64,000 nucleotides of DNA from positions 1-64,000 of the forward strand of contig WFTL01000024.1 in the NCBI GenBank assembly GCA_015485495.1, in the 5' to 3' direction. Source of the stretch: Planctomycetaceae bacterium (GTDB lineage Bacteria; Planctomycetota; Planctomycetia; Planctomycetales; Planctomycetaceae). Both the position numbers and the translations under genes were made by a program. Shown here piece after piece: positions 1 through 64,000 of this stretch. The notes under the pieces are model-generated. The model worked only from the letters and a program-made list of their open reading frames with translations. It had not been told where the DNA came from and made no database searches. Within the stretch, counting starts at the first letter, position 1. Every line of letters starts with the position of its first letter.

Positions 1-597
1 AATCAGACCGATGTTCAGGAACTGAAGAATCGCCTGCGGCGCACGGCACATGACAACCGCAACGCGCAGCCGAACAAAGACGAACTCAGCCGCCGTATTG
101 TCGGAGCGTTCATGGCTTTGCCGGAATACGCGGTGGCGTCCACGGTCATGTTCTATGTGGATGTCCGCAGTGAGGTGCGGACACGCCGGGATCTGGAAAC
201 AGCTCTGGACAGCGACAAATCGATCATTGTGCCGTGGTGCAATGACGACGGGGAACTGGAACTGTTTCGTCTGGAGAGCATGCAGGAACTGGAAACCGGC
301 ATGTACCGCATTCTGGAACCGCGGAAGGAGCTGCGCCGGCTGCCGGAAAAACAGGTGGCCGTGGAACAGCTCGATCTGATCATGGTGCCCGGCGTGGCGT
401 TCGATCGGCGGGGAGCACGCATGGGGCACGGCAAAGGCTATTACGATCGGCTGCTCGAACATGCTCGTCCGGATACGCCTCTGATCGCCCTGGCTTTCGA
501 GTGCCAGATGTTCGATGAAATCCCGGTCGCGCCGCACGATGTGTTCATGGACAAAATCGTCACGGAAGAACGCGTTTACGAAGGCCGCGGCCGCTGA
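1..597 (+). CDS. 5-formyltetrahydrofolate cyclo-ligase (MTHFS), 5' partial
   Basis: Converts 5-formyl-THF to 5,10-methenyl-THF with ATP in the cytoplasm, recycling an inhibitory folate. The frame is open from base 1, so the true start lies upstream of the window; the first ATG inside it (112) is internal. Visible are the N-terminal Arg/Gln-rich helix with the ELSRRI segment and the C-terminal family signature around residues 125-145 of the visible part (PGVAFDRRGARMGHGKGYYDR), which forms the ATP/folate site. The gene ends 22 nt before ftr, so both C1 genes are probably co-transcribed and link the folate and methanopterin pools by position. Family assignment is firm; only the first residues are missing. 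Confidence 0.93.
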   Translation, partial: NQTDVQELKNRLRRTAHDNRNAQPNKDELSRRIVGAFMALPEYAVASTVMFYVDVRSEVRTRRDLETALDSDKSIIVPWCNDDGELELFRLESMQELETGMYRILEPRKELRRLPEKQVAVEQLDLIMVPGVAFDRRGARMGHGKGYYDRLLEHARPDTPLIALAFECQMFDEIPVAPHDVFMDKIVTEERVYEGRGR

Positions 598-619
598 TTG
601 CGCGGCAGAAAGGATCCCC

Positions 620-1552
620 ATGTCGGCTCCCGTGGAAGACACATACGCCGAAGCTTTTCGCAGTCTGTACACGGAGTTTCTGATCACGGCGCGCGATCGG
701 CACTGGCTGGATGTGGCTGTTCAGAATGCCACCGGTCATGGTGCATCGACGATTCTCTGCGACTGCGAAGCCGGACTGGACCGATATGTCGGACCGGGCG
801 GGGACCCGTCCGTGACCACTCCGGACGGCCGTCCGGGAGCCATCTGCCAGCTGCACGTGCCCCGGTTCTGGAAGCATCGTGTGCGGGCTCTGGACCGGGC
901 GCTGCTGGCCCGCGTCAGTCAGAACGTACTGACCTGTCCGACGGCCCGCTGTTTTCATGTGACTCCGCCGCAGCCCGAAGACAGGAGCTTCCGTCTGGGA
1001 CGCAAACTGGCATGGTTTGGGGACGGATTCGAACGTGTGGAGGAACGATTCGGACGAACGATGTGGGTCGTTCCCATCATGGGGGGGGAGTTCTGCATCG
1101 ACAGGCGGTTCCCGTATTTCGATGGCATCATGGGCGGCAATCTGTGGTTCGCCGGGGAATCTGAAGAGGCAGCTCTGGATGCCGCCATGGCCGCGGTGGA
1201 CGCCTGCCGGGCCGTGCCCGGCGTGATCACCCCGTTTCCCGGAGGAATCGCGGCCAGCGGATCACGGGCCGGAAGCCGGTATTCGTTTCTGTTTGCCAGC
1301 ACGAACGCACCGTTCTGCCCAGGGCTGGTGGATCATCCGGATGTGAAGTCGGAACTTCCGGAAGGATGCCGGTCGGTCATGGAAATCATCATCAACGGCT
1401 GCGATTTCGATGCCGTCGCTGCCGCCACTCAGGCGGCCATTGCCGCGGCGCGGGACACTCCCGGCCTGCTGAAGATCACGGCCGGCAATTATGGAGGCCG
1501 TCTGGGGAAAAGTCGGGTGTGGCTGGTTCCGGAAAACCATGCGGAAGACTGA
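620..1552 (+). CDS. ftr: Formylmethanofuran--tetrahydromethanopterin N-formyltransferase
   Basis: Transfers the formyl group between tetrahydromethanopterin and methanofuran in the H4MPT C1 pathway used by methylotrophs and planctomycetes for formaldehyde oxidation (FhcD subunit in bacteria). About 310 residues, the usual length. Recognisable Ftr segments are the early NATGHGAST stretch followed by CDCEAGLD, the central MWVVPIMGGEFCID, the GGNLWFAGE-type segment and the C-terminal AGNYGGRLGK. I chose ATG 620, preceded by AGAAAGGA about 7 nt upstream, instead of the in-frame ATG at 515 inside the previous gene. No fhcA/B/C genes are visible beside it, so the rest of the Fhc complex must lie elsewhere. 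A second pathway gene, mch, is at 34.6 kb. Confidence 0.93.
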   Translation: MSAPVEDTYAEAFRSLYTEFLITARDRHWLDVAVQNATGHGASTILCDCEAGLDRYVGPGGDPSVTTPDGRPGAICQLHVPRFWKHRVRALDRALLARVSQNVLTCPTARCFHVTPPQPEDRSFRLGRKLAWFGDGFERVEERFGRTMWVVPIMGGEFCIDRRFPYFDGIMGGNLWFAGESEEAALDAAMAAVDACRAVPGVITPFPGGIAASGSRAGSRYSFLFASTNAPFCPGLVDHPDVKSELPEGCRSVMEIIINGCDFDAVAAATQAAIAAARDTPGLLKITAGNYGGRLGKSRVWLVPENHAED

Positions 1553-1594
1553 AGCGACCGGCTGATCGGTGCTGTCCCGGAACGTCGATCGGTG

Positions 1595-3460
1595 TCAGGG
1601 GCCTTCGAACGGCCAGAATTCCGGAGCGATCAGCAGAGTCAGGCCGCCGATGATGGCCGTCAGCGGCAGTCCCAGACGCAGATAATCGCTCGAACGATAA
1701 CCGCCCGGTCCATAGACCATCAGATTCGTCTGGTATCCGAACGGTGTGACGAAACAGGCGGCGCAGCCCATGATCACGGCCACCGCGAACGGGCCGGGGC
1801 TGACATCCAGAAAATCGGCGCCGGCCATCGCGATGTTCAGCGTGATGATGGCGGCGGCCTTGGCCGTGATCATGTTCGACAGCATGGACGCGATCACGAA
1901 TACCGATGCCAGCATGACATATCGGTTGTGGCCCACCAGGTTCGTCAGCTGCTCGATGATGGCCAGGGCCGCTCCGCTGCGGTCCATGGCCCGGCCGATG
2001 CCGATGCCGGCGGCCATCACCACGATGATGTTCCAGTCCACCGACCGGCGGGCTTCACTGGCGCGTGTGCAGCGCAGAAAGATCATCAGCAGGGCGGCAC
2101 ACAGTGCGGCCAGAAGGGTGGCAGTGCTGCCGGGCAGCCAGTGACTGAGCGTGGCGGCGGCCAGGACGAATCCGAACATGATGAAACGAGCGGTCCAGGC
2201 GTGTTCGTGTCGGACGGGTGTCGAATCCTGGACCTCACTCACCAGAAAGAAATGGCGGGAGTTTTTCTGCTGCCGGGCGAATCCGGGGGCCGCTTCCAGC
2301 AGCAGCGTGTCGCCCGGTTCCAGACGGATGTCGCCGATTTTTTCCGACAGCCGCACACCATCCCGGCTGACGGCGATGATGGCTGCGTTGTAGTGGGATC
2401 GAAACTGAGATTCCCGGACAGTCTGCCGCAGAAACGGATAACTGGTGGATACCACCGCTTCCACCAGACAGCGATGCGACCGGGGACCATCCAGCTTGAA
2501 GAGCTGGTCGGTGGCCGGTTTCAGCCCCGGCAGGCGCTGCAGGTCCACCACGGAAGACACGATGCCCACGAACACGAGCTGATCGCCGGCCTGCAGAAGC
2601 GTGTCGGAACTGACGGCCGGGATGACCTGCCCGTCGCGGTTGATTTCCATCAGATACATTCCGGACAGATGCCGCAGTCCCGCCGCTTCGATGGACCGGC
2701 CGACCAGCGGACTGCCTGATTCCACCACCATTTCCACCGTGTATTCCCGCGGGTCGTCGGTGGGGGTGAATGCGGGACGCCGTTCCGGCAGCAGCCACCG
2801 TGTGGAAACAACAATGAAGGCCAGTCCCAGGATAACCGCCGGCAGCCCCACCACGGCCGGTTCGAACATCGACAACTGCTGCTCCGGCGGCAGTTCGTTG
2901 TTGATGACGATGGTGGTACTGGTGCCGATGAGCGTGCAGGTTCCGCCCAGAATGGCCGCATAACTGAGCGGCAGGAACAGGTGACTGACAGACACCCGGT
3001 GTTTGCGCGACCAGTCACTGATAATCGGCATCATCAGGGCGACTACCGGCGTGTTGTTCAGAAACGCACTCAGAAACGCCGCCGGCAGAATGGCCCGAAG
3101 CTGAGCGGTCAGGCGGCTGCGGGGAATTCCCAGAAGCTGCATGCCGATCCAGTCGAAAGCCCCCGTTCGGTGCAGTCCGTCGGCCAGGACGAACAGAACG
3201 GCCACCGTGATGACGCCGGGATTCGCAAAACCGCTCAGCCCCGATTTCACCGTGAGGCCCTTTTCCGGATCGAACAGGCCGTAGATGAGCAGAACCGTCA
3301 GTCCGGCCAGCAGCGTGACATCAGCCGGAAGACGGTAGATCATGATGCCGACAATCGACGCCGCGATGACGGACAGAGTGACAATGATGGCGGGATCGTC
3401 CATGGAGTGGGAATCCGATCCAGATCGGGGATGGCTGCGGATCGCCCGCAGAAGAATCAT
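1595..3460 (-). CDS. SLC13-family permease with two RCK-C (TrkA-C) domains
   Basis: Inner-membrane transporter of the DASS/citrate-transporter type, about 621 residues. The order is an N-terminal membrane half (about 25-225), two tandem TrkA-C-like regulatory domains (roughly 235-300 and 345-400), and a C-terminal membrane half. Two Asn-Thr/Asn-Met re-entrant segments (SAFLNNTPVVA and ASMLSNMITAKAAA) mark the paired substrate sites. The substrate cannot be read from sequence; relatives move sulfate, dicarboxylates or sodium-coupled anions. The start at 3460 overlaps the stop of the upstream nucleotidase as ATGA, which suggests coupling; an alternative start is 3403. A sulfate-type substrate would fit the neighbouring PAP-phosphatase-like gene, but this is inference. 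It converges on ftr with a 42-nt gap. Confidence 0.85.
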   Translation of the reverse strand: MILLRAIRSHPRSGSDSHSMDDPAIIVTLSVIAASIVGIMIYRLPADVTLLAGLTVLLIYGLFDPEKGLTVKSGLSGFANPGVITVAVLFVLADGLHRTGAFDWIGMQLLGIPRSRLTAQLRAILPAAFLSAFLNNTPVVALMMPIISDWSRKHRVSVSHLFLPLSYAAILGGTCTLIGTSTTIVINNELPPEQQLSMFEPAVVGLPAVILGLAFIVVSTRWLLPERRPAFTPTDDPREYTVEMVVESGSPLVGRSIEAAGLRHLSGMYLMEINRDGQVIPAVSSDTLLQAGDQLVFVGIVSSVVDLQRLPGLKPATDQLFKLDGPRSHRCLVEAVVSTSYPFLRQTVRESQFRSHYNAAIIAVSRDGVRLSEKIGDIRLEPGDTLLLEAAPGFARQQKNSRHFFLVSEVQDSTPVRHEHAWTARFIMFGFVLAAATLSHWLPGSTATLLAALCAALLMIFLRCTRASEARRSVDWNIIVVMAAGIGIGRAMDRSGAALAIIEQLTNLVGHNRYVMLASVFVIASMLSNMITAKAAAIITLNIAMAGADFLDVSPGPFAVAVIMGCAACFVTPFGYQTNLMVYGPGGYRSSDYLRLGLPLTAIIGGLTLLIAPEFWPFEGP

Positions 3461-4452
3461 GGCGGAGCGGAGGACTGCACGGCCTGGAGCACCTGCTGAT
3501 GAAACTGTCCGTTCGTGACGACCATGCCCGTATTGCCGGCCAGTGTCCGTCCGCGGGTGAAGTCCGGCGCCGCGCCGTGGATGTCCGTCACCGTGCCTCC
3601 GGCTTCAGTGACGATGATCACACCGCCGGCATGATCCCAGATCTTCTCCTGGTATCCGGGCCGCGTCGGCAGTCGCAGATAAATATCGGCATCGCCCCGG
3701 GCGACGGCCAGATATTTGCACTGGCTGTCGATGCGGAACGGTTCCCTGTCGATATTCAGGGCTGCGGCGATCTGAGCGGACCAGTCGTGAGAACTGTGGC
3801 CGGATTCCACCGATTCGCAGAATCGGGCCCGGGAAGGCTCATCGGTGTCGGAAATCGACAGGCGGATCGGTTCGGTTTCCGGTGCATCCAGCGGCTGCAT
3901 CCAGCTTCCCTGACCGGCAAGAGCCCAGGCCAGAACTCCCCGCGGCCCGTCCGCGGCATCGGAATGCAGCGGCAGATTCGGACAGCCAAGAATGCCCAGC
4001 ACGATTCGACCGTTTTCGATCAGGGCCAGGGAAATCGCGTACTGGTCGTTGCGCAGAAATCCTTTTGTTCCGTCAACAGGATCGAGCGTCCAGAAGCGAT
4101 CCCGGTATTCCGACAGCCGGCCGTGATCGATCCATTCGCAGACGTCTGCGGGCCGGCAGGCGATGCCCAGGTTCTCGCACCGACGGACGATTTCTTCCAG
4201 AAACGGTTTGCCCGCTTCTGACTTCAGTTCTTCAGCTGCCTCTTCGGCGATCACCGGATCGTCCGGAAAGGCCTGTGACAACTGCCGGCAGATGAGGGCC
4301 TGACTGGCGAAGTCGGCCACCGTGACCGGGCTGTGGTCCTGTTTGTTCATCGCGTCCGACGAACAGTTCGACCGGATCTCCTGACAGATGCCGGACGCAT
4401 CGCGGACAGCGGCCAGACCGGTTTTCAGAGCGGTGTGATACGGGGATGTCAT
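3457..4452 (-). CDS. 3'(2'),5'-bisphosphate nucleotidase-like (inositol monophosphatase superfamily)
   Basis: Predicted Mg-dependent phosphatase of the Hal2/CysQ group that removes the 3'-phosphate of PAP/PAPS or related substrates in the cytoplasm. About 331 residues. The metal-site motifs are in place: an acidic EEAAEE stretch, WTLDPVDGTKGF near the middle, and the C-terminal WDHAGG. The length and the long insert between the first two motifs resemble eukaryote-like Hal2/SAL1 enzymes more than the 250-residue CysQ. ATG 4452 is chosen because the family alignment begins there; the longer frame to 4533 adds only an Arg-rich stretch. It overlaps the SLC13 gene by 4 nt (ATGA). Substrate is inferred from family, not shown. 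Confidence 0.85.
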   Translation of the reverse strand: MTSPYHTALKTGLAAVRDASGICQEIRSNCSSDAMNKQDHSPVTVADFASQALICRQLSQAFPDDPVIAEEAAEELKSEAGKPFLEEIVRRCENLGIACRPADVCEWIDHGRLSEYRDRFWTLDPVDGTKGFLRNDQYAISLALIENGRIVLGILGCPNLPLHSDAADGPRGVLAWALAGQGSWMQPLDAPETEPIRLSISDTDEPSRARFCESVESGHSSHDWSAQIAAALNIDREPFRIDSQCKYLAVARGDADIYLRLPTRPGYQEKIWDHAGGVIIVTEAGGTVTDIHGAAPDFTRGRTLAGNTGMVVTNGQFHQQVLQAVQSSAPP

Positions 4453-4763
4453 GATGAGCAATACGGGGAGGCAGGAAAACGGGCGGAACCGAAGCCGGGT
4501 CATCCGATTCGGACCGCCGCGCCACCGATGCACGGGGAGCTGCCGGAGGATACTGCCGCGGGCGTTCCATGCACAGGCTATGACAGAAAGAAGCTGTGTT
4601 CAGGCTGCGTTCAGATCGCAGTGGCTGCTGAGCTGCCGGAAAACCGTCTTCCAGGCTGCATTTCCTGGAGACGGTCTGTTTCGGGCCGCGGCGTTCCCCG
4701 GTATTCTCAGACCGCCCCGCCGCATCCGGCGAGGAAATCGGCCTGTCGGGACACTGGGAAAAC
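4453..4763. other. Divergent intergenic region
   Basis: Spacer of 311 nt between the nucleotidase (minus) and the M3 peptidase (plus). It should carry promoters for both directions, but I see no clear -35/-10 pair, hairpin terminator or small gene. Confidence 0.4.
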
Positions 4764-6980
4764 ATGGTTTCCGGAATGAACGATCGTGTCTGCTGTGGTG
4801 GGTTTGTGCTGCCGATTGTGGGGGCTGTCTGCTGCCTGGTGCTGCGGGCAGCAGAACCGCAGGAGCCGCATTCTGCGGAACTGAAAGGATCATCTGCTGT
4901 GGGCGATCTGACCGATACGGCGTCCGTCCTGCCGGACGACAACCCGTTTGCGCGACCGAGTCCGCTGGCCTTTCAGGCGCCGCCGTTCGACCGGATCCGC
5001 CTGGAACATTTTCAGCCGGCACTGATGGCCGGCATGAAGCAGCAGCTTCGGGAGATCGAGCAGATCACGCAGCAGCCGGCGGAACCGACCTTCGAGAACA
5101 CCATCGTTCCTCTGGAACGATCCGGACAGCTTCTCAGCCGCACCCGCCGCGTTTTCTTCCATCTGACCGCAGCGCACACGAGTGATGCTCTGCAGACGAT
5201 CCAGACGGAAATGGCACCGCTGCTGGCGGCCCACACCGACAGAATTCTGCTCAACGGCCCCCTGTTCGAACGGATCGAGGCGGTCTGGCAGACACGTGAT
5301 CGGGCCGGCTTCAGCGAGGAACAAAAGGAAGTTCTGCAGAGACACTACGACGATTTCGTGCGGGCCGGTGCGAAGCTGAGCGAACAGCAGCAGAACCGGA
5401 TTCGTGTGCTCAACGAACGGCTGTCGGTGCTGGAAACGCAGTTCAGCGAGAATCTTCTGGAAGCCACACGGGAACGGGCGGTATTCGTCCAGGATGCGGC
5501 GGAACTGGACGGGCTGAGCGACGGGGAACGGGCGGCGGCCGCCGAACGGGCCCGGGAACACGGACACGACGGCGGATACCTGCTGGAAATCAGCAATACG
5601 ACCCGCGTTCCGATTCTGACGTCGCTGCACAACCGTGATCTGAGACGTCGTGTGTGGGAGGCATCGGCGAACCGGGCTGTCGGCGAAAACGGGGGCGTGG
5701 ACAACCGTCCGCTTGTCCTGGAAATCGCTCGTCTTCGTGCAGAACGGGCTCAGTTGCTGGGGTACGAAAATTTCGCCGCCTGGAAACTGCAGAATCAGAT
5801 GGCCGGAACACCGGAAGCGGCCCGCCGGATGCTGACCGATCTGGTGCCGGCCGTGCGCGATCGAGTGCGTCAGGAAGCGGAGCAGCTGCAGGCTCAGATG
5901 GCTGCTGATGGTGTGCCGGATGAACTGCGGCCGTGGGACTGGGAGTACTACGCAGAGAAGGTGCGGCGGCGAAAGTTCCGCATCGATGAAGCGCGGCTGC
6001 GTTCTTATTTCGAATTCGACAGTGTCCTGCGAAACGGTGTGTTCCACACGATGGAACGCCTGTTCGGAATCCGGTTTGAAGAACGCTTCGATCTGCCCGT
6101 GTATCATCGGGATGTGCGGGTGTTCGATGTGACAGATGCCGACGGCGAAGCGCTGGGACTGTTTTATGTGGACGTGTTTCGCCGGGACTCCAAACGCGGC
6201 GGAGCGTGGATGAGTGCCTGGGTCAGCCAGTCGCGGCTGCTGCAGACCCGTCCGGTCGTCGTCAATGTGCTCAACAATCCCCGACCGGCAGACGGACAGC
6301 CGGCGCTGATCAGTCTGGACAATGTGACGACCATGTTTCACGAAATGGGCCATGCCGTGCACGGTCTGTTTTCAGACGTCATGTATCCGTCGGTATCCGG
6401 CACCGCCACGCCCCGGGATTTCGTGGAATTCCCGTCGACCTTCGAAGAAGACTGGTGCATCCGGCCGGACATTCTTCGGAACTACGCCCGGCATTACGAA
6501 ACCGGGGAGCCTCTTCCCGATGACCTGCTGCAGAAACTTCTTGACGCCCGGCGGTTCAATCAGGGATTCGAGACTCTTGAGTACCTGGCGGCCGCGATTC
6601 TGGACCTGGAATGGCATTCACTGACCCCCGATGCCGTTCCGGATGATGTGGCGGCCTTCGAACAGGCCGTTCTGAAAAAATACGGCGTGGATGTTCCCGC
6701 CGTGCCGCCCCGATATCGGACTCCCTATTTTGCGCACATCTGGGGCGGCGGGTATGCGGCTGGTTACTATGCCTACCTGTGGAGCGAAGTGCTGGCCGCC
6801 GATGCGTTCGCCTGGATGCAGAAGCATGGAGGTGCCACACGGGCGAACGGAGACGTGTTTCGGCGCGAAATTCTTTCTCGCGGCAACAGCCGCGATCCCA
6901 TGACATCCTGGCAGGCGTTTCGCGGGGCTCCGCCGGCCGTCGACGCGCTGCTCATTCGGCGCGGACTGAACAGCGAATGA
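4764..6980 (+). CDS. M3-family metallopeptidase (oligopeptidase A / peptidyl-dipeptidase Dcp type)
   Basis: Zinc metallopeptidase of family M3A that cleaves short peptides, 738 residues compared with about 680 for Dcp/OpdA; the excess is an N-terminal extension. The zinc site HEMGH is at residues 526-530, with a downstream Glu in the FVEFPSTFEEDW segment as likely third ligand, and GGGYAAGYYAYLWSE near the C-terminus, typical of M3. Residues 1-30 contain a Cys-rich hydrophobic stretch that resembles a secretion signal, so it may act in the periplasm or be membrane-attached, unlike cytoplasmic E. coli Dcp. Start 4764 or 4776 are both possible. The sulfatase follows 70 nt downstream on the same strand. 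Confidence 0.92.
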   Translation: MVSGMNDRVCCGGFVLPIVGAVCCLVLRAAEPQEPHSAELKGSSAVGDLTDTASVLPDDNPFARPSPLAFQAPPFDRIRLEHFQPALMAGMKQQLREIEQITQQPAEPTFENTIVPLERSGQLLSRTRRVFFHLTAAHTSDALQTIQTEMAPLLAAHTDRILLNGPLFERIEAVWQTRDRAGFSEEQKEVLQRHYDDFVRAGAKLSEQQQNRIRVLNERLSVLETQFSENLLEATRERAVFVQDAAELDGLSDGERAAAAERAREHGHDGGYLLEISNTTRVPILTSLHNRDLRRRVWEASANRAVGENGGVDNRPLVLEIARLRAERAQLLGYENFAAWKLQNQMAGTPEAARRMLTDLVPAVRDRVRQEAEQLQAQMAADGVPDELRPWDWEYYAEKVRRRKFRIDEARLRSYFEFDSVLRNGVFHTMERLFGIRFEERFDLPVYHRDVRVFDVTDADGEALGLFYVDVFRRDSKRGGAWMSAWVSQSRLLQTRPVVVNVLNNPRPADGQPALISLDNVTTMFHEMGHAVHGLFSDVMYPSVSGTATPRDFVEFPSTFEEDWCIRPDILRNYARHYETGEPLPDDLLQKLLDARRFNQGFETLEYLAAAILDLEWHSLTPDAVPDDVAAFEQAVLKKYGVDVPAVPPRYRTPYFAHIWGGGYAAGYYAYLWSEVLAADAFAWMQKHGGATRANGDVFRREILSRGNSRDPMTSWQAFRGAPPAVDALLIRRGLNSE

Positions 6981-7050
6981 ACCGGTCCGGCATTCCGTGG
7001 TTTCCGATTCACCGCGCGGCGAATCGTGTTTCAAAAAAGGCATTCACATC

Positions 7051-8574
7051 ATGATGGATGGCGCCATCCGCGGAATCTGTCGGCCTGTCCTGGGCGTTCT
7101 GGCCGTTGTCGTCGGTCATGCCGCAGCGGCCGATCCGCCGCCTCCCTGCATTCTGATGATCGCCATCGATGATCAGAACGACTGGATCGGCTGTCTGAAC
7201 GGGCATCCTCAGGTGCAGACACCGCACATCGATCGCCTGGCGGAGCGGGGAACCGTGTTTTTGAACGCGCACTGTCAGGCGCCCCTGTGCAATCCGTCCC
7301 GGACCAGCCTTCTGACCGGCCGGCGGCCCGATACGACGGGCATTTACGGGCTGGCGCCCTGGTTCCGGGACGTGGCGGAACTGCAGGATCTGGTCACGCT
7401 GCCCCAGTACCTGCGACGAAGCGGCTGGAAGACATTCAGCGCCGGCAAGGTTTACCACGGTCGATACGGCCGCAGCGATGGTACACGCGAATTCGACGTG
7501 TGGGGGCCACCGTCGGCCGTGGGGCCCCGTCCTCCGCAGCCGCTCGTCCGGACGCCGTCCCGTCATCCCCTGGTGGACTGGGGCTGTTTTCCTCATCGGG
7601 ACGCAGACAAGGGCGACTACCGTGTGGCGAGCTGGGCTGTGGAACGGCTTGCAGAATCGCATGAAAAACCGTTCTTTCTGGCCGTGGGATTTTTCCTGCC
7701 GCATGTTCCGTGCTATGCGACGCAGCGCTGGTTCGAATTGTATCCGGAGAACGAACTGCTGCTGCCGCCTTATCTTTCGGGAGACCGCCAGGACACTCCG
7801 CGGTTTTCCTGGTACCTGCACTGGAAACTTCCCGAACCGCGGCTCGACTTTCTGCAGCAGGCCGGCCAGTGGAAGAATCTTGTCCGATCGTATCTGGCCT
7901 GCACGAGTTTCGTGGACAGTCAGGTGGGCCGGATTCTGGATGCTCTGGACCGCAGTCCGTATGCCGACCGGACGATCGTTGTGCTGTGGTCCGATCACGG
8001 CTGGCATCTGGGCGAAAAACGAATCACGGGCAAGAACAGCCTGTGGGATCGATCGACCCGCGTTCCGCTGATCTTTGCCGGTCCCGGAATTGCCGCCGGT
8101 GGCCGCTGTCGGGAACCGGCGGAACTTCTGGACATCTATCCGACTCTGGCGGATCTGTGCGGTCTGCCCGTTCCGGACGGCGTGGAGGGGCTCAGTCTGA
8201 AACCACAGCTTGCCGATGCGACCATTCCCCGAAAACGGCCGGCCATCACGACGCACAATCACGACAACCACGGCGTCCGCAGCCGTGACTGGCGGTACAT
8301 CCGCTATGCGGACGGAACAGAAGAACTGTACGACATGCGCCAGGACCCGCACGAATGGCACAACCTGGCCGGCGATCCGCAGTACGCTCCCATCGTGGCC
8401 GAACATCGGAGCTGGGTTCCGGACAGCCGTCCTCCGGTTCCCGGCAGCGCGCACCGCATTCTTGTACGAAAACCGGACGGGACTGTTATCTGGGAAGGTG
8501 ACAACGTGCCCGCGGACGCCCCGATTCCCGAACTGACGGGGCTGCCGCTGTCATCGGAACACACGGCCGACTGA
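7051..8574 (+). CDS. Secreted sulfatase (Cys-type, iduronate-2-sulfatase-like)
   Basis: Hydrolyses sulfate esters, probably on sulfated polysaccharides, in the periplasm or outside the cell. About 507 residues. Residues 1-27 form a signal peptide ending in an Ala run. Asp40-Asp41 are predicted calcium ligands; Cys80-Asn-Pro-Ser-Arg84 is the formylglycine motif that needs the anaerobic or FGE-type maturase; WSDHGWHLGEK carries the C-terminal metal/sulfate ligands. The LNAHCQAPLCNPSR context and the RPDTTGIYG stretch match the iduronate-2-sulfatase branch common in planctomycetes. ATG 7051 is chosen for the AAAAAAGG element 10 nt upstream and the signal peptide. Exact substrate unknown. The catalytic Cys and Arg are intact. 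Confidence 0.93.
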   Translation: MMDGAIRGICRPVLGVLAVVVGHAAAADPPPPCILMIAIDDQNDWIGCLNGHPQVQTPHIDRLAERGTVFLNAHCQAPLCNPSRTSLLTGRRPDTTGIYGLAPWFRDVAELQDLVTLPQYLRRSGWKTFSAGKVYHGRYGRSDGTREFDVWGPPSAVGPRPPQPLVRTPSRHPLVDWGCFPHRDADKGDYRVASWAVERLAESHEKPFFLAVGFFLPHVPCYATQRWFELYPENELLLPPYLSGDRQDTPRFSWYLHWKLPEPRLDFLQQAGQWKNLVRSYLACTSFVDSQVGRILDALDRSPYADRTIVVLWSDHGWHLGEKRITGKNSLWDRSTRVPLIFAGPGIAAGGRCREPAELLDIYPTLADLCGLPVPDGVEGLSLKPQLADATIPRKRPAITTHNHDNHGVRSRDWRYIRYADGTEELYDMRQDPHEWHNLAGDPQYAPIVAEHRSWVPDSRPPVPGSAHRILVRKPDGTVIWEGDNVPADAPIPELTGLPLSSEHTAD

Positions 8575-8639
8575 GACCGGTGGGGCGGTCGACAGCGTCG
8601 TGAAAAGGGCGTGTGCCGATGGCATGCGGGATCTGCAGC

Positions 8640-9848
8640 TCAGCAGGGCGAAATGTTCTGCGGGAGCGGGGCTGGTTCGTCCGATGCGTCGGACTGATCG
8701 GCTGCATCGTCGACCGGACACGTTTCCGGTGTGTGCAGAGCCAGTCGGATACCCACGGGCAGGTGATCACTGAATCCCGTCCGGTTTTCCGGACAGAAAG
8801 CCCGCGGGCTGCCGTCGGCATCCGCCAGGATGGACCGGGACAGCAGAGTCAGGCCAGGTTCGGGCGGATCCGATGGTGGGAATTTCAGGCCGGAATCGCC
8901 TGTTACCAGGCCCCGCGACAGCAGAATCTGGTCGTGAATCCGGGATTCCCCGTCGACCCGGCAGGTCCCGCTTTCCGGATCGGACAGCAGGCACCAGGCC
9001 GGATTGAACAGAACGATCGGTGCCGCCAGATAGGTTCTCCAGGACGGCAGCGTCTCACCGGCGAATGGACAGGGAGCCGTGGCGGCACGCAGACTGCGGC
9101 CGGCATTGAGAATGCGGCGCACGGGAATGCTCCAGGGGTCTTCGTTCAGTGTTCCCATCACCACGACCGCCCGGTTCCAGCGATCCCGCAGCTGCCGGCG
9201 GGCCGGTTCTGTATCTTTGAGACTGAGAAACGCGGTGCGGGACAGACGGACATGCTGCTGCACGAGCCGGGCGCAGTGCGCGGCTGTGGTGCAGCGGAAG
9301 GCATCGGAATGAGGTTCCTGGCGGGAGGGCCAGTGATTGACAAGCACCGTCAGTTCCGTGCCGGTTCCTCGCAGCTTCAGCGTGACTTCCAGAATGTCGC
9401 ACGTGGGAAACCGCTGATGGACGATGTGCGAGCGGATGCAGATCGGTTCCTCGCAGAACACGTCTTTCGAATAGAGCAGGGCGGTGTCGGCTGCTGCTGC
9501 CGTATCGGGATCCGGCAGCAGAATTCCGTAGTCGTCTCGTTCCATCGCGTCCAGAAGTCGCTGAGCCACCGCTGCGTTTTCCACTTCCGCCAGTCCCAGC
9601 AGGTCCGGGCCGTTTCCATCGAACAGGCTTCGGATCGCACGGCTGATGTTCGTGATGCGGGCGTCCAGAACATCCGCATTCCATCCCTGGACCACGCTGA
9701 TTCCCAGTTCGGATGCGATGGCCGACGGGCGGCTGTCGAACAGCCGCTGCAGATTCCAGAAACCCACGGAAACAGTCGACACCCGTTCGACTCCGAAAGA
9801 CCAGATGCCGGCACCTTCTGAAAGCGGAACTGCCGGCAGAATCGACAA
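8640..9848 (-). CDS. Endonuclease/exonuclease/phosphatase (EEP) family protein with altered active site
   Basis: About 402 residues of the DNase I-like metal-dependent fold, in the group of large bacterial EEP proteins annotated as nucleases or phosphatases. Family landmarks are VGFWNLQRLFD near residue 30, LLGLAEVEN (metal-binding Glu), VNHWPSR and the C-terminal SDHLPV. The normally invariant GDFN motif reads GTLN at about residues 232-235: the catalytic Asp is Thr, and Phe is Leu, while Asn is kept. That suggests weakened or lost hydrolase activity or a non-catalytic role. No signal peptide is seen. The start is uncertain: 9848 is a TTG without a clear Shine-Dalgarno, and GTG codons lie 20-28 codons further in. 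It converges on the sulfatase. Confidence 0.75.
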   Translation of the reverse strand: MSILPAVPLSEGAGIWSFGVERVSTVSVGFWNLQRLFDSRPSAIASELGISVVQGWNADVLDARITNISRAIRSLFDGNGPDLLGLAEVENAAVAQRLLDAMERDDYGILLPDPDTAAAADTALLYSKDVFCEEPICIRSHIVHQRFPTCDILEVTLKLRGTGTELTVLVNHWPSRQEPHSDAFRCTTAAHCARLVQQHVRLSRTAFLSLKDTEPARRQLRDRWNRAVVVMGTLNEDPWSIPVRRILNAGRSLRAATAPCPFAGETLPSWRTYLAAPIVLFNPAWCLLSDPESGTCRVDGESRIHDQILLSRGLVTGDSGLKFPPSDPPEPGLTLLSRSILADADGSPRAFCPENRTGFSDHLPVGIRLALHTPETCPVDDAADQSDASDEPAPLPQNISPC

Positions 9849-10116
9849 CGTGCTGACGGAAAACGTCTGAAACGACAGGACCGACCGGGTCGGTCAGCGT
9901 GAAGCCGGGCATTCGGCAGTCGGGCATTCTCGGCCGATCCGGTCCCGGATGCCGCTGCCGGCATCCTGTCCGGCTCAGCTGACGGCATTTCAGCAGAATC
10001 CGGGAATCGGCAACAGACCGATCGACTGATCGCCGACTGCGGTCGGTCCGCGGACCCGTTTCCACGGGCAAACAGGCGTTCCGGAAAACGGATGTCCCGG
10101 ACGGCTCAAAAACGCG

Positions 10117-10122
10117 TATAAT
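10117..10122 (+). promoter_or_regulatory. Candidate -10 box for the DUF493 gene
   Basis: Perfect TATAAT 36 nt before the DUF493 start codon. No good -35 hexamer lies 15-19 nt upstream, so this is only half of a sigma70 promoter by sequence. It is the only such site in the 309-nt spacer from 9849. Confidence 0.4.
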
Positions 10123-10157
10123 CGGTGTGGTGTCTGTTCCTTCCCGGGGCCGTGTCC

Positions 10158-10439
10158 ATGTCGCTGCCTTCCGTAGAACTGCTGATGTCGCGACACCGTT
10201 TTCCGTGCCGCTATATGTTCAAGGTGATCGGTGCGGCGGACGATCGGTTTCTGGCGCGCGTGGTGGCCGCGGTTCGGGATGAACTGTGTCTGGAAGCAGA
10301 TCCGGAATACACGATGCGGTCCACCCGCAGCGGACACCACATCGCCATCACTCTGGAACCGGAATGCGAGTCTCCTCAGAAGGTGCTGGCGATCTACAGC
10401 CGACTGTCGGGAATGGACGGCGTGGTGATGCTGCTGTAA
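10158..10439 (+). CDS. DUF493 family protein (YbeD-like)
   Basis: Small cytoplasmic protein of 93 residues with the ferredoxin-like fold of DUF493/YbeD; family function is unsettled, with regulatory or lipoate-related roles suggested by context in other bacteria. The segment PCRYMFKVIG near the N-terminus, followed by an amphipathic helix and the C-terminal VLAIYSRLSGMDGVVMLL, matches the family pattern of ending in a short hydrophobic strand. ATG 10158 is preferred over the 33-nt-longer frame at 10125 because the family normally starts about 15 residues before the FKVIG strand. A TATAAT box lies 36 nt upstream. Its stop codon abuts the decayed 3' end of hicA on the opposite strand. Confidence 0.8.
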   Translation: MSLPSVELLMSRHRFPCRYMFKVIGAADDRFLARVVAAVRDELCLEADPEYTMRSTRSGHHIAITLEPECESPQKVLAIYSRLSGMDGVVMLL

Positions 10440-10645
10440 ACGCGGCGGCTTTCGGGCAGCCTGTCGAATGATGGCGCGCAGTGTTCCCCTGGCGATTCCC
10501 TGTGATCGGGAATCGCCAGGCGCCTGTACGGTGGATCCTGCCGGCGCAGAATCATGTGGCTGCCTCGCTGTCTGTCAAAGACATATCCAGTCTTTTCCAG
10601 TGCCCTGATGACTTCGCGACCGGAAACGACCGGCAGGGCACTCAC
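10440..10645 (-). pseudogene. hicA: hicA toxin, frameshifted and truncated
   Basis: HicA-family mRNA interferase remnant. The N-terminal half is intact: a GTG start overlapping hicB's stop as GTGA, then SGREVIRALEKTGYVF and RQRGSHMILRR, which contains the catalytic His in a GSH motif. After IPDHRE the annotated frame turns into non-HicA sequence, while a different frame at once gives ARGTLRAIIRQA, the conserved HicA C-terminal motif. One base is therefore missing (or two inserted) near 10494. Even in the restored frame the usual GLS-EEFLELL ending is gone, and the reading runs into the 3' end of the DUF493 gene. I infer an inactivated toxin beside an intact antitoxin. The frameshift lies inside a perfect 13-bp inverted repeat. 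Confidence 0.82.
10488..10520. repeat. Perfect 13-bp inverted repeat at the hicA frameshift
   Basis: Arms CCTGGCGATTCCC and GGGAATCGCCAGG flank a 7-nt loop (10501-10507). The hicA frame breaks inside one arm. An intact gene with one extra base there would be an imperfect palindrome, so the perfection of the repeat and the frameshift may be the same mutation event. Confidence 0.85.
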
Positions 10646-10854
10646 GGTGTGACCTCCACAATCTCTTCGGCAATCGATGGTGGCACCGGTTCACCGTCTG
10701 CTTCGAGGCTCTCCAGGTACCCGGCAATTGCTTCCTTGATGTTGTTGATCGCTTCCGTACGGGTTTCGCCCTGTGAAACACAGTCAGGAAGCGCAGGGAC
10801 TTCGGCGACGTAAACGCCGTCTTCATCCTGCTCGATCAGGACTCGATATCGCAC
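10642..10854 (-). CDS. hicB: HicB-family antitoxin
   Basis: Antitoxin of 70 residues of the short HicB type: MRYRVLIEQDEDGVYVAEVPALP, then GCVSQG-like CVSQGETRTEAINNIKEAI and a C-terminal acidic stretch. It has the partial RNase H fold that binds HicA; no C-terminal DNA-binding domain is present, as in short HicB proteins. Start is GTG 10854 with a strong GGGAGGAG Shine-Dalgarno 6 nt upstream. It is the first gene of the pair and overlaps hicA by GTGA, the classical hicBA order. As the toxin is broken, the antitoxin is probably a relic, or could neutralise HicA proteins encoded elsewhere. Confidence 0.9.
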   Translation of the reverse strand: MRYRVLIEQDEDGVYVAEVPALPDCVSQGETRTEAINNIKEAIAGYLESLEADGEPVPPSIAEEIVEVTP

Positions 10855-10919
10855 GGAACACTCCTCCCGGAATCATCATGGAGCAGACTCGATCTGCGGC
10901 TGCGATGAACAGCAGGAGA

Positions 10920-11010
10920 CCACAACCACCGATGGCCTGCGATCCCGATATGCCCCACGACACGCCCTGTTCCGTGTATGCGTACGGGGAACTGCAGTTC
11001 CCAGACCGGA
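10920..11010 (-). pseudogene. Possible decayed ORF6N-domain fragment
   Basis: Codons at 10961-10987 read PYAYTEQGV, almost the ORF6N signature PYAFTEQGV found in phage/mobile-element DNA-binding proteins. Just upstream in another frame is WELQF, like the ELRFQ element that normally precedes it, and downstream SGSQAIGG resembles the SERAIQVN helix. The rest of the domain is missing and the pieces are in different frames. I call this a tentative relic, consistent with the neighbouring broken hicA. The rest of 10855-11467 shows no convincing gene in any frame. Confidence 0.35.
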
Positions 11011-11467
11011 TCCAGGAGCACAGCGACGCCGATCCGGCAGCAGCGCATGACGCGAGCCGTCCGGTTGCGGCGCGGGTGAGCGTACGCACCGGAGGCCTCG
11101 GGGCCCTGCGTTTCCCTGCACTGTCCCACGACTCCGTTTTCTGGGCCTGCTGCCTCCCGGCACACAACACACGACAACGAACATCTTTCGCCTGCCGACA
11201 GTTTTTTCGCCCCGGACTCTTGACAAACGCACCCGCACTTTGTGAATTTGCCTTTGTTCGCTGTCGTGTGATTTCAGTGAGTCACGGGGCCCGGTGGTGT
11301 GTTGAGGGGGCATCTGATGACTCATCTCGTTCACAACCCTCTGTGGAAGCGGCGATGCCGTGCTGCATCTGCCCCCCCGCAAAGACACACACCACGACCG
11401 TTGCGCCCGGTACGACAGCGTTTTCCAGCGCCCCGTTCATCAACCGACTGCCGGTCACCAGAGTTTT
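11011..11467. other. Gene-poor accessory spacer
   Basis: No frame here has a Shine-Dalgarno, family motif or sensible composition. It contains an isolated TTGACA at 11220-11225 without a matching -10. Together with 10855-11010 it looks like decayed sequence between the hic locus and the secreted-protein cassette. Confidence 0.4.
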
Positions 11468-11674
11468 TCACGCAGGGTGACGGCGACGAGTCCGCTGCCC
11501 GTCTTTCCGGTATGTCACATACAGCCTCCGGACCGTCTGGGCCGGAGTGATTCTCGCCTCTGTCAGCCGGGCACTGATCCGCCGGTCGTGCCGACTGACG
11601 GAAAACCGCAGATCCTCCAGCGATTCGAAGCGGACAACGATTTCGACAGGTTCGGTGGAGCGGATTCTGGCCAC
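11468..11674 (-). CDS. Small hypothetical protein (68 aa)
   Basis: I do not recognise this protein. It is a short, basic, soluble sequence starting ARIRSTEPVEIVVRF and ending in an Arg-rich tail, with a pattern of alternating hydrophobic residues (VEIVVRF, DLRFSV, RLYVTY) that suggests small beta strands. Support for a real gene is a GTG start at 11674 preceded by AGGAG at 5 nt spacing and good GC at third codon positions. It is transcribed away from the MauE-like gene, sharing a 222-nt divergent region that contains an inverted repeat and a GAAC-N4-GTTC box. Its small size and basic charge would be compatible with a regulator or RNA-binding protein, but nothing proves that. Confidence 0.45.
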   Translation of the reverse strand: MARIRSTEPVEIVVRFESLEDLRFSVSRHDRRISARLTEARITPAQTVRRLYVTYRKDGQRTRRRHPA

Positions 11675-11798
11675 AGGAACTCCTGTGTGAAACTCGGAAA
11701 ACGGGCTTCACAGAAGGCCGCACGAGATCAGGACGATTTGCCATCGATAATGCACCAACTGCCCGAAGTGCGCGCCGGGCCCAGAGAGTGCGCGCGGA

Positions 11799-11836
11799 TT
11801 GTTTGACAGCACTGGACATCTGTACTGCTCAAACAA
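11799..11836. promoter_or_regulatory. 38-nt imperfect inverted repeat upstream of the redox/secreted-protein cassette
   Basis: TTGTTTGA at 11799-11806 pairs exactly with TCAAACAA at 11829-11836; the inner bases add a further CAG/CTG and AC/GT pairing across one bulge. There is no T-tract, so it is not a standard terminator. Its place in the divergent spacer suggests an operator. A TTGACA (11803-11808) lies within the left arm. Confidence 0.55.
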
Positions 11837-11851
11837 CGAGCCGTACAGCAC

Positions 11852-11870
11852 TATGATGAACAACAGTTCA
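11852..11870 (+). promoter_or_regulatory. Candidate -10 box overlapping a LexA-like palindrome
   Basis: TATGAT at 11852-11857 is a 5/6 match to the sigma70 -10 box and is directly followed by TGAACAACAGTTCA (11857-11870), a palindrome GAAC-N4-GTTC of the type bound by Gram-positive LexA (Cheo box). The expected transcription start would fall in the palindrome, an ideal repressor position. No good -35 is present. Whether planctomycete LexA uses this motif is unknown to me. Confidence 0.4.
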
Positions 11871-11896
11871 TTGCCTTACCCATAAGGAACTGACGA

Positions 11897-12376
11897 GTGC
11901 TTACACGTCGGCCGGCAATCACGAGGATTTCCTCAGCATTTGCGCGTTTCGCTGGCGGTGTACTTTTATCGGCCGGATTCGCCAAACTTCCGGGCACTGG
12001 AGTTTCCACGCTGTTCCAGGCCCACGCGTTGCCCGATTCCCTGGTCACAGCAGCCGCCCAGGTGGAAATCATCGTCGGACTGTGGCTGATCACGGGCTGG
12101 CGACGCCGGAGTGCATCGATCGTTGCCGGTTGCCTGTTCGTTGTTCTGGCCGTGTTTGCCGCACGCCAGTTGTACTTAGGGGAGTCTCAGTGCGAATGCT
12201 TCGGAGCTGTCAGTCTTCGGGCCCCATCATGGTTATGGTCATCGTACCACGCGCTTGTATTCGATGTGGTGGCAGCGATGATCCTTCTTCTGGCATCCCG
12301 CTCAGCGTACCTCACACCAGACGCGAGCACCTGCCACGACGCTGTCCCAGCGCGAAGTTCTTCACCGGTTCAATAA
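11897..12376 (+). CDS. MauE/DoxX-like redox-associated membrane protein
   Basis: Integral membrane protein of about 159 residues with four predicted helices (about 16-30, 52-68, 73-92 and 116-134), the topology of the MauE/DoxX family. The CECFG motif at residues 99-103 is the family's conserved cysteine pair and is thought to take part in thiol-disulfide exchange during maturation of cysteine-rich periplasmic proteins, as MauE does for methylamine dehydrogenase. Start is GTG 11897 with AAGGA 8 nt upstream. The next gene, 11 nt downstream, encodes a secreted protein with 14 cysteines, the obvious candidate client. Specific function is inferred from family and neighbourhood. Confidence 0.8.
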   Translation: MLTRRPAITRISSAFARFAGGVLLSAGFAKLPGTGVSTLFQAHALPDSLVTAAAQVEIIVGLWLITGWRRRSASIVAGCLFVVLAVFAARQLYLGESQCECFGAVSLRAPSWLWSSYHALVFDVVAAMILLLASRSAYLTPDASTCHDAVPARSSSPVQ

Positions 12377-12387
12377 AGGAGATCATC

Positions 12388-12918
12388 ATGCGTCCTTCTC
12401 CGTTTACACGTGCGACCTTCAGCAGCTCCCTTTTTAAGCACATCTGTGCAGTGATGGTGTTCGTTTCGCAGCTGCAGCCTGCGTACTCCTGCGTTGTGAA
12501 CTATACCGTGCCTGCTGTGAAAGAACCATGCTTATGTGCGTCCAATGCGTGCGCGTATCGAGGGAGGAGGACGGAATGGCATGTCACCGTCCGCGGTGCG
12601 ATTCAGGGAGAACAGGGATACGACACAGTTGCGGGTTCAATCCGGTCGGTAGGGACAACCAACAACTGCACGATGCGCATCGATTGGAAGGCCCTGTTGG
12701 GCTGTACCGCACTTGTTACAACGTGTACACTCACTTGCGCGGGAGTTGCCACTGGAGTTGGTGTTGCAGTGTGCATCGGCTGTCTGTCCAGTTCCGGATT
12801 CGCCTGTGGAGTAGACTGCTTGATTCAAACCTGCGTCGAAGATCCGTCCGGCGCAACCGATGTGATGGCCTACGTTGTCGACAGTGTCGGCGGGACATGT
12901 ACCGGAACCGGCAGCTGA
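12388..12918 (+). CDS. Cysteine-rich secreted protein, bacteriocin-like C-terminal core
   Basis: Protein of 176 residues with an N-terminal signal (hydrophobic 16-34, likely cleavage after AYS) and 14 cysteines in the mature part, at 35, 48, 50, 55, 94, 106, 113, 117, 129, 132, 140, 144, 149 and 171. Residues 106-149 form a small, Gly/Ala/Thr-rich hydrophobic segment with eight Cys, reminiscent of halocin-C8-like and other disulfide-rich bacteriocins, while 35-100 could be a leader or immunity-like part as in the HalC8 precursor. The resemblance is in layout, not proven homology. ATG 12388 has AAAGGAG 6 nt upstream. It sits between a putative disulfide-forming membrane protein and a tail-anchored secreted protein. 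Confidence 0.7.
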   Translation: MRPSPFTRATFSSSLFKHICAVMVFVSQLQPAYSCVVNYTVPAVKEPCLCASNACAYRGRRTEWHVTVRGAIQGEQGYDTVAGSIRSVGTTNNCTMRIDWKALLGCTALVTTCTLTCAGVATGVGVAVCIGCLSSSGFACGVDCLIQTCVEDPSGATDVMAYVVDSVGGTCTGTGS

Positions 12919-12998
12919 TTTAACAGACATGTATCTGCAGGGACTGGTGTCGGACCGCAGTTCCGGTGGACATGCAGCCTGCGGGAGGAACGGAACGA

Positions 12999-14246
12999 AT
13001 GCCTGGATATCGCCCTCTGTTCGCAGTGATCCTGATGACAGCTGCTGGTGCCGCGTCGAACTCAGTTTCGACGGTGGCTGCCGGCGCGCCCGAAAGGATT
13101 CGTGAACTCGTCGATCATGCCTGGGAGGAACCTCCCCGTTCTCTGGATATGACGTTCATGAGAAAAAAGCGTGTTCGACCTCGCTCTGACGACGAAGTGA
13201 TCAGGAATTTGCAGGAAACCTACGAGCCGCAGAGAAAGCAGTTCCTTGATCCCAACGAGTTTCAGAAGTTTTTCGAACGGGAGCTGGAGCGGACACTGCG
13301 GGCCCAGAGGGAACCGCGGATCAGGAAGCAGCGAGTGCGGGCGCAGGGTGAGTTTTACCGACTGGATGATGTGCTGCAGTGGCACGAACCAATCGATGAA
13401 AGCACAGAATTCAATGTGTCGTACATCCACAGCGGATTCATGGAGTCCGGTGTGTACGAAAACATCGTCTACCATTACGGAGCGAAATCCGCGACACGCT
13501 ATCTCGACAGCCGAAAGCCGATGTGGTACCAGGAACAGTTGTGGAAAATCGGTTCCATCGGGCAGACGCCCATTATTCAGATCCGAGCGGCGACCGGTGA
13601 TGTGCAGGGCGACGAGGTGATTCGGAACGACAGGAAGGTCGACGAACTGTGTCGCGGAGAAAATCCGCGTTTGAAAATCGACGTCGATCAGACAACGCTG
13701 AAGGGAACGCGCGTGTATCGGTTCCGGCTGTATGAAACCTCCTCGATACCTTTGTTGTTCTCGGCAACGCTGCTTTCCGCGGTCTTTGTTGCCGTGGATC
13801 CTCCCTGGCGAGTTCTGCAGTCCGATGTCTTTCACCCCCGCAGTGGGGAGCTCATGTTCCGGGCGACCGCGAGTCAGTTCGATGAAGAAGGGTTCCCGTG
13901 GTTCTACCGCGAGGACAAGTATCACGACGACGGTTTTCATGAATGGGACGAGTTCGAGATTCTGGCGGTGGATCGGGAGACCGTGATTCCCCAGGAAGTG
14001 TTCGAGTACCATGTTCCGGAAGGTTTCATGGTGAAGGGGGATGTGTACGAAGACAAAATGATCTTTACGGAATTGTTCGAACGCGGGAAAAAGAATCAGG
14101 TTATTCCCGTGCCGCCAAGGCCCGCCCCGCCCGCCATGACAGGCCGAAGTGTGATGTTCTACGGCAATCTCATTTTCGTCACTGTCTGCCTTTCCGTCAT
14201 GCTCTACCAGCGAATGATGTCCCGGAAGCGCGTCAGGAATTCGTGA
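12999..14246 (+). CDS. Secreted, C-terminally membrane-anchored protein of unknown function
   Basis: I do not recognise a family. The 415-residue protein has an N-terminal signal (about 1-28), a charged helical region (35-110) rich in Arg/Glu, a beta-rich central domain (about 115-370) and one C-terminal transmembrane segment (about 388-408) followed by a basic tail SRKRVRN, so the body should lie outside the inner membrane. The charged region contains the unusual run RKKRVRPR. ATG 12999 follows GGGAGGA at 9 nt, better than ATG 12966. It is the third gene of the cassette, 80 nt after the Cys-rich protein, and its codon use appears less GC-biased than that of flanking housekeeping genes. A role in processing, sensing or immunity for the Cys-rich product is conceivable but unproven. 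Confidence 0.75.
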   Translation: MPGYRPLFAVILMTAAGAASNSVSTVAAGAPERIRELVDHAWEEPPRSLDMTFMRKKRVRPRSDDEVIRNLQETYEPQRKQFLDPNEFQKFFERELERTLRAQREPRIRKQRVRAQGEFYRLDDVLQWHEPIDESTEFNVSYIHSGFMESGVYENIVYHYGAKSATRYLDSRKPMWYQEQLWKIGSIGQTPIIQIRAATGDVQGDEVIRNDRKVDELCRGENPRLKIDVDQTTLKGTRVYRFRLYETSSIPLLFSATLLSAVFVAVDPPWRVLQSDVFHPRSGELMFRATASQFDEEGFPWFYREDKYHDDGFHEWDEFEILAVDRETVIPQEVFEYHVPEGFMVKGDVYEDKMIFTELFERGKKNQVIPVPPRPAPPAMTGRSVMFYGNLIFVTVCLSVMLYQRMMSRKRVRNS

Positions 14247-14284
14247 GCGCCGGGTTGCTTTCGGAAGCGGTGCAGCGGCTGGTG

Positions 14285-17218
14285 TCAGCGGGTCTGCTGT
14301 TCCGCCCAGGAACGTCCGGGACGGTCCGTTCGGAAACAGACCACCTGAGCGCTGTCGACCAGAGTCACATAAACGGTCCGTCCGTCGGAGCCTCCGAAAC
14401 ACAGATTCGACGGCCGTCGTCCGGGAAGAGCAATCGTTTTCAGAATCACGCCGTCCGGCGTCATTTTGACCACCGTGCCGGCCCCGTAGCGGGTGATGTA
14501 CAGATTCCCGTCGACATCGCAGCGCATCCCGTCGAAACCGTGATCGGAAAAACGGCGGATGAGCCGCTTATCGGTCAGAGTACGCTGCGGGGTGATTGTG
14601 AATGCCCACACATTGCGCTGGACGGATTCGTTGACATACAGGGTTGTTCCGTCCGGACTGATATCGATTCCGTTCGTGGTTCCCATGTCGGCTGCCAGCC
14701 GGGTCGTCGTGCCGTCCGGGTCGATTCTCCACAACTGTCCGGTGCCGTCATCCCAGTTCGGGTCGCTGGCATACAGAGTGCCGTCCGGGGCGATGGCCAG
14801 ATCGTTGGGCTGGTTCATCTGATCGTTACGGGCCAGAACGGAAACGCGTCGCGTGTTCGGGTCGACCTGCAGCACCTGATGTCCGGTGTAATCGGCCACG
14901 AAGAACGTTCCATCCGGCGCGAACCGGATTCCGTTGCCGGTGCTTCCTGCCGGCAGGTGCACGAAGATCTCAGCAGATCCATCCGGTGTGACACGGCCGA
15001 TCGTTCCCTGGCGGTCGAAATTCACGGCGAACAGGTGCCCGTTCCGATCACAGGCCGGACCTTCGATTCCCGGCGTGAATGCTCCGGGCATCGTCAGTGC
15101 CCGGGCCGTCCACAGCGGTTCTTCCGGTTCGAAAACGATTTCCGGGCAGATCCCGAACTTCGCCGGCAGCGGCATGGATGAAAAACGGTCTCCGGAACCG
15201 GTGCGGGACTGCCAGAAACCTTCCAGAGACAGTTCGGTCGTCCCGCAGCGGACAACCGGCGGCTGTGTCCGGGGTGTCAGCCACCCGGCCGGTCCGCAAA
15301 GAACCAGCAGACACACATCGGCCGTCTGCGGCTGCAGCATCTGAAACTGACAGATGCCCGGGGAAGTCTGCGGCAGGCGATTCAGGCCGGTGCCGTCCAT
15401 CCAGGCGGACATGTCACGGGAACCGCAGGGGACCTGAAGTTCCGGTAGCGTGCCTTCGGCGCTGACGCATTCTTTCCGGGGCAGCCGAACGGCACAGCGC
15501 AGCCAGAGGCGGGTTTCCGGATCGGCATCCGCCGAAGCCGCCGGCCGGATGTTCGCTGAAGACGGAACGGGCTGACGCATCCAGTGGTCTGTGGAGGATA
15601 CGGCCGTTTTCGCGGGCCGTGTTCCGCGGTCCGCGACGTCCACGGGCGTGATGCCGGCTGCCCAGCAGATCCCTCGATAAAGAAGTTCGCGAAAACGATC
15701 CTGACGAAAATCGTCTTCGTGTCCCATCGACGTGTAGAACGATCGGCCGCCGTCTTTCCGCTGAAAGGTCCAGGAAACCGGTTCGGGTGGCTGCCCTTCG
15801 GCAACACCGATGGTCAGGACCTGGGTGCCGTCCGCCAGAGGCGACGTGAGATACAGGGATCCTCCCATCGGGATCTCCTGCGGCGACAGACCGGACGTGA
15901 CGGGATGACCGGAGTCGGTGATTCGGACGATGGCCTGCAGGTCGTTGTCATGATGTCCGTGATAACTGCCGCCGAAGACCTGAGCGTCGAATTCCGGCCA
16001 GGCGTCGTGGCCTTCCGGTGGATCCTGGCTCCGCAGACAGAACGCATGGCTGGCTGTGCGGATTCCGACAACCGGTCTGCCCGCGGCCACGTGACTGCGA
16101 ATCCGCTGCAGCTGTTCCGGCGGCAGAACGCGCCGCCGCACGCTGATGAGCAGCACGTCGGCTTCGTCCACCACGTCGATGCCCGGAAGGTCATTCCGGT
16201 TTCGACTGTCGGCGAAAACCGTGGAGACGCGAAAATCGCGGCCCAGATGAGACATCGCGAATTCCGGCAGGGTGCGCACCGTGTGGTATTCGTCTTCGGC
16301 AAGCAGCATCACCAGATGCGGTCTGCGGTCATCGGAAAACCGAAAGGGCGTGCCGCCGAGAAGCTGATCGCTGGTGATTGTCGGGCAGACACACCGTTCG
16401 ATGTGGGACACGATCAGGTCAGTACCGGTGAAATGGCTGACGAAGGGCCATTGCTGCGGGTTGTACATGGTGTCCGTCAGGTCTCTCATGAGCACCACGT
16501 TCATTCCGTTGCGGGCCATCTGCCGCAGACCGAACGGCCGACCCAGGACACACATATTTGTGTGGACGCCCGTGAGGATGACGTTGCGAATTCCGCCGGC
16601 CTGGAGCACGTTCCAGATCTCGCTGCCCCGATCGGAAAGGAAATCACGGGCGGCGTCGATTTCGATGCCGCTGTGCTGTGCCTTCCAGGGGGCTTCCGGC
16701 CGGCGGCCGAGGCGGCGCAGGTGTTCGACCCAGCGGGCGTGTTCTTCTTCCGTGTCGTCTTCGCCTCCGTCCGACTGATCGATCGGGTAGACGAAGCGGC
16801 GTTCGGCCGGAAGGACCGAACACCACTGATCGATGTCGCGCGGTACGAAATCGGCCTGTGGAGCCTGTCGGGCCCGCTGTCGGGCCGGGTGATCGGCATA
16901 GGCGTCCATGCAGTCGCTGGGGGCGTGAATCACGGTGATTCCCAGCCGCCGTGCCGCGTGCAGAACCTGGTTCAGCCGCGGGACGAGTTCTTCCAGCCGC
17001 TGCACGGCGCGATAACAGTGATGCAGATCCCACACATCGCAGACGATGATGGCGGTTTCTGCAGGTTTCCACTGTTCGCTGCGGGTGAGTCGATGGAAGC
17101 GGCCGCTGCCGGCAGCCGTTTCGCGCTGATAACGCAGCGTCAGGTCAAGGGACGGGGTGTCGGCGAAACCTGAGGAAATCAGAATCAGGGTGACAGTCAG
17201 CACAGACACGGCACGCAT
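14285..17218 (-). CDS. Isochorismatase-like / ThuA-like / SMP-30 beta-propeller fusion protein
   Basis: Secreted protein of about 977 residues with three enzyme-like domains. After a signal peptide (MRAVSVLTVTLILISSGFA), an isochorismatase/cysteine-hydrolase domain (about 45-275) keeps the triad elements: Asp in IIVCDVWD, Lys in PWKAQHSG and Cys in TGVHTNMCVL. A ThuA-like glutamine-amidotransferase-fold domain follows (about 285-505, GRPVVGIRTASHAF and GGSYHGHHDND). A linker leads to a C-terminal SMP-30/gluconolactonase propeller (about 690-977, with GNGIRFAPDG and TNGIDISPDGTTLYVNES). Sugar-lactone or glycan catabolism is likely for the last two parts. Start 17218 is fixed by the signal peptide; the open frame to 17539 is not protein-like. 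It converges with the cassette at 14246. Confidence 0.87.
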   Translation of the reverse strand: MRAVSVLTVTLILISSGFADTPSLDLTLRYQRETAAGSGRFHRLTRSEQWKPAETAIIVCDVWDLHHCYRAVQRLEELVPRLNQVLHAARRLGITVIHAPSDCMDAYADHPARQRARQAPQADFVPRDIDQWCSVLPAERRFVYPIDQSDGGEDDTEEEHARWVEHLRRLGRRPEAPWKAQHSGIEIDAARDFLSDRGSEIWNVLQAGGIRNVILTGVHTNMCVLGRPFGLRQMARNGMNVVLMRDLTDTMYNPQQWPFVSHFTGTDLIVSHIERCVCPTITSDQLLGGTPFRFSDDRRPHLVMLLAEDEYHTVRTLPEFAMSHLGRDFRVSTVFADSRNRNDLPGIDVVDEADVLLISVRRRVLPPEQLQRIRSHVAAGRPVVGIRTASHAFCLRSQDPPEGHDAWPEFDAQVFGGSYHGHHDNDLQAIVRITDSGHPVTSGLSPQEIPMGGSLYLTSPLADGTQVLTIGVAEGQPPEPVSWTFQRKDGGRSFYTSMGHEDDFRQDRFRELLYRGICWAAGITPVDVADRGTRPAKTAVSSTDHWMRQPVPSSANIRPAASADADPETRLWLRCAVRLPRKECVSAEGTLPELQVPCGSRDMSAWMDGTGLNRLPQTSPGICQFQMLQPQTADVCLLVLCGPAGWLTPRTQPPVVRCGTTELSLEGFWQSRTGSGDRFSSMPLPAKFGICPEIVFEPEEPLWTARALTMPGAFTPGIEGPACDRNGHLFAVNFDRQGTIGRVTPDGSAEIFVHLPAGSTGNGIRFAPDGTFFVADYTGHQVLQVDPNTRRVSVLARNDQMNQPNDLAIAPDGTLYASDPNWDDGTGQLWRIDPDGTTTRLAADMGTTNGIDISPDGTTLYVNESVQRNVWAFTITPQRTLTDKRLIRRFSDHGFDGMRCDVDGNLYITRYGAGTVVKMTPDGVILKTIALPGRRPSNLCFGGSDGRTVYVTLVDSAQVVCFRTDRPGRSWAEQQTR

Positions 17219-17571
17219 GGCAGAGGGTCCGTTGACGTTCGGGAGGTTCAGGAGGGGAGGCGGAAACAGCCGGGGCGGGGCGGATCCGCCGGGACAAAAC
17301 AGTCTGATCCGGAGCGTGTCCTGCTGCAACCATGATGTCCGTGGCTCAGTGTGAGGCATCGGTCCGGTTCTGCCGAATCCGGGCAGGGCGGTCCGGTTCT
17401 CCTGAACTGCGTGGTCAGCGTGACCGGAACGAATCGGAAGAATGCAGCGATTTCGGCAGTGAAAACGGTTCCTGTCTGAGCGGCTGCAGCGAGGATGCCG
17501 ATAAGACGGACCGGAGACGTCCGCCTGGGGTCTGTCCAAGCGGAGAATCCGGTTTCCAGGAGGGAAATGCG
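17219..17571. other. Divergent intergenic region
   Basis: Spacer between the fusion gene (minus) and the small lipoprotein (plus). No RNA gene, strong promoter pair or terminator was found; open frames here are out-of-frame extensions. Confidence 0.35.
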
Positions 17572-17799
17572 TTGCGCTTCGTCTGCTGCACAGTCACCGC
17601 GGTCGCGGCATTCGTTGTGTGCGCCGGATGCCACGTGGATCCGCTGAAGCACGTGACGGAAAGCTGGAGCGATCATGTGGACGACGTGGCGGACCGCCGC
17701 CCCTGGGCCAACCGTTTCTACCACGCGTCCTGGGATCTGACGCGGATTGGCCGGTCGGACGGGCCCAGGCATGCCCGCGGCCAGTTGCGCTGCCGGTAG
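17572..17799 (+). CDS. Small putative lipoprotein (75 aa)
   Basis: Short exported protein with a hydrophobic signal (residues 3-19) ending in VVCAGC, a lipobox-like site with Cys20 as the modified residue; mature part of about 55 residues with a His/Asp-rich [12 protein letters not shown] region and an aromatic [14 protein letters not shown] segment. TTG 17572 is chosen because AGGAGGG lies 7 nt upstream and the signal follows at once; the longer frame from 17332 is not protein-like. The -3 Cys in the lipobox is unusual, so a plain signal peptide remains possible. No family recognised. It converges with gltD across a 57-nt gap holding a hairpin. Confidence 0.5.
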
Positions 17800-17818
17800 A
17801 AGCCTGAGGGATTTCAAC

Positions 17819-17833
17819 CGGCAGAATCTGCCG
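17819..17833. terminator. Hairpin between convergent lipoprotein gene and gltD
   Basis: CGGCAG-AAT-CTGCCG forms a 6-bp GC-rich stem with a 3-nt loop, in the middle of a 57-nt convergent gap. There is no U-tract on either strand, so termination would be weak or factor-dependent. Confidence 0.4.
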
Positions 17834-17856
17834 ATCGGTGTCGGCCGGCGTTCGGT

Positions 17857-19356
17857 TTACGGGAGGTCGGTGGATCCCATGAGCCAGCGGTCGACTTCCC
17901 GTGCGGCGCCTCGTCCTTCATTGATGGCCCACACCACCAGACTCTGTCCTCGCCGGCAGTCTCCGGCGGCAAACACGCCTTCTGCGCTGGTCGTGTAGAC
18001 ATCGTGTTCAGCGGTGAACCACGACATGCCGCCCCGGCCTTCGCGAATATCGACGCCCAGCTGTTCGGCGGGGCCGTGTTCCGGGCCCAGAAATCCCATG
18101 GCCAGCAGCACCAGTTCAGCCGGATATTCCTTTTCCGTACCGGGAATGGGAGAAAACGGGGGGCCGCCTTCGGTCACCTGGCCCCAGTCCACCTGACAGG
18201 TCCGCACGGCCCGCACGTGCCCGGAATCGTCTCCCAGAAATTCCAGCGTCTGCACGCAGAATTCTCGTGGATCGCTTCCGAATTTTGCGGCCGCTTCTTC
18301 ATGCCCGTAGTCGACTCGAAAAATACGAGGCCACTGCGGCCAGGGATTGTTGTCCGGGCGTTCGGACGGTGGCCGTTCGACGATTTCGAAATTCACGAGA
18401 CTGCGACAGCCGTGACGCAGAGATGTTCCCAGGCAGTCCGTCCCCGTGTCGCCTCCACCGATGACCACCACATGCCTGTCTTTGGCACTGATGTACTGTC
18501 CGTCTTCGTGGCCGGAATCGAGCAGGCTGCGGGTGTTCGGCCGCAGAAAATCCATGGCGAAATGAATGCCCTTCAGTTCACGGCCGGGGATGGGCAGATC
18601 GCGCGGTCGTGTCGATCCGGTACACAGGACGACGGCGTCGAATTCCGATTTCAGTCGATCGCCCGGAATGTCACGGCCGATTTCCGTATTCGTGATGAAC
18701 GTAATGCCTTCTTCTTCCAGCAGCCGGACGCGGCGTTCCACGACCTGTTTCTTATCGAGTTTCATGTTGGGGATGCCGTACATGAGCAGTCCGCCGACGC
18801 GGTCATCCCGTTCGTAGACGGTCACCAGGTGGCCCGCCTGGTTGAGCTGCGCGGCGCAGGCCAGCCCGGCCGGTCCGGATCCCACCACGGCCACTTTCTT
18901 TCCGGTTCTCACGCGGGGCGGATGCGGGACGATCCAGCCTTCGTCAAAACCGCGGTCGACGATGGCACATTCGATGTTCTTGATGGTGACCGGCGGTTCG
19001 ATGACACCCAGACAGCAGGATCCTTCGCAGGGAGCCGGGCAGACCCGGCCGGTGAATTCCGGAAAATTGTTCGTCAGATGCAGCCGGTCCAGGGCGTCGC
19101 GCCAGCGGCCCCGCCACACCAGATCGTTCCATTCCGGGATGAGATTGTTGATGGGGCAGCCGGAAGCCATGTTGGCCATGAGGTCCCCTGTGTGACAGAA
19201 CGGGACTCCGCAGTCCATGCAGCGGGCGCCCTGATTGCGCAGGGCGTCTTCTGACATGGGATTGTGGAATTCGTTCCAGTCCAGAATTCTCAGCAGAGGA
19301 TCCCGGTCGGCAGGAACCTGTCGTTCGATTTCCTTGAAGCCGGTGGGCTTGCCCAT
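17857..19356 (-). CDS. gltD: Glutamate synthase (NADPH) small subunit
   Basis: Beta subunit of GOGAT; passes electrons from NADPH through FAD and iron-sulfur centres to GltB for glutamate synthesis from glutamine and 2-oxoglutarate. 499 residues, typical length. The N-terminal cysteines of two 4Fe-4S clusters are visible ([12 protein letters not shown] and the later [10 protein letters not shown]), then the FAD site [17 protein letters not shown] (about 155) and the NADPH site [13 protein letters not shown] (about 290), and the C-terminal [13 protein letters not shown]. It lies 108 nt downstream of gltB on the same strand, so gltB-gltD form one transcription unit. Nothing is missing. Confidence 0.96.
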
Positions 19357-19464
19357 GAATCGGTCTTTCGTTGTGGGAAGTGTCCGTTCGGAGATGCGTG
19401 GGACTGCGGCATTCCGGTCGGCGGCCCGGCGGCCATGACGTCCGGAGCCGACCTGGTGCTCCGC

Positions 19465-22400
19465 CTAAACGGCTCCGGCTTTTTCTTCTGCCAGTTCCTT
19501 CAGAGCCCGCCTGTAGTCGACCGGCATCACCTTTACAAAACAGTTCAGCGCCGTGTCCCAGTCGTTGAGAATCCGGTTGGCGACTTCGCTGCCCGTGTAA
19601 CGCTGATGGCTGGAGATCATGCGTTTGAGTTCGTCGATGTCCTGTTCTTCCGTGACGTCTTCCAGTTCCACCAGTTCCAGATTGCAGTTGATCAGGAAGC
19701 GATCGTGCGGGTCGTAGACGTAGGCGATTCCCCCCGACATCCCGGCGGCGAAATTCCGTCCGGTCGGTCCCAGAATGACGGCCCGGCCGCCGGTCATGTA
19801 TTCGCAGCCGTGATCGCCCACTCCTTCGATCACCGCCCAGGCACCGGAGTTGCGGACGCAGAACCGTTCGGCGGCGATGCCGCGGAAGTAGGCTTCGCCG
19901 CTGGTCGCTCCGTACAGCGCCACGTTGCCGATGATCACGTTGTCTTCCGCCGTGAAGTCCGCATTCTTCGGCGGATAGATGATCAGGCGTCCTCCGGAAA
20001 GTCCCTTGCCGACATAATCGTTGGCGTCTCCTTCCACTTCGATCGTGATTCCGCGGGTCAGCCAGGCACCGATGCTCTGACCGGCCGATCCGTTGGCCTT
20101 GATGTGGATCGTGTCGTCCGGCAGCCCGTCGGCTCCGTATGCCCGGCTCACTTCATTACTCAGAATCGTGCCGAAGGCCCGGTCGATATTCTGAATGTGC
20201 GTGTCCACGCTGACCGGACTGCCGGATTTCAGAGCCCGCCGGCATTTTTCCAGCAGTTCCATGTCGCGGACATCTTCCAGACCATGCTTCTGATCGATGG
20301 TGCAGTACGTTTCCACGTCCGGGTGAGGTTTCGAAGCGGGCGTGAGAATGGCGGACAGATCGATGCTGCGGGCTTTCCAGTGAGCGATGTCCTGGTCCAG
20401 TTCCAGCATGTCGCTGCGGCCCACCATTTCATCGATCGTGCGGAATCCCAGCCGGGCCATGATTTCCCGTGTTTCTTCGGCCACCATGAACAGATAATTC
20501 ACGACGTGTTCCGGCTTGCCGTGGAATTTCTTTCGGAGATCCGGGTCCTGGGTGGCGATGCCGACCGGGCACGTGTTCAGGTGACACTTTCTCATCATGA
20601 TGCAGCCCATCGTGATCAGCGGGGCCGTGCTGAAACCGTATTCTTCGGCTCCCAGCAGAGTGGCGATCACCACGTCGCGGCCGGTTTTCAGCTGCCCGTC
20701 GGTCTGAAGCCGCACACGGCTGCGCAGATCATTCAGCACGAGTGTCTGATGGGTTTCCGCGATGCCCAGTTCCCACGGCAGGCCCGCATGTTTGATGCTG
20801 GTCAGCGGTGACGCTCCGGTGCCTCCTTCGCTGCCGGAAATGAGAATGTTGTCGGCGTGCCCTTTGGCGACGCCCGCGGCAATCGTGCCCACGCCCACTT
20901 CGGAAACCAGCTTGACGCTGATGCGGGCCCGGCGATTGGCATTCTTGAGATCGAAGATGAGCTGAGCGAGGTCTTCGATGGAATAGATGTCGTGGTGCGG
21001 AGGCGGACTGATCAGGCCCACACCGCGTGTGGAAAGCCGTGTGCCGGCGATCACGTCATCCACCTTGTGGCCCGGCAGTTCGCCGCCTTCGCCCGGCTTG
21101 GCTCCCTGAGAAATCTTGATCTGCAGCTCATCGGCGTTGGTCAGATACCAGCTCGTCACTCCGAAACGGCCGCTGGCCACCTGTTTGATGGCCGATCGTT
21201 TGCTGTCGCCGTTTTCCATCGGCTCAAAGCGTTCGTACTTTTCACCGCCTTCTCCGGTGTTGCTTTTGCCTCCCAGACGATTCATGGCGATCGCCAGCGT
21301 TTCATGGGCTTCGGCGGAAATCGATCCGAAGCTCATCGCGCCGGTGCAGAACCGCTTCACGATTTCGCTGGCCGGTTCGACTTCGCTGAGAGGAATCGGG
21401 GTGGATTCCCGGAACTTCAGCAGGCCCCGCAGATGGCAGGCCCGTGTGGTTTCCCGGTTGACCAGTTCGCTGAAGTCGCGATAGGCGGTGCGGTCGCCGG
21501 TGCGGGCGGCCTGCTGGATCCGGCCGATCGTGTGCGGATTCCAGGCGTGCTTTTCTCCGTTGCGCCGCCAGTGGAACAGGCCCGGATTGGGCAGCAGCGG
21601 TGATTCACTGTCGGGGTTGTCCGGATAGCCCAGGTGGTGCCGCATGAGCGTTTCCTGAGCCAGCACGTCGAAACCGACTCCGCTGATCCGGCTGGCGGTT
21701 CCGGCGAATGCCAGGTCGATCACTTCCTGACTGAGCCCCACGGCTTCGAAGATCTGAGCACCTTTGTAGCTGGCCAGAGTGCTGATGCCCATTTTGGCCA
21801 TGACCTTCAGCATGCCCTTGGCCACGCCTTCCCGGTAAAGCTGGACGATTTTCTGATCGGTGAAGTCTTCGGGCAGGCGGCCGTCTTCCCGGGCCTGACG
21901 CAGAGCATACAGGGCCAGGTACGGGTTCACCGCGTCCGCTCCGTAACCGATCAGCAGGCAGAAATGATGGACTTCCCTCGCTTCGCCGGATTCCACCACG
22001 ATGCCGATGCGGGTGCGTTCTTCGTGCCGGACCAGGTGATGATGAACGGCTCCGGTGGCCAGCAGGGAGCTGACAGGAACCCGATCGGGGCCCACGGCCC
22101 GATCGGAGAGGATGATCAGACTGTATCCGTCGCGAATGGCCTGCCGGGATTCCTCACAGATGCGTTCCAGAGCCGGCTTCAGGCCGTCCGGGCCTTCGCT
22201 GCGGTCCCAGGTGATGTCGATCACGCGGGATTTCCAGCCCCGGTAATCCATGTCCTTCAGATCGGCCAGCTGCTGATTGCTGAGAATCGGGTGAGGAACC
22301 GCCAGACGGTGACACTGCTCGGCGGTCGTATCCAGCAGATTGCCTTCCGGTCCGATGTAGCATTCCAGCGACATGATGATTTCTTCCCGAATCGAATCGA

Positions 22401-24045
22401 TGGCGGGATTGGTCACCTGCGCGAACAGCTGCCGAAAATAATCGTACAGCATCCGCGGCTGGTCGCTCAGACAGGCCAGCGCCGCATCGTTGCCCATCGA
22501 GCCGATGGGATCCTTTTTGGCGTGCAGCAGAGGAATGAGCATGAAGTCGAGCGTTTCGGTGGTGTATCCGAACGCCTTCATGCGGTTGATGAGATCCTGG
22601 TTTTCGTAGTACCGAGGTTTCCTGCCCGGCGGCAGGTCGTCCGACAGAATCCGCTGTTCCTCCAGCCACTGACGGTAGGGCCGGCGGGAGGCGACATCGG
22701 CTTTGAGTTCGCTGTCGTCGATGATGCGGCCCTGTTCGAAATCGACCAGAAACATGCGGCCCGGCTGCAGACGTCCCTTGCGCACAATGTTTTCCGGTTC
22801 GATATCCAGCACGCCCACTTCGCTGGCCATGATGACCCGGTCGTCTTTGGTGACGTAAAAGCGACTGGGGCGCAGCCCGTTGCGGTCCAGAGTCGCGCCG
22901 ATGTATTTCCCGTCGGTGAAGGAAACGGATGCCGGTCCGTCCCAGGGCTCCTGCAGGGCGGAGTAGTATTCGTAGAAGGCCCGTTTGTCTTCCGGCATGG
23001 ACGGGTGGTTCTGCCACGCTTCCGGAATCATCATCATGACGACTTCCTGAAGCGTGCGGCCGCTGTGGTACAGCATTTCCATGGCGTTGTCGAAACAGCC
23101 GGAATCCGATGTGTGCGGTTCCACGATGGGGAACAGCTTCTGCAGATCGTCGCCGAACAGGTCGCTGCGCATCATGCCCTGGCGGGCGAACATCCAGTTG
23201 CTGTTGCCTTTGAGCGTATTGATTTCGCCGTTGTGCGACATGAACCGCAGCGGCTGCGCCCGATCCCAGCTCGGAAACGTGTTGGTGGCGAAACGGCTGT
23301 GCACCATCGCCAGGTGACTCGTGTAGTCTTCCGCCTGCAGGTCTTTGAAGAACTTCAGAACCTGATGCGACGTGAGCATGCCTTTGTAGACGATGACTTT
23401 CGTCGACAGCGAACAGATATAAAACTGCAGAGCTTCCGTCAGATCGCTGTTCCGCAGCCGGTGACTGGCCACCTTGCGGATGACGAACAGCTGCCGCTCC
23501 AGAGCTTCCTGATCGATGCCTTCTGCGGCGCCCACGAACAGCATCTGCATGAAAGGAGCGCACGCACGGGCCGTGACGCCGACGTCGGCGCCTTCGAAAT
23601 CCACGGGAACGTCACGCCAGCCGAGCAGTGTCTGTCCCTGTTCGGCGATGATCTGTTCCACCGTTTCTTTGCAGATGCGCCGTTCCCTGGGATTCTGGGG
23701 AAGAAACACGATTCCCGCCCCGTAGCGTCCGGATTTCGGCAGTTCCACGTCCATGTCTTCCAGGGCCACCCGTTTCAGAAAATCCGTGGGCAGCGCTGTC
23801 AGCATGCCGGCTCCGTCACCCGTGTTTTCCTCACAGCCGCAGGCGCCGCGATGATCCATGTGCCGCAGAATGCGGTCGGCATCCGTGATGATGGAACGGC
23901 TGCGCCGGCCCTTGATGTGCGCAATGAAACCGACGCCGCAGTTGTCGTGTTCCCAGGCGGGGTCGTACAGCCCCTGTGCCTGCGGGGCACCGAAGGGAGC
24001 CCTGTGCACGGCCGGATATGGGTTGCCTCGAAGATCGTTCGTCAT
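19465..24045 (-). CDS. gltB: Glutamate synthase (NADPH) large subunit
   Basis: Alpha subunit of GOGAT, about 1526 residues. Starting at 24045 leaves a 35-residue propeptide before Cys36 in HDNCGVGF, the N-terminal nucleophile of the class II glutaminase domain (about 36-440). The central domain and FMN-binding synthase domain follow (about 850-1230; KISQGAKPGEGGELPG and SGSEGGTGASP), with the 3Fe-4S cysteines in GCIMMRKCHLNTCPVG, and the C-terminal GXGXG beta-helix domain (about 1270-1500). ATG 24045 is preferred over 24069 because AGGAAG lies upstream and the propeptide length is usual. gltD follows. Together they make the main ammonia-assimilation route. Confidence 0.96.
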   Translation of the reverse strand: MTNDLRGNPYPAVHRAPFGAPQAQGLYDPAWEHDNCGVGFIAHIKGRRSRSIITDADRILRHMDHRGACGCEENTGDGAGMLTALPTDFLKRVALEDMDVELPKSGRYGAGIVFLPQNPRERRICKETVEQIIAEQGQTLLGWRDVPVDFEGADVGVTARACAPFMQMLFVGAAEGIDQEALERQLFVIRKVASHRLRNSDLTEALQFYICSLSTKVIVYKGMLTSHQVLKFFKDLQAEDYTSHLAMVHSRFATNTFPSWDRAQPLRFMSHNGEINTLKGNSNWMFARQGMMRSDLFGDDLQKLFPIVEPHTSDSGCFDNAMEMLYHSGRTLQEVVMMMIPEAWQNHPSMPEDKRAFYEYYSALQEPWDGPASVSFTDGKYIGATLDRNGLRPSRFYVTKDDRVIMASEVGVLDIEPENIVRKGRLQPGRMFLVDFEQGRIIDDSELKADVASRRPYRQWLEEQRILSDDLPPGRKPRYYENQDLINRMKAFGYTTETLDFMLIPLLHAKKDPIGSMGNDAALACLSDQPRMLYDYFRQLFAQVTNPAIDSIREEIIMSLECYIGPEGNLLDTTAEQCHRLAVPHPILSNQQLADLKDMDYRGWKSRVIDITWDRSEGPDGLKPALERICEESRQAIRDGYSLIILSDRAVGPDRVPVSSLLATGAVHHHLVRHEERTRIGIVVESGEAREVHHFCLLIGYGADAVNPYLALYALRQAREDGRLPEDFTDQKIVQLYREGVAKGMLKVMAKMGISTLASYKGAQIFEAVGLSQEVIDLAFAGTASRISGVGFDVLAQETLMRHHLGYPDNPDSESPLLPNPGLFHWRRNGEKHAWNPHTIGRIQQAARTGDRTAYRDFSELVNRETTRACHLRGLLKFRESTPIPLSEVEPASEIVKRFCTGAMSFGSISAEAHETLAIAMNRLGGKSNTGEGGEKYERFEPMENGDSKRSAIKQVASGRFGVTSWYLTNADELQIKISQGAKPGEGGELPGHKVDDVIAGTRLSTRGVGLISPPPHHDIYSIEDLAQLIFDLKNANRRARISVKLVSEVGVGTIAAGVAKGHADNILISGSEGGTGASPLTSIKHAGLPWELGIAETHQTLVLNDLRSRVRLQTDGQLKTGRDVVIATLLGAEEYGFSTAPLITMGCIMMRKCHLNTCPVGIATQDPDLRKKFHGKPEHVVNYLFMVAEETREIMARLGFRTIDEMVGRSDMLELDQDIAHWKARSIDLSAILTPASKPHPDVETYCTIDQKHGLEDVRDMELLEKCRRALKSGSPVSVDTHIQNIDRAFGTILSNEVSRAYGADGLPDDTIHIKANGSAGQSIGAWLTRGITIEVEGDANDYVGKGLSGGRLIIYPPKNADFTAEDNVIIGNVALYGATSGEAYFRGIAAERFCVRNSGAWAVIEGVGDHGCEYMTGGRAVILGPTGRNFAAGMSGGIAYVYDPHDRFLINCNLELVELEDVTEEQDIDELKRMISSHQRYTGSEVANRILNDWDTALNCFVKVMPVDYRRALKELAEEKAGAV

Positions 24046-24986
24046 GTGATTTCTTACTTCCTGTTTCATCGCCCCGTGCCGCTGTCAGGACAGCGAACGC
24101 CATCCTGCACCGGCTTCGTCTCGGGCGGGACGGAGAGCGTCAGGGTCGTCCTGAGCACTGTGAATCGGGTCTGACCGTTCGGGAAACGGGCCGGTCAGAG
24201 AACCGATGGATGCCGTTTCGAACTGCGAATGCCGTTTCCGTCTGCAGACCGCACAGCGGGACATCCGGTTCGTCTGGTGGTTTTCGTCGGATCCCGGACG
24301 TCGCGTGACCGACTCCGGGAATCCGGTATGACCGGACGTCGAGACCACTCGAAACGGTGGACCGACGGTCCGAACACGGACCCAGACCCCCGTCGCGCCG
24401 AACCACAGGGCACTCTCTTCACGAAGGCCTGTCCGGACGAGGCCCGGCCTTCGGGATATGAAGAGATCGAGACTGTGAAACGGCTGATCTTCATCACCGC
24501 ATGAGCGGAGTCGTCAGAAACCGCTCGGAATGAGAAAACGAAATACGGACGGGATACCGCCTGCCTCCGGAATTCAGTATTTTCTCATCTGAACTGTGGA
24601 TGACAAGCATCAGACGGGCGTTCACCGTAGGCATCCTGAGGGCAATTCGCAAGCAGGCACCCGGGAACTTCTCGATTCCTGGCATCCGTGTTCGCCGTTC
24701 GGCAGCCTGCGCAAAATGTTGTGATACGGTCGGTTGCGTTCGATTCGCGGATGGTGGCGGATTTCGGGTGCGGTGTCGCAGACGCAAGACGGCTGCTGCG
24801 CAGCAGGGCTGAAGTGGCAGGCGGTTTCCACGGGTTTTCACGGCGAAGGAATGCCGGATTTCTCGTCCCGATCGTTTCAGGTGAGACTCGAAAGGTGATT
24901 TGTAAGTTGTTGTGTCATTGTATGTTGTGCCGTTTGTCAGGCAGCCGGCGGCTGCCGCGGCCCGGACGAAAACGACCGGAGTCCTG
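24046..24986. other. Long divergent intergenic region between gltB and dxr
   Basis: About 940 nt without a credible gene. It must hold the gltB and dxr promoters. The strip 24890-24930 just before dxr is clearly richer in A/T than its surroundings and contains TTGTAA (24900) and TATGTT (24921), a weak 15-nt-spaced pair. I found no tRNA, riboswitch-like fold or terminator here. Confidence 0.4.
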
Positions 24987-26132
24987 ATGGAAGTTCAGTC
25001 GATAGCAGTCCTGGGATCGACGGGATCTGTGGGCACGCGCTGTCTGGAGGTGGTGCGTCAGCACGCCGGCCGCATGCGCATCGCGGGGCTCTCGGCCCAC
25101 CGCAGCAGCCGTCTTCTGGCCCGGCAGGCTCGCGAATTTCGCCCCGACTGGGCTGTGCTCAGTGGCAGCGTCAGCGACGGACGGGCTGAGGATTTCGAAG
25201 GGACCGAGCTGCTGCGCGGACTGGAGGCGGCGGAAACACGGATTCGCCGCGGCGACGTGGACGTGGTGGTTTCTGCGATTGTCGGAGCGGCCGGGCTGGG
25301 CCCCACGCTGGCGGCCGTGGATGCCGGAAAACGGACGGCGATTGCCAATAAGGAATCGCTTGTCATGGCCGGTCCGCTCATCACCCGCCGCGCGGCGGAA
25401 ACCGGCGCCCGGCTGCTGCCGATCGACAGCGAACACAGCGCCGTCTTTCAGGCGCTGCAGGCCGGACGCCGCCAGGATGTCCGCCGGATCGTCCTGACGG
25501 CCAGCGGCGGACCCTTTCGGGGATGGACGTCTCAGCAGATGGCATCCGTGACGCCGGACATGGCTCTGCAGCACCCGGTCTGGGAGATGGGCCGCCGCAT
25601 CACGATCGATTCGGCCACCATGATGAACAAGGCGCTGGAAATCATCGAAGCCCGCTGGCTGTTCGATGTGTCAGCCGATCAGATCGCCGTGGTCGTGCAT
25701 CCGGAATCGTGGGTGCATTCTTTCGTCGAGTACACCGACGGATCCGTGATCGCTCAGATGTCGCCGCCCGACATGCGGCTGCCCATCCAGTATGCCCTGA
25801 CATTTCCGGAACGGCATGAATGTCCCTGTCCGGACACAGACTGGCAGCAGCCGATGACGCTGCAGTTCGAACCCCCTGATCCTGTCGCGTTTCCGGCTCT
25901 GCAGCTTGGCTTCGAAGCGGCTGAACGCGGCGGGACCTGCGGGGCCGTGCTGAATGCGGCGGATGAGATCGCCGTGGCCCGATTCCTGGAAGGGGAAATC
26001 CGGTTCGATCAAATCGCTCCGTTGTGCAAAGATGTACTGCATCACCACGACTACGAGGCGCACCCGACTCTGGAAACCCTGCTGAATCTGGATGCGTGGG
26101 CGCGGAAGGAAGCACGCAATTGGACATCATGA
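24987..26132 (+). CDS. dxr: 1-deoxy-D-xylulose-5-phosphate reductoisomerase
   Basis: Second step of the MEP isoprenoid pathway, converting DXP to MEP with NADPH and a divalent metal. About 381 residues. Visible features are the NADPH loop VLGSTGSVGTRCLEV at the N-terminus, AIANKESLVMAG, the metal-binding PIDSEHSAVFQAL and the GGPFRG flexible-loop region, and MMNKALEIIEARWLF. ATG 24987 has GGAG 5 nt upstream; the frame to 24912 is upstream leader. It overlaps rseP by ATGA, the common dxr-rseP arrangement, so the two genes are translationally coupled. Confidence 0.96.
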   Translation: MEVQSIAVLGSTGSVGTRCLEVVRQHAGRMRIAGLSAHRSSRLLARQAREFRPDWAVLSGSVSDGRAEDFEGTELLRGLEAAETRIRRGDVDVVVSAIVGAAGLGPTLAAVDAGKRTAIANKESLVMAGPLITRRAAETGARLLPIDSEHSAVFQALQAGRRQDVRRIVLTASGGPFRGWTSQQMASVTPDMALQHPVWEMGRRITIDSATMMNKALEIIEARWLFDVSADQIAVVVHPESWVHSFVEYTDGSVIAQMSPPDMRLPIQYALTFPERHECPCPDTDWQQPMTLQFEPPDPVAFPALQLGFEAAERGGTCGAVLNAADEIAVARFLEGEIRFDQIAPLCKDVLHHHDYEAHPTLETLLNLDAWARKEARNWTS

Positions 26133-28216
26133 GTGAATCTGTGATCGTGACCCTGGCTGCAGAAACCATCTTCGGCAGCATCGCCAATGCGCTGATGGTC
26201 GTTCTGGGACTGGGGCTGGTGATCTTTTTCCACGAACTGGGGCATTTCGCCGTGGCGAAATGGTGCAATGTTCACGTGGAGCGTTTCAGCATCGGCATCG
26301 GTCCGATTCTGTGGAGTCGCCAGAAGGGGGAAACCGAATACGCTCTGTCGGCTCTGCCCCTGGGCGGCTATGTCAAAATGCTCGGCCAGGACGATATGGA
26401 TCCCAGTCAGATGACCAGTGAGGAAATCGCGGAAAATCCGCGGGCCTATTCCTCCCGCAAAGTCTGGCAAAGGATGCTCATCATTTCCGCCGGTGTGATC
26501 ATGAATGTCATCACCGGGTTCGGGTTTTATGCCTGGGCATTCGGGCTGGGCCTGGAAGAGCTGCAGCCGGTTGTCGGGTCGGTGCTGTCCGGATCGCCCG
26601 CCTGGGAAGCCGGGCTGCGTCCGGGTGATCGGATCGAAGCGATCAACGGGGAGGAAATTCAGAGTTTCATCGACGTGCATCAGGCGATCGTGCTGTCGAC
26701 CGGAGATCTGACCATTCAGGGGACGACGGCCGCCGGTGAGAAGTTTCAGACGGCTGTCACGCCGCGCCGCGGTTCGCAGATGAGAGAAATCGGCGTCAGC
26801 CCCGGCCTGTCCCTGACGATTTCGGAACGAGCCGACAAACCGGGGGTGATCATGCTGCCGGGGCTGCCGGCGTCCCGGGCCAGCGAACCGTTTCTTCCGG
26901 GAGACACCATTGCGGCACTCAACGGAACTCCGGTCCGCACCTGGCCGGAACTGTCGGAATTCACGGCGCGGCATGCGGCGGACGAACTGGTCTACACAGT
27001 CGAACGAAAGCCGCCCGGTTCGGTTCAGACGGCAGAACCGGTTCGAACGGACATCACGGTTCCCCCGGCGGCCATGCGATCGCTGGGTTTCTGGATGCAC
27101 ATCGGAGCCGTGCAGTCGGTGCGGCGCGGGTCCGTGGCCGAACGTCAGGGACTGCTGGCCGGTGATAAGATTGTTCGTGTGGACGATCTGGAAGTGAGTC
27201 GGGACATCGATCCGCTGCGGCTGCCGAATTATTTCGCTGAACGAGCCGGGCAGAATGTGAAAGTGACGGTCCTGCGGCAGGTGGGCGGTGCGGCCGGCGA
27301 AGAAACCCGGGTGCTGGAAATGGTCCCGGAAGACCGCCCTGGCTGGTCGGAGCTTCCGACCACGCTGAACACGCCGCTGTCCATTCCGGCCATCGGGGCT
27401 GCGTTCCGCATCACGAACCGGATCTCCAGAATTCTCGAAGGCAGCGAAGCCGCGTCCGTTTCTGTGAAGGGGGAGGACGGGCCGCGGCGTCTGGAACCCG
27501 GACAGCGGATCGTCCGCGTGGTGCTGCCATGGAACGAACAGGTGGGTGCGGATGCTCTGGGAGATCGCCGCGATGGTCGATACATCATCGAGCTGGACAA
27601 GGAAGAACGTCCCTGCTGGGCACACGTGTTTTTCGTCTGCCAGCGGGCTCCGGGCCGCAGTGTGCGGATCTTCATCGCCGACCGCAGCGAAAAGGAAGAG
27701 GAGTTTTCTGTTCTGCTGCGGGCCGATCAGCCGGAAGACGGCTGGTTCATGCCGATCCGGGGGATCGGCGGCTTCGAACAGCTTTCAGCAAAACGCGTGG
27801 CCGATTCTCCGGCTCACGCCGTGACTCTGGGACTTCGGGAAACACGCCGTTCCATCGTGCAGCTCTACCTGACACTCAAATCGCTCATCCGCCGCGACCT
27901 GTCCGCCCGGGCACTGAGCGGTCCGGTCGGCATCATCAGTATGGGCTATGCGTTCGCGGACAGCGGTGCCGCGCCGCTGCTGCGGTTTCTGGGTCTGCTG
28001 AGCATCAACCTGGCGGTGCTCAACTTTTTGCCCATTCCGGTTCTGGACGGCGGTCACATGATGTTTTTGATCTGGGAAGGAGTCACTCGCAGAAAACCGA
28101 GTCCGAAATTCATCGGCTGGGCGCATGCGGCCGGCCTGCTGTTCATCATTTCCCTGTTTCTGTTCGTCATGTATCTGGATGTCGTCGTGCGGTTTCTGGG
28201 CATTGGAGCCGAATAG
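26129..28216 (+). CDS. rseP: RIP metalloprotease RseP (site-2 protease), extended multi-PDZ form
   Basis: Inner-membrane zinc protease that cuts transmembrane anti-sigma factors and signal-peptide remnants. About 695 residues compared with about 450 in E. coli. HEIGH-type zinc site HELGH at 35-39 in the first helix; the third ligand is in NFLPIPVLDGGHMMF near residue 640, followed by the last helices. Between them are at least two PDZ domains (about 150-200 and 325-390), with another PDZ-like stretch around 230-280, and a further insert (about 430-560) not present in short homologs. Start ATG 26129 overlaps dxr. The additional periplasmic mass suggests more elaborate substrate gating. Confidence 0.94.
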   Translation: MSESVIVTLAAETIFGSIANALMVVLGLGLVIFFHELGHFAVAKWCNVHVERFSIGIGPILWSRQKGETEYALSALPLGGYVKMLGQDDMDPSQMTSEEIAENPRAYSSRKVWQRMLIISAGVIMNVITGFGFYAWAFGLGLEELQPVVGSVLSGSPAWEAGLRPGDRIEAINGEEIQSFIDVHQAIVLSTGDLTIQGTTAAGEKFQTAVTPRRGSQMREIGVSPGLSLTISERADKPGVIMLPGLPASRASEPFLPGDTIAALNGTPVRTWPELSEFTARHAADELVYTVERKPPGSVQTAEPVRTDITVPPAAMRSLGFWMHIGAVQSVRRGSVAERQGLLAGDKIVRVDDLEVSRDIDPLRLPNYFAERAGQNVKVTVLRQVGGAAGEETRVLEMVPEDRPGWSELPTTLNTPLSIPAIGAAFRITNRISRILEGSEAASVSVKGEDGPRRLEPGQRIVRVVLPWNEQVGADALGDRRDGRYIIELDKEERPCWAHVFFVCQRAPGRSVRIFIADRSEKEEEFSVLLRADQPEDGWFMPIRGIGGFEQLSAKRVADSPAHAVTLGLRETRRSIVQLYLTLKSLIRRDLSARALSGPVGIISMGYAFADSGAAPLLRFLGLLSINLAVLNFLPIPVLDGGHMMFLIWEGVTRRKPSPKFIGWAHAAGLLFIISLFLFVMYLDVVVRFLGIGAE

Positions 28217-28243
28217 AGCGTGCCGGGCTGCGAAGGCTGTGTT

Positions 28244-28278
28244 CCCGCTGCATGCGGGCATGGTCCTTTGGTAAGGAC
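28244..28278. terminator. Two small stem-loops between rseP and the SGNH hydrolase gene
   Basis: CCCGC-TGCAT-GCGGG (28244-28258) and GTCCTT-TGGT-AAGGAC (28263-28278) lie in tandem in the 110-nt gap between convergent genes. Neither is followed by a U-tract, so any terminator role is inferred from position. Confidence 0.35.
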
Positions 28279-28326
28279 GCTGTCTGTACCGATCGCCCCC
28301 CGGTCCTGTCGGCTCGGAATAGTCCG

Positions 28327-30090
28327 TCAGTGAGTCGGCTCAGCCGGGCGCAGGGTCAGTTTTCGCCACGGGCTCTGACGCATGATGTGAATCTGCTGTT
28401 CGAGTTCTGCGATCAGAGGATCGAACATGGCGATTTCGGCCGCGTTGTTGCCCTGTTCGTGTTTGCGAAACAGATACAGGTACGTGATGTTCTGCGGCCG
28501 CCAGCGGTGAAAGTAGAGTTCGTTTTTGCGGATGATCAGACGCCGCAGCTCATCATAGCGCGGGTCTTTCAGCCAGACGGAGACCGGGTCGTTCTGCCCG
28601 GCCGTGTCGGCGGAACACAGGACCGTTCCCTCTTCCGTTTCCAGTTCGATGCGGCAGGGGCGGTGCGTTCCGGTGATCGTCACGTTCACGGGGGCCGGAG
28701 AAACGGCTGAAGCCCGGAACCGAAGCGTCACGGTGCCGTCGTCCTGCCGCATCACCTGCCGGATGGCGGCACCGACCGCTTCTGCGTCGGCAGTCGTCTG
28801 TTTCAGGTGCACCTGGATCCGGGTGTTCGGCAGGGACCGATGGAAACAGCGGGTGGCTGCGAAGACCGCCATGCAGGCGTATCCGGTTTCGTTGAAATGC
28901 ATGCCGTTGTCGGTCCACTGCAGAGACGCGGTCGCCAGATCATCCGGGAGCGGGCGGTCCGGATGCAGAAACCGATGCGCTGTTCTCAGGGCACGCGGAA
29001 AGTCGGAAAACAGGTCTGCAAAGGATACATTCTGTTCTTTCGCCAGTTCCCGGATCTGAACGGCGAAGTCTTCGAGAGTCCGATTGAACCGTGCCGGGTC
29101 GGGAATGGGATCCGGTGCCGGCAGCAGCGGGTGGGGCGTCATCAGCAGAAAACGGGCACCGGTTGTGCTCAGATCGTTCAGCAGCGTCTGCAGGCCCTGC
29201 CGAAATTTCTGCCGGCCGGCGCGGGATGAGTCGGTCATTGCTTCATTCTGACCGTAGCAGATGAGAATCACCGTCGGTTCTTCAGCCCGCACATGTTCAA
29301 TGAGCTGCTGATAGCCGTGTGCAGGAGACCGGAAGATTCCGCGGGATTCCGCGAACACCGTATCGCCGCTCCAGCCGAGATTGCGAAACGTCACGTGTCG
29401 GTCGCCTGCAAACAGACTCAGGCCGGTTTCCAGGTGACCATACCGGGCGGCACGCTCAATGAACGTGCCGCCCAGCAGGACGACGTGGTCACCGTCCCGC
29501 AGTTCCAGCGGATCGCTGAAGCCGGCGGGCGGAGCCTGTCGGCGCCAGGTGACGGTTTCCTGTGTGAGCCCGTCAGCGTTCATTCGGGTTGTGTCGTCTG
29601 TGGACACATCGGTCCAGCCGTGCGGATTGAAGTCGGTGTGCTGCCAGCCGACCGGCGGCGGGGTGGTCTTCATTTTCCAGCCGCTGCGAAGATCGGCCGC
29701 GTTCCGGTCGCCGTCCGTCAGGGACACCGCGACGGCAGCTTCCTGGTCCGGGTCGGCATGCACCGACAAAGCCAGTCCATTGGGGCCTGTGCGGGTCAGA
29801 GCGGTCACATCGAATCGTAGAACCGTCTGCGGCGGCAGGCGACGGCCGCGGGTGAGTTGCTGTCCGTTGAAATAAACCGACACGACACCGTTTCCGGCCA
29901 CAGACAGGATGCTGTTGCTGCCGGCCGTGCGGTCCGGCAGCTTCACCACGTGTCTCAGCCAGACATTCGACATGTCAGGTGGCAGCCGCAGCAGTCCCGT
30001 ATCCGCCGCAGCTGCAGACGCCCACAGCGCGAACAGAAAACCAAGTCCCGGCAGACAGACGATTCGTCGAGGAACGACAGGCAGCAGCAT
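28327..30090 (-). CDS. Secreted SGNH/GDSL-type hydrolase
   Basis: Exported esterase/lipase-fold protein of about 587 residues with a signal peptide ending in ASAAAA. An N-terminal beta-sandwich-like part (about 30-170, carbohydrate- or jelly-roll-like) precedes the SGNH domain: LLGGTFIERAA stands where block I usually has GDS, NLGWSGDT supplies the block II Gly, CYGQNEA the block III Asn and DNGMHFNETGY the block V Asp/His. This FIERA variant is characteristic of planctomycete proteins that often carry heme or glycoside-related modules. The C-terminal 100 residues contain a charged helix. ATG 30090 is set by the signal peptide; the open frame to 30633 is not credible. Probably acts on acylated polysaccharides, by inference. 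Confidence 0.82.
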   Translation of the reverse strand: MLLPVVPRRIVCLPGLGFLFALWASAAAADTGLLRLPPDMSNVWLRHVVKLPDRTAGSNSILSVAGNGVVSVYFNGQQLTRGRRLPPQTVLRFDVTALTRTGPNGLALSVHADPDQEAAVAVSLTDGDRNAADLRSGWKMKTTPPPVGWQHTDFNPHGWTDVSTDDTTRMNADGLTQETVTWRRQAPPAGFSDPLELRDGDHVVLLGGTFIERAARYGHLETGLSLFAGDRHVTFRNLGWSGDTVFAESRGIFRSPAHGYQQLIEHVRAEEPTVILICYGQNEAMTDSSRAGRQKFRQGLQTLLNDLSTTGARFLLMTPHPLLPAPDPIPDPARFNRTLEDFAVQIRELAKEQNVSFADLFSDFPRALRTAHRFLHPDRPLPDDLATASLQWTDNGMHFNETGYACMAVFAATRCFHRSLPNTRIQVHLKQTTADAEAVGAAIRQVMRQDDGTVTLRFRASAVSPAPVNVTITGTHRPCRIELETEEGTVLCSADTAGQNDPVSVWLKDPRYDELRRLIIRKNELYFHRWRPQNITYLYLFRKHEQGNNAAEIAMFDPLIAELEQQIHIMRQSPWRKLTLRPAEPTH

Positions 30091-30410
30091 GGGGCACCGT
30101 CGGTACGGTTCAGGATGCAGAAAAATGCGGCGCTGCGACAGGCGGCGCCGGAGGCGATGGTATCGGGAACAGGTCGCAGCACAAGACACGGCGGACAGCA
30201 GGAAGGCGGATCGGGTCGATGCGACGTTCGAGTCCCGGTCGCAGCGGCGAACGGTCGCTGTCAGGCCGGGCTGCTTCCGCGGCCCGATTTCGTGAATTCC
30301 CACAGCAGCCGCCAGGCGGAACCATGTGATCCCGTCCGCATGGCCCTGATGTCGGGGCTGTGTACGGCCGGGTCTGGTTGTCTGCTGCGGTGTCTGCCGG
30401 GCTGCGGCGG
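30091..30410. other. Intergenic region upstream of the SGNH gene
   Basis: The 320 nt between the ABC permease stop and the SGNH gene start, both on the minus strand. It separates the hydrolase from the ABC operon. No promoter pair or terminator stands out. Confidence 0.35.
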
Positions 30411-31754
30411 TCAGCCGGACAGGGCGTCGGCCACGTCGGTGCGATAGGCCGTCATGGCCGGCAGGAAACCGACGGCCGAGGCCAGCAGCAGGAGAACGGG
30501 AAACAGAACGAACTCCAGCGTATCCACCGTCCACGGATCCAGCAGCAGTCCGGTGCGCGCGGTGACATAGGGAGCTGCCGCGACGGCCAGTCCGTGTCCG
30601 GCCAGCCACCCCAGAAGACCGCCTCCCACGCACAGCACGACGGATTCCATCAGAATGATGCCGAACACGCTGGTCCGTCGGGCTCCCAGAGCCCGCATGA
30701 TGCCGATTTCCCGGCGCCGGTCGGACATGCTGTTGTAAATGCTCACGAAAATGCTGACTCCGGAAACCAGAATGATCATCGCCGTGAGTACCATGAGGCC
30801 CTGTTTGACGCTGCCGACAAGCTGATTCATGATCTGCCGAATCGGCTTCATGGGATTGACGGCCATGGCCTGGTAGCCTTCCCGCAGCTCCGCACTCAGA
30901 TTGATCGGATCGAACAGGGCGTCGGGCCGTGTGCGAATCAGGATGGCGGTCACTTCTTTGGCCGCGTCCGGGATCGCATGGTGGTGATGGTGGTCGTGGG
31001 CCGCTTCGGCTGCTTCCTGTTCGCGGGCCGCGGCAATCTGGGCCAGAGCCGTTTTCAGGCGTTCCGGATCGCTGGCATAGAAATTCTTCAGCCGCTGTTC
31101 GACTTCGTTCAGCGGTGTTTCGTGTCCGGCAATGGCATAGAAGCCTTCGATGTTCACGAACACCGTGCGGTCATTGGGAGTTCCCGTTCGTTCCATGACC
31201 GCGACAACCGTGAATTTTTCGTCGTGCACATGCGTTCCGTCGGCACCACCGTGAACGATCGTGAACTGCGATCCGATGTCCCAGTTGTTGCGCCGTGCCA
31301 CTTCGGCTCCGATGATGGCATCGAAATGATGACTCATCCGCTTTCCGCGAATGCGGAATTTCCGACCGGGCGTGTAATCGTTCCGGAAGTATTCGTCCGT
31401 GGTCCCCACCAGAGGAAAGTGGCCTTCCTGCGTGACATCGCCGAACGCCAGAGGCACCGCCGACACGACCCGTCGGTCTTCCCGAAGCTGCAGGTAGTAC
31501 AGATACGGCAGGTTTTCGCTGGCCGGCTGCACCCGGTAGACCGCGCTGAGCACCAGAGCCAGTTCGCCTCCGCGCTGATGCCCCACGATCAGATCGTAGG
31601 CGATCGTCCGCTGATTGAAAGCGGCGTCCACTGCGCCGGAGATCACCAGCACCACGACCATCATCATGACCCCCAGGGCCACACTGAGTGCCGTCAGTGC
31701 GCTGGCCAGTCCCCGCTGACGGATGCTTTTCCAGGCAATCGATATCAGACTCAT
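30411..31754 (-). CDS. ABC transporter permease, MacB/LolC-type (FtsX domain)
   Basis: Membrane subunit of a type VII (mechanotransmission) ABC system, 447 residues. A first transmembrane helix at about 18-40 is followed by a large periplasmic MacB-PCD-like domain (about 45-310) and three C-terminal helices (about 330-355, 375-405, 415-440), with the cytosolic FtsX signature MSDRRREIGIMRALGARR between them. The periplasmic part contains a His-rich run near 255, which could bind metal or be an unstructured linker. It overlaps the ATPase gene by ATGA at 31751-31754, so the two are coupled. Substrate unknown: lipoproteins, toxic peptides or other envelope molecules are possible. Confidence 0.9.
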   Translation of the reverse strand: MSLISIAWKSIRQRGLASALTALSVALGVMMMVVVLVISGAVDAAFNQRTIAYDLIVGHQRGGELALVLSAVYRVQPASENLPYLYYLQLREDRRVVSAVPLAFGDVTQEGHFPLVGTTDEYFRNDYTPGRKFRIRGKRMSHHFDAIIGAEVARRNNWDIGSQFTIVHGGADGTHVHDEKFTVVAVMERTGTPNDRTVFVNIEGFYAIAGHETPLNEVEQRLKNFYASDPERLKTALAQIAAAREQEAAEAAHDHHHHHAIPDAAKEVTAILIRTRPDALFDPINLSAELREGYQAMAVNPMKPIRQIMNQLVGSVKQGLMVLTAMIILVSGVSIFVSIYNSMSDRRREIGIMRALGARRTSVFGIILMESVVLCVGGGLLGWLAGHGLAVAAAPYVTARTGLLLDPWTVDTLEFVLFPVLLLLASAVGFLPAMTAYRTDVADALSG

Positions 31755-32437
31755 GCGGTCGCCTCCGATGCGATCTGTGGATGGTTGAAATCCTGGAGCC
31801 GATCGACGCGTTCGAACTGTTCGGCCACTTCCATGGCATGCGTGACCATCAGCAGTGTGACCTGATGTTCCCGACAGGTGTCTCGAATGAGATGCAGGAT
31901 GAGATCCTGGTTGGCCGGATCCACGTTCGCTGTCGGTTCATCCGCCAGCAGCAGAGCAGGGCGGTTGGCCAGGGCCCGGGCCACCGACACGCGCTGCTGT
32001 TCTCCGACGGACAGGCGTCCGGGCCGGTGATGGCGACGGTCCTTCAGACCCACTCGTTCCAGCAGCGATTCGGCAAACGCCCGATCAGGCCGGCTCCGCG
32101 AAAATGTCATTCCCAGAAGCACGTTCTCCAGCGCCGTCAGTCCGGGCAGCAGATTGAACGTCTGGAAAACGAAACCGATCTTTTCTGCACGAAATCGATC
32201 CCGCACGACTTCCGGCAGGCGGGAAATGTCCGTTCCGCTGACGATCACGCGTCCGGAATGGGGCGTGAGAATTCCCGACACCACGTTCAGAAGCGTGGTT
32301 TTTCCGCCGCCACTGGCTCCCACCAGGGCGGCCTGTTCCCCCTGGCCCAGTTCGTACCGTTCAATGTTCAGCACCGGAAGGACCGTGCCGTCCGGATTCC
32401 GGTATGCCCTGCGAACATTCTCCAGCAGCAGTGACAT
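31751..32437 (-). CDS. ABC transporter ATP-binding protein, LolD/MacB-type
   Basis: Cytoplasmic ATPase of 228 residues that powers the adjacent FtsX-type permease. Walker A is GASGGGKTT (about 40), the Q-loop is in FVFQTFNLLPGLTALENV, the signature motif is LSVGEQQRVSVARAL and Walker B is LLLADEPTANVDP; His of the switch is in VTHAMEVAEQ. The TFNLLP-LTALENV segment is typical of the LolD/MacB branch. It starts 27 nt after the sugar dehydrogenase gene and overlaps the permease, so the three minus-strand genes may be one operon. Confidence 0.94.
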   Translation of the reverse strand: MSLLLENVRRAYRNPDGTVLPVLNIERYELGQGEQAALVGASGGGKTTLLNVVSGILTPHSGRVIVSGTDISRLPEVVRDRFRAEKIGFVFQTFNLLPGLTALENVLLGMTFSRSRPDRAFAESLLERVGLKDRRHHRPGRLSVGEQQRVSVARALANRPALLLADEPTANVDPANQDLILHLIRDTCREHQVTLLMVTHAMEVAEQFERVDRLQDFNHPQIASEATA

Positions 32438-32464
32438 GGGACTTCCGTTTCTGTCAGTGATCTG

Positions 32465-33688
32465 TCAGTTCTGTGCGGGGGAGGATCGAAAGCGATACAG
32501 ATGTCCGAAGGTCGTGGTGAAGTACACTTCGCCCTGTTCATCTTCCCCGAAGGTCATCACGGGCTGTTTTTTCCCGGGAATCGCATCGTTGGCCCGGACC
32601 TGGCCGGTCTGTCGGTCATAGTCCAGGGCCCACAGCAGTCCGGTGACATAATCGGCATACACATATCGTCCGATCAGTTCCGGCACCTGGCGGCCGCGGT
32701 ACACGAGTCCTCCCGTGATCGATTTGCCTGTGTCGTGATGGTATTCCCAGATCGGATCGATCAGATCGTCGCGCTGGTCGTTCCCTTCCGGACGGTACCA
32801 GTGCTTTCCTTCACGGACATTCCACCCGTAATTGCCGCCGGCCCGAACAATGTTGATTTCTTCCCACAGATTCTGCCCCACGTCGGCGGCCCAGAAATCG
32901 CCTGTTTCGCGATCAAAGGCCATCCGCCACACGTTGCGGAATCCGAAAGCGTAAATTTCCGGAGCGGCCGGCACCTCCCGATCTCCGCTGCGACCGGACG
33001 GAACAGTCGTCTTCACAAACGGATTGTCGGCCGGAATGGCATAGTTCTTCCCGTCTGCCCGACGATCCACATCAATCCGCAGGATGGCTCCCAGCCAGGT
33101 GGTCAGGTTCTGTCCGTTGCCATGCGGATCGCCTCCGGAACCTCCGTCTCCCAGGGCGATGTAGAGCATGCCGTCCGGGCCGAATGCGAGCGTCCCTCCG
33201 TTGTGATTCCAGTACGGCTGGCGGATCCGCATGATTTCCACTTCCGAATCCGGATCCGCCCGGTTCGGGTCGTCGGGCCGGACGGAAAAGCGGGAAATCA
33301 CCGACGTCGATTCCGCATCCGCGGTCGTGTAATAGACATAAAAGAATCCGTTCTTCCGATACTGCGGATGAAACGCCAGCCCCAGAAGGCCTTCTTCGTT
33401 TTTGTTGTCGCGGTACACGCAGTTTTCATCGATGTCCAGAAAAACCAGTGTTTCTTCGGCATCCGGATCATTTTCGAAGACCCGAATGATGCCTTTCTGT
33501 TCGGCCACGAAAATGCGACCGGACCCGTCTCCGGCGTGCGTCACGATCACCGGACGATCGAAGATCAGGTCGGGAAACGCTCGTTCAACGGACACATTCA
33601 GCGTGCCTTCCCGGACGGAAGGATCGGCGGCAATCACCGCATCCTCCCACAGCACGCACAGACAGACGATGGCAAGAAACCGCTTCAC
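32465..33688 (-). CDS. PQQ-dependent sugar dehydrogenase family protein (glucose/sorbosone dehydrogenase)
   Basis: Periplasmic six-bladed propeller protein of 407 residues with a signal peptide (MKRFLAIVCLCVLWEDAVIA). Family motifs are GRIFVAEQKGIIRVF, EEGLLGLAFHPQY, YWNHNGGTLAFGPDGMLYIALGDGG (catalytic His region), FGFRNVWRMAFD and GGNYGWNVREG. It belongs to the Hhip-like/aldose sugar dehydrogenase group, which oxidises sugars with PQQ; many planctomycete members may have a different or unknown substrate. The gene lies first in a minus-strand run with the ABC exporter. ATG 33688 is the only sensible start. No PQQ synthesis genes are seen in the window. Confidence 0.88.
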   Translation of the reverse strand: MKRFLAIVCLCVLWEDAVIAADPSVREGTLNVSVERAFPDLIFDRPVIVTHAGDGSGRIFVAEQKGIIRVFENDPDAEETLVFLDIDENCVYRDNKNEEGLLGLAFHPQYRKNGFFYVYYTTADAESTSVISRFSVRPDDPNRADPDSEVEIMRIRQPYWNHNGGTLAFGPDGMLYIALGDGGSGGDPHGNGQNLTTWLGAILRIDVDRRADGKNYAIPADNPFVKTTVPSGRSGDREVPAAPEIYAFGFRNVWRMAFDRETGDFWAADVGQNLWEEINIVRAGGNYGWNVREGKHWYRPEGNDQRDDLIDPIWEYHHDTGKSITGGLVYRGRQVPELIGRYVYADYVTGLLWALDYDRQTGQVRANDAIPGKKQPVMTFGEDEQGEVYFTTTFGHLYRFRSSPAQN

Positions 33689-34053
33689 AGACTTTTGGCT
33701 CCCCGGCAGTCGAAAGGACAGTCAGGCCGGCGCAGAACGTTCCGGCTGGCTCTGTTTCTACGCTCCCTGCAGACTCATCACGGACGAACTTCTCCGCTTC
33801 GCTGCAAAATTACCGGAAAAAATCATCCGGGCAACGGAACCGGAACCCCGCCCGCGCCGGGCTCGATCCCGCCCGGTGCCAGCCAGTTTTTACCGGCCGG
33901 GCGCTGGCGATGCCGGTGAATGAGAACCAGTGGCCCGGCATGGAGTTTTTCCGGGGGCCCCGGTTGCGTTTTTCGGGGCAGTGACAATGATGACTTCCGG
34001 AATCGGATGGCCCTGTGAAGCTGGTCGCCTGCTGTGTCCGGAGTGGAACTGAG
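33689..34053. other. Divergent intergenic region
   Basis: A spacer of 365 nt between the sugar dehydrogenase (minus) and cyclophilin (plus) genes. It has a locally A-rich patch (33806-33826) but no convincing promoter pair, RNA or small gene. Confidence 0.35.
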
Positions 34054-34590
34054 ATGTCGGATCGTCGGAAAGAAGTCCAGGAAGCCCTTGAACAGATCGA
34101 CATTTCCAGTGGTTCCTGGCAGGTGGAACTGGAAACGAATCATGGGACGATCCGTCTGGACCTGCTTCCGGACGTGGCTCCCGGACACTGTGCCAATTTC
34201 GTCGCCCTGGCGCGGATCGGTTTCTATGACAATCTCACATTTCACCGGGTGATCGACGGCTTCATGATTCAGGGCGGCTGCCCTCTGGGAACCGGAACGG
34301 GCGGTCCCGGTTATCAGATCGACGCGGAATTCAACAGCACGCCCCATGAAGCCGGCGTGCTGTCCATGGCCCGGTCCAGCGATCCGAACTCTGCGGGATC
34401 TCAGTTTTTCATCTGCCTGGACACTCATTCGTATCTGGACAACCAGTACACGGCTTTCGGTCGGACCGCTGACCAGGAAAGTCTGGATGTCGTCAGGAAA
34501 ATCGGCCGTGTCCCGACGGACGGGCAGGATCGCCCGCAGACTCCCGTCACCATTCTCCGTGCCACCGTGAAGACAGGTCCTGCAGACTGA
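34054..34590 (+). CDS. Cyclophilin-type peptidyl-prolyl cis-trans isomerase
   Basis: Catalyses proline cis-trans isomerisation during protein folding. 178 residues, no signal peptide, so cytoplasmic. Core cyclophilin motifs are in order: VAPGHCANFVALARIGFYDNLTFHRVIDGFMIQGG (active-site Arg in FHRV), GTGTGGPGY, GVLSMARSSDPNSAGSQFFI and YTAFGR. The first 20 residues (SDRRKEVQEALEQIDIS) are a helical extension. ATG 34054 fits the family better than ATG 34015. mch starts 4 nt after the stop, so the cyclophilin leads the H4MPT operon, although no functional link is known. Confidence 0.94.
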   Translation: MSDRRKEVQEALEQIDISSGSWQVELETNHGTIRLDLLPDVAPGHCANFVALARIGFYDNLTFHRVIDGFMIQGGCPLGTGTGGPGYQIDAEFNSTPHEAGVLSMARSSDPNSAGSQFFICLDTHSYLDNQYTAFGRTADQESLDVVRKIGRVPTDGQDRPQTPVTILRATVKTGPAD

Positions 34591-34594
34591 CCCC

Positions 34595-35581
34595 GTGACG
34601 AACTGTCCTGTGTTCCTGAATGATCGCGCCGCCCGGCTGGCAGAACGTGCCGCGGTGCAGGCCGCCGAGCTGCGGATCGACTGCATCCGCGGTAACAGCA
34701 TCCACAGTGACAGGGCGACGATTCTTGATTTCGGCGTGAACGCACGCGGCGGGCTGGCCGCCGGCCTGTGGCTGGCCCGGACGTGTCTGGCCGACCTGGC
34801 CGATGTCCGGCTGGTGGCATCCGATTCTGATCTTCCGGTGCCGTCTGTGCAGGTGTTCACGGATCATCCGGTCGAAGCCTGTCTGTTGAGTCAGTATGCG
34901 GGCTGGAAAATATCCAGCGATGATTTCTTCGCCATGGGGTCCGGGCCCATGCGGGTTCTGGCGGCCGTGGAACCACTCATTCAGGAACTGGTTCCGTCTG
35001 CCGCCGACCAGGAAGCCTCCCATGCCGTGGGGGTGCTGGAATCCGGGATTCTGCCTTCGGAATCTGCCGTGAACCTGATTCACGATGCGGTCGGGCCGCA
35101 GCGGGATCTGACGCTGCTGGTCGCGCCGACACGTTCTCCGGCCGGCACGGTGCAGATCGTGGCCCGCAGTGTGGAAACGGCTCTGCACCGCCTTCACGAA
35201 CTGAAGTTTCCTCTGGAGACCCTGATCAGCGCCGGCGGCAGCAGTCCGCTGCCGCCGGTTTCCCGAACAGATCTGCAGGGAATCGGCCGCACGAATGATG
35301 CGATCCTGTATGGAGCCGAAGTCACTCTGTGGACCGACTGCGACGACGACTGCATCACGTCCATCGGTCCGGATGTTCCGTCGTGTGCGTCGTCATCGCA
35401 CGGGCGGATGTTTGAAGAGCTTTTCGCCGAAGCCGACCACGACTTCTACCGACTCGACCCGAACCTGTTCAGTCCGGCCGTGATCATCTTCCATAACCTG
35501 AAAACCGGCCGCACGTTCGAATACGGACGTCGTCTGCCGGAACTGCTGCAGGTGTCCTTTGGTCTGAGTGGTCTGGACTGA
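34595..35581 (+). CDS. mch: Methenyltetrahydromethanopterin cyclohydrolase
   Basis: Converts 5,10-methenyl-H4MPT to 5-formyl-H4MPT reversibly in the C1 oxidation pathway. About 328 residues, usual size. Characteristic parts are the N-terminal NDRAARLAERAAVQA helix, LDFGVNARGGLAAGLWLA, the central YAGWKISSDDFFAMGSGPMR (the W-x-x-x-x-D-x-F/Y-x-A-x-G-S-G-P-x-R signature), and GRTNDAILYGAEVTLW. Start is GTG 34595. The stop overlaps the next gene as TGATG. The gene order mch followed by an ATP-grasp gene is like the mch-orf5 arrangement in methylotrophic proteobacteria. It works with ftr at the left end of the window. Confidence 0.95.
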   Translation: MTNCPVFLNDRAARLAERAAVQAAELRIDCIRGNSIHSDRATILDFGVNARGGLAAGLWLARTCLADLADVRLVASDSDLPVPSVQVFTDHPVEACLLSQYAGWKISSDDFFAMGSGPMRVLAAVEPLIQELVPSAADQEASHAVGVLESGILPSESAVNLIHDAVGPQRDLTLLVAPTRSPAGTVQIVARSVETALHRLHELKFPLETLISAGGSSPLPPVSRTDLQGIGRTNDAILYGAEVTLWTDCDDDCITSIGPDVPSCASSSHGRMFEELFAEADHDFYRLDPNLFSPAVIIFHNLKTGRTFEYGRRLPELLQVSFGLSGLD

Positions 35582-36564
35582 TGCGTGTCGCCGTTCTGGG
35601 CAGTGCCGGAAGCTGGTATGTGCGGCAGCTGTGCCGGGCCGGTCGGGAGCAGGGGCACGATGTGACGCCTCTGACGTTCCCCGACCTGACCGCTCAGGCC
35701 GGTCCCGACGGAACGCGCTTTCGGTCCGACACGTACGATCTGGCAGCCTGCGATGCAGTGTTCGTACGAACCATGCCGCCCGGATCTCTGGAGCAGGTCA
35801 TTACGCGGATGGACCTGCTGCACGGCCTGGAAGCATCCGGTGTGCGCATCGTGAATCCGCCGCGAGCCATCGAATGTGCCGTGGACAAATGGCTGACGAC
35901 TCAGAAACTCTGCCAGGCGGCCCTGCCGGTTCCGGACACGGCTGTGTGCGAAGATGCGGACACGGCTCTGGAACTGTACGATCGATTCGGTGGAGACGTG
36001 GTGGTGAAACCCCTGTTCGGGTCCGAAGGGCGGGGCATGCTGCGGGTGGACAGCCCGGAAATGGCCTGGCGCGTATTCCGCACGCTGGAACGGATGGGAG
36101 CTGTGATCTGCGTCCAGCGGTTTCTTGGGGGTGGCGGAGGCGACTACCGCATTCTCCTGCTGGACGGCCAGGTCCTGGGAGCCATGCATCGATCGGCCGC
36201 TCCGGGAGAATTCCGGACCAATGCGGCGCAATCGGGCATCTGTTCGCCGTGGACGCCTTCCGCGGAAGCCGTGGAACTGGCCCGTGCGGCCGCACGGGTG
36301 ACCGGCTGTCTGTTTTGCGGAATCGATCTGATTCGCGACAGCAGCGGCCGCCTCAACGTTCTGGAACTCAACGCCGTTCCCGGGTGGAAGGCGCTGCAGA
36401 AGGTCTGTGAAATCGATGTGCCCGAACGGCTGTTCCGCTGGCTGGGTGCGTCCGGTCCGGGAAATCGGAAAAAACCGCTCTGTCGCGACTCGACCTGGAC
36501 ATCGATGGACAGAAACCGGAATGACCTGCCGCCGCACCACGTGCCATCGGAAAAACACGAATGA
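35581..36564 (+). CDS. RimK-type ATP-grasp ligase, probable H4MPT-pathway (Orf5/MptN-like)
   Basis: ATP-grasp carboxylate-amine ligase of 327 residues. N-terminal pre-ATP-grasp domain (MRVAVLGSAGSWYVRQLC), then the ATP-binding domain with VVKPLFGSEGRGMLRV (Lys and glycine loop), VQRFLGGGGGDYRILLLDG and the metal-binding end IDLIRDSSGRLNVLELNAVPGWKALQ. In methanogens MptN adds glutamate to H4MPT, and in methylotrophs a RimK-like gene beside mch is needed for dephospho-H4MPT synthesis; the same role is inferred here from coupling to mch (TGATG) and to the following phosphatase-family gene (ATGA). It could act on another pterin side chain or protein. Confidence 0.85.
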   Translation: MRVAVLGSAGSWYVRQLCRAGREQGHDVTPLTFPDLTAQAGPDGTRFRSDTYDLAACDAVFVRTMPPGSLEQVITRMDLLHGLEASGVRIVNPPRAIECAVDKWLTTQKLCQAALPVPDTAVCEDADTALELYDRFGGDVVVKPLFGSEGRGMLRVDSPEMAWRVFRTLERMGAVICVQRFLGGGGGDYRILLLDGQVLGAMHRSAAPGEFRTNAAQSGICSPWTPSAEAVELARAAARVTGCLFCGIDLIRDSSGRLNVLELNAVPGWKALQKVCEIDVPERLFRWLGASGPGNRKKPLCRDSTWTSMDRNRNDLPPHHVPSEKHE

Positions 36565-37496
36565 CTTCCCCGTCTGAAATTCTGGAAATCGCTGAGGCGC
36601 TGGCCCGGGAACTGCCGTCGATTCTTCGGTGGAGCGGAGCGATCGCACGGCGGATGCGCCGCTTCGACATTGCCATCGCGGGAAAAGCGTCGGGGAATGC
36701 GAACACCGATGCCCTGACTCTGGCCGACCTGTCCATCCAGGAACTCATCGTCGCCGCTCTGCGCGATGCGGATCCGGTCTTTCGGTCGTGTCGGATCGAA
36801 GGCGAAGAAACCACGGGAGACATGTCCCTGTTTGCGGAAGACGGCGATCTGGCCATTGCCATCGATCCGGTGGACGGCACGAGACAGTTCCGCGACCGGA
36901 CCGGCGATGGCTACTCGATGATCGTCCACCTGCACGATGCGAACACCCCTTGGTACTCCCTGGTGTATTCCCCGGAACTGGGGCCCGCAGGAACCTGGAC
37001 GGAAGTCCGGAACGGCCGCATCGTCAGCGGTCCGGATGACACGCGCCGGCCGGCCCGTCAGGTCCTGGACGGCCTGCCCGATGTGAACACCTTCCGGCGT
37101 TCCGGCCGCGGCGTGTATCTCATCGGCTTTCAGGACCGGGATGCCGAACGGGCTCGGGCTGTGGATGCGATCGGTCTGCAGGGCCGAACGAGCGACGAAA
37201 TGGAGGGCAGCATCTATCCCCTGATGGCTGCGGGAGACTACACCGGTTCCCTGATTCACACCCCCAACATCTACGATTTTCCCGTTTCGATGCACATCGC
37301 CCGGGTTCTGGGTGGAGATGCCGTGCGCGTCGACACACGGGAATCGGTGCGGTATGCGGGACTGTGGCTGGACGACCGTGCGGGAATGATGCGATTTCCG
37401 GGAATCATCGCCTGCAGTGCCGATCCGGACGTCCTCAGTCGGCTCTGCGACCTGGCTTGGGACTGGAATCCTGTTCGCTATGCACCGGACGACTGA
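36561..37496 (+). CDS. Inositol monophosphatase family protein in the mch operon
   Basis: Mg-dependent phosphatase-fold protein of 311 residues. Metal-site motifs are EGEETTG (about 75), AIDPVDGTRQFRDR (about 95-108) and, toward the C-terminus, IYDFP in place of the usual WD-x-AG, so the second-site Asp is kept but its surroundings differ. It is coupled to the ATP-grasp gene by ATGA. The third member of the mch operon, it might dephosphorylate a pterin or side-chain intermediate; bacterial H4MPT is the dephospho form, so a phosphatase would make sense, but this is inference. It overlaps the convergent methyltransferase gene by 19 nt. Confidence 0.85.
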   Translation: MTSPSEILEIAEALARELPSILRWSGAIARRMRRFDIAIAGKASGNANTDALTLADLSIQELIVAALRDADPVFRSCRIEGEETTGDMSLFAEDGDLAIAIDPVDGTRQFRDRTGDGYSMIVHLHDANTPWYSLVYSPELGPAGTWTEVRNGRIVSGPDDTRRPARQVLDGLPDVNTFRRSGRGVYLIGFQDRDAERARAVDAIGLQGRTSDEMEGSIYPLMAAGDYTGSLIHTPNIYDFPVSMHIARVLGGDAVRVDTRESVRYAGLWLDDRAGMMRFPGIIACSADPDVLSRLCDLAWDWNPVRYAPDD

Positions 37497-38290
37497 GTCT
37501 CCGGGGTTTCCACCGGCTGCTCACAGTCTGTGTTTTTACGCGGTGTCTGTGGTTTCACCAGTTCGGCCAGAATTCCTCCCATCCGCAGGCGTTCGTGGAA
37601 TCGAGTGAACCACAGTTCCTGGTGCCAGGTCAGTCCGGCCTGGCGGCAGGCTGTTTTCAGTTCGCTGCGGGAAAATGTCCGGCATTTCCAGGTCTGGCTG
37701 GTGAGCAGTCCGGAGAGGGAATCTTCCGTGGCCAGCAGCAGAACGGTTCCACCTGGTTTGAGCACACGGGCGAATTCCCGCAGTCCCGGAGTCGGATCCG
37801 GCAGGTGTTCCAGAACGTACCCGCAGGTGATGCAGTCGAACGATTCATCGCGAAACGGCATCTGAACGAGATTGGCGGCGACGAAATGCGGCCGGGATGA
37901 TTTGAGCCGTTCCCGGGCCCGTCGCAGCATTTCCGACGACAGATCGAAACCGATGATCCGCGTGGTGGCGGGTGTGGTTTCCAGAAGATGGCGGATGATC
38001 TGACCGGCACCGGATCCCACATCAAGAATCGTTCCGAAGCGGGATGCATCGAATCGCCGCGACCGGAACAGTTTTCCCATGAGGGGCTCATGCAGAGACA
38101 GCAGACTGCTGTACCGCAGGACGGCCCCCCGCGGACCATCGTAAAGCCGCCGCACTTTGTTCTGATAATGGTTCAGCGGCTGGCGGCGAATCCCGCGAAA
38201 CTCCGCGAGACGACGGACCTGCTGCCTCGCCGACTGTCTCCAGGTACTGACCAGCTTTTTCACCACGACACTCGTCCCGACGCCGTTCAC
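37478..38290 (-). CDS. Class I SAM-dependent methyltransferase (Methyltransf_11/25 type)
   Basis: About 270 residues. SAM-binding motif I is TILDVGSGAGQII (about 88-100), followed by motif II RIIGFDLSSEML and motif IV FDCITCGYVLEHLPDP with the post-motif ALKPGG-like RVLKPGGTVLLL. The N-terminal 70 residues are basic and may bind the substrate or membrane; the target is unknown. GTG 38290 gives the longest version, and GTG codons 8-9 residues later are equally possible because there is no clear Shine-Dalgarno. The 3' end overlaps the inositol-monophosphatase gene tail to tail by 19 nt. Confidence 0.82.
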   Translation of the reverse strand: MNGVGTSVVVKKLVSTWRQSARQQVRRLAEFRGIRRQPLNHYQNKVRRLYDGPRGAVLRYSSLLSLHEPLMGKLFRSRRFDASRFGTILDVGSGAGQIIRHLLETTPATTRIIGFDLSSEMLRRARERLKSSRPHFVAANLVQMPFRDESFDCITCGYVLEHLPDPTPGLREFARVLKPGGTVLLLATEDSLSGLLTSQTWKCRTFSRSELKTACRQAGLTWHQELWFTRFHERLRMGGILAELVKPQTPRKNTDCEQPVETPETQSSGA

Positions 38291-38750
38291 ACATCGCCAT
38301 GTCTCACAGGAACGCTACCCCGGTCGGCATCCGTCCCATGGCTCGACAAAGAATAGGAACCTGACAGGGGGGAATCCCAGTGCATGAGCCGTATTTCATG
38401 TAAACCTGCCAACTCGATGCATGCTCCACCGGGCAGTTTCTGCAAGATGTTGCACTTCAGCATGTTATGTCAGGTAGTGGAAGTCCGTACAGACCATCGA
38501 CTCCACTCGGACATCGGTCGAACAGGTGGTCTCCGCTTGAGATTTTGCCTGGACAGGGGCATGATGTGGCTGCCGGACGGTCTGAGCTGTCTTTCACGCG
38601 CGATTCCGCGCCTGCCGGAACCGTCCGTTTCGATTTTCAGTGGATTTTCTCGTCTGCCGTCCTGCGATCGGACTGTCCTGGCGTCTCCGCAGAATTTCTC
38701 TGCACTCAACGTGGCCGGAGCGTGTCTCGGCCGTCAGAAAGGATCTTTCG
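38291..38750. other. Divergent intergenic region
   Basis: 460 nt between the methyltransferase (minus) and the phosphatase gene (plus). The part 38380-38480 is richer in A/T and may hold promoters, but no -35/-10 pair is convincing. No RNA gene or small protein gene was recognised. Confidence 0.35.
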
Positions 38751-39230
38751 TTGAGAGTGCTGTTCGTGTGCACCGGAAACACCTGCCGCAGCCCGATGGC
38801 GGAAGCCATTTTCCGCAGAGTGGCCAGTGATCGGCTGGGCTGCCCGGAAGAGCAGCTTCCGCGGCGGGGGGTCGATGTGGTATCGGCCGGCATTGCCGCG
38901 GTGGAAAACTGTCCGGCCTCACGGGAAGCCGTGCAGTTGCTGCAGGAACAGGGGCTCGACCTGTCCGGTCACCTGAGTCGACCAGTGACCGAAGAACTGC
39001 TGTCGGCCAGCGATCACATTTATGCCATGACGAAATCCCATCTTGCGGCCCTGGAAGAAGCCCGACCGGATCTGACCGGCCGGATGGAACTGGTCACACG
39101 CAACGGCCGGGATATTCCCGATCCGATCGGCGGTGGCCCCGATGTCTACCGCCGGTGTGCCGATGCACTGACGGAAGCGATCGCCGCCATCGCAGACGAT
39201 CTTTTCAGGAAGGACGACGTGTCACCATGA
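38751..39230 (+). CDS. Low-molecular-weight protein (arginine/tyrosine) phosphatase, YwlE-like
   Basis: Cytoplasmic phosphatase of 159 residues. The P-loop VCTGNTCRSP at residues 6-15 has catalytic Cys7 and Arg13; DPIGGGPDVYRRC near 135 holds the general acid Asp. The Thr at position 11 (CTGNTCRS instead of CLGNICRS) is the residue that in Bacillus YwlE gives phospho-arginine specificity, so a protein-arginine phosphatase is more likely than a tyrosine phosphatase. TTG 38751 is chosen for AGAAAGGA 8 nt upstream and immediate start of the fold. It overlaps rpiB by ATGA, the same pairing as ywlE-ywlF in Bacillus. Confidence 0.88.
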   Translation: MRVLFVCTGNTCRSPMAEAIFRRVASDRLGCPEEQLPRRGVDVVSAGIAAVENCPASREAVQLLQEQGLDLSGHLSRPVTEELLSASDHIYAMTKSHLAALEEARPDLTGRMELVTRNGRDIPDPIGGGPDVYRRCADALTEAIAAIADDLFRKDDVSP

Positions 39231-39709
39231 AAATCGCCATTGCCAGCGATCACCGCGGATTCCATATGAAGGCCCGGCTCTGTCAGGCCATCCAGGAATG
39301 GCACTACCAGGTGCACGATTTCGGTCCGGAATCGCCCGACAGTGTGGATTACCCGGACTATGCGGCGCGGGTGGCTGCGTGCGTGTCGTCGGGAGAATAC
39401 GACCGCGGCATTCTGATCTGCGGAACAGGCATCGGCATGTGCATCACGGCCAACAAGTTCCGCGGCGTCCGGGCGGCACCCTGTCACGACACGGTGACCG
39501 CCGAATACAGCCGTCTGCACAACGATGCCAACATTCTCTGCCTGTCCGCCAATCAGCTCAGCGACCAGCTGGCCGAACAGGTCGTGCAGATCTGGCTGAA
39601 AACAGAATTCGAAGGTGGACGGCATGCCCGCCGTCTGGAAAAGATTTCTGAAATCGAACGAGAAGCCGCTGATCCTCTGGCGTCAGAACCTCGGAGCTGT
39701 GGAAGCTGA
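39227..39709 (+). CDS. rpiB: Ribose-5-phosphate isomerase B (RpiB/LacAB family)
   Basis: Interconverts ribose-5-phosphate and ribulose-5-phosphate in the pentose phosphate pathway. 160 residues. MKIAIASDHRGFHMK carries the phosphate-binding Asp-His; VDYPDYAARVA and GILICGTGIGMCITANKFRGVRAA include the catalytic Cys region, and AEYSRLHNDANILCLSA the conserved His/Asn. Start ATG 39227 overlaps the preceding phosphatase stop as ATGA. The family also includes allose- and galactose-6-phosphate isomerases, but this sequence looks like a standard RpiB. Confidence 0.93.
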   Translation: MKIAIASDHRGFHMKARLCQAIQEWHYQVHDFGPESPDSVDYPDYAARVAACVSSGEYDRGILICGTGIGMCITANKFRGVRAAPCHDTVTAEYSRLHNDANILCLSANQLSDQLAEQVVQIWLKTEFEGGRHARRLEKISEIEREAADPLASEPRSCGS

Positions 39710-39724
39710 GTGGAAGCCGCGTAA

Positions 39725-40573
39725 GTGTCTCAGCACATCTGCCGCGTCATCGTGGATCCGGAACCGCGTTCCGGCCGGGAAAACATGGCCCTCGACGCGG
39801 CTTTGCTGCACTGTCAGGATCCGCCGAAACAGCAGGCGCCGTTTGCGGCGGGGGGTGAAACCGTTCCGGTTGTCCGCATTTACCGATGGAAAGAGCCCAC
39901 GATCAGCCTGGGCTACTTTCAGAACGGCCGAAACGGTGATGTGTCGGAGGCGATCGACGCAGTCCGCGGGCAGTGTGCTCAGGTCCGTCGCCTGACAGGA
40001 GGCGGGGCGATTCTGCATCACCACGAAATCACCTATTCGTGTGCGATCGGACCGGAACACCCTTTCACACGTGAACCTGGGAAACTGTACGACACGATGC
40101 ATGCGGCCATCGGTCGGCTGCTCAGCCAATGCGGCGTGCTGGCGGGCTTCCGATCCCGCTACATCCCCCGGTCCGCGGATTCAGCCGCACCGCCGTCACA
40201 TGCCCGGCGAACCGATCCCGCTTTTTTCTGTTTTCACCGCTTTGATCCTCATGATCTGGCATGGGGGGAAGACCCCACCGGTCGGTACCCGAAACTCGTG
40301 GGCAGTGCCCAGCGTCGACGGCGGCGGAGCGTTCTTCAGCATGGCAGCATTCTCATGAAATCCTCACCTCTGCTGCCGGACATTCCCGGAATCCTCGACA
40401 TCTGCCCGGGTTTCGACACCGACGGATTCACCGCGCACCTTCCGGAAGTTCTGGGCCGTGTCCTGGCGAACCAAACAAGGAAGACCGAGTACACGGATTG
40501 CGAGCGGCACTTTGCGTTACAGTATCAGGACACGGATCCCCGGGCTTTCGATCGGGTTCCGGTTGATTCCTGA
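39725..40573 (+). CDS. Lipoate--protein ligase / octanoyltransferase family protein (LplA/LipM type)
   Basis: About 282 residues of the BPL/LplA/LipB fold, which attaches or transfers lipoyl or octanoyl groups to lipoyl domains and GcvH. Visible motifs are ENMALDAALL, WKEPTISLGYFQN, RRLTGGGAILHHHEITYSC and YPKLVGSAQRRRRRSVLQHGSIL, where Lys of KLVGSAQ is the conserved adenylate/acyl ligand. About 30 residues between the two halves (SADSAAPPSHARRTDP) look like a low-complexity insert. Start is GTG 39725 with GGAAG upstream. It follows rpiB by 15 nt, so it is probably in that operon. Ligase or octanoyltransferase cannot be separated by eye. Confidence 0.85.
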   Translation: MSQHICRVIVDPEPRSGRENMALDAALLHCQDPPKQQAPFAAGGETVPVVRIYRWKEPTISLGYFQNGRNGDVSEAIDAVRGQCAQVRRLTGGGAILHHHEITYSCAIGPEHPFTREPGKLYDTMHAAIGRLLSQCGVLAGFRSRYIPRSADSAAPPSHARRTDPAFFCFHRFDPHDLAWGEDPTGRYPKLVGSAQRRRRRSVLQHGSILMKSSPLLPDIPGILDICPGFDTDGFTAHLPEVLGRVLANQTRKTEYTDCERHFALQYQDTDPRAFDRVPVDS

Positions 40574-40862
40574 ATCCGGGCTCCGACCGGCGGCCCGATT
40601 GTTCCGGCCGACCGGTCGAATTTCCGGAACTGAGGAAAAATCGGCGGGGGATGATGTTTATCTTGAATCCATCGATTGTCATACTGCGGCAGGATTTTCG
40701 GTTCGACGGTCGACGCCCGTCGAACCCGAAATGCCGAACAGGCAGGGACCACATCGACCATCCGACGCAGTGTCCGGCCGAACAGTCATCCGTCATCATT
40801 TTCTTTCGATGAGATGAACTGAGGACATTTCTCCACTGTGGTTTCGGGAGCCATCCCACGAC

Positions 40863-41900
40863 ATGATCGAAAGCGAACTGCACGTCATCGGTGGAAAGCA
40901 TGCGGGCCAGGTCATTCCACTGAATCGCCGAAAGTTTCTCATCGGACGGGAAACAGACTGTCAGCTCCGTCCCAGCAGTGAGCTGGTCAGCCGACACCAC
41001 TGCGTTTTCTCCATTGATGATTATGCGGTTCGTCTGCGCGATCTGGGCAGTACCAACGGCACGATGGTCAACGGGGAACGGATCGCCAAGGAAGTCACCC
41101 TGGTCACCGGCGATCGCATCATGGTCGGGAATCTGGAATTCGAGTTTCGTGTAGCCAGTCCTTCCCGAAAAAGCGGAGACGAAACTGTCGTATCCGGGAC
41201 CGAAACCGTCATGGAAGTCGCCACGACTCAGGCGAACGAACCGCAGCCCGGCGAACCGGCTGCAGCGGCTTCGGACCAGGAATCCGTCGAGGCACCGGCA
41301 CCGGCACCGGCACCGGCACCGGCACCGGCACCGGCACAGGCACCGGCACAGGCACCGGATGTTCCGGCCGATGTTTCTGCCACCCAGCAGCTTCCTGTGA
41401 TGGACCCGCCGCCGGTCAGCGGTGACACGACGGTCATCAATCAGCCCATGGTTCTGCCGGGACAGACACCCTACCAGCCGGCCATGCCCGGCGCTGTTCC
41501 CGGTTATCCTGGCCAGGCCTACGGTGGATACCCCTATCAGCCTCCGGCTGCACCGGCTCCTGTCTATCCTCCCGGATATCCTCAGCCGACTCCGATGCCC
41601 GGCGCTGTGCCGGGATTCGTTCCGCCACCGGCGGCACCCATGCCGGCTGCTCCGGTTTCGGCTCCGGCACCTGCTGCACCGGCCCCGGCAGCCGACCCGG
41701 TTTCCGATGCCGGATCGGCTCCGTCCGTGTCACTGCCCGACCCGGCGGAAACCGGTGTGAAGGAATCACCGCCGGCGTCCGCTTCTTCCGACGCGGAAAA
41801 GAAACCGGAAGAAGAAAAGGGCAGTACCGGAGAAGGGGATTCCACGGCCGCCGCCGCTGACATCATCCGCCAGTACACTCAGCGACGTCCCGGTTCCTGA
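40863..41900 (+). CDS. FHA domain protein with Pro/Ala-rich tail
   Basis: 345 residues. The N-terminal FHA domain (about 1-95) binds phosphothreonine peptides: FLIGRETDCQLR (conserved Gly-Arg), SSELVSRHHCVF (Ser-Arg-His) and LRDLGSTNGTMVNGERI (Asn-Gly). The remaining 250 residues are disordered: an Ala-Pro dipeptide run encoded by a hexanucleotide repeat, then Pro/Tyr/Gly-rich segments (YPGQAYGGYPYQPP) and an acidic tail. It may act as a scaffold reading out Ser/Thr kinases, which are abundant in planctomycetes. No kinase gene is adjacent. ATG 40863 is the only plausible start. Confidence 0.9.
   Translation: MIESELHVIGGKHAGQVIPLNRRKFLIGRETDCQLRPSSELVSRHHCVFSIDDYAVRLRDLGSTNGTMVNGERIAKEVTLVTGDRIMVGNLEFEFRVASPSRKSGDETVVSGTETVMEVATTQANEPQPGEPAAAASDQESVEAPAPAPAPAPAPAPAQAPAQAPDVPADVSATQQLPVMDPPPVSGDTTVINQPMVLPGQTPYQPAMPGAVPGYPGQAYGGYPYQPPAAPAPVYPPGYPQPTPMPGAVPGFVPPPAAPMPAAPVSAPAPAAPAPAADPVSDAGSAPSVSLPDPAETGVKESPPASASSDAEKKPEEEKGSTGEGDSTAAAADIIRQYTQRRPGS
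41291..41356 (+). repeat. Hexanucleotide tandem repeat in the FHA gene
   Basis: Eleven units of GGCACC (two are GGCACA) encode an Ala-Pro run inside the linker of the FHA protein. Copy-number changes would stay in frame and alter linker length without breaking the protein. Confidence 0.92.
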
Positions 41901-42286
41901 AACCGGAGCGGGTTTGGATACAGGCTGCATGAGTCTGACCTGCGGTGCCCGGCCAGGAGGGCGTTCCAAGGCGGCCTTTCATGGGGAACGGGCTTCTGTC
42001 GGGAACCGTGTTCTGGATCCAGATGGGATCTGCTGTTTCGGCTGCCGGCGGGTGTCCGTGTTCTCGAAACAGTCCGGCCGATTTTCGGGCCGTCTTTTCA
42101 CGGAGACCGTATTTTTCCGAGTTTTGTGTCCTCTCGGCGTCTGCACAGGGGATGCCTGTCAACCCGATTCTGTTCGAATCTCCGGCTTCATTCTGAGATC
42201 TCCGGGGAGATACTCGACGCTGCGGCCGGTGCCTGACAGAATCCGGCACGTGCATTCCCTGAGTCCAGAACGAAGGAACTTCATCC
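41901..42286. other. Intergenic region after the FHA gene
   Basis: 386 nt with one terminator-like hairpin (listed separately) and no recognisable gene. The stretch before 42287 provides an AAGGA Shine-Dalgarno for the small gene. Confidence 0.4.
42075..42097 (+). terminator. Candidate intrinsic terminator downstream of the FHA gene
   Basis: CGGCCGA (42075-42081) and TCGGGCCG (42085-42092) form a GC-rich stem with one bulge and a 3-nt loop, followed by TCTTTT. It is about 175 nt after the FHA stop codon, so a long 3' UTR would be implied. Confidence 0.4.
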
Positions 42287-42487
42287 ATGGCTGACCATGC
42301 CGACCAGCAACGGCGTTACAAGGAATTCCTGGATCTGCTGCCCCTGACTCTGGCCCTGGCGGGACTTCCTGCCAGTGAACACGGCCGGTATTTTTCCGCC
42401 GAACAGATCGAATCACGCGTGTTCACCATCCGGCATGCCTACAAATCGGCCAGACAGCTCGCCCGCGACTGCATTCAGAGCCACTGA
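42287..42487 (+). CDS. Small conserved-looking hypothetical protein (66 aa)
   Basis: Soluble, helical protein of 66 residues with EFLDLLPLTLALAGLP, then FSAEQIESRVFTIRHAYKSARQLARDCI; no signal peptide or metal motif. It resembles small planctomycete proteins of unknown function that I recall with the same PLTLALAGLPASE pattern, but I cannot check this. An AAGGA element 10 nt before ATG 42287 and good codon bias support expression. It stands alone between the FHA gene and the nusA leader. Confidence 0.7.
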   Translation: MADHADQQRRYKEFLDLLPLTLALAGLPASEHGRYFSAEQIESRVFTIRHAYKSARQLARDCIQSH

Positions 42488-42655
42488 TTCCGGCCGTACC
42501 CGCGGCGGCTGCCGACTGTGGCATCAGCGGGCCGCCTGATTCGCCGGAGGCCGTTGCCATCGGCTGCCGGAATCCGCATTCGGGCGACCCGGCGGCACCG
42601 TTCGGGAAAGGGGCCGGCAACCGTTTTCTGCCGCGTGCAGAACAAACACGTCTGC

Positions 42656-42684
42656 TTGACAGTTTCAGCCGACACGGGTATTCT
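42656..42684 (+). promoter_or_regulatory. Strong sigma70-like promoter ahead of the nusA leader
   Basis: TTGACA (42656-42661), a 17-nt spacer, and TATTCT (42679-42684). The -35 is perfect and the -10 matches 4 of 6. Transcription would start near 42691, about 290 nt before the nusA start codon. This is one of the two best promoters in the window. Confidence 0.7.
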
Positions 42685-42690
42685 ACGATG

Positions 42691-42948
42691 CTCCACTGAG
42701 TCGAAGATTCTCTCCGGCTCTCCGGACTCAGTTTTCTCAACGGTCGGCCTGTTTTCCGGCAGTCCGATCGATACCGAGGAAGTGAAGATGGACATGTGAC
42801 GATCCCCATCACCTGAGAGCACGCTTTTCGGCCGGCCGCTCCGCGGCTGCGAAGTGCAGAAAAGGTGTTCGGTCAGGCTGATTGGAGTCGGCTGCCGTGA
42901 GGTGGTCGGCGATACTGGAAAAGTGGGACCTCGTCCCACTTTTTTTTT
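42691..42948 (+). ncRNA. Structured nusA leader / candidate attenuator RNA
   Basis: A predicted roughly 258-nt transcript from the promoter at 42656 to the terminator at 42923. Internal hairpins visible by eye: ACTGAGTC/GACTCAGT (42695 and 42725), TCGGCCTG with CAGTCCGA (about 42743-42767), GTGA/TCAC near 42796, a long arm pair around CTTTTC/GAAAAG (about 42820-42866), and the terminator. UCCACU at 42692-42697 could pair with AGUGGG at 42922-42927 and block the terminator stem. A Shine-Dalgarno-like GAGGAAG precedes a 3-codon frame (ATG 42788). It does not match tmRNA, RNase P, SRP or 6S RNA landmarks. It may be a cis leader of nusA or a free small RNA. Confidence 0.55.
42923..42948 (+). terminator. 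Intrinsic terminator 30 nt before nusA
   Basis: GTGGGA-CCTCG-TCCCAC followed by nine T (42940-42948); an AAAA tract precedes the stem and extends it by A-U pairs. It is the clearest rho-independent terminator in the window. The nusA start codon is at 42979, so transcripts from the upstream promoter must read through it. Confidence 0.88.
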
Positions 42949-42978
42949 GATAGCGGCACTGCTGGATGACACCTGACC

Positions 42979-44589
42979 ATGAACGGACCTGAAATCCTGC
43001 GAATTGTCGACGCGATTCACAGAGACAAGTCGATCGACATGGAAATCGTCTTCGAGGGGATCGAACAGGCGATTCTTTCTGCTGCGCGCAAGCATTTTTC
43101 GGAAGAAGAAGAACTGGTCGTCAGCATCAATCGGGAAACCGGCGAGCCGTCTCTGACGTGCGATGGAGCGCTCCTGGAACCGGATCTGCTGGGGGACCTG
43201 CTCGGCCGCATTTCCGCTCAGACAGCCAAGCAGGTGATGATTCAGAAGATCCGGGAAGCGGAACGTGATGCGCACTACGAAGAGTTCATGGAGCTGCGCA
43301 GTCAGATCGTTTCCGGTTCCGTAACCCGCGTCGATCGCGGGACGGTGATCGTGAATCTGGGACGCGTGGAAGCGATCCTTCCCCGCAGCGAACAGATTTA
43401 CAAGGAAACGTATCGTGTGGGAGACCGGGTCCGGGCCTGTGTTCTGGACGTGCGGAAAGCCGGCTCGCGGGTCCGTGTGATTCTGTCGCGGACTCATGCG
43501 GATTTCGTCCGTCGGCTGTTCGAAGTGGAAATCCCCGAAATCAACGACCGAGTCATCGAAGTGCGTTCCATCGCCCGGGAAGCCGGGCATCGATCGAAAG
43601 TCGCCGTTTCCTCCGCAGACCCTTCGGTGGACTGCGTGGGGGCCTGTGTGGGAGTCCGTGGAGCCCGGATTCGGGGCATCGTCGAAGAACTCAACGGAGA
43701 ACGCATCGATATTGTGCGCTGGAACGATTCGCTGCAGGTGCTGGTGCCGAACGCACTGCAGCCGGCCGAAGTGGAAGACGTGATTCTGTGTCCCATGCTG
43801 GGCAAGGTGCTTGTTCTTGTCCGGGAAGACCAGTTGTCTCTGGCGATCGGCCGGCGCGGCCAGAATGTGCGGCTGGCATCGAAGCTGGTCGGGTGGGACA
43901 TCAACGTGATGACCCAGGAATCGCTCGACATGCAGCTCGATGTATCGATCGAAGCGTTCAGCGTCGTCCCGGAAATGACACCCGAACTCGTTGAAAACCT
44001 CGTGTCGCAGGGATTTTTCACATTCGATGATCTTTCTGTGATCGAACCGGATCAGCTTGCCGAGCTGGGTGGTCTGACACAGGAACAGTGCGATACAATT
44101 ATCGAGTTCGCCGACAGGGAAAGTCTGCGGATTGAAGAAGAGGAACGTCTGGCCGCTGAGGAACTCCGCCGCAATCCGCCTCCGCCCCCGGAGGATGCCT
44201 CGTCGGAACCTGCCGCCGCCGAAGAAACTTCCGGTGAAGAACCGGTCGCGGAAGAATCCGCGGAAGCAGCGGCTCCGGCTGCGGGCAGTTCTCCCGATGC
44301 CGGGGACGGGCTGTCGTCGGATCAGCCGGCCGAAGCATCCGGTTCCGGCGACGCGTCCGTTCCGTCTGGTGATGATGCGGCACCGTCTTCCGATACCGAA
44401 TCGGCAGCGGAATCGGAGTCGGAGGCATCGGAGTCGGAGGCTGCTGCCGAACAGACGGCTTCGACGGCTGATCCGACCGGTGACGTGATGGTTGCTGCGG
44501 CTGTCGAATCGACGGAGGGTTCGGGGGATGGAACCGAATCGCCGGATGAGGGATCCCAGGAGACAGAAGATTCGGAAGAAACGAGCTGA
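42979..44589 (+). CDS. nusA: Transcription termination/antitermination factor NusA
   Basis: RNA-polymerase-binding factor of 536 residues that promotes pausing and intrinsic termination and takes part in antitermination. N-terminal domain (1-110, with LSAARKHF), S1 domain (about 112-180, [23 protein letters not shown]), KH1 (about 205-270, [26 protein letters not shown]) and KH2 (about 280-345, [24 protein letters not shown]), one helix-hairpin-helix unit (about 360-405), and a long disordered acidic tail of Ser/Glu/Ala (about 410-536). The tail is not in short NusA proteins. ATG 42979 follows an unusual attenuator-like leader. infB and rbfA follow. Confidence 0.95.
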
Positions 44590-44781
44590 CGGTTCAGGGG
44601 CCGCCCGATGTTCCGCCATTCGGGCTGTTCCTGAAAACACCGTGCGTGCCGCGGGCATGAACGGTGCGGCTGCATCCTGCATTTCGTTTTTATGGCAACG
44701 GTGAAACTGATTCCTTCCCGGAACGGAAGGAGTCAGACGGACACGCCGCCGGTCGATCCGGCAGCAAAAAGGGTGATTGTC

Positions 44782-47511
44782 TTGAAGATTCGTCTCTTTG
44801 CTCTGGCGAGAGAACTGGGCCTCGACAGCAAGGTTCTCATTGAACTCAGCGATGAGGCCGGAGTGAAACTGCGCAATGCCCTGGCAACCATTACTCCGGA
44901 ACAGAAGGAACAGATCGTTGCCTACATCCGCAGCCGGGAATCCGGAAAGACTCCGGATGAACCCGCGGAAGATCTCACGCCGATTCGCGATGATGCCCCG
45001 GTAACGGGAAAAGTGCGTGAAATCCGCACGATGGCTCCCCGGCCTCAGCATGCCGACACGTCGGCCGCGCAGAGCGAAGTGTCCTCAACAGCGGAAACGG
45101 CCGCCGTGGCGGCGACGGAAGGGGAACAGAAGCCGGCCGCCGCCGCACCCGCAGAAACGGCCGAAGGCACATCTGATACGGCTGCTGCCGAATCGAAGGA
45201 CGACCAGGCGGCTTCCGACACGGGACAGGAACCGGATGAAGGCACGAAGGAAGCCGAACCGCCGACCGCTTCTCCTGGCCCCGTTCGCCGTCCGACCATG
45301 CACCGCATGCGAGACATGAAGCCGATCGGTTCCGTCAAGGACCGCAGCGGGACGGCGGGCCCGTCGGACCGGTCCGGGCAGTCGGACAGCGGAACCGGCG
45401 GCAATGGCGGGCGGCGCGGTGGACCCGCACGGCCCATCGTTGCGGCTCCGCCATCTTATGTTCCGCCGGCGCCGCAGAGCCGCCGGCAGGAAGCCGAAGA
45501 AAAGGCGATGAAACCCGACATCGCGCTGGACACGGTAATCGACCGTCAGAGTCCGCTGGCCGATCAGCTCAAACACATCAAGGCCGTTCGCGCAGAACAT
45601 GAAGGCACCATTCCGGGACGCCGCGCCGTCGAAAAAGGATCTCTGCTTCGTGAGCTGCGCAACAAGCGGCGGGAAGAACGGGAAAACAAGCGTCAGCGGC
45701 GGCGGGGAGGCAAACGTCCGCCGGCGGCTCTGAAAACATCCGCTCAGATCGAACTGCCGATCAGCGTCCGCACACTGTCGGAAGCCATCGGCCGGCCGGC
45801 CCGTGACATCATGTCCATTCTGTTCCGGGAAGGGCGAATGGCCACGATCAACGATGAACTGTCGGAGGACGATGCTCTGGAAATCGCCATGGAAATGGGC
45901 GTCGATCTGGAAATCAAACGCGGCCGCGACATCGAAGCGGAACTGCTGGCGTCGATCGATCATGAAGATCCGGAAGAAACGCTGCAGCCGCGTCCGCCGG
46001 TCGTAACGATTCTCGGCCATGTCGATCATGGCAAAACGACTCTGGTGGACCGCATTCGCCGATCCAATGTGGCTGCCGGTGAAGCCGGAGGCATCACACA
46101 GCACATCGCTGCTTATCAGGTGGAACATGACGGCCGGAAAATCACGTTCGTCGACACGCCCGGCCACGCGGCCTTTGGCGAAATGCGGGCTCGTGGGGCC
46201 AACGTCACGGACATCGTCGTGCTGGTGGTGGCCGCGGACGACGGGGTCATGCCGCAGACGGAAGAATGCATCAGCCACGCGAAAAGTGCGGGCGTTCCCA
46301 TCGTGGTCGCTCTGAACAAGATGGACCTGCCGGATGTGGATGAACAGAAAACCCTGCAGCAGCTCGCTCAGCACGAACTGCTCCCGGCCGAATGGGGTGG
46401 CGAATATGAGGTGGTCCGCACATCCGGTGAAACCGGTCTGGGGATCGATGAACTTCTGGAAACTCTGCTGCTGACGGCGGAACTGCACGAATACAAAACG
46501 AATCCGGACCGGGAGGCCATCGGCGTCTGTCTGGAATCGTTTCGTGATGAAGGGCGCGGAGTGCTCGCCTGGTTCATCGTCAAGAAAGGCACCCTGCGCG
46601 TGGGGGACGTGGTGCTCTGCGGCACCAGCTACGGGCGGATTCGGGCCATGTACGATGACTGCGACCGTCCCGTGCAGCAGGCCGGTCCGTCCACTCCGGT
46701 TCGCGTGGCGGGACTGGAAAGCATTCCTGATGCCGGAGCCCATTTCTTTGTGATGAAGGACATCGAAGAAGCCCGCCGTGTGGCTGAAACGCGCCAGCAT
46801 GAAGGCCGTTCGCGTTCTCTGGCACACCGCGGACAGCCGATGACCCTGGAGGACATTCTGGCCCGGGCACGGGACGGACAGGGCGTTCAGGAGCTGCCTC
46901 TGATCCTCAAAGCGGACACGCCCGGATCCATCGAAGCGCTGCGCGGAGAAATCGAAAAATTCGACCATCCGGAAGTGCGCGTGAACATCATTCACGAAGG
47001 CGTGGGAGGCGTCAACGAAAGCGATGTGTACCTGGCCAGTGCCTCCGGAGCGATCATCATCGCCTTCCATGTCATTGCGGAAGACCGTGCCGAATCGCTG
47101 GCGGATCAGGAAGGCGTGGAGATTCGGCGATACGACATCATCTACGAAGTGACCGAACACATCCGCATGGCACTGGAAGGGCTGCTGCGTCCGGAACGAG
47201 TGGAAGTCATGACCGGACGCGCCGTCGTGCTGAGAACCTTTCAGATCAGCCGTTTCGGAACGATTGCCGGATGCCGTGTGCTCAACGGGACCATCAGTCG
47301 GGACAGTCAGGTGCATGTCATCCGCGACCAGAAAATCCTCAACAGCTATCGCATCAGTTCTCTGAAACGCGAAAAGGATGATGCCAAAGAAGTTCGTGAA
47401 GGCATGGAATGCGGGATCCGGCTGGAGGGCTTCAACGACATCAAGGAAGGAGACCTGTTCGAAGCGTTCCGCGTCGATGAGATTCAGAGAACACTGAGCG
47501 ACACTCGATAG
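44782..47511 (+). CDS. infB: Translation initiation factor IF-2
   Basis: GTPase that brings initiator tRNA to the ribosome. About 909 residues from TTG 44782. I choose this start because AAGGGTGA lies 7 nt upstream and the sequence [22 protein letters not shown] is the usual IF-2 N-terminus; ATG 44692 adds 30 unmatched residues and lacks a Shine-Dalgarno. N-terminal domain 1-60, then a long disordered Ala/Glu/Pro region (60-330). G domain has GHVDHGKTT at 412-420, [16 protein letters not shown], and NKMDLPD; domains II, III and C2 ([23 protein letters not shown]) complete the protein. Second gene of the nusA-infB-rbfA cluster. Confidence 0.94.
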
Positions 47512-47603
47512 GTCGCTGCGGCCAGGCAGGTTCCTGCAGACGGCCACATCCGAAAACCGACCTGACCTCGCCGCGCCGGTCCCCGCTCGATACGGAAACT
47601 CAT

Positions 47604-48071
47604 ATGTCCACACGACGAACTGCCCGGGTTGCTTCTGTGATTCGCGAAGTCGTCAGCACGGCGATCCTGCAGGAACTGCGCGATCCCCGCATCCGCAATG
47701 TCACGGTCCTGGGAGCCGAAGTGTCTGCCGACCTGCGTTATGCGAAGATCCGCATTTCGGTCATGGGATCCGACCGCGATGCGTCCCTGACACTGCATGG
47801 CCTCCATTCGGCCCGCGGTTACCTGCAGTCCCGGGTCGCCGACCATGTGAGGACCCGGTACACTCCGGAACTGCGATTTGAACTGGATCAGGGAATCCGC
47901 CGATCCTTCGAAGCCGCGCGCATTCTGCAGGATGTTCTGCCGACGTCGGACAGCGATGAATCCGCTGCGCACGCGGCTGCAGCGTCTGCCGCACCCGCTG
48001 CCTCCGATGATGCGGCTGAAGCACCGCCCGGTGACGGCGACGCTGCGTCCGATGCAGACAGCGATCACTGA
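47604..48071 (+). CDS. rbfA: 30S ribosome-binding factor A
   Basis: Late 30S maturation factor, 155 residues. RbfA fold with KH-like motif: RVASVIREVVSTAILQELRDPRI and VSADLRYAKIRISVMG, then GYLQSRVADHVRTRYTPELRFELDQGI. The last 40 residues (ESAAHAAAASAAPAASDDAAEAPP...) are an Ala/Asp/Pro-rich disordered extension. ATG 47604 is clear. It lies 92 nt after infB, the conserved order. Confidence 0.93.
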   Translation: MSTRRTARVASVIREVVSTAILQELRDPRIRNVTVLGAEVSADLRYAKIRISVMGSDRDASLTLHGLHSARGYLQSRVADHVRTRYTPELRFELDQGIRRSFEAARILQDVLPTSDSDESAAHAAAASAAPAASDDAAEAPPGDGDAASDADSDH

Positions 48072-48122
48072 TGCCGCTCCCCGTTTTCATTCCCCGTGAC
48101 GCCGGCCCCACAGGAAAGTCTC

Positions 48123-49373
48123 ATGCCATCGCCGTCATCCGTGTCTGTCAAAGCCAGTGACAAGCAGAAGGCCTGCAAAAAACTGCTGACTCTTCTGCAC
48201 AAAGATTACGGCCGCGCCGTGCCGAAATTCAGCCTTCCGGTTCTGGAAACCATGCTGTTTGCTGTCTGCCTGGAAGACAACCCCTGGCAGTCCGCCCAGG
48301 AAGGCTACGAACGACTGCACCGCGAATACTTCGACCTGAACGAAGTCCGCGTCAGTTCCGTCGCGGAAATCGAAGAAACACTCAGCGATCTGCGCGATGC
48401 CGACTGGAAGGGACTGCGGATTCGTTCCATTCTGCGATTCGTTTTCGAAACGACCTATTCGTTCGATTACGAGAAACTCAGACGACTGACTCAGGAGTCC
48501 GCTCAGAAACGCCTGAAGAAAATCGATCATCTGTCTCCGTTCGTTCGCCATTTCACCGTACAGCAGTGTCTGGCCGGGTACCTGGTTCCCATGGACCGCC
48601 TGTCCACTCAGGCGGCCGTCCATCTGGGACTGGTTCCTCCGGATTCGACGGAAGAACAGGCCGGCGATTTTCTCAAAGGAGGTCTCAGGAAGGCCGAAAC
48701 CTTTCCGTTCCTGTGTGCACTGAGGGCTCTGGCAACGGATCCTCGCTATGTGGACCGGCTGAGTGAACCGCCGGATGAAGACGAGCCTTTCGATATCAGC
48801 CGGGTGGAGGAACGGTTCGCTGCCCTGAAGAAGCCCAAAAAACGCCGGAAGAAGAAGGCGGCAGCAGCGTCGACTTCCGGACGGAAATCGGCCGCGGGCA
48901 TCTCGTCGAAATCTCGCCGGACGACGGCGGCCGCGAAAAAGAAGACCGCCAAAGAATCCGCCACAAAGAAAACGACTCACAAGAAAACGGCCGCTTCCGG
49001 AACAGCCAGGCCGGCTGCTTCGAAGAAAGCCGCTGCGAAGAAGACTGCAGTGAAGAAGACCACCACAAAGAAAACGACAGCGAAGAAAACATCTGCAGCG
49101 TCGGCGAAAAAGTCGGCTGCGAAAAAAACAGCCAAAACAGCCACCCGAAAGACGGCGGCGAAAAAGAAGGCCGCAAAGAAAACGGCGGCCGGACGATCTG
49201 CCACAGCGACGACGTCCGCCGGAAAGACGGCAAAAAAATCGGCCGCCAGGAAGACGACCGTATCGAAAAAGAAGACGGCCGCTGCCGGCAAAACGACGGG
49301 CAAAAAAAAGACGGCTGCCAAAACCGCCGCCCGAAAAAAAACGGGCGGCGGGAAATCAGCGAAACGCCGCTGA
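48123..49373 (+). CDS. HhH-GPD/endonuclease III-like protein with histone H1-like tail
   Basis: 416 residues. The N-terminal about 230 residues have an all-helical layout like EndoIII/HhH-GPD proteins: LPVLETMLFAVCLEDN-W, DADWKGLRIRSILRFV, then a hairpin-like IDHLSPFVRHFTVQQCLAGYLVPMDRLSTQAAVHLGL. The catalytic Lys and iron-sulfur Cys ligands of EndoIII are not seen, so glycosylase activity is doubtful. From about residue 236 to the end the sequence is a Lys/Ala/Thr tail (KKTAAKK, SAAKKT) of some 180 residues, like histone H1 or bacterial H1-like proteins, expected to bind DNA or RNA without specificity. ATG 48123 follows AGGAAAG. It is 51 nt after rbfA. Confidence 0.8.
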   Translation: MPSPSSVSVKASDKQKACKKLLTLLHKDYGRAVPKFSLPVLETMLFAVCLEDNPWQSAQEGYERLHREYFDLNEVRVSSVAEIEETLSDLRDADWKGLRIRSILRFVFETTYSFDYEKLRRLTQESAQKRLKKIDHLSPFVRHFTVQQCLAGYLVPMDRLSTQAAVHLGLVPPDSTEEQAGDFLKGGLRKAETFPFLCALRALATDPRYVDRLSEPPDEDEPFDISRVEERFAALKKPKKRRKKKAAAASTSGRKSAAGISSKSRRTTAAAKKKTAKESATKKTTHKKTAASGTARPAASKKAAAKKTAVKKTTTKKTTAKKTSAASAKKSAAKKTAKTATRKTAAKKKAAKKTAAGRSATATTSAGKTAKKSAARKTTVSKKKTAAAGKTTGKKKTAAKTAARKKTGGGKSAKRR

Positions 49374-49657
49374 CTGCTGCTGAAACGTTCCTGGCCTGTT
49401 TTCATATTTTCATGCCGGTCTGGTGGCGGGCCCCGTCTGCGGATGGTCCGGCTGCTGCCGCAGTTGTATCAGCAGGACAATGCGCACCGCGTGATCCACC
49501 AGTGCTCTACCGCCGGGACAGCCCGACGGCTGTGAGACGGACGGTATGACTGCACTTTCCATTCCCTGTCGGATCGGAGACAATCGGGGCTGGAGAAACT
49601 GCGCTGTCCGGGATGGAAGCGCCGAATCGCAAAGGCCACAGCAAACAGGGAAGCCAC

Positions 49658-52075
49658 ATGGATCTGTTTCGTTCCTGCCTTCTGCTGCTGATCGCGATCC
49701 TGCTGACGAATCCGGGTCGGGCCGCCGATCCTCAGGATGCTCAGGAGACGGACACTCCGTCGGACGCTCCGTCCAATAAGCTGCCGGATCGGCAGCCGGG
49801 GGACGATGCCGTTCGGCCGGCGGAACCGGTTCGTCCCGTCGATTCCGACCGGACCGAAGCGCTCACCTGGTATATGAAGGGCGTGGAAGCGGAACAGAAG
49901 GATGATCCGGAAGCCGCTCTGAAAGCCTACCGCCAGGCGGCGGCGGCCGATCCTTCTGCGGCCGAACCGGTGCGGGCGGAGGCGCTGCTGCTGCTGCGTC
50001 TGGGGCAGACAGAAGAAGGCATTCAGAAGGCCCGCCGCGCCGTGGAGCTGGACCGGGGCGATTTTCGCACACGATTTCAGCTCGCTTCCATCCTGCTGAG
50101 GCGGCAGCCGATTGCCCGCAATCTGCCCGAAGCCCTGCGGCTGATGGATGAAGCTCTGGCATCACCCCGCCTGAAGCCAACGGACCCGGAGTTCATTCTG
50201 ATTCACAGCGTCCGGGGACGCATTCTGCTGCAGCTTCAGCAGAACGCCAAAGCCGCAGAAAGCTATGCGGTCCTGCTGCAGGCTCTGGAGCGTCCGGAAG
50301 ACTTCGGACTCGACTTCCGCCGTCATCAGGCTCTGCTGGATGACCGCATGACCGGTTACGAAGCAGTGGGGGAAGCGCTGCTTGCCGTGGGACGCACTGA
50401 AGAGGCGATTCGCGCGTTTGAGGCTCTGGTGCGTCGGGAGGAGAACAGACCGGGGCGTCATCATCTTCTGCTGGCGACGGCTTTGTTTCGAATCAACGAA
50501 ATCGAGCGTGCCGAAGAAAACCTGGAACGGTATTTCGAATCGGGTCGACGGGAAAAACAGTCTCTGGAACTGCTCAGCCGCATCTATTCCGCCACATCGC
50601 GCAGCAGCCGGCTGATCGACCGTCTGAAGAGTCTGCGCGACGACACACCGGACCAGTCGGTGGTGGATCTGTTTCGGGCGGAAGTGGAGCTGCAGCAGGG
50701 ACGGATCGACCAGGCCATTGCGACGCTGGAGCAGGTCATCATCGAATCGGGCGACCCGGCCGCCTGGCCGGGACTGATCCGCGTGGACATTCTGCGGGGC
50801 GACGGAGCTTCGCTGGTCCGCAATCTGCAGAAGGCTCTGCGGGCCCGGGTCCAGCTGGGGGAACTGGTGCCGTTCCTTCCGGAAATCACCAATGATCCGG
50901 AATTCGCCCGTCAGGTGGTGCAGGCCTGTCTGGATGCCGTGGATGCTCAGAACGACCTGTATCCGGAAGTCACATTCGTGTGTGCTCAGATCGCTCAGGA
51001 AATTCAGGCGGACGAACAGATGGTGCGTCTGCTGCAGGAAACTCTGAATCGCAACCCGGCCCAAAGCATCGGTCAGGCATCGCTGCGGCAGCTTGGACTG
51101 CACTATCTGCAGAACGGTCAGGGGGAAGAAGCGGCCGGAATGTTTCGCCGACTTCTGGTGATGCGGTCTCTGCCTCAGCAGGCCCGCATCCGGACGCTGG
51201 CCAGCCTGGCCAGGGCGGAATCCCTTGCCGGACGCCATGATCAGGCTCTGGAAGCCATCCAGGCCGCCATGCAGCTTCAGGCGGACGATCCTGAACTCTT
51301 CTACTGGCTGGGCTGGATTCAGCTCAATGCCGACCGCATCGAGGAATCCCGGCGGGCACTGCAGGAATCGATTCGTCTGGCAGAACAGCTGAAACTGCCC
51401 GGAATGGAAAACAGCGCCCGGCTGCTCCTGGCGATGGCCTGTTCACAGACCCGCGACTGGGACGCCTGCATCGAACAGTATCGCCACATCATCGCTCATC
51501 CGACCGACGATGAAGACATGCATCGACGGGCGCGCCTGCTGCTGTCCGCCGTTCTGGTCGAAGCCGGACGGGTGTCGGAAGCGGAAGCGGTTCTGGAAGA
51601 ACTGTATGCCGAACGACCGGATGATCCGGGCGTCAACAACGATCTGGGTTACCTGTACGCTGACCAGAACCGGAACCTGGAAAAGGCGCTGGACATGATT
51701 CGTCTGGCCGTCCAGGCGGATCCGCAGAACCGGGCCTATCTCGACAGTCTGGGCTGGGTTCTGTACCGTCTGGAGCGGTTCGATGAGGCTCGGGAGGCTC
51801 TGGAAAAAGCCAACGCCGATCCCGATTTTCAGGACGCCACGCTGCAGGAACATCTGGGCGACGTGTACGATGCCCTTCAGCGACCGGACGATGCCCGGCG
51901 GATGTGGCAGCAGGCACTGCAGACGGAAGAGGCATCCGATCAGCCGAGTCCGGATGTCGTGAAACGTCTCCGGATGAAACTGAAGCATGCCGATGCTGCC
52001 GCGTCGGACAAGGACTCTCCTGCGGTGTCTCCCGCGGGAGAGAACACCGAAACGCCGTCTGTTTCCTCTTCCTGA
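49658..52075 (+). CDS. Exported TPR-repeat protein
   Basis: About 805 residues. A signal peptide (MDLFRSCLLLLIAILLTNPGRAA) is followed by a Pro/Asp-rich linker to about residue 75 and then a long array of tetratricopeptide repeats (at least ten; clear ones near 82-150, 235-310, 530-600 and 650-755, for example ALDMIRLAVQADPQNRAYLDSLGWVLYRLERFDEAREAL). A short disordered tail ends the protein. TPR superhelices scaffold protein complexes; periplasmic location is inferred. ATG 49658 has AGGGAAG 5 nt upstream. It stands alone between the HhH-GPD-like gene and yebC; no partner can be named. Confidence 0.9.
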   Translation: MDLFRSCLLLLIAILLTNPGRAADPQDAQETDTPSDAPSNKLPDRQPGDDAVRPAEPVRPVDSDRTEALTWYMKGVEAEQKDDPEAALKAYRQAAAADPSAAEPVRAEALLLLRLGQTEEGIQKARRAVELDRGDFRTRFQLASILLRRQPIARNLPEALRLMDEALASPRLKPTDPEFILIHSVRGRILLQLQQNAKAAESYAVLLQALERPEDFGLDFRRHQALLDDRMTGYEAVGEALLAVGRTEEAIRAFEALVRREENRPGRHHLLLATALFRINEIERAEENLERYFESGRREKQSLELLSRIYSATSRSSRLIDRLKSLRDDTPDQSVVDLFRAEVELQQGRIDQAIATLEQVIIESGDPAAWPGLIRVDILRGDGASLVRNLQKALRARVQLGELVPFLPEITNDPEFARQVVQACLDAVDAQNDLYPEVTFVCAQIAQEIQADEQMVRLLQETLNRNPAQSIGQASLRQLGLHYLQNGQGEEAAGMFRRLLVMRSLPQQARIRTLASLARAESLAGRHDQALEAIQAAMQLQADDPELFYWLGWIQLNADRIEESRRALQESIRLAEQLKLPGMENSARLLLAMACSQTRDWDACIEQYRHIIAHPTDDEDMHRRARLLLSAVLVEAGRVSEAEAVLEELYAERPDDPGVNNDLGYLYADQNRNLEKALDMIRLAVQADPQNRAYLDSLGWVLYRLERFDEAREALEKANADPDFQDATLQEHLGDVYDALQRPDDARRMWQQALQTEEASDQPSPDVVKRLRMKLKHADAAASDKDSPAVSPAGENTETPSVSSS

Positions 52076-52126
52076 CGGAATCGAAACCGCTTACTCATTT
52101 TTCTCCCTGAATCCTTCACCGTTGTC

Positions 52127-52879
52127 ATGGCCGGACATTCTCACTGGGCCAACATCGCCCGCAAGAAAGCTCGTGTGGACAGCAAACGGGGCAAACTGTT
52201 CGCCAAACTGTCACGCGCGATCATTGTGGCTGCTCAGCACGGCGGCGGCGATCCGGATGCCAATCTGGCATTGCGTTATGCGATCGACAAGGCCCGCCGC
52301 AGCAGCATGCCGATGGACAACATCGAACGAGCCATTCGCAAAGGCTGTGGCGAAAGTTCGGGCGGAACTTTCGAAGAACTCCTCTACGAAGGATATGGTC
52401 CGGAAGGCGTTGCGGTTCTGTGTGAAGTGCTGACGGAGAACCGCAATAGGACGGCCAGTGAGGTGCGCAAGATCTTTGAAGTCCACGGCGGCAATCTGGG
52501 AACGACCGGCTGCGTCGCCTGGATGTTCGAGCGGCGGGCGCTGTTCACCATTCCGGCCGATGCGACCGACGAGGAGTCGCTGCTGGAAACCGTTCTGGAA
52601 GCCGGGGTCGACGATGTGCGTGAGGAAGACTCGCATTTTGTGGTGACGGCGGAACCGGACTGTTTTCAGCAGGTGTCTGATGCTCTGGAAGCCGCCGGAC
52701 TGTCGCCGGCTTCTGCGGAAATCGCCCGTGTGCCGCAGAACACCGTGGAACTGGATGCAGCCGCCGGGCGGCGGGTTCTGAAACTTCTGGATGCTCTGGA
52801 AGACAATGACGACATCCAGAACGTCACGGCCAATTTCAGCATGCCGGAAGACGTCATGCAGGAGGCTCTGAATGCCTGA
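52127..52879 (+). CDS. YebC/PmpR-family translational/transcriptional regulator
   Basis: 250 residues. N-terminal signature [32 protein letters not shown] and the middle [28 protein letters not shown] and [20 protein letters not shown] are diagnostic. YebC proteins were described as DNA-binding regulators; recent work in several bacteria supports a ribosome-associated role at proline stretches, as for mitochondrial TACO1. Its position just before ruvB resembles the yebC-ruvC-ruvA-ruvB order of many genomes, but ruvA and ruvC are absent here. Confidence 0.95.
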
Positions 52880-52932
52880 TTCCGCCGTGTGCTGTTTCGG
52901 CCTTTACTTGCGTACCTGTCAGCGGACGATTC

Positions 52933-54027
52933 GTGCCCATGGCTCGTGAACCTGTCATCCGCAGCGATCAGGCGGCGGCGGATGCAGACGATTCTGCCGT
53001 CCGACCGGCCGGGGAAATCGTGGAAGCGTCGCAGGACGATGAACTGCGTCCGGCGCGTCTGGATGACGTCGTCGGTCAGGCTGATGTGGTCGAACGCATC
53101 CGCATACTGCTTCAGGCTGCCCGGAAACGGCGCGAACCGCTGGGCCATCTGCTGCTGGACGGTCCTCCGGGACTCGGAAAGACGACGCTGGCCATGGTCA
53201 TTCCCCGGGAACTGGGCACGGAATTCCAGATCACATCCGGGCCTTCTCTGAGTGCACCGAAGGATCTGCTGCCATATCTCACCAATGCCAGCGAGGGGTC
53301 GGTTCTGTTCATCGATGAAATCCATCGTCTGCCGGCTGCGGTGGAAGAGTTCATCTATCCGGCCATGGAAGATTTTCGTGTCGACATCACACTGGGCGAC
53401 GGTCTCAGTGCCCGCACGATCAACATGAAGCTGCAGCCGTTTACGATCATCGGCGCCACGACGCGCAGCGGCATGCTGACCGCTCCTTTGCGGGACCGGT
53501 TCGTCAGCCGGGAGCACCTGACGTTTTATTCGCAGGACGAACTGACCACGATCGTGCAGAAGAATGCCCGGAAGCTGCATTCCGCCATCACACAGGATGC
53601 GGCGGCCGAAATCGCGCTGCGATCACGAGGAACGCCGCGCAAGGCGAACAACTGGCTCCGATGGGCCCGTGATTTCGCCGATGCCCGCGCCGACGGGACC
53701 ATCACCCTGGACGTGGCCCGTGCTGCACTGGAAATGAAGGCCGTCGATCATCTCGGCCTGGAAGAACTCGACCGGCGCTACCTGGAAACGATCCTTTCGG
53801 TTTTCACCGGCGGTCCGGCCGGGATTCAGGCCATCGCACATACCATGAATCTCCCTGCGGATACCCTGGAAGATGAGATCGAACCGTATCTGCTGCGGCA
53901 GGGGCTCATCCAGCGCACGCCGCGCGGCCGGATGCTCACCGCCCGGGCGTTCGAACATCTCGGCCGTACGCCTCCTGACAGTTCGCAGCCCGTGTCGGAA
54001 TCCGAACGTTCGTCCCGCCTGTTCTGA
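52933..54027 (+). CDS. ruvB: Holliday junction branch migration ATPase RuvB
   Basis: AAA+ motor that drives branch migration with RuvA. About 364 residues. N-terminal extension to residue 40, then [15 protein letters not shown], Walker [13 protein letters not shown] (about 75), Walker [12 protein letters not shown] (about 120), sensor [19 protein letters not shown] and arginine finger region, and the C-terminal winged helix [20 protein letters not shown]. Some normally strict positions differ ([11 protein letters not shown] instead of DRFGI-l[14 protein letters not shown]). GTG 52933 has GGA 6 nt upstream; ATG 52939 is the alternative. No ruvA/ruvC alongside. Confidence 0.93.
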
Positions 54028-54056
54028 CGGTCTGCCCCTTCGGGCGGTCACACAGC

Positions 54057-55871
54057 ATGTCGTCTTCTGACTGTTTCAGCTTCGATGTTGTTGTCGTGGG
54101 GGCCGGCCATGCCGGCATCGAGGCGGCTCTGGCCAGTGCCCGTCTGGGAGCCCGCACAGCGCTGCTGACGATGTCCTGCGACACGGTGGGCCAGATGAGC
54201 TGCAATCCGGCGATCGGCGGCGTGGCCAAGGGGCAGATCGTGCGGGAAATCGATGCTCTGGGCGGCGCCATGGGCCGTCTGATCGATGCCACCGGGATCC
54301 AGTTCCGCATGCTCAACGTCGGCAAAGGGCCGGCCATGCACAGTCCTCGGGCTCAGGCCGACAAGCGGGCCTATCAGAACCTGGCCAAATGGACGGTGGA
54401 ACGGCAGGACGGTCTGTTTCTGCGGCAGGAACAGGTCGAAGACATCGTCGTTTCGGGCGATCGGGCAACCGGCGTGCGGGTGGCCGGAGGCTCCGTTTAT
54501 CGGGCTGCTGCCGTCATTCTGACAACCGGGACCTTTCTGAAAGCCGTGATGCATACCGGCGAATCCCGCAGTGAAGGAGGACGGGCCGGCGAGCGGGCTT
54601 CACACGGACTGTCCGGCGCTCTGCAGCGCCTGGGGTTCGAACTGAGTCGCTTCAAGACGGGAACACCGGCCCGCATCAACGGACGGACGATCGATTTCAG
54701 CCGCTGTCAGGTTCAGCCGGGTGACACGACCCCTCAGCCGTTCTCCTTCCTCACGGACACCATCGATCAGCCGCAGATGGACTGTCATCTCACCATGACC
54801 ACGCCGGAAGTCCATGACATCATTCGAGAGAATCTTCATCGGTCTCCGATGTACAGCGGACAGATCGAAAGCACGGGGCCGCGTTACTGTCCCTCCATCG
54901 AAGACAAGATCGTGCGTTTCGCCGACCGTCCTTCTCACCAGATCTTTCTGGAACCGGAGGGACGAGAGACTCTGGAATATTACTGCAACGGGATTTCCAC
55001 GAGTCTGCCGAGGGATGTTCAGGAGCGGATGATCCACGCCATTCCGGGACTGGAGCAGGCCGACATCATGCGGTTCGGTTATGCGGTCGAATACGACTAC
55101 GCTCCTCCGGTTCAGCTTCATCCGACGATGGAAACGCGCCGGCTGAGCGGCCTGTATTTCGCCGGGCAGATCAACGGAACCACCGGATACGAAGAAGCAG
55201 CCGGACAGGGCCTGATGGCCGGCATCAATGCCGCACTGAAAGTGGCCGGAAAGCCGGACTTCGTTCTTTCCCGCAGCCAGGCATACCTGGGCGTGCTCAT
55301 CGACGACCTGGTGACCAAAGGCGTTGATGAACCGTATCGCATGTTCACATCGCGGGCGGAGTATCGCCTTCTGCTGCGCCAGGACAACGCCGACCGGCGT
55401 CTCACCCCGCTGGGAATCCGTCTCGGAACGGTCAGCCCGGAACGACGCGATCGGTACGAAGCGTATGAACGGGAACTCGAATCGGCCTTCGCGCTGCTGA
55501 GCCGTGTCCGACATGAAGGACGGACTCTGGAAGAATGGCTGCGGCGTCCGGATGTCACCTGGAACCGTCTGCAGCAGATGGTTCCCGATCTGAAGCAGCA
55601 CCGTTTCTCGGCACGCTGCATTCAGCAGATGGAAATCGAGGCCCGTTATGCCGGTTATATCCGGCGGCAGGAGGCCGACATTGAACGCATGAGCCGGATT
55701 GAGGCGATCCGGATCCCCGAGGGATTCGACTTCAGTGGTCTGGATCAGTTGAGAATAGAAGCTCGGGAGAAGCTGGGCAGACTGCGTCCGGCAACGGTCG
55801 GGCAGGCCAGCCGGGTCAGCGGCATCACCCCGGCGGACATCGCCGTTCTCATCATGTGTCTGAAATCCTGA
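54057..55871 (+). CDS. mnmG: tRNA uridine-5-carboxymethylaminomethyl(34) synthesis enzyme MnmG
   Basis: FAD- and NADH-dependent partner of MnmE in wobble uridine modification, 604 residues. FAD site [114 protein letters not shown]; and the C-terminal [15 protein letters not shown] domain. All conserved Cys/His segments are visible. Starts 29 nt after ruvB and could be co-transcribed with it. MnmE is not in the window. Confidence 0.96.
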
Positions 55872-56033
55872 AAACCGGCTGTTTTCGCCTCCCGGAGCCC
55901 CCGGTCCCCCCAACATACCCGACCTGATGGACTCGACCGGCAGAAAACGCAGGGAGGATAACTCAGGAAGTCTGCACAGGTGAACTCCCGTTGACCGACT
56001 TTTGCGAATAGATACAATCGGCTGTGCTGATGG
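55872..56033. other. Spacer between mnmG and the response regulator leader
   Basis: Contains the promoter at 55991-56018 and no gene. The leader from about 56025 to 56248 is covered by the low-confidence small frame listed next. Confidence 0.4.
55991..56018 (+). promoter_or_regulatory. Sigma70-like promoter for the two-component operon
   Basis: TTGACC (55991-55996), 16-nt spacer, TACAAT (56013-56018); each hexamer matches consensus at 5 of 6. The expected transcription start near 56025 gives a leader of about 220 nt for the response regulator gene. Confidence 0.68.
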
Positions 56034-56252
56034 ATGAAGAAGCCCGGGAAGATCCTGGCGAACAGCCGGTCTGGTGAGAATCGACGGCTTCGACAGTTTT
56101 CCGGGACCGGTGGATTGCGGCTGCGGCCGGGTCTGTTGTTCCATCGCTTCGTGAACGTCGACGGCACACGGATGGTGTCCAGCCATGGTCGGACGATGAA
56201 TTTACTGCCACGCAGTTCATCGCTCCTCACAGAACGGATGTGTGATCAATGA
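56034..56252 (+). CDS. Possible leader ORF (72 aa) overlapping the response regulator start
   Basis: A basic frame of 72 codons begins about 10 nt after the predicted transcription start and ends as ATGA over the response regulator start codon, so its translation could be coupled to that gene. No family resemblance and no clear Shine-Dalgarno; it may equally be an untranslated leader. Low confidence is intended. Confidence 0.22.
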   Translation: MKKPGKILANSRSGENRRLRQFSGTGGLRLRPGLLFHRFVNVDGTRMVSSHGRTMNLLPRSSSLLTERMCDQ

Positions 56253-56827
56253 AGACCGTATTTACGACGGGTGAAGCAGCCAAAATCTGCAAGGTGAGTC
56301 AGCAGACCATCATTCGCTGTTTCGATTCCGGACAGCTCAAGGGATTCCGCGTTCCCGGTTCCCGTTTTCGCCGCATTCCCCGGGATGTTCTCTACAAATT
56401 CATGAAGGAGAACGGGATTCCCACGGATGCTCTGGAAAGCGGTAAACGCAAGGCTCTGATCGTCGACGACGATGAGGAACTTGTGGAACTGATTTCCGAT
56501 GCTTTGAGTGCCGACGGCCGGTTTGAAATCCGAACAGCGAACAATGGTTTCGATGCCGGCATGATGGTCAAGGATTATCATCCGGACGTCATCGTTCTGG
56601 ATGTCATGCTGCCGGATATCAATGGACGGGAAGTCTGCCAGCGCGTGCGCAGCGATCCGGCAATGAACGATGTCCGCATCATCTGCATCAGCGGGATGGT
56701 CGAAGAAGACCGCGTTCGGGAACTCAAGGATGCCGGAGCGGACTGCTTCCTTCGCAAACCCTTCGAAACGGATCAGCTGATCGAACAGATCTGCCAGCTT
56801 CTGGACATCGAACAGGTCGGATCGTAG
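56249..56827 (+). CDS. Response regulator with N-terminal HTH_17 (excisionase/MerR-like) DNA-binding domain
   Basis: 192 residues. Residues 1-55 (FTTGEAAKICKVSQQTIIRCFDSGQLKGFRVPGSRFRRI) form a winged-helix MerR/excisionase-type DNA-binding domain; residues 68-188 are a receiver domain with acidic pocket Asp73-Asp75, phosphoacceptor Asp118 in VIVLDVMLPD, Ser/Thr in CISGM and Lys170 in RKPF. The DNA-binding domain is N-terminal, the reverse of common response regulators. The next gene, a histidine kinase, overlaps by one base (TAGTG), so the pair is one operon. Target genes unknown. Good promoter at 55991. Confidence 0.9.
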   Translation: MKTVFTTGEAAKICKVSQQTIIRCFDSGQLKGFRVPGSRFRRIPRDVLYKFMKENGIPTDALESGKRKALIVDDDEELVELISDALSADGRFEIRTANNGFDAGMMVKDYHPDVIVLDVMLPDINGREVCQRVRSDPAMNDVRIICISGMVEEDRVRELKDAGADCFLRKPFETDQLIEQICQLLDIEQVGS

Positions 56828-57984
56828 TGCCTCATCCGCTGCGGCGCCAGCCCGGCAACCATGCCACTGTGACTATCAGGACTCACTGGTCAGACGCCGT
56901 GATCCGCGCCCTCGTGCGACCGGCGCAGCCGGCCGATGCGGCTGCTGCCGCAGCCGGCCTGCTGGCCGCTCACACCGGCCAGGCGGCGGTGATTCTGTTC
57001 ACAGCAGCAGACCGCTGTGTAACGGCCCTGGCCGTTCGGGATGAAACCGGGGACGTGGATGAACCGGAACAGTCCACGGAGGAAATTTCTGTCTGCGACC
57101 TGTTTTCTCCCGAACGGCTCGCAGCGCAGACCGGTGTGGCCGACCGGCTGGATATCGACACGATTCGGGTCTGGCCGGAACTGCTGGCAGTCTGTGTGTC
57201 GGGCCCGGACTGCGGTCCGGAAGCCGATGGGGAAACGGCTGTGGAAGCAGCCCGTCTGATTCTGGGGCAGGCGCGTTCCCGACAGATTCTGCTGCCTCAG
57301 CATTCTCATCTGGAAGCCATGGCGGAATTCGCTGCCGGAGCCGGTCATGAAATCAACAATCCTCTGGGCAGCATCATCGGGCGCACCCGGCTGCTGCTGC
57401 AGGATGAAACGCGTGCCGATCGGCGACAGGCACTCGGTGTGATCGGATCGCAGGCGTGGCGTATTCGGGACATGATCGGCGACTGCATGCTGTTTGCCCG
57501 ACCGCCGCAGCCGGAGTTCGAAGACTGCTGTCTGAACGATCTGATTCCGGAGGCTGCCGGTCGGGCGGTGGAGTCGATGGAACAGCCGGCAACGTGTCTG
57601 AACGTGCAGGTTCCCGAATCTCCGACGGTGATCTCTGTCGATCCGAATCAGATGCGCACGCTGATCACGCACCTGGTCCGCAACAGCATCGAAGCGGCTT
57701 CTGGTGCCGGCAGAACGCCCCGGATCTCCGTGTCCGTCCGCCCGGAAGCTGATGCGGTCTGCGTGACAGTGGAGGACAGCGGTCCCGGCGTGACCGACGA
57801 AGCGGTGAATCGCCATCTGTTCGATCCGTTCTTTTCGGGCCGGCAGGCCGGACGGGGCATTGGTTTCGGGCTGTCGGTCTGCTGGCAGATTGTACGCCGG
57901 CACCATGGGCTCATTCTGGCCGAATCCCCCGATGGGGGTGGATTCCGAGTCGTGACCGTTCTGCCGAAGCAGCAGCCGGCCTGA
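56827..57984 (+). CDS. Soluble sensor histidine kinase
   Basis: About 385 residues without transmembrane helices. An N-terminal, Ala-rich, GAF-like or unassigned sensor region (about 20-160) is followed by the H-box EFAAGAGHEINNPLGSIIG with His174, an N-box LITHLVRNSIEAA, G1 VEDSGPGV, F-box FDPFFSGR and G2 GRGIGFGLSV. The HEINNPL type of H-box belongs to the HisKA kinases. GTG 56827 overlaps the response regulator stop. Expected to phosphorylate Asp118 of that regulator. The signal sensed is unknown; a cytoplasmic cue is likely as no membrane part is present. Confidence 0.9.
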   Translation: MPHPLRRQPGNHATVTIRTHWSDAVIRALVRPAQPADAAAAAAGLLAAHTGQAAVILFTAADRCVTALAVRDETGDVDEPEQSTEEISVCDLFSPERLAAQTGVADRLDIDTIRVWPELLAVCVSGPDCGPEADGETAVEAARLILGQARSRQILLPQHSHLEAMAEFAAGAGHEINNPLGSIIGRTRLLLQDETRADRRQALGVIGSQAWRIRDMIGDCMLFARPPQPEFEDCCLNDLIPEAAGRAVESMEQPATCLNVQVPESPTVISVDPNQMRTLITHLVRNSIEAASGAGRTPRISVSVRPEADAVCVTVEDSGPGVTDEAVNRHLFDPFFSGRQAGRGIGFGLSVCWQIVRRHHGLILAESPDGGGFRVVTVLPKQQPA

Positions 57985-58154
57985 TGGACCGTCCTGCCCG
58001 GGACGGACCGTTCTGGCGGCTTCCGACCTGCACGACCGGACGCGGAGTTCGCGGAGAATCGTGCTTCCGGGGGAACCGGACTGTTGCGGCCGGACCGCCG
58101 AATGGTCACGATCCGGCCTTTCCCCGTGTCTTCAGTAAACAGGATTTCTTTCCG

Positions 58155-59444
58155 GTGTCCGCTCCGCGAACAGTCCGACTGATCACTCTGGGCTGCAAGG
58201 TCAACCAGTACGAAACGCAGCTGCTGCGCGAGGCGCTCGATGCCAGCGGTTACCGGGAAGCGGAATCGGACGAATCGGCCGATCTGTGCGTGGTCAACAC
58301 CTGCACCGTGACAAACACCGGTGATTCCAAATCCCGCCAGGTGATTCGTCAGCTGGCCCGCAGGAATCCCGGCACTCAGACGATCGTCATGGGGTGTTAT
58401 GCCACGCGCGACCCGAAGACGGTTGCGGAACTTCCCGGCGTGATCGAAGTGGTGCGGGACCGCCGTGAACTCCCGGACGTTCTCAGTCGCTTCGGCATCG
58501 TCGATCTGCCGGCCGGAATCAGCCGCTTTGAAGGACGGCAGCGGGCCTTCGTCAAGGTCCAGGACGGCTGTATCCTGAACTGTTCCTACTGCATCATTCC
58601 CCAGGTGCGCCCGGGGCTGCGGAGCCGCCGGCCGGCGGATATCGAAGACGAATTCCGTCGGCTCATCGATCACGGATACCGGGAGATCGTCATCAGCGGC
58701 ATCCACGTGGGACACTACGGCGTCGACGCCCGGTCTTCTGACGGGGAACCGCCGGCCCGCCTCTGGCATCTGCTCCGCCGGCTCGATCGCATTCCAGGAG
58801 ACTGGAGAATGCGGCTGTCCAGCATCGAAATGATCGAATTCAATGAGGAATTCATTTCGGCCGCCCGCGACTGCGAACATCTGTGCCCGCAATTTCATCC
58901 GGCCCTGCAAAGCGGATCCGACAGCGTGCTGAAGCGCATGAAACGCCGCTACCGGGTCTCCCGGTTTCTGGAGCGGATGGAACAGATCCGCGAGGCACTG
59001 GGCAATGATCCGGCTCTGACCACCGATGTGATTGTCGGATTCCCCGGAGAAACCGAAGACGAATTCCAGGAAACTGTGGACACCTGCCGACAGGCCCGCT
59101 TCATGAAGATCCATGTGTTTCCGTTCAGCCGAAGGGACGGTACTCCGGCAGCAGTCGCTCCGGATCAGGTTCCGCCGGCTGTGATCCGGGAACGTGTGCG
59201 GAAGCTGAACATGCTGGAACGGGACCTGGCACTGCAGTTTTACGAATCCCGGGTGCGTTCCGGCACCGTTCTCGACGTTCTGGCAGAACGTCCATCGGAA
59301 CAGCGGCCGGGATACCTGCGGGGAACCGATCAGTGGTACATGCCCGTGGAGTTTCCGGGATCGGCTTCCGACGTGGGCAGCTTCGTTCGCTGTCGGGCAG
59401 AATCGGCCACCCGTCAGGGGGTCGTGGCCCGTCGCATTTCGTGA
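58155..59444 (+). CDS. mtaB: tRNA (t6A37) methylthiotransferase MtaB
   Basis: Radical-SAM enzyme that converts t6A to ms2t6A at position 37 of certain tRNAs, about 429 residues. The N-terminal UPF0004 domain has cluster ligands in ITLGCKVNQYET, NTCTVTN and MGCYA; the radical-SAM motif CILNCSYC (Cys-x3-Cys-x2-Cys) follows KVQDG; a C-terminal TRAM-like domain ends the protein. GTG 58155 is preferred because the family starts right there and AGGA lies 10 nt upstream; ATG 57984, which overlaps the kinase stop as TGATG, would add 57 residues of unlike composition. Confidence 0.93.
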   Translation: MSAPRTVRLITLGCKVNQYETQLLREALDASGYREAESDESADLCVVNTCTVTNTGDSKSRQVIRQLARRNPGTQTIVMGCYATRDPKTVAELPGVIEVVRDRRELPDVLSRFGIVDLPAGISRFEGRQRAFVKVQDGCILNCSYCIIPQVRPGLRSRRPADIEDEFRRLIDHGYREIVISGIHVGHYGVDARSSDGEPPARLWHLLRRLDRIPGDWRMRLSSIEMIEFNEEFISAARDCEHLCPQFHPALQSGSDSVLKRMKRRYRVSRFLERMEQIREALGNDPALTTDVIVGFPGETEDEFQETVDTCRQARFMKIHVFPFSRRDGTPAAVAPDQVPPAVIRERVRKLNMLERDLALQFYESRVRSGTVLDVLAERPSEQRPGYLRGTDQWYMPVEFPGSASDVGSFVRCRAESATRQGVVARRIS

Positions 59445-59485
59445 CCCGTTTTCCGTTTTCTGCTTCCGATCCGACAGACAACCAC

Positions 59486-60181
59486 ATGGCTGTCCTGATT
59501 GCAATCGAAGGAATCGACGGGTCCGGCAAGGGGACTCAGTGTGCCCGGCTCACCGACCGTCTGCACCAGTCCGGCCTGCAGGCGGCTTCCGTCCGTTTTC
59601 CCCGGTATACGGCCACGCAGTTCGGCCAGGCGATCGGTGATTTTCTCAACGGCCGCTTCGGCGAACTGGATGCCGTCCATCCTCAACTGGCCGCCGTTCT
59701 GTATGCCGGCGACCGGTTCGAATCCCGGACTCTGCTTCAGAACCGCATCGACACCAGCGACGTTGTGGTTCTGGACCGTTTTACCGGCAGCAATCTGGCT
59801 CACCAGGCCTCCCGACTGGAGGGCCGGGAGCGGGACGACCTGATGGCATGGATCGAAGCGGTCGAACACGACGTGTTTGGTCTGCCGCGTCCCGATCTGA
59901 ACGTTCTGCTGGATATTTCTGCCGACTGGAGCCGTCGTCTGGTTGGCCGCAAGGATCCACGTGACTACACGGACCAGGAGGCCGACCTGCAGGAAAGCAA
60001 TCTGCCGTATCTGGAGCGTGTCCGCCGCTGTTACCGCGAAATCGCTGCTTCACGGCCCGACTGGACGGTGGTTCCCTGTCTGACACCGGAAGGGGAACTG
60101 CGTTCCGTGGCGGAAATCGGCGAAGACGTTTTCGCGGCCATCAGGCCGCTGCTTCCGAATCATTCGAGCCGGACGAACTGA
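59486..60181 (+). CDS. tmk: Thymidylate (dTMP) kinase
   Basis: Phosphorylates dTMP to dTDP, 231 residues. P-loop IEGIDGSGKGTQ at 7-18; the DR motif VVLDRFTGSNLAHQ; the LID-like region VGRKDPRDYTDQEADL. GxGKG-T pattern and the Arg-rich lid place it in the broad Tmk group; it is slightly longer than E. coli Tmk. ATG 59486 begins directly before the first strand. The 3' end overlaps scpB on the opposite strand by 41 nt. Confidence 0.93.
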   Translation: MAVLIAIEGIDGSGKGTQCARLTDRLHQSGLQAASVRFPRYTATQFGQAIGDFLNGRFGELDAVHPQLAAVLYAGDRFESRTLLQNRIDTSDVVVLDRFTGSNLAHQASRLEGRERDDLMAWIEAVEHDVFGLPRPDLNVLLDISADWSRRLVGRKDPRDYTDQEADLQESNLPYLERVRRCYREIAASRPDWTVVPCLTPEGELRSVAEIGEDVFAAIRPLLPNHSSRTN

Positions 60182-61064
60182 GTGCATCGGCCGATCCGGT
60201 CTGTGCGCGACCGGCGGGGGCTGTTTCTTCCCTGTCCGGAACCACGTCGTCCGGAACGGCGCCGTCCGAAGCTGCACTGGTCGAATCGGAAACATCCGGA
60301 TCTGGATCGGGCGTATTTTCATCGGATGCCGGTTCCCCGGACGCATGTCCGGGGGCATCTGTCGGGCGAACGGATCGGCGGAGGCGGTCGTAGTCCGGCA
60401 GATCCTCCGGCCGCCCCAGTCCGAACATGTCCAGAAAAGCCCGCGTCGTCGCATACAGGAACGGTCGCCCCAGCGAATCGTCCTCGCCGGCGACGCGAAT
60501 GAGACCGCGATCGATGAGCTGACGAATCAGATCCGTACACTGGACTCCCCGGACCGCTTCCACATCTGCCCGGGTGACCGGCTGCAGATAGGCGATGATT
60601 GTCAGGGTTTCCAGAGCCGGCTGGGACAGCCGCATGCGGTCCTGCCGGTGATGCAGACGATCCAGCCAGCCGGCCAGAGCGGAACGGGTCAGAAGCTGAT
60701 AGCCGCCGGCAGTCCGTTCCACGCGAAAGGCCGAGCGGGTGCGGTCGTAGCTTTCGTTGAGCCGTTCGATGAGCTGTCGGGCCTCCTGGGCATCCACCAG
60801 ACGGGCCAGACGGGCCAGGCGGACGGCCGAAGCGGAACGCGTCAGAAACAGAGCCGCTTCCAGGCGTGCCAGACGGTCGGATCGAATGAGACGCCCGTCG
60901 GCCCGCAGCACCGATGTGTCGATGGTCCGGTGTTTTGTCCACAGCGGTCCGATTCGCCACAGCATCCGGACCCGCTCGGTGGACAGTGAACCTGTCGGCT
61001 GCGCTGCCATGCGTCCGAACGTTCGCAGCCGGTCATACGTTCCCCCCGACCGTTCCGCCCTCAT
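60141..61064 (-). CDS. scpB: Segregation and condensation protein B (ScpB)
   Basis: Winged-helix subunit of the SMC-ScpAB condensin, about 307 residues. The core (about 65-235) is recognisable by LEAALFLTRSASAVRLARLARL, RVERTAGGYQLLTR, LSQPALETLTIIAYLQPVTRADVEAVRGV and DRGLIRVAGEDDSLGRPFLYATT. About 65 N-terminal and 70 C-terminal residues are extra; the tail is acidic, Pro/Ser-rich and disordered. ATG 61064 overlaps the upstream gene stop as ATGA, which supports this start over internal ATGs at 61010 and 60965. No scpA or smc nearby. Confidence 0.9.
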   Translation of the reverse strand: MRAERSGGTYDRLRTFGRMAAQPTGSLSTERVRMLWRIGPLWTKHRTIDTSVLRADGRLIRSDRLARLEAALFLTRSASAVRLARLARLVDAQEARQLIERLNESYDRTRSAFRVERTAGGYQLLTRSALAGWLDRLHHRQDRMRLSQPALETLTIIAYLQPVTRADVEAVRGVQCTDLIRQLIDRGLIRVAGEDDSLGRPFLYATTRAFLDMFGLGRPEDLPDYDRLRRSVRPTDAPGHASGEPASDENTPDPDPDVSDSTSAASDGAVPDDVVPDREETAPAGRAQTGSADALSSSGSNDSEAAA

Positions 61065-61729
61065 TTCGGTCTGCGTCCTGCCGCCCGCTGCTGCCGCTGC
61101 CAGTTCTGAATCTGCCGGATCACATCTTTGACGACAGCATCCTGCGATGTGCCGATGGCGGAAAAGCGGTAGCGCACATCTCCGGAAAGACCCGGGACGA
61201 ACGCCGCAAACCCGATGGAACCATGTTCATCACCCGGACGAAACCAGACCGAATCCGTCGCTCCGTAACGCGACAGATTGGGTCGGGGCAGACGGCGGAT
61301 ATCGGCCGTTTTTTCGTCTCTGCCGGCATCATCCCGGCCGGCCGGCCGGCCGTGCTGTGAATCATGGTGAGGGTCGTGATGTTCTGAAACGCGGCGGTCG
61401 CTGCGATCGTTCCGGTCCGGCAGCCGATCGATCTTTTCGAACAGCGTTTCGTCGTCGGACATTTCAGCCGTCTCATCGCCGGAACGGCGATGACGATGTG
61501 TTTCGGTTTCGTCCGCCCGTGTTCCAGGTGGCGGATCGTCGAACGCATCTTCGAACATCGCATCGAAGTCGTCCGTATCCGACGGGAAACCGTCGCCAGC
61601 GGCGGCCACATCGTCATTCAGCAGTCCGCTGTTGCGTTCTGCCGGACGCAGCATGGCCAGAGCCGGTACGATGACCAGCGGCAGAATCAGGAGCAGATTG
61701 GCGAAAGGTCCGCCTCGTGAGGAATCCAT
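61061..61729 (-). CDS. Hypothetical single-pass membrane protein upstream of scpB
   Basis: No known family recognised. About 222 residues from ATG 61729: a transmembrane helix near 10-28 (FANLLLILPLVIVPALAML), then a long acidic/His-Asp-rich disordered region (about 45-160, with DDFDAMFEDAFDDPP and HHDPHHDSQH), and a more folded end containing SVWFRPGDEHGSIGFAAFVPG and a basic helix KDVIRQIQNWQRQQRAAGRR. It is coupled to scpB by ATGA. The His-rich part could bind metal. The frame extends to 61879 but that adds no plausible N-terminus. Confidence 0.75.
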   Translation of the reverse strand: MDSSRGGPFANLLLILPLVIVPALAMLRPAERNSGLLNDDVAAAGDGFPSDTDDFDAMFEDAFDDPPPGTRADETETHRHRRSGDETAEMSDDETLFEKIDRLPDRNDRSDRRVSEHHDPHHDSQHGRPAGRDDAGRDEKTADIRRLPRPNLSRYGATDSVWFRPGDEHGSIGFAAFVPGLSGDVRYRFSAIGTSQDAVVKDVIRQIQNWQRQQRAAGRRPK

Positions 61730-61942
61730 TCCGGTCGCCGTTGCGATTGTTGAAATTCCGGCCCCAACAGGCAGGTATTGCCGAAATCTACTCAGATCGG
61801 CAGAATGCCACAATATCATTCCCAGGCGGCGTCCTGGCCCGCATGCAGGTGGCTGTGTGCAGCCGGGGTCGTCGAACATCGTTTCCCGCGCTGTCGTCGG
61901 CAGTGTTGCGCCGGCGGCCGCTGCAGCGACTGGCCTGTCACC

Positions 61943-62713
61943 ATGTTCGGAATCCTGACCAGATACGTGTTCCTCTTCCAGGTCTGCCTGCTGTCGGCAG
62001 CGGCCCCGGCGGCTGCCGGTTCAGAAAAGGCGGAGCACCCTCTGGATCCCGTGATACGCATCGTGTCCCGCAGTCTGTCCCGGATCGAAAAAATTCCGGC
62101 CTACGAGGCACTGTTCACGAAGAAGGAACTGGTCGGCGATCAGATGATTTCTCAGCAGATGCGGATGAAATTTCGGCGGCGGCCGTTCAGCGTTTATCTG
62201 TATTTTCTGGGGGACAACGAAGGACGCGAAGTGATCTATGTGGAAGGCCGAAACAACGGCATGATGCTGGCCCATGAAACGGGACTGGCCGGTCTGGTGG
62301 GCACACTGCAGCTGGCTCCCACCGACGCGATGGTCATGGCCGAAAACCGTCATCCGATCACGGAGATCGGAATCGAAAACATGCTGATCGCCGTACTCGG
62401 TCAGCTGAAGGAAGCGACGCGCTACGAAGAATCGGAAGTCCGATACTACAAGAACGCTCGCGTCGGCAGCATGACGTGCAATGTGATCGAAATCAGTCAT
62501 CCGCGTCCGCGGGCGCAGTTTCCCATGAAAATGACGCGTCTGTTCATCGACAAAAAAACGAAGCTCGCCGTGCGCCTCCAGCAGTTCGGATTTCCGGCTC
62601 GCCAGGGCGATGATCCGCCGCTGGTGGAAGACTATCGGTTCACGGAAATCCGGACCGACGTCCGCCTGACGGATCGCGATTTCGACCCTGCCAATCCGGC
62701 CTACAACTTCTGA
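61943..62713 (+). CDS. DUF1571 domain protein, exported
   Basis: 256 residues. Signal peptide 1-26 (MFGILTRYVFLFQVCLLSAAAPAAAG), then the DUF1571 domain typical of planctomycetes, which resembles LolA/LolB-like half-barrels: YEALFTKKELVG, MRMKFRRRPFSVYLYFLGDNEGREVIYVEGRNNGMMLAHETG, PITEIGIENMLIAVLGQL, TRLFIDKKTKLAVRLQQFGFP, and a final DRDFDPANPAYNF. Likely periplasmic lipid or lipoprotein-related carrier, by fold analogy only. ATG 61943 is set by the signal peptide. panC follows after 3 nt. Confidence 0.87.
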   Translation: MFGILTRYVFLFQVCLLSAAAPAAAGSEKAEHPLDPVIRIVSRSLSRIEKIPAYEALFTKKELVGDQMISQQMRMKFRRRPFSVYLYFLGDNEGREVIYVEGRNNGMMLAHETGLAGLVGTLQLAPTDAMVMAENRHPITEIGIENMLIAVLGQLKEATRYEESEVRYYKNARVGSMTCNVIEISHPRPRAQFPMKMTRLFIDKKTKLAVRLQQFGFPARQGDDPPLVEDYRFTEIRTDVRLTDRDFDPANPAYNF

Positions 62714-62716
62714 ATC

Positions 62717-63568
62717 ATGGACGTGCTGTCGAGTCCGAACGACGTCCGCTGCCTCGTTCGCCGCCGGCGGGCGAGTGGTCATCTGATTGGTGTCGTCCCC
62801 ACCATGGGAGCGCTGCACGAAGGGCATCTGAGCCTCATTCGGGCCGCCCGTGCGGAGTGCGACACCGTGGTGACGACGATTTTCGTCAATCCCACGCAGT
62901 TTGGTCCCGATGAGGATTTTGAACGCTATCCGCGGACTCCTGAAGCCGATCTGGAACTGTGCCGGGAAGCCGGAACATCGATCGTGTTCATCCCGAACGT
63001 GGACGACATGTACACTCCGGATGCCGCCACCACGGTCACGGTGTCGGGAATCACACGCGTTTTCGAAGGAGCTTCCCGGCCGACCCATTTCGACGGCGTG
63101 ACAACGGTCGTGGCCAAACTGTTCCATATCACGGAGCCGGACCGGGCCTATTTCGGGCAGAAGGATTACCAGCAGCAGCTTGTTATCCGGAAAATGGCCT
63201 CGGATCTGAACTGGCCGGTGACGATCGTCACGTGTCCCGTGGTGCGGGATGCGGACGGGCTGGCTTTGAGCAGCCGAAACCGGTATCTGACAGATTCACA
63301 GCGCCGTCAGGCTCTCGTTCTCAATCAGGCTCTGACGACCGCGGCCGAACAGGCGCTGGCCGGACACCGGCCCTGGCAGATCGAAAACACTCTGACAGAG
63401 ACTCTGAAACATGCAGACGGCATTCGACCGGATTATGCGGCTGTCGTGGATCCGGACACCCTGCAGTCAGTTCCGGACGACTGCCGCCGCGCGGTGGCTC
63501 TGGCAGCCGTCTGGGTGGGGTCTACGCGGCTGATCGACAACCGACTGCTGACATTTCCTGAAACCTGA
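62717..63568 (+). CDS. panC: Pantothenate synthetase (pantoate--beta-alanine ligase)
   Basis: Makes pantothenate from pantoate and beta-alanine with ATP, for coenzyme A. 283 residues. Adenylylate-forming motifs are GVVPTMGALHEGHLSLIRAA (HxGH), VNPTQFGPDEDFERYPRT, GEXX-type FEGASRPTHFDGVTTVVAKLF, YFGQKDYQQQLVI and ALSSRNRYLT (KMSKS equivalent). Complete, no oddities. It starts 3 nt after the DUF1571 gene, so the two are co-transcribed. Confidence 0.96.
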   Translation: MDVLSSPNDVRCLVRRRRASGHLIGVVPTMGALHEGHLSLIRAARAECDTVVTTIFVNPTQFGPDEDFERYPRTPEADLELCREAGTSIVFIPNVDDMYTPDAATTVTVSGITRVFEGASRPTHFDGVTTVVAKLFHITEPDRAYFGQKDYQQQLVIRKMASDLNWPVTIVTCPVVRDADGLALSSRNRYLTDSQRRQALVLNQALTTAAEQALAGHRPWQIENTLTETLKHADGIRPDYAAVVDPDTLQSVPDDCRRAVALAAVWVGSTRLIDNRLLTFPET

Positions 63569-63648
63569 CGGCCGGATCCGGTCGTTCGAACAGCGCTCTT
63601 CCCTGATTTTCCGTTTTCATCCGGCTGATTTCCCGGAGACACCGCAGC

Positions 63649-64000
63649 ATGCGAAAAGTTCTGGTCCGATTTGTGTTCGATCAGTTCTGGATCGTGCAGT
63701 CCGTCGGCAACGAACTGCATGTGGGGCTGGGCTGGCTGCTGAGTCTCTGGTCTGGCGTGGCTCTTGGTCGACTCACCTGGCTGGCCATACGCACGCGCCG
63801 GGCCGCTGATGTGCTGACGGCGCTGTGTTTCTGGAGCATCGTTCCGGGGGGACTGCTGCTGCTGTCGCGGACCGATGTGCCCCTGACGCGCACCGGCATA
63901 CCGATTTTCGGATACGGCCTGATGATGTTCATCGGATTTGCGGCCGGCACGCTGCTGGCCATCCGGCATGCCGCGCGCGTCGGCATCGATTCAGACGTCA
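63649..64000 (+). CDS. lgt: Prolipoprotein diacylglyceryl transferase, 3' partial
   Basis: Membrane enzyme that attaches diacylglycerol to lipoprotein cysteines. The window ends after about 117 residues. Visible are an N-terminal helix-containing region with LHVGLGWLLSLWSGVALG, a second hydrophobic segment (FWSIVPGGLLLLS), and then IPIFGYGLMMFIGFAAGTLLAIRHA, which matches the Lgt first conserved block (I-x-I/Y-x-YG-x-M/L-x-x-x-G-F). ATG 63649 with GGAG about 12 nt upstream. The catalytic HGG and Tyr motifs lie beyond the window, so the call rests on one block. Confidence 0.75.
   Translation, partial: MRKVLVRFVFDQFWIVQSVGNELHVGLGWLLSLWSGVALGRLTWLAIRTRRAADVLTALCFWSIVPGGLLLLSRTDVPLTRTGIPIFGYGLMMFIGFAAGTLLAIRHAARVGIDSDV

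What the first reader, a model, noticed from the sequence alone, without database searches (positions are those of the whole stretch)
11852..14246. Three-gene redox / Cys-rich secreted protein / tail-anchored protein cassette: candidate new disulfide-rich bacteriocin or secreted-effector system
Seen: a MauE/DoxX-like membrane protein with CECFG, 11 nt later a signal-peptide protein with 14 mature cysteines, eight in a compact Gly/Ala/Thr-rich core (residues 106-149), then a 415-residue secreted protein anchored by one C-terminal helix. All three have good Shine-Dalgarno sites. Known: MauE-type proteins help form disulfides in periplasmic clients, and halocin-C8-like peptides are Cys-rich cores released from larger precursors. 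Inference: the membrane protein oxidises the Cys-rich product, and the third protein processes, senses or protects against it. No part has a standard annotation as such a system.
Basis: partly seen in the sequence, partly recalled or inferred. Interest (0 to 1): 0.75.

Follow-up and report, generated by a model that had tools for sequence, protein, structure and literature searches.

The report
Planctomycete disulfide-rich secreted-protein gene cassette
Three neighbouring genes in a planctomycete bacterium belong to a recurring gene cluster that I found no description of, which appears to make a small exported protein held together by disulfide bonds, with a membrane redox enzyme and a membrane-anchored partner; what the exported protein does is not known.

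Summary
The three genes are real, same-strand and tightly packed: MauE (11897-12376, over the Pfam cut-off), an exported protein with 14 mature cysteines (12388-12918), and an exported protein with one C-terminal membrane helix (12999-14246). They sit in a 3.85-kb segment that two congeners lack at the same site. Of 30 loci in other planctomycetes with a relative of the anchored protein, 21 have an adjacent, divergent Cys-rich exported protein, 19 a DUF1573 gene and 10 a PMT-type glycosyltransferase; a few have MauE or C39 peptidase. By a fixed rule, Cys-rich exported ORFs are about 50 times denser beside these genes than elsewhere in the same loci. All four relatives found with the window MauE have a Cys-rich neighbour; of 30 strong generic MauE loci 1 does, of 30 DoxX loci none. 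Cysteines persist while the rest of the exported protein diverges. The halocin C8 link fails: the curated model finds halocin C8 (1e-16) but not this protein or its kin. Most likely this is a dedicated export and disulfide-forming cassette for a variable secreted protein: MauE (DUF1573 elsewhere) oxidises it and the anchored protein holds or presents it. Bacteriocin, surface protein and metal binding remain open.

The parts
11897..12376 (+). Gene A: MauE-family membrane protein, 159 aa, CECFG motif; proposed thiol oxidant
   Evidence: Pfam MauE 2.3e-9, over cut-off; nearest by tree path to MauE proteins with Cys-rich neighbours (but on a long branch)
12388..12918 (+). Gene B: exported Cys-rich protein, 176 aa, 14 mature Cys; proposed disulfide-bonded client/product
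   Evidence: ORF, signal peptide and Cys positions; no Pfam/NCBIfam family; relative P0005 in L017 beside a C homolog, BLASTP 4e-4; fold unusable, pLDDT 41
12999..14246 (+). Gene C: exported protein, 415 aa, with one C-terminal transmembrane helix followed by basic residues; proposed membrane-anchored partner
   Evidence: ORF; homologs in G012, G360, G462, G463, G465 and others; BLASTP 1e-10 to P0006; tail survey
12375..12390 (+). AAAGGAGATCATCATG: ribosome-binding site and start of B, 11 nt after A
   Evidence: sequence
12984..13001 (+). GGAGGAACGGAACGAATG: ribosome-binding site and start of C
   Evidence: sequence
10440..14284 (.). Accessory segment of about 3.85 kb holding the cassette; absent from the same site (DUF493 / isochorismatase-SMP30) in two congeners
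   Evidence: GC of A, B, C 55-59% against 60-63% in flanking genes

Best explanation
The three genes are a minimal, MauE-bearing member of a planctomycete gene-cluster type that makes and holds a dedicated exported, disulfide-scaffolded protein. B is exported by its signal peptide. Its 14 cysteines are paired outside the cytoplasm with help from the MauE membrane protein; in most relatives a CxC-bearing DUF1573 protein takes that place. C, facing out and anchored by one C-terminal helix, binds B as carrier, display partner or receptor. In richer clusters a PMT-type glycosyltransferase and sometimes a C39-type peptidase would modify or cut the product. Shown: gene order, recurrence of the association, export signals, persistence of cysteines while the rest of B diverges, absence of the segment in congeners. 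Inferred: that MauE/DUF1573 oxidises B, that C binds B, and any outward-directed role (competition, signalling or surface) of the variable product.
For: A is MauE over the Pfam cut-off. Loci were found by similarity to C or A, never to B, yet Cys-rich exported ORFs occur at 0.090/kb within 3 kb on the same strand against 0.0017/kb elsewhere in the same loci (20 against 1), and in 21 of 30 C loci once divergent ones are read by eye. The four MauE relatives found with the window MauE (L091-L094) each have one nearby, against 1/30 strong MauE loci and 0/30 DoxX loci. L091 fuses MauE to DUF1573. DUF1573 accompanies C in 19 of 30 loci and every one carries CxC; a selenocysteine (UGC) form of DUF1573 is reported (PMC9312934), which fits a redox role. 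Cysteines stay while the sequence changes: 18/18 at 45% identity, 14/14 at 48%, 8/8 at 38%.
Against: No experiment and no usable fold: models of B and C have mean pLDDT 41 and 38. No MauD-like thioredoxin partner lies in the cassette. MauE is in only 2 of 30 C loci outside the window, and the exact A-B-C order was not seen elsewhere. The window B matches only one relative by pairwise search; most other Cys-rich partners are linked by position and character, not by sequence. Nine C loci lack a recognisable B, and G012's C stands alone. The refined C profile's weaker hits (E 1e-4 to 1e-8) rest mainly on the C-terminal part.
Confidence: 0.55

Rival explanations
1. B is a disulfide-rich bacteriocin or similar antagonistic peptide; C is its immunity or sensing protein, and the glycosyltransferase and C39 peptidase of larger clusters mature it.
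For: Small, exported, Cys-scaffolded, highly divergent products with tandem copies (L075, L081); one pair (G093/G095) shares a nearly identical export segment (dS 0.06) but a wholly different mature part (dS 1.81), suggesting module exchange; C39 peptidases lie in or beside some clusters; the segment is accessory.
Against: Not in the halocin C8 family; no dedicated ABC exporter seen; no double-glycine leader recognised; C39-like genes also sit near MauE without any Cys-rich ORF (13 of 30 generic MauE loci); most pairs show dN below dS, so no sign of positive selection.
Confidence: 0.2
2. B is a surface or cell-wall component (or attachment protein) displayed on C; the cassette builds a variable disulfide-linked surface layer.
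For: C is membrane-anchored with a secreted domain; PMT-type glycosyltransferases commonly modify surface molecules (own knowledge); DUF1559 pseudopilin genes are near several clusters.
Against: Small size and patchy occurrence; absent from both congeners.
Confidence: 0.17
3. B is a metal-binding or redox-buffering exported protein rather than a disulfide-bonded one, with MauE/DUF1573 keeping its thiols in order.
For: High Cys content; one generic MauE locus (L118) has a short Cys/His-rich protein of that look.
Against: B of the window has a single mature His; CxC/CxxC spacing is not regular among relatives.
Confidence: 0.05
4. Unrelated genes that happen to be neighbours.
For: The exact A-B-C order was not seen elsewhere.
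Against: Recurrence of B-C in several families of the phylum and about 50-fold enrichment.
Confidence: 0.03

Closest known systems
MauE (methylamine utilisation; Pfam PF07291)
   Same: Membrane protein over the family cut-off with the CxCFG motif; in the mau operon MauE (with MauD) is needed for the disulfide-rich small subunit of methylamine dehydrogenase (own knowledge)
   Different: No MauD and no methylamine dehydrogenase genes beside it; the proposed client is an unrelated exported Cys-rich protein
Halocin C8 (NCBIfam TIGR04449)
   Same: Cys-rich Gly/Ala-rich core inside a larger exported protein, by eye, in the window B and its closest relatives only
   Different: The model that finds halocin C8 at 1.1e-16 does not find B at E up to 10; most B relatives have no such core
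DUF1573 proteins (Pfam PF07610)
   Same: Fill the place of MauE in most related clusters, carry CxC, once fused to MauE (L091)
   Different: Absent from the window cassette
LolA/LolA_like exported proteins (PF17131, TIGR00547)
   Same: Two C relatives give sub-threshold hints (E 0.046 and 0.035)
   Different: Neither reaches the cut-off; C has a C-terminal membrane helix; no usable fold
Disulfide-bonded bacteriocins with their own thiol oxidoreductase (for example sublancin with BdbB; own knowledge)
   Same: Logic of a dedicated oxidant beside a Cys-rich exported peptide
   Different: Different oxidant family, no exporter, no tested activity

Membership tests
MauE (PF07291) | Score over the curated Pfam cut-off | tested here: met
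   38.1 bits against 27
MauE (PF07291) | Classical mau setting: neighbouring MauD and methylamine dehydrogenase genes | tested here: not met
   Neighbours are B, C, DUF493 and isochorismatase/SMP30; so it is a MauE-family protein, not a mau operon
Halocin C8 (TIGR04449) | Match to the halocin C8 domain model | tested here: not met
   No match at E up to 10 for B and three relatives; positive control matches at 1.1e-16
Halocin C8 (TIGR04449) | Antimicrobial activity of the released C-terminal peptide | not testable with these tools
   needs purified peptide
LolA-like exported proteins | Score over the Pfam/NCBIfam cut-off | tested here: not met
   Best hints E 0.035-0.046 in relatives, none for the window C
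LolA-like exported proteins | Half-barrel lipid-binding fold | tested here: inconclusive
   Model mean pLDDT 38; no credible sequence match to solved structures
Planctomycete Cys-rich export cluster (defined here) | Exported Cys-rich protein next to a C homolog on the same strand | tested here: met
   Window and 21 of 30 other loci
Planctomycete Cys-rich export cluster (defined here) | MauE or CxC-bearing DUF1573 in the cluster | tested here: met
   MauE in the window; DUF1573 in 19 of 30, MauE in 2 of 30 C loci
Known anti-phage defence systems (PADLOC) | Match to any PADLOC model | tested here: not met
   no hits

The most novel reading that the evidence does not exclude
Planctomycetes carry an undescribed family of modular clusters that make hypervariable, disulfide-scaffolded, possibly glycosylated and proteolytically matured exported proteins, whose mature parts are swapped behind conserved export segments, each with its own redox enzyme and membrane-anchored partner: a phylum-specific secreted-effector or antagonism system.
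Probability: 0.25. Interest if true: 0.85.

Novelty: new variant of a known kind. Interest (0 to 1): 0.6.

Why it matters
It joins several planctomycete proteins without known function (DUF1573, the C family, some two dozen divergent Cys-rich proteins) to known enzymes (MauE, PMT-type glycosyltransferase, C39 peptidase) in one testable hypothesis, and proposes a redox client for DUF1573, whose role is open. If the product is released, it would be a new source of disulfide-rich peptides from a little-explored phylum.

Tried and rejected
Direct searches with B alone found no relative in 170 family genomes (two weak hits are chance matches inside or across other genes), viral contigs, plasmids or genome contigs. 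The profile of C found no credible solved structure. Halocin C8 membership was rejected with a positive control. Generic MauE loci were tested as a control and mostly show no Cys-rich neighbour, so 'MauE always partners a Cys-rich protein' is rejected. Positive selection on B was not supported: most pairs have dN below dS. Promoter, terminator, Rfam and tRNA scans were uninformative. No convincing terminal repeats bound the 3.85-kb segment. Literature searches (open-access PMC only) for DUF1573 with planctomycetes, MauE with DUF1573, halocin C8 with planctomycetes, and C39 with Cys-rich planctomycete proteins returned no paper.

Full report
What is there. Reading the window confirms the three genes: A, GTG 11897-12376, MauE family; B, ATG 12388-12918, 176 aa with signal peptide and 14 mature cysteines, eight of them in residues 106-149; C, ATG 12999-14246, 415 aa with signal peptide and one C-terminal helix. 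A and B are 11 nt apart, B and C 80 nt, and each start has a Shine-Dalgarno-like sequence. By a fixed rule B is the only Cys-rich exported ORF in the 64 kb.

Where it sits. In the two other genomes of the genus, an exo/endonuclease gene, DUF493 and an isochorismatase/SMP30 gene follow each other with a few bases between the last two; in the window a 3.85-kb segment (10440-14284) lies there, holding a HicB gene with a damaged hicA and the A-B-C cassette. A, B and C have 55-59% GC against 60-63% for the flanking genes. The cassette is therefore accessory: gained here, or lost in both relatives.

Relatives. B alone finds nothing convincing. C finds a lone homolog in G012, whose contig matches a record named Planctomycetaceae bacterium. 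A two-sequence profile then found G360, of another family in the same class. There the gene directly upstream of the C homolog encodes an exported protein with 14 cysteines that resembles B (22% identity, E 4e-4), and the gene downstream is DUF1573. Further rounds gave C relatives in G462, G463, G465, G648, G014, G089 and, at lower scores, 14 more family genomes, with a second copy in the window's own genome (contig 61).

The cluster type. Neighbours were read from the fetched loci. Among 30 loci with a C relative, 21 have a nearby short exported Cys-rich protein (listed; L017, L043, L038 cut by the contig end), 19 have DUF1573, 10 a PMT-type membrane glycosyltransferase (Pfam PMT_2), 3 a C39-like peptidase, 2 MauE, and several a DUF1559 pseudopilin. 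The order varies. Tandem Cys-rich copies occur (L075, L081). Most full-length C relatives end in one hydrophobic helix followed by basic residues, often with an Arg/Trp...Asn stretch at its start (29 of 35 rows have such a helix; several of the rest are fragments).

Control. Anchors were chosen by similarity to C or to the window MauE, not by cysteines. Cys-rich exported ORFs under the fixed rule number 20 within 3 kb on the same strand (0.090/kb) and 1 elsewhere (0.0017/kb), and that one lies by a glycosyltransferase of the same cluster. In 30 strong Pfam MauE loci one such ORF was found, in 30 DoxX loci none; the flanks of these control loci were 1.5 kb, shorter than the 3 kb used for the anchors. 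The four MauE genes found with the window MauE itself all have a Cys-rich gene nearby (L091, L092 and L094 by the rule, L093 by eye). L165, a sister of L094, has two; seven longer MauE loci fetched at the same time have none of convincing look. The nearest rows to the window MauE in a tree are those with Cys-rich neighbours, although it sits on a long branch and its place is unsure. So only some MauE proteins serve such clusters.

Redox part. MauE and DUF1573 seem to take each other's place: DUF1573 in most clusters, MauE in the window, both in L093, fused in L091. All DUF1573 proteins in these clusters carry a C-x-C, and a selenocysteine form with UGC is listed in the literature (PMC9312934). 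Together with MauE's known role for the disulfide-rich methylamine dehydrogenase subunit (own knowledge), this supports thiol oxidation of B as the cassette's chemistry. It is an inference; no thioredoxin-like MauD partner is present.

Divergence of the product. Between relatives, cysteines stay while other residues change (18/18 at 45% identity; 14/14 at 48%; 8/8 at 38%), the pattern of a disulfide scaffold. One pair within a genus (L094 and L165) has an almost identical export segment (dS 0.06) but a very different mature part (dS 1.81), which suggests exchange of modules. Most pairs have dN below dS, so there is no general sign of positive selection.

What it is not. PADLOC has no match. 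C is not shown to be LolA-like: hints lie below cut-offs and the fold models are too poor.

Verdict. The larger finding is a recurrent planctomycete cluster for disulfide-rich exported proteins, of which the window holds a small MauE-type member.

Noticed in passing
window 10424-10854, minus strand: HicB-type antitoxin gene (10642-10854, Pfam HicB_lk_antitox 6e-12) followed by a hicA reading frame that loses its family's usual end, at the left edge of the accessory segment; a perfect 13-nt inverted repeat (10488-10520) lies near where it goes off.
   Followed up: partly
L090 (G000 contig 61) 2-4600: Second cluster in the window's own genome: PMT-type glycosyltransferase, a short stretch where a small exported gene seems broken, a C relative, and an exported C39 peptidase.
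   Followed up: partly
L161 (G000 contig 167): Third cluster in the own genome: weak C-like protein, C39-like protein with a rhodanese domain, MauE, DUF1559; no Cys-rich gene seen. The same order, with a Cys-rich gene, is in L082 (G127).
   Followed up: partly
L091:2666-3637: MauE fused to DUF1573 in one protein, beside a Cys-rich exported protein.
   Followed up: yes
L092:1862-3694: C39 peptidase fused to DUF1573 in a cluster with MauE and a Cys-rich protein.
   Followed up: no
L094:3564-3863 and L165:7113-7526: Two Cys-rich genes from G093 and G095 share an almost identical export segment and upstream DNA but very different mature parts: possible module swapping.
   Followed up: partly
MauE control loci L097-L126: 13 of 30 strong MauE loci in the family have a C39-like gene within 1.5 kb, mostly without a Cys-rich ORF: another MauE context of unknown role.
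   Followed up: no
L043 and L044: DUF1573, a C-like protein and (L043) a Cys-rich gene lie next to PilT/PilB-like ATPase genes.
   Followed up: no
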